From Membranipora membranacea (taxonomy: Eukaryota > Bryozoa > Gymnolaemata > Cheilostomatida > Membraniporidae), in the NCBI GenBank assembly GCA_914767715.1, contig OU612066.1, positions 29,548,283 to 29,612,282 of the forward strand: a DNA stretch of 64,000 nt, given 5' to 3'. A model generated the notes under the pieces. It was not told where the DNA came from. It ran no database searches and saw only the letters and a program-made list of their open reading frames with translations. Below are positions 1-64,000 of the stretch, piece by piece. Each line of letters begins with the position of its first letter. The stretch's first letter is position 1. The position numbers and the translations under genes were made by a program.

Positions 1-545
1 ATCCTCTTCCAGAATTGTTATTTATGATTGTTTCAAAAAAATATTATGCAATAGATATTTTGTAAGAAATAGTTTGATAAGAATCATTTACAAACTTCAT
101 GAATTCCCATGTGTAACAATCATCTGAGACTTGCTGCAGTAAGTGCATGTTTGGGTAGCATCTTAACAATGCATAATGTGACCGACTTTTAGTCCCAATA
201 AATAATTTATAGCATAGTCATATGTTTATGGTATAAATTATTTATTCATATTTTCTGAACATGTACAAAAGTTGAACACTACTCTACTAAATAAAGGGCA
301 GATTAATAATTTCTGGTTTAATCTTAAGGTTGTAATAATTGATAACCAGATATGATAAAAATTCTTCCACCATTATTATTTCCCAAAAACTTGGAGTTGT
401 CTACTTGCAATTGTTGTACGGCAGGACAACTTCAGATTTATATCGTACCATTTTTATGTAGTAACCCTACATACATTACATTGAACTTAAATAGCAGGAA
501 CAAGAAAAATAATATAATCAGATAACTTTTAGTGTATCAGCTCAC
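1..545 (-). other. intron of PSMD2 (left window edge)
   Basis: This AT-rich stretch lies 3' of the last visible PSMD2 exon, on that gene's strand. I see no coding match to the part of RPN1 that should follow, so I read it as intron. The next exon must lie beyond the window. Confidence 0.6.
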
Positions 546-3500
546 CAGTTTACTGTTGATTTTCTTCCCTTCTTTTTCTCCATCTTTCTTCTCTCCATCT
601 GCCGCGTCAGTGTCCATCTTCTCCTCACTGGCGGCAGCAGTGGCTGTTGACTTTTTATCGGCGGTAGTGCTAGACGTGTTCTTCTTATCACTTTTATCAT
701 TATTATCCTGGAAAGAATAAAGATTTTATCAGAATTACCGTGTTCGTATTAGGTTTTTACAATGGTGGAACATGTCCAACAATCTCAGGGCAATGTTCCT
801 CAATAAGATTGCTATGGTAGTACTAGTATTGTGATGAAGAATAAAATTTTTGGATAGGTTAATTTGTTTACATCAAGCATCACGAGTAAATGTAACATCA
901 AAAAACTCTAAATTTCAAACAGATTATCTAGTGCATATCGAGGAAGCATGGGAGTAGCAATGTCCCATATTGTTACTGTTCTTTACCACATTCCAAAAAA
1001 GGGCATGACCCCCATAATATAACTTAGCATCAAATCCACAGGAAGATCACTCCCTCAGATCGAACAATCATAATTCAAAAAATTGAAACTCATCAATGAT
1101 CTGTACACTGTTATGAGTCATACCTCATCTTTTTCTTCATAGTGCTCCGAGCATATATGAAGTAGATTCTGTATTTTCAGTACATTACCAGTACCAGCGT
1201 AGGCACATACATCTACTAGGATCTCAGCCATTGACTTTATCGGCTCTGAGATAACCTGCAACGGATCACAAGCAATGAATTTCATATTCTGTATTAAAAT
1301 AGTGGAATTATTGTTATATAACACAAGTACACATGTACAAGCAAGAATATTTTTCCATTTTTGCTAGGCATAATGTACACTCATAAACACACAAATAATT
1401 ATTCATCGTATTTATATATCATATGTCCACAAAACAAAATAAAATGCCAGATAACAACAAAATGAGATTTTTTCTCACACCAAGAGATACATATACTTGT
1501 CTTCTATTAGCTACGTACAGTTGTGAAAATGGGGTAGTTTTCTAATGACAAATACTTTTGTGTTTTTTGCCAAAGCAAAGAAAGGAACTCAGTATCAGCT
1601 TATTGAAAAGGGCACAGACTTTGCAATAGGAGCTTTCTTACCTGTAGTGCTGCCAGTATAGCTTCAGCTGCTTCTTGTTTGCCCAGATAAGTGAGGGCCA
1701 GTCCCAGAGCTAAGAACCTGGCGTATGTAGATTTGAGATCAGCCTCTGATTTCTCCATCAGTGTTTGTAGGATAGTAGACGTGACGTCTTCGTTACAACT
1801 GCCTACTGATACCATACCACAGGCTAACGCTGCCATACCCACAACCTCCATAGAGGCTTTACTATCACCGAGTACCGGCAGCAGCAAGGACAGAACGTCC
1901 TCTCTGTTAGAACCAGCATAAGCCAGGCCCAATCTGCAATCAAAAGTGTTAAATACATGACCTATGCACAGTATGAGTTAGTCCTAAAACTATTACCAGT
2001 GTTTTGGCCCAGAGTCACCTTGATTTAAAAAAAAGATAGGTTAACTGATCAAAGCCATTTTACACACCTCTGATCCAAAATTTCGGATTATCATATTAAA
2101 AACTGTTGTTTCTATGGCAATTTGTATTTTTCACTATGTTTACTTTACTACATTAATTATAGAAAAACACAACCAGAAATGATTCACATTGTACTGATAC
2201 ATATCCACCAGCACACAGCATTTCATTTCCTAAAAAGCTTGTTCCTTTCTTTGTTCTCCTTACTGACCCGACAATAGAGCCTATTCTGATGACATTAGTC
2301 TGGTGTGATGTGTAATCAGACAGGAGAGCGAGGGCGGGGTCACACTCGTTTCGTACTCCAGAGTTGACAATACCACAGGCTAAGAGAGCGCCAGCCTTGA
2401 TCCAGTCTTCGTTAGAGTAGAGATATTTATCTATCTGTGTTAGACCACCATCTACATCCCATAGTAAGATCATACCTAGGGTAGCTGTGGCACTCATCAT
2501 ACCTGTAAATATTGTGTATGTTCTAAGTTGTTTTCCATTTGTGTACATAGAAGATCTGAGTTGTTCATTTATTAGGAGCCAAAAAGGACTTATGAGAAGC
2601 CAATTCAAACTGAGCATTACTTGTACAGTGAAAAATTGTCTATCAGGAAGCGCCGAGACTGCTTAGAAGTTTGATTTGATGGTCAGGATGCTTCATTTGA
2701 AACATTACATTCTAGCAGTACAATATAATATACCCAGGCGTCAGCTTACCATGTTCTTTGTTCTTATATAGCCATTTGTTGCCATCCTCCATGAGGAGTT
2801 TATCCTGTCCGAATCCACAGTTCACAAATCCGTTAACAAAGGATGAAGAAAGATTGGCTCTTGCGGAATCCACATTTGTATTACCGAGCCCTGAAAAAAT
2901 TACTGTGTATGTGAGCAAAAGCTAAATAAATCACACGCACAGACCTTTGGATAACCAGCATACCTACACTAAGGCAACATGAACCATCAACTTCGCATAC
3001 CGCATGGCTGCAGCAGATTGAGATTTTTAAGCAGCACGCCTATCACAGTCAGGAGAAAAGAACTACTAAAGAAGATTTGATAACAAACTACTCACTGCTT
3101 GGCTCCAGATGGGATTTGAAAATGTCTTCAGGTACTTTTGGTTCCATGATATCCAACTACAATACATAAGATAGAAATCGTTATAAGCGCTACCGATATG
3201 TTAAACTAATATTATTCGACATAGATTTGATCTTCAACAAAGATATAGGGCTGTGGAATATTTATGTGCAAAACAGGATAGAGTACTCGCTTTCAGATCA
3301 AATCCAGGCAAGGGCTTGCATCATGAGCCTGGGGGAAAAATAAGTAGTGCAGGAACTAAAAATGAGGCTGATAATGTTTTATTTTCAACAGTTGTCTTCT
3401 CTTAGCGCGCTTAGATAAATCATGGCCTTACTTCTCTAGCGAGTGCGAGGAAGTTAGTATTGAGATGTGAGTTTGACATGAGCTCTGTCAGCTCATCATA

Positions 3501-6301
3501 GTCAGTCATGTCCTCATCTAACTCCAGAAATATCTGCTGACGGCCCAACATGTAAGCCATCTGCTTCTGTACCATTCTACACAGGTAAATATATTTTGAC
3601 ATTATTATATATAGGTGATACAAAATATGGCTGCCACCCAAAGCAACATTGCTTGTTCCAAAATATCAACAATACCAGATTATCCTTGATTTGACATTGA
3701 ATTGTTCTCTTCAAAATAAATGTGCCTTCACATTCTGGTTATAACCATAAACATGTATAATGAAATTCCATTTTTATAATAGATTATCGAAGCAGGTCCA
3801 AGCAGACTGAGAGACTTACTTATCAGGACATGTCTTAAATATCTCAGTGATGAGCTCAATGTCGTTCAGCTGTATAGCCAGTCTCAGAGACTCAGCATGT
3901 TTGTTAAACTTTCTGTTTATAGCCAGGCAAGTCTTTAGTAGATTTGTGTTCTCGGGATCAGGAACAAACGGTACACAACTACAAATAAATCAGAGGAATG
4001 TGTCAGTCTGTACTCTATTTACTAGCTTAAAAGCTTAGGCTAACCAATAGTGGTCTTACCAGAGCCTAGATTAAACAGCCACATGAGCTTTTAGTCTGAC
4101 TCAACTTATGAATGCCGATCATGAAGTGTCGAGGATGTGACAATCGTAATATTGACTATCTAATCAACACCAGCCTGATATGTTCTACATTATTATGAGA
4201 AGACCAAAAACATGTAAACACTCATTTATATGTTTGTTGATTAGAACTACCTGGTCAGATATAGGCAGACTCTCTGATATACATTAAGATCGACAAACTC
4301 CAGTAAAAAGTCCATATGCTCGATCTCCATAAGCAGATCACAGGCCTCAGCCTCGGTGTTGTGAGACATGAGATAAGGTACGATAAGTCGAGCTAGAGCA
4401 AGGAGTGCTTTCTTCTTCTCACCATCCTCGGCAGTGAGTTCCTGCCACTCAGCGGCGACCTCTCCTGTCAGATGACGGACGTACTCATGACCCCAGAGGT
4501 CAATATCACCTCCACCTCCTAGCAGCTTGTATTTGAGACATTCTCTGTTTGTGTCTGTGACTGTCATACCCTGAACTGACAGCACATCAGCACATGCAGT
4601 CTAAAAATGGGAGTGCATAACAAAAAATCAGCACTATAAAGTAACCACCATCTAGTAACAAACATCAGCACTATAAAGCAATACAGTCTAGTCTTATATT
4701 GTATATTGGTGAACATAACAAAATGTTAAGATAATTGATAAACTAAAAAATGCATGACGAGTATTTAACCAAACAAACCCAAGAATTTAGACCCAATGGA
4801 TGGTTTTAGCCTATGGCTTGATATTTCATTCAACATAATATGATCATGGATTCAGAAGTTAATCTCACCTTGGTGGCAGGATCTGTGATCTTTTCGTATA
4901 TTCCTTTCATGGTATCATAGTGAGGTCTCAGAAACTTGAGAGGTTTAGGTACACTAGTCATGGAGGTAGTGGCAGCCTTGATCAGATTACTCATCGTATC
5001 CAGGGCAGCTTTATAGAGCTTGGCATCACTCTCCTAAAAATAAAGTAGATAACAATTTACTTTTTACTATAATGTTGAGCACAAGTCACAGATGGTCCCA
5101 ATAAAGTATTCAGTTAATTTTATTCACATATGTAGCTAGCGGTTGAGGGAAGAGAGTGACCTCTCTCGGCTATCTTCCAGGAAACCATTAGCTTTTTTAT
5201 ATATGGCGACGTTTAAACCTGAAGGAGAACTCTATTCTCCAGGGTCTGAAATCACCAATTAAGAATTTGTACTGTTAATTAACACGTGGGTATAACTGAC
5301 TGTTAACCTAGGTCACAGGCTCACAGAGCAAAAACATCTCAATAGGGAAATCAAAGGTTACAGTAGTCCTGATGAGCGCGCATGGTGAAACATTTCCTCT
5401 TTATCACCATGACAACATCTCTGACTACATTGTGAAGTTTATGATAAACAGCAGCAGGACAGACAAGCAAATACATAGTACTTACAGTGAGCCTCTCCAC
5501 ACATAGGTTCAACTCATCTTGTAGCTGTTTGTCTTCTTCAGACTAAAACAAAAAATCATGATTGTTATCAGTGGAGTTGATTACATTCAACCACCGACCC
5601 TGTAGATCAAAGGTAACCAACAGGATGCTGCTGTCAATGAACTAAATAAACATTGCTGATGTATATCCTGGAACCCTTATAGCTGACACTGTTAACCCAA
5701 TGGCCAGAATGGGGCACTTCACATAAACTTTCAGTGTTACTGTCATAGATAGATTGATAGTGAAATGTCTTCAAAGGAAAGCTGATTTGTTGGCCTGCTG
5801 ATTTCAAAGCCCAATGCCATAGAGACTAAGAGCTAAAATCAGGAGCAAAACTATTTTTATTGACTTCCTAATTTCTTTCTATCCAGTTCATCTATTTCTA
5901 TTTGGATAGTAAATAAACAAAATGATTTGGTCTTGAGTTCACATCATGTGACTTGTATGAGAGCTAATTCAGCCCACAATTGCCATACCATTTCATTGCC
6001 CCATAATGCCCCAAGACTAGCTGTAAGCAGTCATCATAATTCCGGCTTGACACTGATTTATTGTGTTGAAAGACTTTTCATTTTCTGCTAGTCATCATCA
6101 ATCAGGATGGGTCTAACTTTGAAGGATTGAAACTCCTGTTTCATGTGCATTTCAATACAAAATAAGATATCATATGCAACCAGCAAACTACACTCAAAGA
6201 CTTACCAATTCTACTTCCTTCTCTACTTTCTTTTTTCCTTCTGGTTTGGCATCTTTCTTTTCATTTTTAGTTTCTGGAGTTTCTTTCTTGGGTTCAACCA
6301 T
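546..6301 (-). CDS. PSMD2: 26S proteasome regulatory subunit RPN1 (PSMD2), 3' partial
   Basis: RPN1 is the large non-ATPase subunit of the 19S proteasome base; it docks ubiquitin receptors, shuttle factors and UBP6. Exons read on the minus strand: 6301-6206, 5542-5486, 5033-4869, 4600-4251, 3978-3820, 3576-3432, 3156-3096, 2890-2750, 2502-2268, 1933-1642, 1255-1124, 707-546. They splice with consistent phase into 665 codons. Visible signatures are a Lys-rich N terminus, [17 protein letters not shown] (exon 3), [28 protein letters not shown] and the PC-repeat segment [20 protein letters not shown], followed by [12 protein letters not shown] and an acidic/Lys linker (exon 707-546). An in-frame TAA lies just upstream of the ATG at 6301, which supports that start. 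About one quarter of the protein (later PC repeats and C terminus) is missing at the edge. Identity is very secure; exact splice sites are inferred. Confidence 0.95.
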
Positions 6302-7701
6302 GATTGCAGTTTAGCTGGGAATAAAGTGAAGAAACTTCATTGATCTGATTGGATGGAAATATTGTATTGCAAGTCTTGATTGGTCTATTGTTGTAAGGTT
6401 TGTGATTGTACTGATCTAACCAATCAAAAGGCTTATTTCAATGTTGAATTTCTTTTATTCCTCCTTTGTACAAGAACTACTTCCACCAAGGAACACAATT
6501 TCATGCATTCTAATAAACTCATGTTGACTAGTTTTGGTTTATCAACTAAAAAAATTCTCTAAATCCTTGTTTGAATTCCAGCTTGGAGCTTAATCACAAC
6601 AAAATACAAGGATATAGTGTTGAGGAACAATACTCAACCCAATTTGTGAGTTGCCATTCTGTAATAAAGACTGATAAACACTTTGTGAAAGAGGTAAATT
6701 AATCTCAATCATCATGATGATCATGTCAATCTAGTAATATTTTATTTATAATGATTATTATTATTTACATTATTGCTTGCTGTATATGGCTTAGGGATAC
6801 TATCCGTTACCACTCACAGTGAAAAAACTTTGCTTGGTATATAACTTTCTTAGGTCATACAATGATGATGCTGGCAATCCCAAGGGAATCTGTTTTGCAC
6901 TATATAACTTCATAACATAACAAACAACAAGATAAAAATTATCACTTCACTATCTATCTACTAATCTACTACTATTCTATCTATGACTCATAGTTTGAGT
7001 AGGCCTATGTTAGTATGTAAAAAAACAGTGACTGTGAGTGTTTTAGGTTACTCAGTAACTCAATGTTACTGTTAGTGAGTGAAACTGGGCCTAGAAACAA
7101 TCCAAGTTGAGGTCCCTAACTTCAAAGTGTGGTATAAATATAAGTTATCTAAATGTATATTTGCATATTTTTTGTACAACAAATACCTGATTCAAGACAA
7201 TGATTGTATAGGCCTACATTTGATAATAGTTTTTATTTTGGTAAGCTCACCCAGCATGTGACATCTGATATTAAACTAGATACTGATACTGTGAGTCGAT
7301 TTGCGAAGTGATTCCTGATGACTGTCACTGGTCGTTAACCCTTACCTAGGCGTCCGAAAAAAGATTCTCTCCTAACTAAACCGACCGTTTCAAGTCAAAT
7401 AAGGATTAGCGTTTACAGCGTGGCAAAATGTTAGTTAAGTATTTTTTGTAAACCGATATTTTTATTAAAAGAGAGATTAAAAATGGCCAGACCAGAGTAA
7501 GTGAGGAAGGTTCAGCCAAATTGGTGAGAAGATCAAATACATCTTGTAGCAGTCCATAATGCAAAGGGCACAATTTCTGTTTTTCTGGCTCGTATTGACA
7601 AAGAATATCAAATTTTGTAGGCCACACTTGCTACAGACGAAGCAAAAAGGTACCTGAACTTTTGAGACTACTTAATATTATTCTAGCTTTTTCTCAACCT
7701 A
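6302..7701. other. divergent intergenic region between PSMD2 and ZPR1
   Basis: About 1.4 kb separates the start codons of two outward-facing housekeeping genes, so it should hold both promoters and 5' leaders. It is AT-rich. I see no convincing coding exon, RNA gene or clear TATA/initiator arrangement that I could assign. Confidence 0.5.
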
Positions 7702-10700
7702 ATGGATTTGGATGATAAGAGCATCATTCAGGAGGAGATAAAGTTTGCTGGTACAAAGACCACAACAGCACTGTTCAAAGATATCAGTGCTGATGATGAT
7801 GATCAGGTTCCTACGGAGATTGAGAGCCTCTGTATGAACTGTGAGAAACAGGTAGAACATAACCACCTATATTACAAATATCTTTGTGGTAGCCGATGTG
7901 TTGGTTTCATAAACATGTGAACACTATAAATACTATTTGTATGTTTATGGTTGGTTCTGATCGGCTGGTGGGCGGGTGAGAGAGAGCCAACGTCAGGTCA
8001 GATGGTATCTATTGATATTATAGTGAATGTGAAATAAATTCAGTTCCACTACCACCATCTAAATAGGTGTTTTCAGTGTTTTAACATCGGCAACACATTG
8101 GCTACTTGGTGGTAGTTTCACCCCTTCCTGTTGCCGCCAAGCGTTAACACGCCATCTACAACACTGTTTTAAGGATCATCAGTCTCTCTTTAAATACTAA
8201 GTTTTGGATTGGATTGGTGGGAGGTGAGCTAACTTTATTTGAAAATTATTCTTATTCTTCCAGCCTGGCGCTGACCCAGTAAAAGCTGTTAAACTTCATT
8301 TTCCAGATTATAATTTTTTTTATCAATGTTTCAGGGAGTCACAAAGCTACTGTTGACAAGGATACCTTTCTTCAGAGAAGTGATTGTAGGCTCATTTTCT
8401 TGTGATCACTGTGGATACACAGACTCTGAAATCAACTCTGCGGGAAGAATCCAAGATAAGGGTGTCAGGATCGCCCTGCAAGTTTCAGAAAAAGCGGTAA
8501 GCTTACAGAATGCTTTCTTCAAATTTCAATCGAAAAGGTTTGGCAGTCTGTCGTTTGAAATTTATCACACAGTAATTATTTACAAGTGACATTTTACAGG
8601 GTAGTTCGTGTTAAATTAACCTCATTCATCACTAATACTCTTTCTGTCCGATTCACTGCTATTCAGAAGGATTTAGTGATCTATTATAGTGGTGTTTTAT
8701 TTTTACCCCTAGGATCTAAACAGACAGATAGTAAAATCTGACACAGCTGCCATAAGGATACCTCATGTGGAACTGGAGATACCACCTAAAAGAGGATGTG
8801 AGTAAAATATCACATAATGCATGTTACTGGGATTCCTGAGAAAATTCTAGATTGATGCTCCTTTTTGCCTGTATTCAGAGTTGCTCTCCCTCGAGCCGCC
8901 GATGACTAACCAGTCGATTAAAAGTGACCTGAAATACAGAAAACTTGGATCAAATTAGGAAAACTCAGTCTCTGATAATGGCATACTGCGTACAAATTTG
9001 ACCTGTGTTTCTTGGGAACAATAGGCTTAAGTTAGACTAAGCAATACACCATATCGATTTATTATTAGGCTCCTCTCACTTTGGATCTGATATACATAGT
9101 CTAGCTTCGACTTTGTATGTCTGGAGGTCAAATAGTTTTGAATCGGTCTTATTATTATCGACCCAAGATTTTTGTTCACGTACATGATATACATGAAAAG
9201 AACTGTTGGCGCCAAGAGCGCCAATTCCTCACATCACATGCTCAAAAATATTAAAATTCTTTTTGAATGCTGAGCCAGTCACTTTGGTTTTGTGTTGCAC
9301 AAAACAGGGTGAGTGTCTCAGTCAGATAATGTTGACATTTTCAGGTTTCACAACGATAGAAGGTCTTATTGACACGACATGTGAAGAGCTGGAATTTCAC
9401 CAGCCTGTCAGACAGATTCAAGATCCTGAAACAGCAGAGAAGATTGAGAAGTTTGTAAATAGACTGCGGGACCTCAAACTCGTCAAGGAACCATTCCAAG
9501 TGGTCAGTTCTCCCTTGAAATCTATTCTGTGGAATTGATCATCAGTAGTTGACACATCAGATTCACTGAAAACAATGCACAGATTTTATTGAAACACTTG
9601 CAGAAACCATGGGGTATAATGGAGTAGTTTTAATTAGATCATATATAAGATATATCACTTACATTAATATATTTCCAACTGAATTTACCTGACTATGAAA
9701 AAGGTATCGCAGTGTATGGTGTTTACATGATAAAATATTTTTGAGGTGGACGATTCCGAGTTGTCCAACCATAGAGTAGATGGTTTAATTCATACCAGAT
9801 GATCACGTTACTCTCTGTGTGTGTGATTGTAGATTGTTGAGGACCCAACAGGTAACAGTCATGTAGAGAACCCAAAAGCTCCATCGCTCGACCCGCTGCT
9901 GCATACTATATACTTTAACAGAAACACAGAGCAGAATGAGGCCCTTGGCATTGCTGACACGGTGAGTGATCTCAAATTTTCAAATTTAGTTGTTTGAGAA
10001 GATAGTGCATATAGTATTTCAAGGTTGGTGCAACACCTGTCAACAGCTGTATCGAGAAATTAGAGATACTAATCAAAAATGTGGATTTTGTAGAATATTA
10101 TGTATTTCAAATCAAAGTTGGGTGACACTCAACTCTAATCATCGCTGCAGAGGATGCAGTGACACTGTAATTTGTAACCAAGTTCACAGGTTTGATGTGG
10201 AACCAGATATTCAATTTCTAGATTCTAGACATTATAATTCTACTTGGCAAACTTATAAAAAAAAGTCCTCTAGTCCTATTACTCTCCTCCTCCATTCTTA
10301 TAATATACCACTATTTCAGACATCCACAGTGCACTTGTCTAAGACACCCCAGGCAGGTGAGCCCGGTGTGGAGGGTGTCAGTGTCTCAGAGGAGGTACTT
10401 CAGTTTCAGAGTAACTGTACAGTGTGTAACGCTCCCTGTGAGACTAATATGAAGATGGTAAATATACCCAGGTAAGATAACACAAACCTAATATTTCAAT
10501 CCAGCCGCAATGTAGAGATCTTAAACCTATGTATGAACTATTTCAAGTGTGATCCAATTTGCCGATTTGTCGCTCATATTCTACTCGTAATCCGTCGGTA
10601 GGTGGAAGAGCAGCAACTTAAACCTAGGAAAATTGGGTCAAACTTCTTATAAGTATTTCTATCTAATATTTCTCAGGAAAATTGATCAGCTTTATCTAGC

Positions 10701-12703
10701 TTATCTCTGTGTCAACTGTATTTTTCTAGTTAATCTTCAAAATCACTGTTAACGCGTGTTATTCTGTATATTTATGAATGTTGAAGTTGAAATAGCAGAA
10801 GCATGAGTACTCCTCTGGGAATATGTTTTCTTGATTAGCGAATAATCTTTCATTCATAGCTTACCTTTTCACTTCTCTTTACAATATTAAAAATCTGACC
10901 AACTCATGCTACATTTACTGATCACAGGTTCAAACAGGTAATAATTATGGCGATGGTATGTGACGTGTGTGGATTCAGAGATAACGAGGTTAAATCAGGT
11001 ACAGGGATAGCAGATAAGGGAGTGAAACTTACACTTCATGTGAGAGAGACTGTCGATCTGAGCAGGGATGTACTCAAGGTAGGCAGTTGTGTTCCTATTT
11101 TTACTCATGCTTCTGATTTGACCTCTGGAGCGGTGAGCCCCATAAACATATAAATACATGTGCATATATATGTATATATATATATATATGTTTATATTTA
11201 CATATTTATATGTTTATATGTTTATGGTTTGCCTTTACGATGACCACGCAACATGGCAGTTTGCTTTGCTGTCATAAAATGATCTTCATTACATATTTTT
11301 TTATTTCTATTTTCCATGCTTTTCCGTTTTATGATTCAACTACAATCTGTGTTCGGCATAATCTTGAAATGGATGTGCTATCACAAAGTCTGTAATATCT
11401 TGATTCAATGAGGAAGGGCGGTCGGCGAGTTGATTATTTTATCAAATTTCATATGAAAAAGGAATGGAATATTATTTTGAGCCTTGCTGAATGCATGTTT
11501 TCGTCTCCACTGCTTTTGTCAGAAAATTATAAAATATCATATCTTTATATTTCAAGTCTGACACAGCCTCATGCAGTGTCCCAGAGTTAGATCTTCACCT
11601 AGCGTATGGAACTCTGGGAGGAAAGTTCACTACTGTTGAGGGTCTTCTAGCTGCCGTTAGAGATCAGGTAAGACATTTGATTGATAGATATCCTTTTGGC
11701 CTTGAACCACAAGAAAATCTGCTTTGCTATGTCATTTATCTCTTTCAAGCTCTTGCTTAGGGCAAGTGTTTACTTCTCATTGATGGTATATGAATGGAAG
11801 CATTCACATGTTGATTGTATACTCTGCGTTTAAAAATGGTGCCGATCTTCAAAATATCTCATTAAATTGAGATGCTGAACAATTCAGGTCTGAATTTTGA
11901 GTAATGCATGAAAGTATTTTTATCTTTGCAGTTGAAGAACACAAACTTCACATTCACTGGTGGTGACAGCTCTAAAGCTGAGGACAAGACAGCTATGGGC
12001 AAACTGTTAGATAATCTCGATAGTGTTATAACAGGGGAGAGATTAGATGTACACGTTATTGTGGATGACGCAGCTGGAAATAGCTACATTCAGGTGAATA
12101 ACGGCGTAGTCTTTATGTTTTACCTTGTTTTTGAAAATATCACTGGCTATTTGGGACTAAACCAGCTTTCCAGTGTTGTACTCTGTGTATATTCTTGTTG
12201 TCCCTGTGTCTCTAACTGAACTGTAATTATAAATGACAGCAAGTTGAGTCTTGTCTTGTATTGTCATATACTGCTACTATAATGAAGATATATCCCGAAG
12301 GAGCAATGTTGGGTTTGACATGAGAAAATGTTTTTTCTCACTTACTGTTGCAGCAAAATTTTGTACAAATATTATTTATTATACCCTATGGAAGACGTTT
12401 CTATACTATTGTCATTCTCAGTTAGCGGATTTTTCTTTAAAGTGGCCCTTTTTAGATAGAGGTCAACTTTGAACTTTTCAATCAATCTGTTAATTTTGTG
12501 TGACCTCCACGTTTATGATAATAATTAACATCCCTTTGAATCTTTATATTTAACAGGATATATACGAACCAGCCCCAGACCCCTGTCTGACTGTAGAATA
12601 CTATGTAAGAAACGAGGAACAGAACGAGGAGTTAGGACTTATAGGTATGAATACTGCCTCCACTGATCAGGTACCACTGAATATTGAGCAGCAGAAATCA
12701 TAG
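7702..12703 (+). CDS. ZPR1: zinc finger protein ZPR1
   Basis: ZPR1 is a conserved eukaryotic protein with two C4 zinc fingers and two A/B domains. It is known to bind eEF1A (chaperone role) and the SMN complex, and moves between cytoplasm and nucleus. Exons: 7702-7851, 8335-8496, 8713-8797, 9345-9502, 9833-9961, 10320-10471, 10928-11078, 11557-11667, 11932-12093, 12557-12703; 468 codons plus stop, all phases closing. The sequence shows [15 protein letters not shown] followed by [18 protein letters not shown] (finger 1), [16 protein letters not shown], then [19 protein letters not shown] with [19 protein letters not shown] (finger 2) and [10 protein letters not shown] near the C terminus. All four CxxC knuckles are intact. 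Length matches the family (human about 459). Intron 5 is unusually open in frame with exon 6 (see findings). Confidence 0.96.
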
Positions 12704-13217
12704 CAGGCACAAAGAGTAACTTTGGGAGGTTGATCACCTATATTTATGGCATTTGTTTTATATCATGTTCTGTGGTGGTGTCATATTAGATAGATGATGA
12801 AGTATTCTGCATCACTTGGTATTCACTTATTTTGTCTCATCAGCACAATTATTTTGAATTACGATGGTTGTTGAAAAATGAGATATGAACTGACTGATCA
12901 ATGATTTAAGTTCAACACTGACCACAACCTTTCTTATAATCTCATTTATTTTCAACCAAACTGAAAGCCTGCTTTTTGAAACCTTGCATTGCTTTATCAT
13001 TTGAGCCATTGGAAGATCTCGATAGGATTGGATGTCTGATGCTACAAGATGTTTCTTTTGCACAGTACATCTCTGCTGCATGATCATGTTGTTTAACTGC
13101 TCAAGATTGTCGACAAGTATCTGGATGATAGCTTTATTTCTTTTATATATGTATGATTGAAGAAAAACAAATAAATTATTATAATCTAGTATACATTGTT
13201 ACAATGTGAAAATAACT
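12704..13217. other. convergent 3' region of ZPR1 and SPAG16
   Basis: About 0.5 kb lies between the stop codons of two tail-to-tail genes. A minus-strand AATAAA (plus TTTATT at 13133-13138) sits about 80 bp past the SPAG16 stop. The first clear plus-strand AATAAA after ZPR1 is at 13169-13174, so the two 3' UTRs may overlap. No coding exon is seen. Confidence 0.45.
13133..13138 (-). terminator. putative polyadenylation signal of SPAG16
   Basis: AATAAA on the minus strand, about 80 bp downstream of the SPAG16 stop codon at 13218. Position and hexamer fit a cleavage signal. No transcript evidence is available. Confidence 0.45.
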
Positions 13218-15272
13218 TTAAGACCATATTCTGACAGTATAGTCACTGCCAGCGGACACTAAGAATTCACCAGCTCTGTCGAATATGGTGGCCTGTACGG
13301 CATCTTCATGTCCTATTAGCGAGGTAACCTTCCCGGTCGACACCTCATACATCTTAACAGTAGAGTCATTACTTGATATGGCGACCAGCTGACCCGAAGA
13401 GTCGAAGGTTGCGTGATTGGCTGGGTGTGGACCTACATCTACGGTAGCAAGCTGACCTAGTGTTCTTACATCAAACAATTTAAGATTTCCATATGAATCA
13501 CAAGAAGCGATGGTGTCGCCTTTAGGGTTGAAGGTGGCGTGGTTAACTGAGTACATGTGACCGTAGAAGGTTTGGGCGCACAGTCCTGTTCTTGTATCCC
13601 ACAAGGAGAGGGTTTTATCAGCAGAGCAGGTCAGCACAGTGTTGGAGTAAGGCACAAACTCTATGCTGTTCACCGAGTCGGTATGGCCCCGTAGGGTATA
13701 TCGAGATCTCAGGCTATTAAGATCCCAGATTTTGCAGGTGTTATCCATAGAACAACTGGCTAAGAAATCACCACATGAGTGCCAGCTGACTCCCCACACC
13801 GCATGCTTGTGCTCCATGAATGTATGAATACACTCAGCCTTGGAGAAATCCCATATCTTTACTGTTGTATCACCACTACCTGTAGCACACAATTTTGGAG
13901 TTATTTGCCTTGCAATCAGAGGGTAACAACCTACAATCTCAATAGTCATAACTGTAACATTTTACAATTAGTGAGCAAGCAAATTCCTCTAACATGGATA
14001 TTATCTTGGTCTTGTTAGTAGGACTAGGAAGGATGATGGAATAAATCAGTCGGAAAACAGGCGATATTTGGCACCCGTCGTAATCAGAGGATCAGAACAA
14101 ATTTTATTTAGCATATATTGGTAGTAAATCTGTCAGACAATTTTGTAAAGCCAGCCAAACCTTATTGCATAGTTGTGTTTTAAGGTTTTGATAGGATGGA
14201 TATATATTTTGGTGTCACAAACATCTTTGTAGCCTTACCTGTAGCAAGTTTTCCTCCAGATGGGTGGAAGTCACATGATGACACCCAGTCCGTGTGACCT
14301 TCACCTGTCATAACAAGGTCACCACTAGGCACCGCCCACATCTTCCATGTGAAGTCATCGCTAGTAGTAGCTATTATTTGCTTACGGGGATGAAGGGCTA
14401 TTCCTGAGACGGCTAAAGAGTGAGCCTGGAAGGTGCTGGTCAGTCTAAAACCTCCAGTTCTAGTCAGGTGACCTGGAGAGTTCTTAGCATAGGCCAGATA
14501 TGGATTGATTCCACTGTCGACTGGAAACTCGGAATCCTAAAATATGAAAAGGAATGATTTTATCATCCATTTATTAATTCATCATGGGTCACCCAGTTCT
14601 TACCAAAATAAAAAACCCTCTAAAAGCTTGAAATGATGCTAGCGATATGTTTAGAATGAATGAATGCAAGTGTTGTAACGTAACAAAGTATGCGCCCCGA
14701 TGTGGTACATTTACTCCTACAGAAAATAATTGGAAGATGAGGTAGCTGATCCACAAACCTTGGGGTGTCTTTTCTGATTGGATTGATTAGCCATGTCTTT
14801 CTCAGTTGCTTGTCTGCGTCTTTCATCAACCAATGTTCTCTGGCTCGGACCAAAACCCTCGTCATCAACATCTGCCTCAAACTTTCTCTGAGATTTACTC
14901 TGTTGTCTCCTGATTGGTGGCATATTAACAGCATCAGTATCCTATACCAAAGTATTCATGGGTTGAATGTGTACAACAATCGTATCGATTCCATGTAAGG
15001 GCTGCCATTTGCCACTAAACAATTTGGTGCATAACAAGCATAACTAGGCAGGCAGGGTGGCTTAGTGGTTTGGATTCGAGCTTCTCAATCAGAGAGTTGC
15101 ACGTTCGAATCCCGGTCACTACCCATTCTGCTAAAGGAGGTGAGCTCTCCGAACAATAGCCTAGCTTGCCCACTCCTACCTTGTACAGGAGTGTGCTAAA
15201 TAGATGTGATGAATCTTATGTAAGCATATTCTCATTGGCCCGAAAAGGGCCTTGAATAGCAAATAAAGTTGA

Positions 15273-15306
<34 letters not shown>

Positions 15307-17279
15307 AGTTCTGTTCTTGATTCCAACAGATATAAATTCCCTGTCTCACTAAGTACCCAAATACTTTATATTATTGATACAACTGTAATATAATATTGAA
15401 TGTGATATATGCAGGGTCCCTCAACCCCGTTAAGCAGTTTCGATTGAGGGTCAGTTGAAGTTGATTACATAACACCACTGCCCTATCCCTAGCTTAATGC
15501 ACTAGAGCTTCACTTACCCTAGCCTGCCTTGATAAGCTTTGCTTGGTGGGGGAAACCCTCCCCTCCCCCACCGAACAAACTTGTCAAGACAGGCTACACT
15601 TAGCCAAGAATCTGAGGTTTACCTTGAGAGCATCGATATTTTTGAGAGTGTTCTGCAGACCAGTAACCTGACCCAGAGCTCTGTCCTTCTCAAGCTTAGA
15701 TAACATTTTCTCTTTCATCGCTGTCTCATACTTTGTCTTTAGCTGTCTAAGTGTCGGCTCATAGGAAGTGTAGTGTGACTGTAAATAATTTTTCAGAAAA
15801 TGGTTAGAAAATCTCCCGTCCAGCCTTTGATAAAGTTTCAAAAGTGGCACAAATATATTCAGGAAGTGTGTGCCGTGAGGTTTTTGGGTTGAGATAATGC
15901 TTACTTTCACCGACCAAACTATTAGTCCAGTGCAAAGAGAAATAGTTGTATTTTGATTTAGAAGGTCTGCAAATGCTAGGAAGAAGAACTGATAAGTCAA
16001 TATAGGAGACAATCTCTAACACACAATGCTATTCATTCATTCATTCATATTGTTTACTATAAATATGCTTTCCAACGAAAGTCGTCACTGCAACAAACTA
16101 CATAAATTTGCGTACTTTTAATCTCTTGATATCAGTGATAAGCTTGTTCTTCTCCTGTACCACTCTCCTGTGATGCATTCTATGGTAGTCCCTCTCCTTT
16201 CTGAGCTTGACATAAGCCTCTCTAGCCTGCATAGCTGCATTCTTAAACTTCTCTACCTCTTTTCTCAAATACTTGGTCTTGAAAATAGATTGAAAAGAAT
16301 ATGTGTAATGGTTTAAATGTTGTGTTTAGAAATAGAATTTCGCAAGCATTTTTGCTACAGTCTGTTCAAATTGCCTTGATTCTTCATCAGCAAAATTATG
16401 AGATGGTACATGTAGTTTTAAAAATCTAACGATCGACAACAAAAGCTCAACCTTTTTGAATAGCTGCTAAGTTTACCTCTGTTTCCAGGTGACTATTTTG
16501 TGTATATACACAAGGTACATCCGTAGAGTAGTCTTCTCTGATCATGCCTTTCTGCTGCAGCTCATACCACTCACATTGGAACATATCCAGTGTCTTATGC
16601 ATCTCCATCCTCACTAGGAAGTTCCTTACAAAGTCGTCCACAACCTCAGGCTTTGTGGTGAGGATTGACCTCTCCAGCTGTGTAGCAGGAGCCTAAATTG
16701 AGTTGAGAAATGTTTATATGTAGGATGATACTCCATTGTTATCAGTGTTACTGTTTAGCTTAATGAGAGGCCTTGTTATATACATGGAATCATTCTGATG
16801 TATATACGATTATGGTGCTTCCATATGACAGTGATCTTTCAGGACAACTAACTCTACAGAACCATGGTTAGGAGAGATAACAAAGAATAGAGATATAGTA
16901 AATATTACAGACAGCTGAACATAGGACTACCGCATTTCCTGACTTTGGTAATCCAGTAGTCCTATGCAGCTGCACTAAAACAAGCTAGCAAGTTAATTGG
17001 GCTGGGGATGTATAGATAGTAACTTACCACTGCAGCTTCAGCATCTCCTTTGGCCTCATTTATAGTTCTCAGTGCTGAGTCCAGATCCTCTTCCACCACA
17101 CTTGCATAGTCATCTTCAAGTGGAACTTCCTCATAACAAAATTCCTCATCAGAATCTACTGCTATTTCATGCTTTTCTATGTAGAAAGCTTGTTCTGTTG
17201 CTTCTTGGTCCGCCATGCTTGCTTTTATGTTGCCTGGTGATTGTTGTATCCTGTTACTAATGGTACTATGATTGGCCAT
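13218..17279 (-). CDS. SPAG16: axonemal central-pair WD40 protein SPAG16 (PF20)
   Basis: SPAG16/PF20 sits on the intermicrotubule bridge of the ciliary central pair and is needed for motility. Exons on the minus strand: 17279-17028, 16692-16477, 16277-16116, 15778-15623, 14941-14759, 14536-14239, 13879-13218; 642 codons plus stop, phases closing. Order: acidic N terminus; LisH-like helix with VDDFVRNFLVRMEMHKTLD and CEWYELQQKG; coiled coil with RDYHRMHHRRVVQEKNKL; basic linker; then seven WD-type repeats, including SGDTTVKIWD, SCSMDNTCKIWD, SADKTLSLWD and a final GSDYTVRIWS. The spacing and the phrase GHTDSVNSIEF favour SPAG16 over the related ciliary WD40 protein POC1. Two in-frame ATGs with good context exist, at 17279 and 17216 (621 codons); the choice is open. 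Introns carry a tRNA-like SINE and a foldback. Confidence 0.93.
15049..15305 (+). mobile_element. tRNA-derived SINE with (ATT)n tail
   Basis: The head carries an A-box-like TGGCTTAGTGG (15058-15068) and a B-box GTTCGAATCCC (15103-15113) with tRNA-like spacing. A body of about 150 bp without coding potential follows, ending in a pure ATT/TTA microsatellite at about 15274-15305. This is the classic plan of a tRNA-headed SINE. It sits antisense in a SPAG16 intron. I could not define a target duplication. Confidence 0.8.
15520..15595. repeat. foldback hairpin in SPAG16 intron
   Basis: Two arms of about 30 bp (15520-15551 and 15565-15595) are near-perfect inverted copies. The outer ends read TAGCCTG and CAGGCTA, and the inner ends GGTGGGG and CCCCCACC. 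The loop is C/A-rich. It may be a short inverted-repeat transposon relic. Confidence 0.7.
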
Positions 17280-18346
17280 TTTATATTAGTAAATAACTTG
17301 TGACACGCCTCTTTTTATTGATGACAAGGGCAAACAACCCTGATTTTTATCCAAAGTGTAAACATTACTCCTATCCATCTACAGGGAGGCAGATTGACGT
17401 CAGGTTTAACTCAATATTACTATATTATCATTCTACTTTGTAATCATATAATGATATGATACAAACTTTGTATCCCTTATTTAAATCATAAATATTCTAT
17501 ATTTGTATCACAAGTTAAAGTTGATGGCATGGCATTTTATCGCTGAGATCTCTAAACCCGGTTACCTCTTGGTGCAGAATCAGTGCAGTTCTACATGTTC
17601 ACCAATCAGTTGCAGAGATTAGTGTTAAGAACAGTGAAGTTGAGCAGTTTTAGTGAAACCACATCTCACCTACCCAAAAAAGACTGAACTAATTTACTGA
17701 AAATGGTGTTTAAATTGAGATAGCAAAGAGAGTTTTGCTCGGCAATCTTCCACGCGTCTAAAAATTTGGTTGATGTGAAATTGCAGTAAACTCGATCAAA
17801 TATTCAGGCATACAATATGTGAAGGAAGGATGGTAGGTACATTTTTGCAATCATTCTCAAGAAAAATAAATCAGTGGAAAATCATGTAGTGTCGTATAAT
17901 AAGGTATAATACTGTAAACTAGATAGCCAACAACCCCAATTGTTTGCTTTGAAGATCAGTCAAAGTACATCATGTTGGTGAATTGCACGAAAAAATGAAG
18001 CACTCGGACAAAAAAGTGACAAATCTTGCTCTGGACAAAGTAAAGTGTAGCTTAGTATTTGCAGAAAAGAGTAAACCATATTTGGAAGAACTACGAAGTA
18101 GAAATCAATATCATTTACATAGATTTCTAAAAATATAGCTATGGCATCAATGAGATTAAAACAAAATGGGTATTAAGGCTGTCTAAAAATGGTCAAATAG
18201 GAGGTGCCACAACTCATAACTAGAAAATGAATAAACTGTATATAATATAAATAGTAGGTACATGATATATGAATATCTCAGATTATAAATGGTCATATTA
18301 TAAAAATAAAGCTTATACATAACCTTGACCAGCTTTAGAATTTCCA
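17280..18346. other. intergenic: SPAG16 upstream and FAK 3' region
   Basis: About 1.07 kb separates the SPAG16 start from the FAK stop, both genes on the minus strand. It should hold the FAK 3' UTR and the SPAG16 promoter. It is AT-rich and I see no coding exon or RNA gene in it. Confidence 0.5.
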
Positions 18347-30391
<12,045 letters not shown>

Positions 30392-33300
30392 TTTAGAATC
30401 TCAAACCCGACACATCCTCACCAGCAAGCGCAATGTAAGGCTGTAGTCTCATTGATTTACCAATTAAACTCACTGAACTAACTATGTCTACCTAACATGT
30501 TCGAATGTTACAACGAGTCTAAGGAAGGCTAATTAATCATGCTTATTGATAACTGACAGATTTAAACGGTTGGTGTGTTACTTAATCTACGTAATGTAGT
30601 TTAGGCTGAGTCCCGATAGGTCGGATAGGTATAGAGATGCGGACTCAGCGCTAATTGGATGAACTGGCCGTAACATGTCTGCCTGTCTGCCATAGAATGA
30701 TTCAATATCCTTCCTATGCTGGCGTCTGACCAAAATTCTTTGAAAGCAACTATAAATTTCCGTGCTGTCTAGTATTCTATTCCAATCTAGGAAACTCTCC
30801 TAAGACGGCTGAAGACACTAATTGTAAAAGCTAAAAATAATACTGCATACAATCACAAATGCACAGTCCTGTAACACCATGGTGAGTAAAATTCGTCTCT
30901 TTGCACACACTTGAAATAGTGAAATTTCTAACTTACCTTCATTTCATTAATGAACTTATCTAGCAAAAATTGGTGCTATCTAACATTATGGCACTCCAAA
31001 ACTATTTAACCTTTATTGTCTTGCTAATCCTACTATTTACGCCTCCTGAGAACATGTGACGCCATGATCCACAATGCGCGGTAAAACTACCCTTATATCC
31101 AAAGATGACAAACGCGACCCTGCACACTTGCAAATTCTGATCAACACACTAATTTTGTGACAACAGGCTACGCCACTTTTTTTTAACACACTTACCTATT
31201 TCAAAGAGTAGAGATCCATTAATCCCACAGACTTCCTCTTATTTACAGAGTATCAGGTATTCAGGTTCTGTTCTCAATCTCTGTAATAAGAACCATGATA
31301 ATTGAGAGCAGAATATCTATTTAGCATTTATAGCCTACATGACACCACAACTGGATCATCTATATTACCAGCATTGTAGGCTATATCAACAACATCTCAG
31401 TCTATGGCTAGTTAGTATACTGCGCTGTTCAAAAGTCGATCAACTAATTTCATCAAGTTTCACTTCACTCCAAAAATTTTGGATTTATAAAGTTGCATTC
31501 TTGAAAAATGGAATGCTGCAAACGCCTTGATAAGTATTGATGACCTGTGGCTTTAATCTGATAAGGCCTAGTTTTTGGTTGTGGGGACAATGTGTGTGAT
31601 GATGCCATCTGAGCCAGCATGCCAATATTCAAGGACATCCTACCATTCTCCCTGATCCTACCGTCAGTTAAGTTAAGTAATATCCTTCAATTCATAGGCT
31701 TCATCGTAAAAACCTAGCGGGTAGAAGTGATTACATTGCTTTGCTAGTTAATGAATATCATATTAAGTTGTCACCATAGCACAAGCAGCCTGTCTTTACA
31801 AAGATCTCTCAGAAAGTAGGTGAGTAATAGGCCTATCAGTAAGTATTACCACTTTAATGAGCATGAAGAAGTATTCTTTGTTGTAGCAGTCAAGTTAATA
31901 AGTTGCACTTGTAAGATGAAATATCATAACAAGGAGTTCCATGTGGCCTGTTGGTCTTTGATCATAACAAGTTCAAGTTGCAAAAGAAAGTGGCTGTCAG
32001 TTAAGAGTTTGTGATATGAATGACGAGCCTGGATTGAGGCTAAACGCAGTTTGTAGTTTGTTTAAGATAGCATATTTCAGTGCTAAATTTTGATCATCCC
32101 AAGTTTTTCAATTGTAGGTAGTGCTGTGGTATCTGTTAGTCTTTGTCATTGTGCTTGCTGCAGTGTGAAAAAATTTTTTTACAACCTACCTAGCAAACAA
32201 GATTAGAAAATATCTATGAGGCAAAATTGAGGATGATTGCAAATAACTTACTTCTATACTGGGAAACTAGGGTATCAACTAATCGCTTCACAGTCAGTAC
32301 TGTAAGGAAACATGGGCTGATAAGTGTAGGAAATGTGGCTGGAGACTTGTTTCAGAAAATTTTATTTCTAATAAGCCTCTAAAGTGAAACTACAGTTACA
32401 GCTTCCGGGAGGGTATGTATTTTGCAAAAGAATGAATTTCATTGTTTGACAAGTTGTCTTCTCACAATTCAGTATATTACTCACTAAAGTGGCAGAGCTA
32501 AATTATTACTGTAGAAACTATATTGGTCCTCTATCGCTCTTGGAAGTGAAATTAGACACTTAATGAGATACGTAAGGCACCAAATCAATTTTTTGGTACT
32601 GATTTTTATCAATAAGGTATAACATTGAGGCTAAAACCAATAGAATTACTGCTGACTGAGAAATATGGTAAAAATAAATTCATTGTGCGTAGGTACATTA
32701 TTATACAGGTTTGTGATGAAGCCTTCTACATGTGAGAATATTTTGATAAAGAACAAATTATCTTGTGTCACCAACTTAGATTCACAGCTTTTACAATATA
32801 ACTCCATGGCCAGCACTTGATCAGGGTAAGGTTTCTACATTGTTAATCATTGTTATATGAAATTGACAATGTGATATATCATAACAAATGTATGAAAGAC
32901 AAGTCAAAAGGCAATGCAAATCAGGCATCCTTCCCATTTCCTAAGAAGAATGATGATGGAAAATGAAGAGGTTATACCTTTTTCTCACAGACCTGCTCTA
33001 CTACTTACTGCTTTCAAAACTGAGTGTGCATGGGTTCCCTACTGGCCCTAAGCTTGTTCACTGTCTTGGCTATGTATAAGAGTGTGAAAATAGTAATTGC
33101 TGTGTCAATTAGTAGGAGTCTCATACTTACTATATCCAGTCAATATTACTAAGTCTAAGCCCTTTTACACTTCCTCTAGTAAGAGAAGCATGTCAGTGAT
33201 AGATCATACCTAAGGACTATGTAGGAATTTACCATTAATCCTCCAGCCCCACTGCTTAGCAGCATCTGATCTTCGCATTTCGTCTGTGATAGATGTTGGC

Positions 33301-33502
33301 CTTGCTTATCACTATCTAGTAGGTGCATCCAGACGCAAAAGTACTCACCAATTTGTCATTTAGCAGTAGATTCTTTGTCTCTGAAAGTTAATATAGGGTT
33401 TCTAGGCTTATTCAAAAGATTTCTATTAGGTTATGATTGCAGGGCGAATATGGAGTTCTATGCACATTTGCCTGGATGATCATCTTTACATCTTTGTTTC
33501 AG
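30392..33502. other. divergent region between FAK and CFAP92-like gene
   Basis: About 3.1 kb separates the FAK start from the first coding exon of the plus-strand gene. A splice acceptor immediately precedes that exon (33502), so much of this should be its first intron. A possible non-coding first exon ends near 30881 at CACCATG/GTGAGT. No coding sequence is recognised in the rest. Confidence 0.45.
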
Positions 33503-33511
33503 ATATAAAGC

Positions 33512-36500
33512 ATGTCAGAGGCAGAGAACCCAGCTGTCACTGAAGATGAAAAGCAAGAAACCTTAAGTGCGGATAGGCTAGGAGACTCTGATCTCAATCT
33601 GAACAATAACGCAGAGGAAGATACTAGCGTTCCAACATCTCCACTACCTCGGTAATATCCTCATCCAATAGAAAAAGTCACTTTATCTACGTATGCTCCT
33701 TCAGATGCACAACCGTCATTCAATAAACTATTATTATAAATAATTCACGCCAACAACCTACTAATCAGAGATTCCTATTCGTAATCCGTTGCAACCCCAA
33801 AATATTTTTGGTTTTTCTTTGGTATTCTTTGTTTGTACAACCTGCCGTGACATAACTCTTCCTTCTCCTGCAGGTCAGTGAGCCAGCTTAGTCCTCGACC
33901 GGCATCTAGTTACCATAGTCAGCAGAGTGATGGCGAAGGTACCGCTGTAACTCCTAATCGTCCCGGCAGCACAAAGTCAGGTCTTAGTAGAGACTCAGGT
34001 AGCGGTGTCAGCTTCGTCACAGTATCAGGAAGGAAGTCGAGAACTAAGAGTAGCGTAGTCACCTCAGATGTCACAGCGCCTGTGACTCACCAGGTCACAT
34101 TCACTGTCACAGTGTCAGCAGCCCTGCCTGCAGGTATTTCTTGTCCCATGTATTGCATCGCATTGTGTGACTAATAATCACATTTTTTTACATGGAACAC
34201 TACCGGTTTAACAATTTCAATTATTACATTGACTTGACACCATACCATATAATTGTGTTGTTCGGTATTCTCAAACCAAATTCATAATCATTTTCAAGTA
34301 TGTGTACAAGTGAGAGTCACGATGATCTTACAAACAATGAAAACAGATGGTATTGCCTTATTCAGAGAGAGAGAGCCCTTGCTATTTTGTGCTAAAGCTA
34401 AGATATTTCATTTTTAAAACCATGAAATACTTTTTTAGCCGCTTGCACTAACAAAAACAAGCTTCGTCAAGAAAACAAATTGGTGACCTTTGGTTCATCA
34501 TATAAACGTATGTCTATAATTCCACACTCACTGCCCTTCACACACACACTGTACGAGGGATATCAATACATACTAACTACTCACCGATAACATTATTATT
34601 TTCTGACAACTCTCCACACTAAAATTTTCATTGTCATCTCGATCTGTAAATCTAAGGTTAAAGTAATATATACTTAGGTATGCTTGTAGAATATTTTAGG
34701 GCAAATTACGTTCAATGATATTACCATACAACAAGATTGTGCTATATGAGGAAACAAACTTCGATAAAAACAAAATACCCGAAATGCAATAGTTTTCCTC
34801 TTCTATACAATCAGTACAGCTTGATATATGAATCATTCTGAGTCAAAAGATATTCTTGTTCCAGCATTTGGATATAGATCATTTCTGTCTCATACAAGAT
34901 TTCAAATAACCATGCTCACACATTTTTAAGGTATCCAGGAATGACCATATATCTCAATCATTCATAGAAATCAGGACAGATTTAGAGACAGCGTTTGTTC
35001 TTTAACACCCTAATGATATGAGTTATACTCGTCTGCTTTTATAGTTACAAGTTTCCATTTTCTTTCAGCTAAACAGAAGAAAGGTTTGAATGTTTTATTG
35101 CACCCATATTTAAAGTAGATATTTCTGTCCCAATGCACTCACAGCCTTGTCCTTTTACTACTAGAAACAAACCCCTTTGCTTGATTAGTGTCTGCATGAA
35201 GCTGTAGTTCAAGTTGATGTGGCGTTACTGTTATACTACAGATATGTATCACGTCCGCATGTCCTGTGAGCTGTCCAATAGCTTTGTTGTGTGTCCAGGG
35301 AGGGTGGGGACCCCTCCCACCCTCCCTGGTGTGTCTGAGCTTATCACAACAATGTCATTATCGTCCTCTCTTGCCACTTGCACCTCTCAATCTTCAATGT
35401 TTCTAGTTTATGACGATGAAGGCGATAAGAATAAGAGTAAGAGAGTTGTCAGTGACCCGAAGCCTCAGGCCTTCTACCACATGGAGTATTTCTTGTTACC
35501 AACTGATGTGGATCCCAACAAAACGGATATCACACTCTTTGGAATAGCGGCTAAGATTTACCCGGAGAAACAGGACGCTAAAGTAATGAAAACCTGGACA
35601 GAAGGCAACAAGACATGGATTGCATGGGCTCAGAGGTATCTGCTTCATAATGATTTTGTTTCCAATTTGATTTAATGTCTGTCTGTTTTTGTCGCCAAAT
35701 ACTTTTTCATTCAAACATCTGATGCTACAGAATCGAGAAATGATGGTAACTAGCTTATATTTGACAAAGTTTGGATAACCTCTTGTCAGATTTTTCAGTA
35801 AAACACGGGATTATGAAAAAAAAACTGTGATTTGAAGAAAAATCAGACACTAATTCTACAAACCATACAGTTTTTTCAAGCGTCAAAAGTCTGGTTAGAG
35901 ATTACTGTGGTCTTTTTATTGCAGCCAGTAAGAATCTGTTCATTAATTACTGCCTTATTTACTTCATTATTTATTTACTGTAATATAACTCCATTATCTA
36001 CTGCTTCATTTACAGCCATGTGGTGAATTTAACAAGCGATATGCTGAAGAAGTTCTGCTATCACAGTATAGTTGTTAGAATTTGGGATACAAGAGACAAG
36101 TTTGGACCTAAGGCTAGATTTGACAGACCTCGTGCATTCAAGTTCCCTCCTCCAAAACCAGGTAATGTTTCCTCCTCAAAACCAAATAAATGCCCTGAAT
36201 AACGGTACTCACGATCATATTGCACTGCTAAGATGCTTTTGAAATTTTATCAATTTAGATAGGGGCATCTTGAATGATCAAATACAAATTTTAAGTTTTG
36301 CACGTAATTTCTTCAGTTGATATTGTAGTGCATTGAGGAGCTGAGAGACGCCTTGGTGCATCTGTGCATGTTCTTGTCTTTGCCACGGTTATATTTGTGC
36401 TGATGTATAGGAAGGATAACCCCTTGATGTTTAATACTGATTACTACTATGTCATTTCACTCAATCTTTGTTCAATAGGTGAAGACTTGGATGACATAAG

Positions 36501-39500
36501 CGGAGTAAAGACATTTATAGCTCGTATGGCTAAAGCTTATATCAGACGTCTTCCTAAAAACTCAGGAGAGAGAACTCTACCCTTACCCTCTGTCAACGAA
36601 AGCAAACCAAAGAGTAAGGCTTTTACAACATTTTGGGTATCCCTGTGATACAGCAATGCATTGGACCAAAATCTGGTCGCTTAAAATAAGATATAGTCAC
36701 ATAAACAAAAGCTATGCATAATAAACCATAGTTAGGTCTGACAATAGACTTAATAATAAACCTAGACAGGACACTATATACAGCTGAAGTGAGGCACTTA
36801 ATTGTGGGGCGACATAACGTCATTGGAAGGTGTAGAAGCGATGATGCTATCATTGATTTACTGTCCATAATCCAGGTTTTTTGTTCATAACTCGATCAAT
36901 TTTGATAGGATTTTGAATTTGAAAATTGTTTTACAATCAGCAGCATCTTGTTACCAACTTGATGCTATTTTTTCTTCAAAATATTATTTTTGCCTGAAAT
37001 TAGTATCAAACTGATCAGGACCGGCTGCTAAATCTAATGAAATTTTCAAACTCGAAATCCAATCAAAATTGATCGAGTTATCAACAAAAAACCTGGATTT
37101 TGGACAGTAAATCAATGATAGCATCATTGCTTCTACACCTTCCAATGTCGTTACGTCGCCCACAATTAAATTCCTCAGTGCCTCAATGCTAATGCTCCAT
37201 ATAGTGTTATAGTGTTATAGTGTTATAGTATTAAGTCTATGGGTCTGACTAAAGAGTTTGATGTGACTACAGCTCCTTAGCCTGACAATGCTTGTTTTCA
37301 AAAATGTGAACTTCCAAAATTTCAAAAATATCATTGAATTCTATTATGGTAGAGTTAATTCAATCTTGATACGCAATAAACCTTTCACTATATCACATTG
37401 AATTGTTATTTAAATTCCAGAGATATCACATGCAACTTGCCGTTCTGTTTTAGGTAAACTAGTAGATTCTGAGGCCACACAGGATGCAGGACTACCTGGA
37501 TCAGGACCGTATCCTCAGAGCTTTGATGGCGGTGATGTTCCATGTCTACTGTTGGGTCATCCAGATATGGAGTATAGGTGGGTTGTGTAACAACTAAGTA
37601 GTGTTAATTATAATATATAACTTAATTATATTATAATCAATTGACCTTCAAAAAGTATCAGGATAAATGCAATGACAATTTTTGAAGTTGAAAATTTGCT
37701 GTGCGGAAAAAAAGGACAACTCAAATGATTCGCTTGATCCTAATTGGAACTGATTCAATGTCTTGCCATTCCTAAATTATTTAGTGAATTCTTATCAGCC
37801 AAATGTATTTAAAATATTGGAGTTGTTTGATAATAACAAGAGAGAGGACAACTATTGAACAGTCTTTTAGGTACAAAACTCATTAAAATGAAATTATGAA
37901 TTTAACTATTTTTACTCATGTCTCACCAATTTTCAGAATATACTCAAAGCTTGTTGAGTTGGCAAAGATTGAGTTACAGCAGATGGATAGGAGAGCTCTC
38001 AGAAAGAACCTGGAGAACATGAAGAAATCTCCTGTACCTGAAGACAACCATGGACGACCAAAATCTTCAGAGAATGTGAAAAGTCCAACCCGTAAGTATC
38101 CACTAGTTATATGTGTTTCCACCAGTGTATTAAATTTCTATTGTTATGTGGGATATTAGTCTAAGTGATACTGAACTCCTCCTTATGTCTAAGTGCTCAG
38201 ACTCCAGAGCAAATAAGTCAAGGAGCACTGTTATATCAAACCCTTCAATTGTCAATTGCTGTGCCCAGTAAAGAGTCTGATTGCTTAGACTTAACCGATA
38301 TATATGTTTTATACTTCATGATCGAAGCTTGGTGTTCTATACAATCATTGTGATGATGTTGTGCACTAACTCACCTAAGAAAAATAGTGCACCACTTTCA
38401 CTTGTATGGTCACTTATCATCATCAAATCACAATGTGTATTTATTTGTCAATTTAGCATACAGTATCTCGATAAGCAGGCTATCCACAATAAGCTTACAT
38501 ACAGCCAGCCCTGGTAACTCCATGTGTACCTACCTGTCTAAGGCTCTGTCCATCTGATTGCCTTTGATTGTTTGTATTGTTGATTACCTCTTCTTGGTGC
38601 CGGACCCTTTTCCCGATATTCAAACCTCTCTCTGTTGGTGATGGCTACAATTCTAGATTGGCTTATGGGATTTAAAACTGTCCCAAAACTCTATCTAATA
38701 TACGAACAGTCGAATCTTTGAGAGATTTTGGGTTTGAATTTTTGGGACGCATCCAAATTTATGTGGTTTAAGATTGTCATAAAGTCATAAATTGGAAAGA
38801 AACCCTCTATCTGCTGTGATTCTGTTTTTTTTAAACTGTCTAGCTCCATAAGTTCGATCTTCTCTCTATATTTCTACGTCTCCACTCATCAGAAACTATG
38901 TGCTTGATGATTTTGATTTACGATTGTCTTATTTAAACTCAGGTTATGTCGCCTACAATCCGAGATGCAGTGAGCACCTTTACTCACTTGACTCCATCTC
39001 ATTACCTGCGTCGAGCATGGATTCAGATATAAAATTCAATCCATTCATCATAAGTAACAAGTCTAAAAAGCGTCTCAGTCTAACCATCAAGGGTAAAACT
39101 CCAAGCTAAGAGTTTGGTTTGCTCTTGTGATACCCAGATCAGATACATTTCTGACAACAATAGCTCATTTCATTTTTGACTGCTTGAAACATATTTCCCA
39201 GGCTCTTTTGGTTATTTTGTTTACCTATCTTTTATTGATCATGGATTCGGACTTAACATTAGATATCTCCTCTCCCTCGGTCACAAGACTGGTCTCTAGT
39301 GTGTTCTATATGCTCCTTTCTACATATCAGATTATTATGTCTGATATGTAAAAATCTTACAAACAGATCCAAGTTAAGACAACTTACCACCTTCACATTT
39401 TAGGTCCAACAGGCTCAAAGAAAAAAGTGTCACTACCACCTTTAGACAATGGTTTGTGGTAACTCATTTCTTTGTGGTGTGACGGTATTGATTTTACACC

Positions 39501-42500
39501 CATTTTTTTTTGCTAATTTCAAGAGAAGACGACTGTTTGACTACATTTCCGTAGCTGCTACTTTTCCGCTGTTTTTTTTTGCTTATTTCTAGTTTAAATC
39601 TTCTCTTTCGCTATGATTTATCTCATGATTTGTTCAGTTTTGCATGTATAGCCTAGCTGCATGGTGTGGCTTCTACCATTCTAAAGTTTCAGCATTACCT
39701 GGATTTACAGCTCAATCATACACACATTCGTTGAGATAAAAGTTGAGACATCCTAAAAAGTGATTTGAACCAGATACATAGGCTATGAGGAAGGGTTATG
39801 TTATCTGTACTCAGTCCAAAATTTTTGAACAGGCCTTCATGCCAGGAGTCCGGTATGGGATACTACAAACTTAACTTCAGTACAGGTTTTGGAGTGTTAT
39901 AGCAGGACTTAGACGTGATTGCAACCTCTTTATCCAACGCCATTTTTATAAAATGCACTATTTTTATATCTTTTAGAACAAGACACTAAGCTTCATGGAC
40001 AGAAGAGCGCCACACCAGTATCCCGACAGAGGAGATATCCCAGAGATAAGAAGTCCGATCAGATAACTAAAGAGGCCACAGATTACGCTAAGAAGCACGG
40101 AATATGCTCTATACATGTGCCGGTAGCTCCTCTATTTGTTGGTGAGTACCAGAGTTGTCCCTTGGTGAAAACAGAATTGTCTGCCCTAGTGTTAGTGCGT
40201 CATATTCCTGAACGTTGTATGAATACCTCTGGTTATGAAAAGTATATTTTAAAGCTTGGTTTGCATGAAAGTTCAATGAAAGATCTTTTAACAAGAGCCT
40301 AACATTGAGATTGCCAAGGAACAATCTTGTTCTAATGCACCAAAAGGCCTCAGATAATCTGAACGGAAATGTTTTGCTTACCTATTATAACCTATTTTTT
40401 AAATTTTCCTAATCAAACTTACGTTTCTCCTCCTGTTTATAGCAAAGGGTGAAGGTATGATCAAGCGCATATTAAATTATTTATGTATAATTATTAGCCT
40501 GGTCAAGAGAAATTTTGCTTAAATTTCATGCATTGCTGAGGATATTGATAGTATATATAATTTGGGATATTGGTGGTGCTACCGTAATTTTCTGCTTTTA
40601 CCGCTCTCAATATTGTCATCGCTTGATTAAATAGTATTATTGAGATATTCTAGCCTTGTCAGGCAGCCCTCTATTTTGTCTCACAAGCAGTCGGCAGCCT
40701 GACAAGAATAGGAGATACAAGCTTCCGTTAAACAAGTTCGATAATTGTGGTGATGGTTTTCGGGACGGTGATGGTTGCACAGCAATAGTGGACTGGATTT
40801 TCCATAGCATACAATCCATGTAGTATTTACAGAAAGTTTTGAAGTGTATTTGCAATTCTTAGACTAGTGTATACAGGAATGGCTTATACCATAGTATGTA
40901 TTCTTAGCGAAATTTAGTTTAATAAAACGTTTTTGAGGTGCTTTCATATGAAATATCCCACCATAAATCCCTCACCGCACCCAAAGCCTAGGTGTATGTA
41001 TTTCTGAACTTGGTTGCTTTGCATATCTTCACTTCTAACTTTCAGGGTACATCTCAGATGAGATTTACCGTTTCATGTTGATACTCATCTGACACTCAAA
41101 TTATGGCACCTCCGCTTTGTGCCTCATGTCGTGAAGCCTTAACGATTCAGCTTACTGTGATCTTCATCCTTTTTTGTCATTCTTTACAGGACAGAGAATG
41201 TGCATCAGTCGGCTCACACACCCAGTTAAGTCGGTGCTGGATGCTTTCGTCTCCATCTCAGTTGACAGAGACCTGCTCACTCCACAGTTCACTAAGGAGC
41301 TAAACCCCATGTCTATCAAAATCAAATCTGTGAAAAACCTACCCAACGAACCGGCGGACTACCAACAGCTCAGAGAGAGGTAGGATGCTTTATGCTGTTG
41401 TCCTTTGTATCTTGCTGTCTAGTAAAGAACATAAGATTGGCCTGCCCCTAAAGAGAGATGTAAGGTGCCCTAAATTCTCATACTGAGAATGTGATATATC
41501 CTAGAAAACTAGAATGCATCCTAGAGGTGACCATAGAAGACCTCCTGAACGTTGGTGTGCAGCGAGCTGCTAAAACTGAACTGGCACTAATTGGTCATTG
41601 GCAGTGACACTTTGATCTTAGCCAATAGATCAGATTGACAATATGAAAATTCCAATCCTCAAACAAAGCGTATTTATTACCAACCTCAGAATTATTTTGT
41701 TTGAGAAAATATAACCAAGTAAAGAAAAACACGCTGATCGCTTGTTTCAATGAGGCTACAGCTCTTTGACCAAATCGATACCATATATCATGCTCACTGT
41801 ATGGGATCGTTATTGAGTATAATATGTACAGATAATGATAACTTACATTAATTTTTAGATGTCACCCTGCTACTCTATCATATGATTTTCTCAAACACCC
41901 AACTCACACAACGAAAGGAAAATTACAGGACAAGAATCTATACTGGGATGACCTCAATGTGGTATGTGTCAACTATGTGTGCTCACACACCAATCGACTC
42001 TGTAACTCTCAGTCAGTCTCTTTATCTGTTTGCTCTTTATATTTGATCGTAAAACTCAGTAGAGCAGTCAGACAGATGATGAATTTATGCAACAGTTCTT
42101 TTGTAAACAGACACCAAACACCAAGCGCCAAACACTAAACACCAAAAACCAACTAAATTTATTCAGCAGTCATCATTTAAACAAACACCCAATACCAATA
42201 TCCTGCCTAATATGGTAACCCAATGGTATCCCATAATACACTATTATCTCCGATTTAGAGCATGCCAATAATGGAACGTGAGATTTTCATCTGATCACTC
42301 AGAAATTTACCATCTGAAACATTGTTGATGTACTCTTTATGCCAGTCACCTGACTTTAAGAATGTGATGTCCATATTTGACAGGTGCTACTTGGGAGTTT
42401 CCCCCAGTCTGAGTTGATGGAGTATTTATTAGGACCTCCCATGGAGATCCGAGTACATGACAGAGATAAAGTGGCTACACAGTCTCAGCTCAATCCAGCT

Positions 42501-45500
42501 CTGTTTGGTGATGATGGTGAAGATGAGAAGATCAGTAACGTCGGATATATATCTGGTAAGTGGAGCGACACAACCGCCCCAAACAAAATCACTCGGGCAA
42601 TAATTCTATGTTCCAATAAAGTGTGATTAATGATCATGCGCCACTTTGGACACAACTCTTATTTTAAGATGCAGGCGAAAACCAATTATTCTGAGTTTTT
42701 TCTCGTTGAATTTGGAGAGGGGAGAAAGTCATAGTGATGTACTTAGACTAATTGAGTAATTTGCTGTCAATATAAATGTACAAATAGTATTAGTAGTTGA
42801 TAAATCAAGAATCTTTCTTTGAGCACTAGATATAGGAGTTGTCTTATCTGACTCATAGCAAAAATAAATCGCTAATAAGACAAGGCCTAGTTTGAGGTAC
42901 TAAAGTGGCAATGCAGCAGAAGGATGATACAAACACCAGATCAAGAAGGATTTTTGCACCACCTTGGTATAGGTTTCACTGCTAAACAATTGAATATGGT
43001 CCATACCTAATCTGTCTTTTGTTTATTTAGGCAGGAGAACTCAGTACAATGCTCTGAAGGACAGACCAGCAGCCTGGGATCCTTACGGAGTGGCCCGAGT
43101 TAATATGTCAGAATTTCTACTTGGTCAGAAGATAATTAATTTACAGATCCCTGTACATAACTGTGCTGTTCCTGATGTGCTGGGTAGACATTCCGAATCA
43201 GGCAGGGTAAGGAATTTTCCGTATAAAGGTTTTTTTTCTGCAAGCTAAACCAATAAAGTTTAAATAGATTATAATACTGATATGTACCATCATATATTAT
43301 ATTATTTGATATTATTAAGCTATGGCAAAACTCGTCATCGAGGGCCTTAAACAGATTATATAAAATTAGAATGGTGCAACATGATATGGGTCACAAAAAT
43401 ATAATCACTTGAAAGACATGATCAATAATGAATTTTCTGGTCATGTTTATAAGATTATTGCGCAGCTGAGACTTGTCAATTTCATACCAACTCCAGATTC
43501 ATGCAAATGCAAAAAAGTTATCTTCATTTGAAGGTGATGGGAATGCCAGGTAGCGTGGACGGCCCCTCAGAACCACCGATGGCTCCCGGTGGTTATATGG
43601 ACTCTCACACCACAATCAAAGTTCGCATTGAGGTTGCAGTGCCCCTCACCACTCCACAACAAGTGGCTGATAAACCATATATTCACACTACTGAACAGGT
43701 AGGGTTATCACAATTAGGCTCTGTTCAAAGTTATTATATCAGGGTTTGGGATGGAGGCCTTGTCATGTTACAATCCTTTGCACATTACAAGCAGAACTCA
43801 AAGTCACTGTATTGTTAAGAACAGGATCTTAATTATGTGTTCTGTCTGACGGTATCAGACAACTTTTAGCTCGGTGTGGTTATAAGCGAGCAATTAAAAC
43901 TGTGAATGTGATTCTCGACTAGCTTCTTTTTCTCTTACCTCAATGATTAACAAGACAACTGGGAGTGCCCCTTTAGGAGGGCTAATAGGGGACTAATACA
44001 CCATTTCCTGGTTACCCCCAATAAGTTAGAAATAAGATGATTGAAAATAAATACAGTAAGTTGCTGGAAAACAGCATGGGCAGGGTAAGAACTTTATAGG
44101 TTGAAATGTTTGTTTATGTCAGGTTTGTTCAACCAGTATTCATGTATAGATGAATCTATACCTGTCCTCTTGTTACAGTGCTCTTTTGTTACAGTGCCCT
44201 TTTGTTACAGTGCCCTTTTGTTACAGTGCCCTTTTGTTACAGTGCCCTCTTGTTACAGTGCCCTTTTGTTACAGTGCCCTTTTGTTACAGTGCCCTTTTG
44301 TTACAGTGCCCTTTTGTTACAGTGCCCTTTTGTTACAGTGCCCTTTTGTTACAGTGCCCTTTTGTTACAGTGCCCTTTTGTTACAGTGCCCTCTTGTTAC
44401 AGTGCCCTTTTGTTACAGTGCCCTTTTGTTACAGTGCCCTCTTGTTACAGTGCCCTCTTGTTACAGTGCCCTTTTGTTACAGTGCCCTCTTGTTACAGTG
44501 CCCTTTTGTTATAGTGCCCTTTTGTTACAGTGCCCTTTTGTTACAGTGCCCTTTTGTTACAGTGCCCTCTTGTTACAGTGCCCTTTGGTTACAGTGCCCT
44601 TTTGTTACAGTGCCCTCTTGTTACAGTGCCCTTTGGTTACAGTGCCCTTTTGTTACAGTGCCCTTTTGTTACAGTCCCCTCTTGTTACAGTGCCCTTTTG
44701 TTACAGTGCCCTTTTGGACGTGTTGTGTACATACTGGATCAGGAGCACAGAGGTATAGCAAAGAATCTTCTCAGCCTTATCTCAGATATCAATGCTAAAG
44801 GATTAGGACTGGATAACCTGTCACCAGTTGTATTAGACGCCGCTCTCTCCACTTACAAACTGTCAGCGTAAGTAACAGTTTTAATGATTAAATATCGGTC
44901 AGTTTGATTTACCTGGTAAAAATTTTGAATGTATTGCGGGTCTTTCATAAAGTATAAGAGCCAAAGTACAGGTGAGGCTATTCTAGCGATAGCAATTTCT
45001 TACTGGTAAGCTGTCACTGGCTGGCATGAGGGAACAACAGTATGATTTCATCATCATCAACAATGTCTGAGATGACAACCAAAACTAACACTTTTGGCAT
45101 TTTATTGGCTAGTAACTTTTTTTAATTACAAAAAAATATTATTGAATTATTAGATTGTGCTTCCTTGAAATGTTTAGACTACTTACTTACTAAGTTATTT
45201 TTTGGCATCATGCAGGGATATTTTTTAGTTGACAGAATTGCTCTTTCTTCAATTCGGCATGACTAATATTCCCCTGCATGATGCCAAATAAAAAAGGAAC
45301 ATTTGAAGGAAGGACTTAAACAGTACATCAGTTTTTTTACAATTAAAATAATGAAACTCCCACCCAATAATATGCCAAATATGACAATTAACTGTTATCT
45401 CCTTATCTGATAATGACGAGGCTCTTTGTGGATGATGATTAATATATCAGCTTTTTAAAAATTTTGTTATGAAAATTCTATTGGAGTTACTTAGCTCAAT

Positions 45501-48500
45501 CCACCATAAGTAACATTTTGTATAAACCGCCTGCTAAAGAATTCACTTGACATACAAAATGCAGAGATATTCAGTCAGCAGAATCTATCTCATACATGGT
45601 GTCAACTGTGGCGGATTGAGCAATTAATTCACATATAATCTATCGTCAAAAAATCAGGGAATACTTTATTCATCAAATGACTACGGCAAAAGTATTAATT
45701 ACACAAAGTGAAGCAAAGTCCCTGACAAATGATGAACGAGACTATGTTGGAGGCGGGCTACAACTGTCATCACTGTAGTGTTAATACAAATAATGTAAGC
45801 TTTGGTGTAAACATAATTATCTGGGTATATCATATTTACCTACATACTAAGCGATGACAAATAATAATGCTGCCGTGCATCAAACAATCAAATTATTCAA
45901 AAACATCTTTTTAGGGTTGATCTGGATTCAATGTAATAGGCAGTCGATCTTGAACAGGCACCCAGTCATCTTGTCATGATGGGTAGGAAAAGTATCATAT
46001 TTAAATCTTATTGAACTATGCTATGACTAATAATAAAAGCCAAATGCAGTCTAGACAGTCAGGAACACAATTCCTTTGGATTTGATGATAATCGCTTGGT
46101 GGCCTCATTGAAAGACAGCATATTGCTCACAGAAGAAGGCTGTCTCATCTGGTGGGTGTAGCTGTGTATTGTCACATTGTTGATTATTCCAACGATAATC
46201 CGGTTTGATATTTTCATCTCGATGAGCCATCTCTATGCAGTCTTCCCCTGGTCTGTACATATTCGGTTCATCCTCGGCCCATCTGTCGATATGGATAGGA
46301 CCTGTTCGCAGACCAAACCATCTCCACTCATTCTCTACATTTTTTCCTCCGATCCAGTATCGGTTGGCGCTGTTCCAACCTACAGCAGTGTGTAGCATTT
46401 TGCTTACAATATTTTGATGAGCCCTTCCTTGAAATATTAGAGCCATTGCAAAGAAATGCCTTAAGATGAGAACAGATAGCAGTTACCCAAAAACATTGCT
46501 ATGTAAAATAAATATACATACTCTAGTACTTGAGCGCACAAATTCTAAGTCGTCTTTAGTAGTGTTTTAATTTTGTTCGACTCACCTCCATGTTTCATCT
46601 GATAAGCCAGCCACTCGATGGACTCGATAGAATCGAATGTCGCTAGATGACCTCCTTCTACTCTACAATATTCTTTGGCTGTGTCCCAGTCAATTAGCCT
46701 GGAGTGCTCTGTAAAACAGGTCTGACTGAACGGGTTCAATCTGTAGCCTTGTCTACAAACTACAATAACAAAAAATTTTCTATGAAATACCATCTTTGAA
46801 TTTATTCTGAAATATGTAAAATTACTGAGATAAAATACAAAATGAATGCAAAAAAACACCCATATTTGCTCGTGATAAAGATCTAAAGTGTCAATCACAG
46901 TTACTCACCCAACCCAAGAGGATTTGACCCGATCCTTGGAGGCGTTGCTGTTGTGTGGGCAAGTTGTGGTGATGTTATAGTCGTGTTATCAACTGATACC
47001 GTAGTTACCTGAGCCGGATCAGTGCAGCATGATACAGGAGCTGGTGTAACTTGGGTATTGAATATCAGAAGAAGGCAGACCGATAACCCAACACACGATA
47101 ACACTGTGAGCAGAGTGAGCCAGATTATAATGCAGGTGGTCTTGGATCCTTTGTTCTCCTGATTTTGTTTACCTCTGCCTTGCTTTTCTCTGATTAACAT
47201 CTGATATTGTCGAGATTGATCATTTTCTGTAACATCCGGTACAGCGTAGGAGTGTGTACTAGGCTGAAGATATACACCGCTCATATTTTTTGCATGGGTC
47301 CAAAAATTAGCGTAGAGTTAGTATGTCAATGATGTATTCAATAAGTTTGTAGTTTGATGGTTTATGACCAAGAAGGTGATGTTCCAGTTGGATTTGAATC
47401 TAATTCAAGAATACTTGAATATGGTTTCCTCCTCTTATTATATGACAAGTCAACAAGGAAGGTCAACAAAAAATGAATCACAAAACTTTATAATAGCTGC
47501 GTGAGCCGTGAGATGTGTACGCCTTAGCTCATCACTGATAGGTTGTTAATGCTGCTAAAACAGCCTAGCTGACAACCAAATAAGGCACATTGCAATTGTG
47601 CATACTTGAGCGGACATTTGTTATAATCATGTGGATTGAGTCACTTTTGAGGTTTTTCCTGGTCCATCCCTCGACATTATTATCATAGATGGTAATATGA
47701 GGAGCACAGTTGGTTTGATAAGTTTAATAATAATGACTACATATGATTAAATAATAAGGCAGCTTTCATGATGATAAGTTTCTATATCTATATCTATATC
47801 TTTTTCAGTGACACTAGTGCACCATGACCACCCTATGTTACCAGAGACTATGGATCATCGATGGTCTCTGATGTTACAAGTTCTTTAAAATCGTATCCTA
47901 TAATGCAATTTTCTCCTGAATCTTCTGTGGTTTATTTTAGCCCACAAATGATTTATATTTCAGTTCTAAACCCACATGTATTTTTGTCACTCTTTAGAGA
48001 GCAGCAGACAAGAAAAGATTTGAATATTGTGACAGGATTCCAGCTGCTCGACGGCAAACATCATCTCTTCATACTGGAGGGCCTCCGTGATCAGGCAGTG
48101 AAACACATATGGGAGTCGATCACTAAACCTAAAGAAGGTATAATCATGAATCACATTGTCAGTTTGTGACACATCGAGTGAGGCATACAATGATGTTATA
48201 TTTTAGTCATACCTGAGTGTCTATGTGTCAGCATTGGGGGGCGGGACACTCATCTAATCCACATATCTTCCTTTTGAAAAGAATCGTCCAATCATAACCC
48301 TTTATTTTGATCAATTTGAGGTACATCTCAACCTCAAATATGCACTGAAGTTGAATACATATATTGTCAAAGCTCCGATTTGGATATTGATGCATTCATT
48401 TCCTTTTTAGAACTATCAGCAAGATATATTTGGTACCATTGATCTTGTAATCGAAAATAATGTTATTTTTACACTCTCAAATTTGATCTGAAATCCTATA

Positions 48501-51500
48501 ATGGTTTCACCTACATTTATGTGAGCAAGGTACACAGGAATGTGGAAGGTTACGTATTTGTAACAATTTTCTTCATCACTTCACTGGCATGCTAAGCATA
48601 TTTATTGCAATACACTCACCAAGGCAATATCTGAAACACCTTGCCAAGTTTGATAGGGGGCTCGGATTGGCCCTTTTTGGCATTCTAACACCAATTGTGT
48701 TCTTTTTGGTAAGTGAATGCCACAAACATCGATCCGGAGGCCTTCTAATCCAGGAACTCAATGCAATTCACTCAAAGGCCAAGGGCATGTTAATAGCATT
48801 TCTAATAGCATTTTGTATTGAGAAAATAATTAGTAACGCAAAATATTGACCTATATTCTGCCATGGGATGCCAGCTCAAAGTTGTATCATGAGTATGACG
48901 TTAAAATGTATAATTGTTATGTTTGCCAGGTGTTCAAGTCCTGTACAACTCAGATCTCTCATTCGGTAAGCGTCTGTACGGAGCTCTGGATGTAGACTTG
49001 ACTAGAGTGAAGCTACATGAGCCGATCAATCTTATAGTTCAGCAGCCTCTACTGTTTGTTAGAGATATGGTACCAAGGAGCTGCTTCGTCTCACTCACTA
49101 AATTAGATGAGGTAAAGTCATTAAGTTAATTAATATTCATACCATTATTAAATATCATATATAGTTTATTTAGGTATTGAACTTATAGCTTATTGCTTTC
49201 CGTCATGTTTTTATTTTTAACAATATATCTAAATAGGGTGATACATGTTGAACATGATAGCCTTGATTCAAACAAGGCAGGCAATTTGGCGCAATTTGAA
49301 ATATCTTCTTTTCATGATATAGGATTTGTCTACCTATACAAATTGTACAGACAACTCCTAATGGGTTTCTCTTATGTTATTTCTGGAAGCAAAATGTCAT
49401 TTGCCATATTCTATTTCACACCTCACAAAAATTAACTTGTTATGTTATGTCATATCGCACTACAGTACTTATCTCATTGGTAATACTCCATGTTTTGTAG
49501 TTGATGCAGTGTATGGATATGAGGGCGGCAGCAGGTAATAATCTCTTCCCTTCCTCTGATGAGGTGGTGTCGATGAGCCGAGAGTTTGGTGTACCACTCA
49601 CTGCTGATGATATCATCACAGGTATATATTTTACTCTTCTTTGGAAGTTTCGCTTGTTATTTCTACAATTAATGAATTAAAAACCCAAAAAAAAAAGATT
49701 CTTGGCCTACTGCAAATGACTGATTAGTGCCTTATTCAGCCTTTGGCAGCTTGCTTCACACTCAACAATGTCATTTATGTCCTCAAGCTTTCTTGGATAC
49801 GTTATAGTCTTTGGTCTCAATTTACTCCAGGCTCATTAGGAAGGAAATGTGGTAACTTTAATTATTTTGATATAATATTGCGTTATATCATACTTTGTTA
49901 TATTAGATTATATTATATGGTATTGTATTTACAAAAGTAACCTGGGCGTAAACCTAATGGGTTCATGTTCCATCACTACACAATTTGATAAAAAATAATA
50001 GTACTGCATCTCGACCCTGTGAACGTTTGTTCCAAAACATTTGATGACTGATATTTCTCAGATGCCGAGAAGTCAGCTGTTGATGAGTTATCAGATAAGA
50101 AATCACGCAGCGCTATCCCCGCTAACGCTACGTCTCGTATGACTCGCAGCAGGATGCAGCTCAAGGACCCACTAGATATGTCTAATCTACAGTATCTAGA
50201 GGCTCTAAAATCTAGACAGAAAACTGCAGAGGGCATGGACTACCTCGCTGATAACATTGTGAGTACAAAACTTAAATATGTAAATCATAAATATATATAC
50301 AAGTCATAAATAAATAATCAAATATTTATGGTGAATATATAACAGATACGCCCAGCTAACTTTTACGTTTAACTGACTGCTTTCACGCTTCCATTTTTTT
50401 CCCATTTTGAGTGAAACAACAAAACAAAAAATTCCAAACATACGTCAATCTCTTCTACTCACGGAATGTGATGTGCAACAACGCTAAAGCTGCTCTTCTC
50501 AGAAGCATTAATCATAACCTGATATTATCTGCAAGCTAACAAGAACTAACTGTAGAGTCAAGTCAAACTAAGTCACAAACACTATTTGACTTAGATGAAT
50601 AAGTGACTTGGCTTTTGTCTTACTCATCAACTAATAGCATTTTTCTATCTTTTATTGATATGGTTTGCTCTAACCTTTCTAGCGTTCAACAAGTAATTCC
50701 CCTTCACCTACTAAGGTGGAAAACCGGGAGGAAAAAAAGGCAAGATATCTCTCCGCTTTAACGCTATATATTATTATCTCTGTTGCATAAAAGTCATATT
50801 TGTATTGCAATATAAGGCTGCAATACCAAGACCACTTGTATTTATGGTGGGACTGTGACAATTCTATGTCAATCCCTTCTATATCTACAGCTTGTATATT
50901 CGATCGTATCTATGGTTATATTTGTGTACATGATAGACCCAGAGTACTCATGCATCTGTTTGAACAAGTCTGTTCCCTCTGCCACCAGACCTGAGGGGGC
51001 AGACTTGTTCTGGGCTGCTTTGATGTTGCTAATTAATGGACTTGAGGTTTCTTTTATGAAAAAAGTCCTCAAAAAAGCTGCCTGAATACTCTGTCAAATG
51101 TAAACTTATCTACACATTGTAGCATATCGCATGCACTGCTTTGTATCATCTCTCTCTCTCTCTCTCTGCACATATACCATTCCGCCCTTCGTTTGATCAA
51201 ATTCAGTTATTTTACTGATAAATCTCTCTCTATTTATCTTGATGTGATGGACAGCATGCTGTGATCTCTCTGTATAAGTCTATATGTTGCACCAAACTAT
51301 CGCAATTTTCCACATTTCTACCAAAAGTTAAATCTGGAGATGTTTGACGACATGGTTACAATATAGTTTAGTTTGATCTATGACTGCTCTCCTGCTTTCT
51401 GTCTATCTCTCCATTGACATGGGGAAAATACATGACTGATTCAATTAAAATGATTCATATTGCAAGAAAATTGGTCGTTGGAAATAATCAAGGTGATTTG

Positions 51501-54500
51501 AGAACCCAAATTTCTTAATTAATAAATAAAGCGAATGCATAAAATTAAGCATCAATATGATAAAATTTTTAATCATTCAAATTCACAATAATGTCTATTC
51601 TCTGGGGAAATGGTTGAGGTATGAACATTTTTTGATAGCTTGATTTGATTTTATGTCCCCTCACCAGTAGAATGGGAGCAACCGGAACTGCTGGCAAATT
51701 TGAGCAAATGAAACGAACCGTTGTTAGCTTGATTTAAGTTTGTCATCACGATTACCTGCTTACTAAAATTTAATGTTTTTTATAGAGGACTGTAATGCTG
51801 GAATCGCGTCAGAATAAGCTCAGAAAACATTATATACCGATGCAGCACAGCGCTCAAGGAGTTGCTCAGAATTACAGTATATCTACATATAACTCGACCG
51901 AGCTAGCTAAGGATATCATCAGACACAATATAGACAAGGTATTGCTATCATTTCTAATCGTAAGGTTCCTAAATATATTTTATTCTTCATGCAACACCAA
52001 TGCTACCTGTTAACTTCCTCTCGATTAGCTATGCTTTTGCACACATGAAACCTTCATCACGATTACCTATGATGTTAATCTCAAGTTTCAAAGACAATAA
52101 ATCAAAAAAAAGAAAGTACATCCTTGAACTAGCTTCAGAGGATCATAGCATTGACATATTCCGCCCAGTTTCGACTTAATTCGAGATTGACTAAGTACCA
52201 GTATATATGTCTTGTCTCCTACAATGAATTGGATTTCATTTATAAGTTTTGGATTCAGAGTGGTTACACTTACAATCATGATCATGGTTGTTTCTTAGAT
52301 ATCTGTGGGAGAATTTTTTTTTTAAGTCTCATTCATCATGTCAATATCCAGCCTATTACCTCCTATACAATGAACAATATGTCCTTTTTTTCTGTAGGAC
52401 ACATTGTACACATATAACCCTGCCTACCATCACTCTGCTACATTCGTTCCTGTTAATGTGGAGGAGCTGAAGAAACAGGAGAAGCTGGCTCATAGACAGA
52501 AGTTTGTATCTAAGAAGGACTGGGTGTATCCTGAAGTTAAAACACTCAGACAGTGTAATGAGCATCCGAAGAAACCTGACCCTGCTAGATGTGACGCTCT
52601 GACTCATGTAAGCTTGTGCTGTGATCTCTCAAAGACATATATGAAAACAATGATATTGTATATGTTTATGGATATATACACCCTTAAAATTACTACGCTC
52701 ACTTTTTTTGTCGAAAATTTACAATATTTTGTTAACCTTTGAGCTGAATTTCCGAGTTGTGTTCTCTTGGTCTACTCATGTTTGAAGATACTATTTGCGA
52801 AGTCATCATATTGAGAAACCGCACATAATTAAATCCAAAAAGATAATTTGAATAGTAGTAGCATAGGTTATCCAGGTCACAACTTTTCAACATCAACAGC
52901 AATAGATTATGAGGAAGTGATACATTACTAATTTCGTTTTCTTTCCATCGATCCATTTGAAATGTTTTTCATGTTTCAGGAATGGGCTGAGAATACACAT
53001 CACACAAACAAGCTCAACCCTACTCTGGAAGAGAGGGATATCTATTCATGGATTGATCGTGGATTAGATTTGGACACTTGGAGTTATCCCTCCAAAAACC
53101 CACAACCAGAACCTCCACACAGCATCATGTTACCTGGTAAAAAGTTGCAGGTACGTGGGCTATTTAAAGTAATAAAAATCTCATTGTATTTTCTGTAACA
53201 AATTTGTCCACATTAAATCAAACTAGGAAGAAGGTTTGAGGATTGAAAAACATTACTTTCTGATAACTTTCTGTGTGTTTAATATTGTTGATAGCTTTCA
53301 TCTATAACTAGATGAACTTGTGACTGCTTGTTGACTGTTAAAAATGATGTACAAACATTTTTAAAGGAACGTAATTGAGTCAACTTGTAAGCTTCTCTCT
53401 GTTACAGGGTGAATGGGATGATAACAAAAAGCAGGACAAGGAATGGTGGCAGAACAGGCTAGTGGTTAAGGATCCTGATATGCATTTCTATAGATGCAAC
53501 CCGCAGACTGAAGCTCTACAAAGAGGACCTAAGGCTAGTAATGAGTTATCAAAGCTAGAGAACCTTCTCAGAGATCCTCCCGTCAAGCATTCATTTGCAG
53601 CTCCAAGACTGAGAACAGGTGAGAGGTTTGTCTTTGTAGTAGATTATGTGATTGTGAAAAGTACTGTTTTATTGAAACTCTATAACAAAATTGGTACCTT
53701 CAAAGTAACTTCTCATCTCAACTTGGAGGAAAAATCAGCTGGAACTGGGCCACAGGCTATTCACAAACCTAGAATAGTATTCTTATCTTAGATTAAGAAC
53801 ACTAGAATTATACCAAAACCTGATTCTTTCACAATCATCACTCTGCCCAATCCAGCTGGCTGGGATGAGGTCGACAATTGAATGACACGACCAGCAACCC
53901 GGGCAACGTTCGAGAGCTCAAACTATAATTATGGCATCTAAATGAGATATTTTTTCACATTTAAAGCTGAACATGTGCCACTGTAGACAAGGAGTAGGTT
54001 TTTGGGTTGGGCAAAGCGCACATATGGTAATTAATTATAGCCAATGAATCTTTTGTAATAATTTAAAAGCTTTAACAACAGGCTGTTTTCGCATGGGGTA
54101 CCCTTTCCAAAGAATTCAATGTAATTAAAACCTTACTAATCAATTTGAAAAAAAATGTTGTAGCAAAAACTAAGATTTTCCTAAATTTATACTTTTGTAC
54201 AGACATCCCACCATTGAGAGTAGTCCACTACCCCAGTGTAGACACTAAGGCTAGACATCGAGGAGTAGACGTGGACTCCATCACTGCTGACCTTATGAAG
54301 CGTGGTGAGATGTCCGGAGCGTACAAACCTGGACCTGAGGAGGGTCGCAGCTGGAGCATCGAGAGTAACAGAGTACCAGCTATCAACTACAATCACGCTG
54401 ATAATGGATACTTCAAGTATGTGATAAACTGCAAATTGTGGTTATATCTTTTTTGGTCTAGCGCAGAAAATCTTATCTCTAATGTTGGTCTATCTGCTTG

Positions 54501-56462
54501 AATGTAGCCTGGTTATGTGTTGTTGGTGTAATGTTATCTCTGCTCCACCCAAGCACATTAGATACTCAGTATGTTATTTTAGGAGTATCCCATAATGCAA
54601 TATTCTGGAAATTCATTGGATGATAGGATATTGATAACAAATAATAATAAGGATGCATTGCTGGAATGTATCGACATGTCCTACACCTTAAATCCTACCA
54701 TCAGTTCATCGGATTTTCATGTAAACCTTTATTGTGCAAAACCAAATAAGAGGGAATGATAAAGTATATGACACACCTACTGCCACTACATATTTGTTTA
54801 CATTTTCCTCAGCCTGAACACAACCAGTGCAAAAACCTACTCACTATTTAAATGAGCTTACGGTAGGTCCGCTCATCATGGCTTACTTGGGAGGGGTCTG
54901 ACCACCTCTTCTCTCTTCACAATGAAACAGCTTAAGCGCTAAGGCTGGGCTTATATGATCTCCTTTATCCGTTCATCAATATTTTACATGTATTTTTATT
55001 TATCATCAAAAGTCCAGAGCAAAAAAAACCTCCGAGACTCAGGTGACTGAAGTTATGCCGTGTTCTCCTATGAATTTAGATTTTACATTTCTAGAATTAT
55101 TCAAACCTATAAGCTTGTTACTTCTTACAAGGCTTAGTTACAACCAATGCCAACCTTTGCCACACTGACATTGAGACTAAACTATTGACATGTGTATCTC
55201 AGATAATTAGAGTCAATTTAGTGTCAGTACCTAAGATGTCCCCGCCCCTAACTAATAAAACTGACGTTGGGTCGCCACACCAAATTCCATCTGATGGTAC
55301 TCATGCTAAGTGATTTAGTTCACTCTCTATCGATCAGAGATATACATGCAGTAGTAAATCATGTCATCAGTGTGTATCTTTGCTGCCCTGACTCTTCTTG
55401 TTCAGCTTCCTTTTATAGCTGCATGACAAGATGTAATCTTCTTTACGCTATTTATCCTATGAAACCAGCTGTTTGTTTGCTTTATTTTAACAAACTTTAT
55501 AACTTTGTAAGTGAAAGTATTAGCAACCTGAGTCAAAAAGATATTCAGTACAAAATATTATTAAAGAAAGGTTGAGCGAAATGGCTCAATTTGAATTCCA
55601 TTGAAAATGTTCTGCCTCTAGGTAGAAGTGAGACGTATCCGAAAATGCTTGCCAGAATAGGTTATCGTCATTAAGACGCCTTCTTAGTTAGATTTCCAAC
55701 CTATCCTCCCCTTGCCCACCACCCTTAACACTACAGAGTGATCACATATAGGTGATAATGTGTCTCCCGTCAGTAAATAGCATATAACTGACTTTATACC
55801 TTTTTCTTAAGGGGTTTCTCTTCAAACTGAGTTGTTTTCACTACAGCGAACACAATGTTCAGGCGGTTGGCATACCTACAGCGCCTAGTACCTAGCCCAT
55901 AGCTACAAGCCAGGCTGATGAGTGTGTGAAATTGGCAAATATTCTCAAATTGCTTTCAATGTTTGAAATACGTTCACATTACCGTCTCTGTTTGAGGGCA
56001 ATGATTAGCTGGATACTGGACAAACAAAATGCCAGCTGCTGATATTGCTCCTATCTTGATTCTGTTCCCCTTATGTGAAGTTGTGAGACACAAATTTCAT
56101 AACAATAATATAAGACAGGGACATTTAAGGGTCCCACCATAGACATCTAAATTAAGTATGTATGTTAATGGGCACCACTAATGATGGAAAGACCGTGCGA
56201 GACCTCTTAAACTTCTACCACAGTATATCATCACTTTGTATGTTTATTTTACAGCCTCTATCACCACATGCTTCACTCACAGAACATATACAAGAAGCAG
56301 ATAACTCCACTCGCCGATCCAGAGTACAAGGGTTCTTATTTGTTTGCTGACCCTGAGACAGCAGACCGGCAGCGACACAGAGGACAAGCTAGAGAGGTCA
56401 TAGCTGAACCTTCAGCCAGTCAAACTAGTATACAACAAGCCGTGGAGCCGACACCAGCTTAA
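33512..56462 (+). CDS. CFAP92: DUF4550 ciliary-type protein, CFAP92/KIAA1257-like
   Basis: A long protein whose segment YHMEYFLLPTDVDPNKTD...WIAWAQSHVVNLT looks like the DUF4550 domain of CFAP92/KIAA1257; no catalytic domain is seen. Exons: 33512-33651, 33874-34133, 35069-35083, 35407-35635, 36016-36161, 36479-36613, 37454-37577, 37937-38091, 38943-39092, 39404-39451, 39977-40141, 40443-40454, 41190-41379, 41859-41961, 42384-42555, 43031-43206, 43534-43698, 44707-44867, [unresolved], 47998-48137, 48930-49111, 49501-49621, 50062-50258, 50683-50715, 51786-51938, 52398-52607, 52980-53150, 53408-53618, 54203-54416, 56255-56462; about 1,470 codons. An in-frame TAA 6 bp before the ATG fixes the start. 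Phases close except across 44867-47998, where an exon is probably missed (a candidate lies near 47810-47870). The 12-, 15-, 33- and 150-nt exons are less certain. One gene is the simplest model; two adjacent genes cannot be excluded. The family name rests on memory of the domain. Confidence 0.7.
35295..35329. repeat. perfect 14-bp GC-rich hairpin
   Basis: CCAGGGAGGGTGGG (35295-35308) and CCCACCCTCCCTGG (35316-35329) are exact inverted copies with a 7-bp loop, flanked by GTGTGTC/GTGTGTC. It lies in the intron before exon 35407 of the DUF4550 gene. Confidence 0.8.
36743..37241. mobile_element. foldback MITE-like element with long terminal inverted repeats
   Basis: Arms of about 180-195 bp (36743-36925 and 37045-37241) are inverted copies, for example ATAACTCGATCAATTTTGAT (left) against ATCAAAATTGATCGAGTTAT (right). 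The loop is about 120 bp. The ends begin ATAGACTTAATA, and GGTCTGAC occurs directly on both sides (36735-36742 and 37242-37248) as an 8-bp target duplication. No transposase ORF is present, so it is non-autonomous. It sits in an intron of the DUF4550 gene. Confidence 0.85.
40655..40706. repeat. short inverted repeat
   Basis: CTTGTCAGGC (40655-40664) and GCCTGACAAG (40697-40706) form perfect 10-bp arms around a 32-bp loop, in an intron of the DUF4550 gene. The outer word is related to that of the 15520-15595 foldback (CCTG/CAGG and TTGTCAAG). Confidence 0.5.
44167..44716 (+). repeat. 16-bp minisatellite made of splice-acceptor units
   Basis: Thirty-four copies of a unit TGCCCTTTTGTTACAG (variants CTCTTG, CTTTGG, one TTATAG, one TCCCC) run without interruption. 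TTACAG recurs every 16 bp from 44178 to 44706. The last unit is the real acceptor plus first bases of exon 44707-44867, so each unit is a copy of an intron-exon junction. All three plus frames are largely open through the array because of its periodicity; these ORFs are not genes. Confidence 0.95.
45070..45401. repeat. foldback element, imperfect arms of about 125-150 bp
   Basis: The core arms are TTGGCATCATGCAGGGATAT (left, about 45202-45221) and its inverted copy at about 45266-45291. Similarity continues outwards through CTTCCTTGAAATGTTTAG / CTTCCTTCAAATGTTCC and TTGGCATTTTATTGG / TTGGCATATTATTGG. This looks like a decayed MITE in the large intron that also hosts the lectin gene. Confidence 0.65.
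45490..45625. repeat. second foldback in the same intron
   Basis: TTAGCTCAATCCACCATAAGT (about 45490-45510) is inverted at ACTGTGGCGGATTGAGCAA (about 45604-45622). The arms are about 20 bp with a few mismatches around a loop of about 95 bp. Confidence 0.5.
46105..47284 (-). CDS. type II membrane C-type lectin-like protein
   Basis: A cell-surface carbohydrate-binding-type receptor. Exons on the minus strand: 47284-46909, 46759-46586, 46427-46105; 290 codons plus stop, phases closing. The N-terminal cytoplasmic tail (about 1-50, basic near the membrane) is followed by a hydrophobic segment at about 51-74 (IIIWLTLLTVLSCVGLSVCLLLIF), which makes a type II topology. A Thr/Ser/Pro stalk leads into a C-type lectin domain (about 125-290) with ACRQ-like start CRQGYRLNPFSQTCF, GGHLATFDS, YWIGGKN, the EPN motif in WAEDEPN, EDCIEM, RWNNQQCD and a final CEQ. 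EPN in this family usually goes with Ca2+-dependent mannose-type binding. The usual WND is WNN here, so Ca2+ coordination is probable but unproven. It is nested antisense in an intron of the DUF4550 gene. I cannot assign an orthologue. Confidence 0.9.
51149..51169. repeat. (CT)n microsatellite
   Basis: An uninterrupted run of about ten CT dinucleotides in an intron of the DUF4550 gene. No other function is evident. Confidence 0.7.
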
Positions 56463-57318
56463 ATGAACTAAAGTTGAATATGGCATCCAACCATAGACTT
56501 ATTAAGTCTCTGCATCCAACAAGCATTCCTCTCGAGTGCTTTTACAGAATGCATTGTATATATAGAAGTGTAGCCGAGACTGTGCTAAGGGAAGCCATAT
56601 TGATTTCTGTGATAGGAAGGTTGGAAGGAGGCTACAAGGTGGTTAACTGTGATTTCAAACATGCCATTCCCTAGTTAAAGTATAATTAGATATTTAAGAT
56701 TGTTCATGCCTGGTTTACATGGTGATCAATATCGAGAGATCATTATGAGAGATATTTATTGTTTTTTCTCCGCTCATACTTGCTCATTTTGAATTCCGTC
56801 CAATTTTTTCTTTAACTTTGATCAAAACATCAACGAAGAGATTTTTTCTCATTTATTAGTGTAGTAAATTCTTGTTCTTGTCAAATAAACTATTTTGTTG
56901 CTCAAATGTTTTATCTAACACATGATTTTCTGCTACAAGCATTGTACAGTACTTTACTTTGCTGTACGCACTTCACATTTTTGATTTTTAATCAGGAACT
57001 GCATCCGCTGACCGCTAATCTTGAGCCGCATTATTCAATCCTGTCGTCCCCCTCATATTCAGCAGTAATTGTGTTTGTTCTCCCAACCTAACCCTCAATG
57101 AGTCCCACCTATACAAATTTACTATGTGATAAGGTAAGCATGTTTCTACATACTAAGGCGTCTTAGCAGATAAGGAACGGGTTTCAATTAATAATCCCCC
57201 TCCTGTGTCAATCAGACTTACCAACGTTAGAGTGGCAGTGAATCACAGTAGCTGATCAGAGTATTCTCAGTAACATTACCTGCTGTTTTATAATGTGCTG
57301 CTGAAGCTCGGATCTAAA
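56463..57318 (+). other. 3' UTR of DUF4550 gene and upstream region of DSL gene
   Basis: About 0.86 kb lies between two plus-strand genes. It contains the 3' UTR with AATAAA at 56884-56889 and, beyond it, the presumed promoter of the DSL-mucin gene. No coding exon is recognised. Confidence 0.55.
56884..56889 (+). terminator. putative polyadenylation signal of DUF4550 gene
   Basis: AATAAA about 420 bp after the stop codon at 56462, with a T-rich stretch downstream. It is the first canonical hexamer after the stop. Confidence 0.55.
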
Positions 57319-60300
57319 ATGGAGAAATTTACAGTATTTCTGGTGAGTATTTTTGCTGCATATCTTGTAGGAGTCAAGTATTTGCAGAAAAGAAAAGTTC
57401 ATTTCTTTGCTGAGGTTTAAAATTGTCTATGGCTTGCCTACATGTACACACTCTCATTACTTTATTATGTAAACTCCCGTCGTGGCTAGGTGGAATAAGC
57501 TGCTAGAATGATGTTTTCCCCAAACTACATGAATTAAGTCAACTAAACTCAAGGAAATAATATTTACTACTCTTGGGATGTGCATTTGAACTTTGGATTT
57601 GAGACATGTTAATCATGTCATCCTTTCTTGTTTTTCTCACATAACTCTTCTACCTTTTTAGCTGTGTGTAACCGCAGTGGTCACTATGACCCAGGGTACT
57701 GTTATGGAGGCATCCAAATACAAGCTGTTACATGATCTTACATCTGTAGACAGCACTCGTCTTAAACGCAGTCTCACTAATCAGATGCTAGAACAGCAAC
57801 AGGTTTGTTGCAAATATAATATGATACCTTTATCCTACCTACCAATTCTATGATTAATTCTTTAATTGTTACCATAAATATTTCTGTTAGAGTTTTGTTA
57901 GGGTCAATTTGACTTCTTGGTTTCTAGTAGTTTGAGACCTCATACTCTGCCCGGGTTACTAGTAGTGTCATTCCATGATTAACTACCTTGGTAATCGAAT
58001 GACACAGCCAGCAAACCTGGGGAGATATTGAGAACTTCATCAAGGTACCGGGTGGCATCTTTTTTAGTCACACCCTGGTCAAACCACTGCCTGCTCAGTT
58101 CTATTTATATGAAAACCTCAATAAAAACATTATAATAATAAAAAATAAAAAATAATTTTTGGAAGGGGAAGGGTAACTCTAAAAGCGGAAGCTCAATAAA
58201 TGCAACAAGTATGAATGAAACTACACACTGAAGACATTGAAGGATCTGGTTTTTATTCATATTTTTGGACAAGTGACAGCAAAATGAAACTACTGCAGAT
58301 GTGTATTGAGTATTGAGGATGAGTATTGCTGAAGGAAAAATTTGCCGTTGCATGCTTGAAATAGCCGTTACTTTATCTAATCTTCAACCTCAGCTAAACA
58401 AATTTTAGTGCTAGCTAACATTAAGTAATTAGCCTAACTAAATACTAGCCAATATTTTCTCCAGTAGGGTAACATCTGATCAAAATTGAGCTTGAGATAC
58501 CACATGGTATCTGAATCAGAAATGAGAAGATTTACCCTTCCTCTAGTCAATTTGGCTCAGTGGTAAGAGCATCTGCCACTAAACCAGCCGGTAGGAGGTC
58601 TCGACTCCCAACCAGTACCAATAAGCGATGTGCTTAACGCTGGGTTACGGCTATCAGTGGTTGAAGATTGCATGCAGTGCAAGTCATTGTCAACACTTAC
58701 AGACAGTAACCATTATTGTTACTATATTAAATAGGGTATAATAATGATGAACTTCCTACTGTTGCATTATGGGTAAGTAAATAACAATATTCCTGTCTCT
58801 CTTCTCTGCAGGTGTACTCATACCAGGAGGAGGTACTACAAGGAACCTCCCACTTCTCCATGCTCTTCTACGCTTATAGTAACCCTTCTGATCAAACAGC
58901 TGGAGGCAGGTCATGTGACCAAGGAAGCAATGACTACTGTGATGTCGTATTTGATATCTGCGTCAGCAATCAGGGATACAGGTTTGTGTCATTGTCAACA
59001 AAAACTTCTGAGCTCTTGGTAATGATCCCTTATGAGCACTATATCTGGCACTTGACAATACTATTTGTATGTATTGGTTTTGAACGAATATGCTGTTATA
59101 TCAGATGATCCAGGGGCTTCATTTATGTACACACTGATGCACCTTGTTGAAAGCGCTAGCCAGCCAAATTGCAATTGGGTTAAGGTTGGGGAAGCCTAAA
59201 AACATCTAAGTCAGCAATAATTTGATTAGGAAAACGGATGTAAGTAACGAAATTGTGTGTATGACTGTATGATAATAACAATTGTGCAATGTTTTCAGTG
59301 ACTGTTCACTCTATCGACGTGTGACAGGAGTTGCTGGAACAGGCCCAGATACTATCTTGTTCAGTACACTAATGGGCGGAGTAGATAACCCCATAGGCGT
59401 TAATCTGACAACCTGGAAGGTGAGATTAAACCGTTCTTAGTGTGATCATTTGTCCCAAAGTGGGTTTAAATGTTTTTTATTTCTTGTATCTCAAATCCTG
59501 TATTTGGGATGCTAGATCAACTATTGAGCTAATTTGTGATTAGTTGTTCCTGTAGGACATCAAATATATTTAAAATTGAAACAATAACTTGTTTTGTATA
59601 TTTGTTTAGGGTGTGTCAATGTTGGTCAGAGTGTTCGATAACGACGGCTTTGCTGTAAACGGAAGCCAAGTTTTTAGTAAGACTGAGCTGATAGATCAGT
59701 TCTATCTTGTTATAACTAACCATGGTATGGACGGAGTCATGGAACTAACAGGACTACTGCCAACACAGTCCAAGTAAGTTCTGATTGGTTGATTTCATTT
59801 GCTTAAAACATGACATGAGAGCCTGTATGCGCCTCAAAGGCTGGTCTTGTCTTTGTAATACGGTAGTTGTTATACACAAGGGGTACATCTCAAACTCGAC
59901 TGGTATTATAACCCATTTTGGATTTACGTATAGTTCGGCATTGGGGCTGGTACTCCGATACTCTATTATTACACCATTCTTTCAAGACTATGTAATCATG
60001 ATATAACATTTATTGTATACCGTCAATAAAGCGGTTTATCAGCAGCTATTTCAGGGTTAAACCTTTCAGGTGTGTCTCAATATGAAATGAGTACAATGCT
60101 GCTGAATCGTTACAGGTTGACTATGCAAGTGACAAGTGGCTGCCAAACTGACTTCTTTGGCTCGTCATGTACAATATATTGTGACTCATCTGCTGTTGCC
60201 TATTCGTGCCTCCCTGATGGGTCTAGACTTTGTAGCGGAGGTAAGTTTGGATCGTCTTCCAATAAAAGAAAACTTCTATTACGACATTGTTGTTGTGTAT

Positions 60301-63300
60301 AAGCCTTTTTGGGTGCTGTTAACTTAAATTTTAATTTGTTTCTGATATATAACTGACCAAGTTATCACTTTGATTGCTACATTCTTTCAGTATCATTATT
60401 GATATTTTGACACGATTGTTGATCGTATTAATTCGTTAAAACAATTTTGTTTGTGTTTGATTTCATAGGTATAGATTGCCGGCCACCAATTATTCCGATG
60501 ACAACAACAACCTTCTTCCCTCCAACAACATGTCGTCCTGTTTGCAACTCTCCTGTACCAAGAGGCTGTGACAAACCCGATTACTTACTATGTGATCCAG
60601 CTGGTAGTAATTGTAATGTGCCTGGTGCAAAGAATTTATGTCCACGTGCTTGTGGATTTTGCTCAACATCCACTTCAACGACTACTACAACAACGTCAAC
60701 CACAACCACTACAACAACTACAACTACACCAACCACCACAACGACCCCAACTACGACAACCACAACTCCCACAACCACTACAACCACTCCAGCTACAACT
60801 ACCACAACTCCAACAACAACACCCACAACTACCAAAACTACCACAACTACTACATCTGTCCCTTCAACAACATCAACACCTACCACCACAACAACAACAC
60901 CAACAACCACAACCCCAACAACCACAACTCCAACAACCACAACCACAACACCGACAACCACAACACCAACAACCACAACACCGACAACCACAACACCAAC
61001 AACCACAACACCAACAACCACAACAACAACACCAACAACCACTACAACAACCCCTACAACAACAACAACGACCCCTACAACCACTTCAACAACAACCACC
61101 CCAACAACGACGACAACAACGCCTACAACCACCACCACCCCAACCACAACAACAACTACCCAAACCCCAACCACTACAGCTATGGCACCAATACCAACAT
61201 GTTTCACCACATGTGCTCCTGTTGTGCAATCATGCAATTACAAGGATGGAATTCTTTGTGAACCAAAGCATTGTAGAAACCCTCAGACTGCAAAGTATTG
61301 CGCAGACCTCTGTCAGCTGTGCACGACGACAACCACTACCACCACCCCAATACCTACATCTACAACTACACCAACGTCAACCTCAACTACTTCTACTACT
61401 TCAACAACAACCACTCCCGCAACTACAACAACTCCCACAACAACTACCACTACAACACCAACAACAACTACCACTCCTACAACTACCACCACCACCCCTA
61501 CAACTACTACAACAACTCCAACAACAACCACCCCTACAACTACCACAAAGCCAACAACAACTACTACAACAACTCCTACAACAACAACCACCCCTACTAC
61601 CACAACAACAACAACAACAACACCTTCAACAACAACAACACCAACAACTACCACAAATCCCCCAACAACAACCACTCAACCAACCTCAACAGTTTCACCT
61701 TCAACTAAGGCAGCACCGGTCTGCTCCTTGCAGAGCGGATACACAAATGTCTATGTAGAATTTGTGAGCTATACCAACCCTAGTGATAGAAAGTCCACGG
61801 GCCCCCTCTGTGATCGAGATGGATCATCGTGTGATATTGCCATAGAGATATGTTTGCAACCTCTGAGCCTCGGATTGAACAAGTATGTAATCCCTCTTAG
61901 TCAAACATATTCTCCCCTGCAAAGAGCGCTTGCGTTTGATCTGACATATGCGTAATGAGTAATTGGAAAACCAAACTAAGAAAAACGCTGTGCTATCTAC
62001 CATCATTGTTTGCCAACAGATCAGAGATTGTAGTGACAATGATCATATGTCTCGAATGCTTTATAAATTTCATAAAATGCATTATTTTTGTAACATCTAT
62101 TTTGTAGTCAAGAAGGACAAGCTAACTGCACGTACTTCTATGACTTCACTGGGGTTATCGGATCTACAACAAACCTAACTTTCGGACCTGATATAGATGG
62201 ACGTACAAACCCAATAAGGATAGACTTGGGCGCTGAAATTTGGGAAGTAAGAATACAATCATTGTTTCCTGTGTATATTCTTTGTAACAAATTTTTGGAT
62301 TAAATCACATAGAATGAATGTTGTGTCTAATCAAAAGCTGACCAATCAGATGAATCCTTCTGAAAATTGCATTATGTGAAACCTGCTTTTTAATGATTAC
62401 TAATATGTTCTTTGACTGACTTTTAGCTTCTAGCTTTAGACTTCTAGCTTTTAGATATATGCTCTGCTATATTGCTTCATACAGGGAGCTAGCGTGACAC
62501 TGACTATGTGGGACAGTGATGTGGATGTTAGAAGTCCTATTCCATTTGATCTGATTGATGAGTTTGTTTTCAACTTTACTGAGCCGGCTGGTGCAGAGTA
62601 TAAAACCTTTGATATACCGGGTGTTCGACCAGATCCAAAATCAAAGTAAGAATAATTATTCAGAGAAGCTCTTTAGCTCTTGTACGACATTATTTCTTCT
62701 GTTCATATTATTGATGGTGCCAACTTGCTGTGGATGTGACTTATGTAATCATTTTTCACTCTGTGGCAAAGTTTGCGTACAGGATTTAGATTCATTTTGT
62801 GAGGACAATTTTTAGGTGCCAGAAGCAGCTGATTGAGATTTTGGAATACGCAGCCCTTCAATATTCATGGCCTCTCAACTTAAACATAGCAAAGTTGATG
62901 GGAATGAACAGTTTTGTTTGCATAGCATAGATTTAATGCAGCCATCTATTTATAGCCTTGTTTTGAGAGTGAAGGCTGACTGTCCACTGCCCACTACTAC
63001 TCCTACAACTACAACACCAACTACAACCACTACACCAACCACCACAACAAGCACATCAACAACACCAACGACAACAGCCTCTACAACTACAACAACGCCC
63101 ACAACCACCACATCAACTACAACAACTCCGACTACCACTACAACTACCACACCCACTACAACTACAACTCCAACCACTACAACCACTACACCAACTACAA
63201 CAACCACATCCACAACAAAAACAACAACCACCTCCACCACCACAACACCAACAACAACATCAACCACCATTTTGCCCACTACAGAGCCACTCTCTACAAT

Positions 63301-63965
63301 CCCAACTACAACAGTAAGTGGTAAAAATAAGATGGTTAGTGTTGACTATTCAAAGACCCAAATTGACTGAGTTTGGTGTCGGAAGAGCTTAAATGAAAAT
63401 CATAAAATTCTGGAGAAAGTTAAAATTATACAGAAAATTCAAATTTAATTTTACAGCCGCAGCCTTGTCCTCTGGATGTACAAGGATATGCCGGGTATAC
63501 AAGATTTCTAATAAAACTGGTAAGATTTGAGAATCCTACTGACCTCAAAGCTACAGGAGTTCTGTGTGATTTCTTCTCTGGAGATCTGTGTGACATATAT
63601 GTAGAGATATGTGTCAGTCAGCTGGGTACTGAGTAAGTACGATAGTCATCAGCAAACTATCTAAGTATAGGCGGTTTGGTGTCTCTTTCTTGCACAAAGT
63701 GAATTCATATCCTTTTTATTCAAAGGATTCTAACATATCGATAATGTTATTGATTGTCACCATTTCTGAATTGCTGCAAAAGTCATCATCATTTAGCCAG
63801 TTCTTTGTATTGTTTCTCAGCGACTGCGGATTGCTCAATTTACAGTCATCTGTAATTGCCGCTAGCGACGACATCACATTTGGTAACTCTTTCATCAACA
63901 AGCTGGATCAGAACTCCGTTGTGTCTAATCCCGTTCCTGTTGACCTTGGTCTCCAGAAGTGGCAA
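57319..63965 (+). CDS. secreted DSL/MNNL/ShKT-domain mucin (Notch-ligand-like head), 3' partial
   Basis: Exons: 57319-57342, 57662-57802, 58812-58981, 59299-59419, 59610-59773, 60116-60240, 60469-61882, 62108-62246, 62485-62645, 62968-63313, 63457-63632, 63821-63965, then past the edge; 1042 codons so far with closing phases. Order: signal peptide (1-20); first MNNL/C2-like domain (about 60-206: FSMLFYAYSNPSDQ, CDVVFDICVS, NPIGVNL); DSL domain (216-252) with six Cys, CQTDFFGSSCTIYC; ShKT-like module ending CPRACGFC; Thr-rich mucin tract of Pro-Thr repeats; second ShKT-like module ending CADLCQLC; Thr-rich tract; second MNNL-like domain (CDIAIEICLQ, NPIRIDL); Thr-rich tract; third MNNL-like domain (CDIYVEICVS, NPVPVDL). 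No EGF repeat or membrane segment is visible before the edge. Delta/Jagged proteins share the MNNL-DSL head, but this arrangement is not one I know. The acceptor at 62967 (GAG) is the weakest splice call. Confidence 0.85.
57949..58022. repeat. hairpin repeat with GAATGACAC...CAGCAAACCTGGG arms
   Basis: CCCGGGTTACTAGTAGTGTCATTC (left, about 57949-57972) is an imperfect inverted copy of GAATGACACAGCCAGCAAACCTGGG (right, about 57997-58021). A third related copy lies at 53879-53902. It is in intron 2 of the DSL gene. Confidence 0.6.
58545..58700 (+). mobile_element. tRNA-derived SINE-like element in DSL-gene intron
   Basis: The A-box TGGCTCAGTGG (58553-58563) and B-box-like GGTCTCGACTCCC (58597-58609) are 44 nt apart, as in a tRNA. 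The acceptor stem does not pair by eye and the downstream body is unlike a tRNA, so I call it a tRNA-headed SINE. The 3' end is not defined. Confidence 0.6.
60663..61187 (+). repeat. Thr-rich mucin tract 1 (ACN triplet repeat)
   Basis: About 170 codons are mostly ACA/ACC/ACT (Thr) with regular CCA/CCC (Pro), giving PTTTT-type repeats within exon 60469-61882. The DNA is a long degenerate triplet repeat, so all frames and the antisense poly-Val frame are open. It would be a dense O-glycosylation stalk. Confidence 0.9.
61325..61708 (+). repeat. Thr-rich mucin tract 2
   Basis: A second ACN/CCN triplet array of about 125 codons between the second ShKT-like module and the second MNNL-like domain, in the same exon as tract 1. 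Confidence 0.9.
62990..63313 (+). repeat. Thr-rich mucin tract 3
   Basis: A third ACN/CCN array occupies nearly all of exon 62968-63313 and separates the second and third MNNL-like domains. Confidence 0.88.
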
Positions 63966-64000
63966 GTAAGTCGTCTTTTATTATTATTTTATTATTTATT

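What the first reader, a model, noticed from the sequence alone, without database searches (positions are those of the whole stretch)
57319..63965. Mucin with a Notch-ligand head, ShKT-like modules and repeated MNNL domains
The sequence directly shows a signal peptide, an MNNL/C2-like domain and a six-Cys DSL domain, as in Delta/Jagged. It is then followed by ShKT-like cysteine modules, Thr-rich mucin tracts and two further MNNL-like domains, with no EGF repeats so far. MNNL-DSL heads are known from Notch ligands, where EGF repeats follow. Replacing EGF repeats with mucin stalks and ShKT-like modules, and repeating the MNNL domain, is an architecture I do not recognise. It could be a secreted or matrix Notch modulator, or a non-Notch adhesion protein built from the same parts.
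Basis: partly seen in the sequence, partly recalled or inferred. Interest (0 to 1): 0.87.

Follow-up and report, generated by a model that had tools for sequence, protein, structure and literature searches.

The report
Giant mucin built from Notch-ligand domains
This animal gene appears to encode a huge, probably sugar-coated cell-surface stalk protein that begins like a Notch ligand and then repeats the ligand's front (C2-like) domain about ten times between threonine-rich stalks, as if a signalling part had been turned into a many-handed adhesion or recognition molecule.

Summary
The gene continues to 83,719 (window numbering). My hand model has 43 exons and 3,099 aa: signal peptide, MNNL-DSL head, six ShKT-like modules, about 1,070 aa of Thr-rich tract, ten MNNL (C2) units, a second degenerate DSL, one EGF, one TM helix and a 9-residue tail. 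Exon 7 alone joins the head's last DSL cysteine, ShKT1, ShKT2 and the start of MNNL2, so head and repeats are one gene. A paralogue 0.9 Mb away (15 MNNL, same head order) and a partly read third locus show a family; all 61 matches found lie on contig C2. MNNL exons of these relatives show dN/dS 0.07. The genome also has two EGF-bearing Deltas and a Notch receptor. PDB profile searches tie MNNL and DSL to Notch ligands; Pfam scores are near or below cut-offs. Most likely (inferred): a Delta-derived membrane mucin whose C2 units give multivalent, Ca2+-dependent contact, and which cannot signal like Delta because the EGF array and signalling tail are missing. Species unidentified; no transcripts; protein database unavailable.

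The parts
57319..57342 (+). exon 1, start of signal peptide MEKFTVFL
   Evidence: sequence; splice sites
57662..57802 (+). exon 2, rest of signal peptide and linker with furin-like RLKR (residues 41-44)
58812..59773 (+). MNNL1 (exons 3-5: 58812-58981, 59299-59419, 59610-59773)
   Evidence: own profiles, which include this unit; no Pfam MNNL hit for this unit
60116..60240 (+). exon 6: last MNNL strand and DSL1, Cys 1-5 (the sixth Cys is the first Cys of exon 7)
   Evidence: (PF01414 19.1 bits, below cut-off)
60469..61882 (+). exon 7: end of DSL1, ShKT1, mucin tract, ShKT2, mucin tract and first part of MNNL2 in one open exon
60543..60662 (+). ShKT-like module 1
   Evidence: own profile; no Pfam ShK hit
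60663..61193 (+). Thr-rich mucin tract 1
   Evidence: and sequence
61212..61322 (+). ShKT-like module 2
   Evidence: own profile; no Pfam ShK hit
61323..61717 (+). Thr-rich mucin tract 2
   Evidence: and sequence
61740..62645 (+). MNNL2 (within exons 7, 8 and 9)
   Evidence: (PF07657 E 1.1e-4, 22.2 bits, cut-off 22.5)
62956..63313 (+). exon 10: last MNNL2 strand and mucin tract 3
   Evidence: boundaries chosen by hand
63457..63965 (+). MNNL3, first two of its three main exons (exons 11, 12); the gene leaves the window in the next intron
63966..64000 (+). intron at the window edge; the gene continues to 83719 in window numbering (loci L003, L004, L005): rest of MNNL3, MNNL4-10, DSL2, ShKT3-6, EGF, TM, 9-residue tail

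Best explanation
A type I membrane mucin that evolved from an EGF-type Delta gene. The Delta EGF array and intracellular tail are (almost) gone; the N-terminal C2 (MNNL) unit was multiplied and set on Thr-rich, presumably O-glycosylated stalks with small ShKT-like disulphide modules. It most likely works as a long, multivalent contact molecule: many weak Ca2+-dependent C2 contacts with membranes (or glycans) of neighbouring cells, or with the other paralogue, add up to reach and avidity. The head may still touch Notch, but without Delta-like endocytosis it would hold or compete rather than activate. Shown here: architecture of the gene model, single gene, family, sequence homology to Notch ligands, purifying selection in relatives, short tail. 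Inferred: O-glycosylation, Ca2+/lipid binding, adhesion, loss of signalling.
For: Architecture and single-exon links. Notch-ligand homology by PDB profiles and, more weakly, Pfam. The Asp column aligned with the Jag1 Asp before Ser-Ser-Asn, which I take to be D140 (Ca2+ ligand in PMC3888931, passages), is Asp in 9 of 10 repeats here and 14 of 15 in the paralogue, mostly as DxD (9 of 10 and 13 of 15). Jag1, Dll1 and fly Serrate C2 domains bind liposomes with Ca2+ (PMC3888931). Tail of 9 residues with one Lys (55, 99), while the C6 Delta of the same genome has a long tail. Purifying selection between paralogue copies: dS 0.122, dN 0.009. Repeats of this gene as one clade rejected, AU p 0.0099.
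Against: No transcript, protein or binding data. Splice model made by hand. C2-lipid binding is extrapolated from vertebrate and fly ligands; the second Jag1 Ca2+ ligand, Asp72, was not checked here; A08 and B09 have lost the first Asp. DSL1 keeps six cysteines, odd if Notch contact were irrelevant. Selection was measured in relatives, not in this copy.
Confidence: 0.5

Rival explanations
1. A Notch regulator: the MNNL-DSL head binds Notch on the same or a neighbouring cell and, lacking a tail for E3-driven endocytosis, acts as a decoy or cis-inhibitor.
For: Head order SP-MNNL-DSL; DSL1 with six Cys and FFG at the YYG place; Notch receptor in the genome. [quoted passage not shown] the effect of those is not in the passage I saw.
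Against: The loop between Cys3 and Cys4 of DSL (RPR[DN]DxFGH in Dll1, Serrate and Jagged-2) is shortened in DSL1 and DSL2; yet the EGF-rich Delta of region C lacks it too, so this is not decisive. DSL2 lost Cys5. Does not explain ten MNNL units.
Confidence: 0.2
2. A variable recognition (allorecognition or immune) receptor family in a cluster on C2, the repeats diversifying for self/non-self contact.
For: Two giants and a third, recently duplicated locus on one contig; different repeat numbers (10 and 15).
Against: Recent copies are under strong purifying, not diversifying, selection; no population data.
Confidence: 0.12
3. A structural mucus or glycocalyx mucin in which MNNL and ShKT units are only spacers or cross-linkers.
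For: 852 Thr of 3,099 residues; 1,071 residues in Thr/Pro/Ser/Gln-rich tracts.
Against: Constraint on MNNL exons in relatives, conserved Asp motif, TM anchor.
Confidence: 0.13
4. Artefact: the gene model joins neighbouring genes, or the locus is a decaying pseudogene.
For: Hand-made model; long repeats can be misassembled; the window's own exons are missed by whole-genome Pfam searches.
Against: No in-frame stop in 3,099 codons, 42 of 42 GT-AG, recurring intron phases, same head order in a diverged paralogue (26, 39), dN/dS 0.07 in relatives (71).
Confidence: 0.05

Closest known systems
Delta-type DSL Notch ligands (Dll1/Dll4, Drosophila Delta, sponge AmqDelta1-5)
   Same: Signal peptide, MNNL/C2, DSL, TM; intron positions after part a (phase 2), after part b (phase 0) and inside DSL (phase 1) also read by eye in the EGF-rich Delta of the same genome, and the b one in the C6 Delta
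   Different: No EGF array (one membrane-proximal EGF), ten MNNL units, two DSL, mucin and ShKT-like modules, 9-residue tail. AmqDelta4 also lacks EGF repeats (PMC3482393), but the passages read describe no repeated MNNL or mucin
Jagged/Serrate ligands
   Same: MNNL-DSL head; Asp at the Jag1 C2 Ca2+ position
   Different: No EGF array, no VWC hit
Transmembrane mucins (PTS-rich)
   Same: Long Thr-rich tracts, TM, membrane-proximal EGF (recalled for some mucins, from no call)
   Different: Globular units are MNNL/DSL/ShKT-like; no SEA domain among the Pfam hits of the pieces scanned
Choanoflagellate S. dolichothecata MNNL+DSL protein (PMC6040629, passages)
   Same: MNNL and DSL in one predicted protein, no TM (partly assembled contig)
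   Different: No repeated MNNL or mucin array is mentioned in the passages read

Membership tests
Delta/Jagged Notch ligand | N-terminal signal peptide then MNNL/C2 | tested here: met
   by profile of all ten units; MNNL1 on its own gave no Pfam MNNL hit
Delta/Jagged Notch ligand | DSL domain, six Cys, after MNNL | tested here: met
   (19.1 bits, below cut-off 24.2); paralogue 27.2 bits (53)
Delta/Jagged Notch ligand | Tandem EGF repeats directly after DSL | tested here: not met
   ShKT-like modules and mucin follow; a single EGF near the TM
Delta/Jagged Notch ligand | Type I TM | tested here: met
   hydropathy peak from residue 3071
Delta/Jagged Notch ligand | Intracellular tail with several Lys for ubiquitin-driven endocytosis | tested here: not met
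   9 residues, one Lys
Delta/Jagged Notch ligand | Binds and activates Notch | not testable with these tools
   needs binding and reporter assays
Jagged/Serrate | VWC domain | tested here: not met
   no VWC among Pfam hits (MNNL8 and MNNL9 pieces not submitted)
Ca2+-dependent C2 (MNNL) domain | Asp at the Jag1 D140 position | tested here: met
   9 of 10 repeats; alignment to Jag1 is weak (E 0.019)
Ca2+-dependent C2 (MNNL) domain | Asp at the Jag1 Asp72 position | not tested
   -
Ca2+-dependent C2 (MNNL) domain | Ca2+/phospholipid binding | not testable with these tools
   experiment needed; no fold predicted
ShKT domain | Six-Cys ShK pattern | tested here: inconclusive
   Pfam ShK 1 of 6 here, at cut-off (22), 0 of 2 in the paralogue (53); PDB profile gives 5 weak hits, E 0.34-0.86, four of them named Aurelin, AcK1, ShTK domain protein and OspTx2b (76; ShKT nature of the others recalled)
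Membrane mucin | Long Thr/Ser/Pro tracts plus TM | tested here: met
   glycosylation itself not testable

The most novel reading that the evidence does not exclude
A new class of cell-surface receptor or adhesin: a Delta gene converted into a mucin carrying a tandem array of Ca2+-binding C2 domains outside the cell, clasping neighbouring membranes (or each other) multivalently, with no Notch signalling role. It would show the Notch-ligand C2 domain to be a stand-alone contact module that can be freed from signalling.
Probability: 0.35. Interest if true: 0.85.

Novelty: new variant of a known kind. Interest (0 to 1): 0.7.

Why it matters
The C2/MNNL unit of Notch ligands binds lipid as well as Notch, and the two activities are hard to separate in ordinary ligands. 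A natural protein that multiplies this unit while dropping the EGF array and tail would make the C2 role testable on its own. It is also a clear candidate case of a core developmental ligand re-used as a mucin, alongside two EGF-bearing Deltas and a Notch in the same genome.

Tried and rejected
Separate-genes idea rejected: exon 7 spans DSL1 to MNNL2 and exon 24 spans MNNL6 to MNNL7. The first splice pass failed at one exon; the second gave an implausible exon 10 (62890-63334), which I replaced by 62956-63313 by comparison with sister repeats. First tree (26 rows): no starred fork. The C6 Delta (very long branch) and fragment B05 were then left out (24 rows): 3 starred forks of 21 (A01-B01, A03-B12, A08-B09), two of which the program flags as joins of long branches; its bootstrap had not settled, and I had seen the first tree before naming the clade for the AU test. 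My MNNL exon profiles did not match the C6 Delta at E<0.01, only region C. The first DSL profile contained the two canonical Deltas; repeated without them. Species not identified: of the 17 papers listed none fits both 339.34 Mb and 18 contigs (Crambe, Diacarnus and Petrosia have 18 pseudomolecules but 141-191 Mb; Gorgonia ventalina has 339.18 Mb, but 128 scaffolds and a 79.84 Mb chromosome 1, whereas contig C2 here is 39.5 Mb). NOD and NODP in its Notch differ from the sponges of PMC6040629, so a sponge is not assumed. A homeobox search meant to narrow the phylum did not complete. Rfam: 0 hits in the window. Structure prediction not attempted: the rule admits only sequence read letter for letter from the DNA, and each MNNL is split over exons.

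Literature: 53 papers hold 'MNNL', 40 listed; no title or abstract start in that listing mentions a repeated MNNL (listing only). Searches found no paper; some searches gave listings in which I saw no such architecture. Passages only were read of PMC6040629, PMC3482393, PMC2770060, PMC3888931, PMC8490980, PMC11843878 and PMC12856254.
Full report
What is there. The window lies at C2:29548283-29612282 of a 339 Mb, 18-contig genome. The gene runs on beyond the window; I fetched the next 39 kb and chained exons by frame, splice signals and phase, correcting one exon by hand (19). The result is 43 exons over 26.4 kb, 3,099 residues, no internal stop, 42 of 42 introns GT-AG, median intron 306 bp.

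Order of parts: signal peptide; MNNL1-DSL1; ShKT1; mucin; ShKT2; mucin; MNNL2; mucin; MNNL3; mucin; MNNL4-DSL2; mucin; MNNL5; mucin; ShKT3; mucin; MNNL6; mucin; ShKT4; mucin; MNNL7; mucin; MNNL8; mucin; MNNL9; mucin; MNNL10; mucin; ShKT5; ShKT6; one EGF; TM; tail. DSL1 has six Cys over exons 6 and 7; DSL2 has Trp where Cys5 should be. Thr is 852 of 3,099 residues, and 1,071 residues fall in Thr/Pro/Ser/Gln-rich tracts by a 15-of-20 window rule. The EGF is read from its six-Cys pattern over exons 41/42; Pfam EGF_2 gives 14.7 bits, below its cut-off of 22.1. The tail after the TM is STARQRRKN.

Is it one gene? Exon 7 (1,414 bases, inside one open frame) contains the end of DSL1, two ShKT-like modules, two mucin tracts and the first third of MNNL2. 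Exon 24 joins the end of MNNL6, ShKT4, mucin and the start of MNNL7. Inside the MNNL units the introns recur: phase 2 after part a in 10 of 10, phase 0 after part b in 9 of 10 and phase 2 after part c in 9 of 10. The exceptions are MNNL9 (no b|c intron; an intron inside c instead) and MNNL6 (c and d in one exon); MNNL4 has an extra intron in a.

Is it related to Notch ligands? Pfam, pieces submitted at E<=1: MNNL in 5 of 8 repeats (best 23.7 bits, cut-off 22.5, the only one over it), DSL in 2 of 2 below cut-off, ShK in 1 of 6 at cut-off; MNNL8 and MNNL9 were not submitted; a few unrelated families scored below their cut-offs. In the paralogue: MNNL in 2 of 4 units submitted, both below cut-off; DSL1 27.2 bits, over the cut-off; ShK in 0 of 2. 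Whole-genome Pfam searches missed the window's own exons: PF07657 at E<=1 matched 2 places, both Deltas; PF01414 matched 2 places, the C6 Delta and the paralogue. A profile of the ten repeats against the PDB gives Delta-like protein (two entries, rat Dll4 by recall), Jagged-1 (two) and Jagged-2 as its first five hits, E 5.7e-4 to 0.24; the other seven of 12 hits at E<=10 (SRP14, Indian hedgehog, ISG15) start at E 0.82. A DSL profile from the two giants and the pair upstream of B (5 rows) gives 7 hits at E<=1, all Notch ligands, E 6.4e-4 to 0.38. Introns after part a (phase 2), after part b (phase 0) and within DSL between Cys5 and Cys6 (phase 1) are also read, by eye and without a gene model, in an EGF-rich Delta at C2:10.8 Mb, and the b one in the C6 Delta. 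My repeat profiles match that EGF-rich Delta (a 2.5e-3, b 2.8e-6, DSL 1.8e-9) but not the MNNL of the C6 Delta. I therefore infer descent from a region-C-like Delta.

Family. One MNNL unit as query finds 61 places at E<=1, all on C2 (a lower bound by the tool's own statement). They fall in this gene, in paralogue B (30.50-30.53 Mb, minus), in a third locus at 30.44-30.45 Mb, and in one lone exon at 30.34 Mb. By my profiles B has 15 MNNL, 2 DSL and 6 ShKT, with MNNL-DSL-ShKT-mucin-ShKT-mucin-MNNL at its head as here; an additional MNNL-DSL pair lies just upstream, and a TM-like exon ending SRKR* lies downstream. B was not spliced into a full model. The third locus, seen only in part (L045, L040), carries close copies of B units 14 (two), 15 and 3, a signal-peptide-plus-Thr-rich ORF, and an inserted reverse-transcriptase-like ORF (by eye).

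Selection and age. Eight exon pairs between B and the third locus (366 codons) have 26.5 synonymous and 7.5 non-synonymous differences: dS 0.122, dN 0.009, ratio 0.07; three older pairs (145 codons) give 0.24. This concerns relatives, not the window's own copy. In a tree of 24 units, the ten of this gene as a single clade is rejected (AU p 0.0099), so at least part of the array seems older than the split of the two genes. Support is modest: 3 starred forks of 21, long branches, unsettled bootstrap. Consistent with it, A08 and B09, which pair in the tree, have both replaced the conserved Asp by His.

Context. The genome has a Delta on C6 (MNNL 103.6 bits, DSL 61.3 bits, EGFs, TM, long tail), the EGF-rich Delta at C2:10.8 Mb, and a Notch receptor at C7:15.84-15.87 Mb with EGFs, three LNR, NOD, NODP, a WFPEGF motif (recognised from memory as Notch-like) and an ankyrin exon. 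So the mucin is an addition to, not a replacement for, the canonical parts.

How it probably works. In Jag1, Asp72 and Asp140 bind Ca2+ and the C2 domain binds liposomes in a Ca2+-dependent way (PMC3888931, passages); deleting a C2 loop of fly Delta weakens lipid binding and signalling but not Notch binding (PMC8490980, passages). The Asp aligned with the Jag1 Asp that precedes Ser-Ser-Asn (taken as D140; Ser141 follows it in that paper) is kept in 9 of 10 units here and 14 of 15 in B, as DxD in 9 and 13, and a further Asp is present in all ten units here. The EGF-rich Delta shows the same motif (YDKD), the C6 Delta does not (YHES). A row of such units on stalks suggests avidity-based contact. 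The tail has 9 residues and one Lys; bilaterian ligand tails commonly carry Lys and PDZ motifs that serve ubiquitin-driven endocytosis (PMC3482393, passages). I infer that it cannot pull on Notch as Delta does. The DSL loop between Cys3 and Cys4 is shortened, but so is that of the EGF-rich Delta, and bilaterian binding residues are also not conserved in Amphimedon Deltas (PMC3482393), so lack of Notch binding is not shown.

Verdict. Real, one gene by its exon structure, a family, under constraint in its relatives; homologous to Notch ligands by head and repeats, but failing two features of a working ligand (tandem EGF after DSL, multi-Lys tail). I file it as a new variant of the DSL-ligand kind that works like a membrane mucin or adhesin.

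Limits. No transcript; hand-built splicing; species unknown; the protein database was off, so spread across animals is untested; no fold was predicted; novelty rests on my literature searches, mostly listings, in an open-access library that lacks most subscription journals.

Noticed in passing
window 44166-44716: 16-bp tandem repeat, 34 copies, 95% matches.
   Followed up: no
window 46105-47317 (-): C-type lectin exon (PF00059) with a nearby ORF holding a hydrophobic, TM-like stretch (by eye), some 10 kb from the mucin gene.
   Followed up: partly
window 18347-21855 (-): Focal adhesion kinase-like gene: tyrosine kinase exon and focal-adhesion-targeting domain.
   Followed up: partly
window about 58540-58640: tRNA-like stretch (box A/B look, by eye) in intron 2, perhaps a SINE; ARAGORN finds no tRNA.
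   Followed up: no
L004 about 3990-4345: Long inverted repeat (by eye) in the intron before MNNL10, like a foldback element.
   Followed up: no
L045 about 4058-5080: 341-aa reverse-transcriptase-like ORF (by eye) between MNNL exons of the third locus.
   Followed up: no
G000 C2:30447741: ORF with signal-peptide-like start and Thr-rich tract just before an MNNL unit, no DSL hit between: maybe a separate mucin-MNNL gene.
   Followed up: partly
region C, C2:10.80-10.83 Mb (L018-L020): Delta gene with one 958-aa open EGF-rich ORF and a shortened DSL loop.
   Followed up: partly
paralogue B, region coordinates 46.6-44.5 kb (-): Extra MNNL-DSL pair upstream of the giant's head; own gene or N-terminal part of B.
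   Followed up: no
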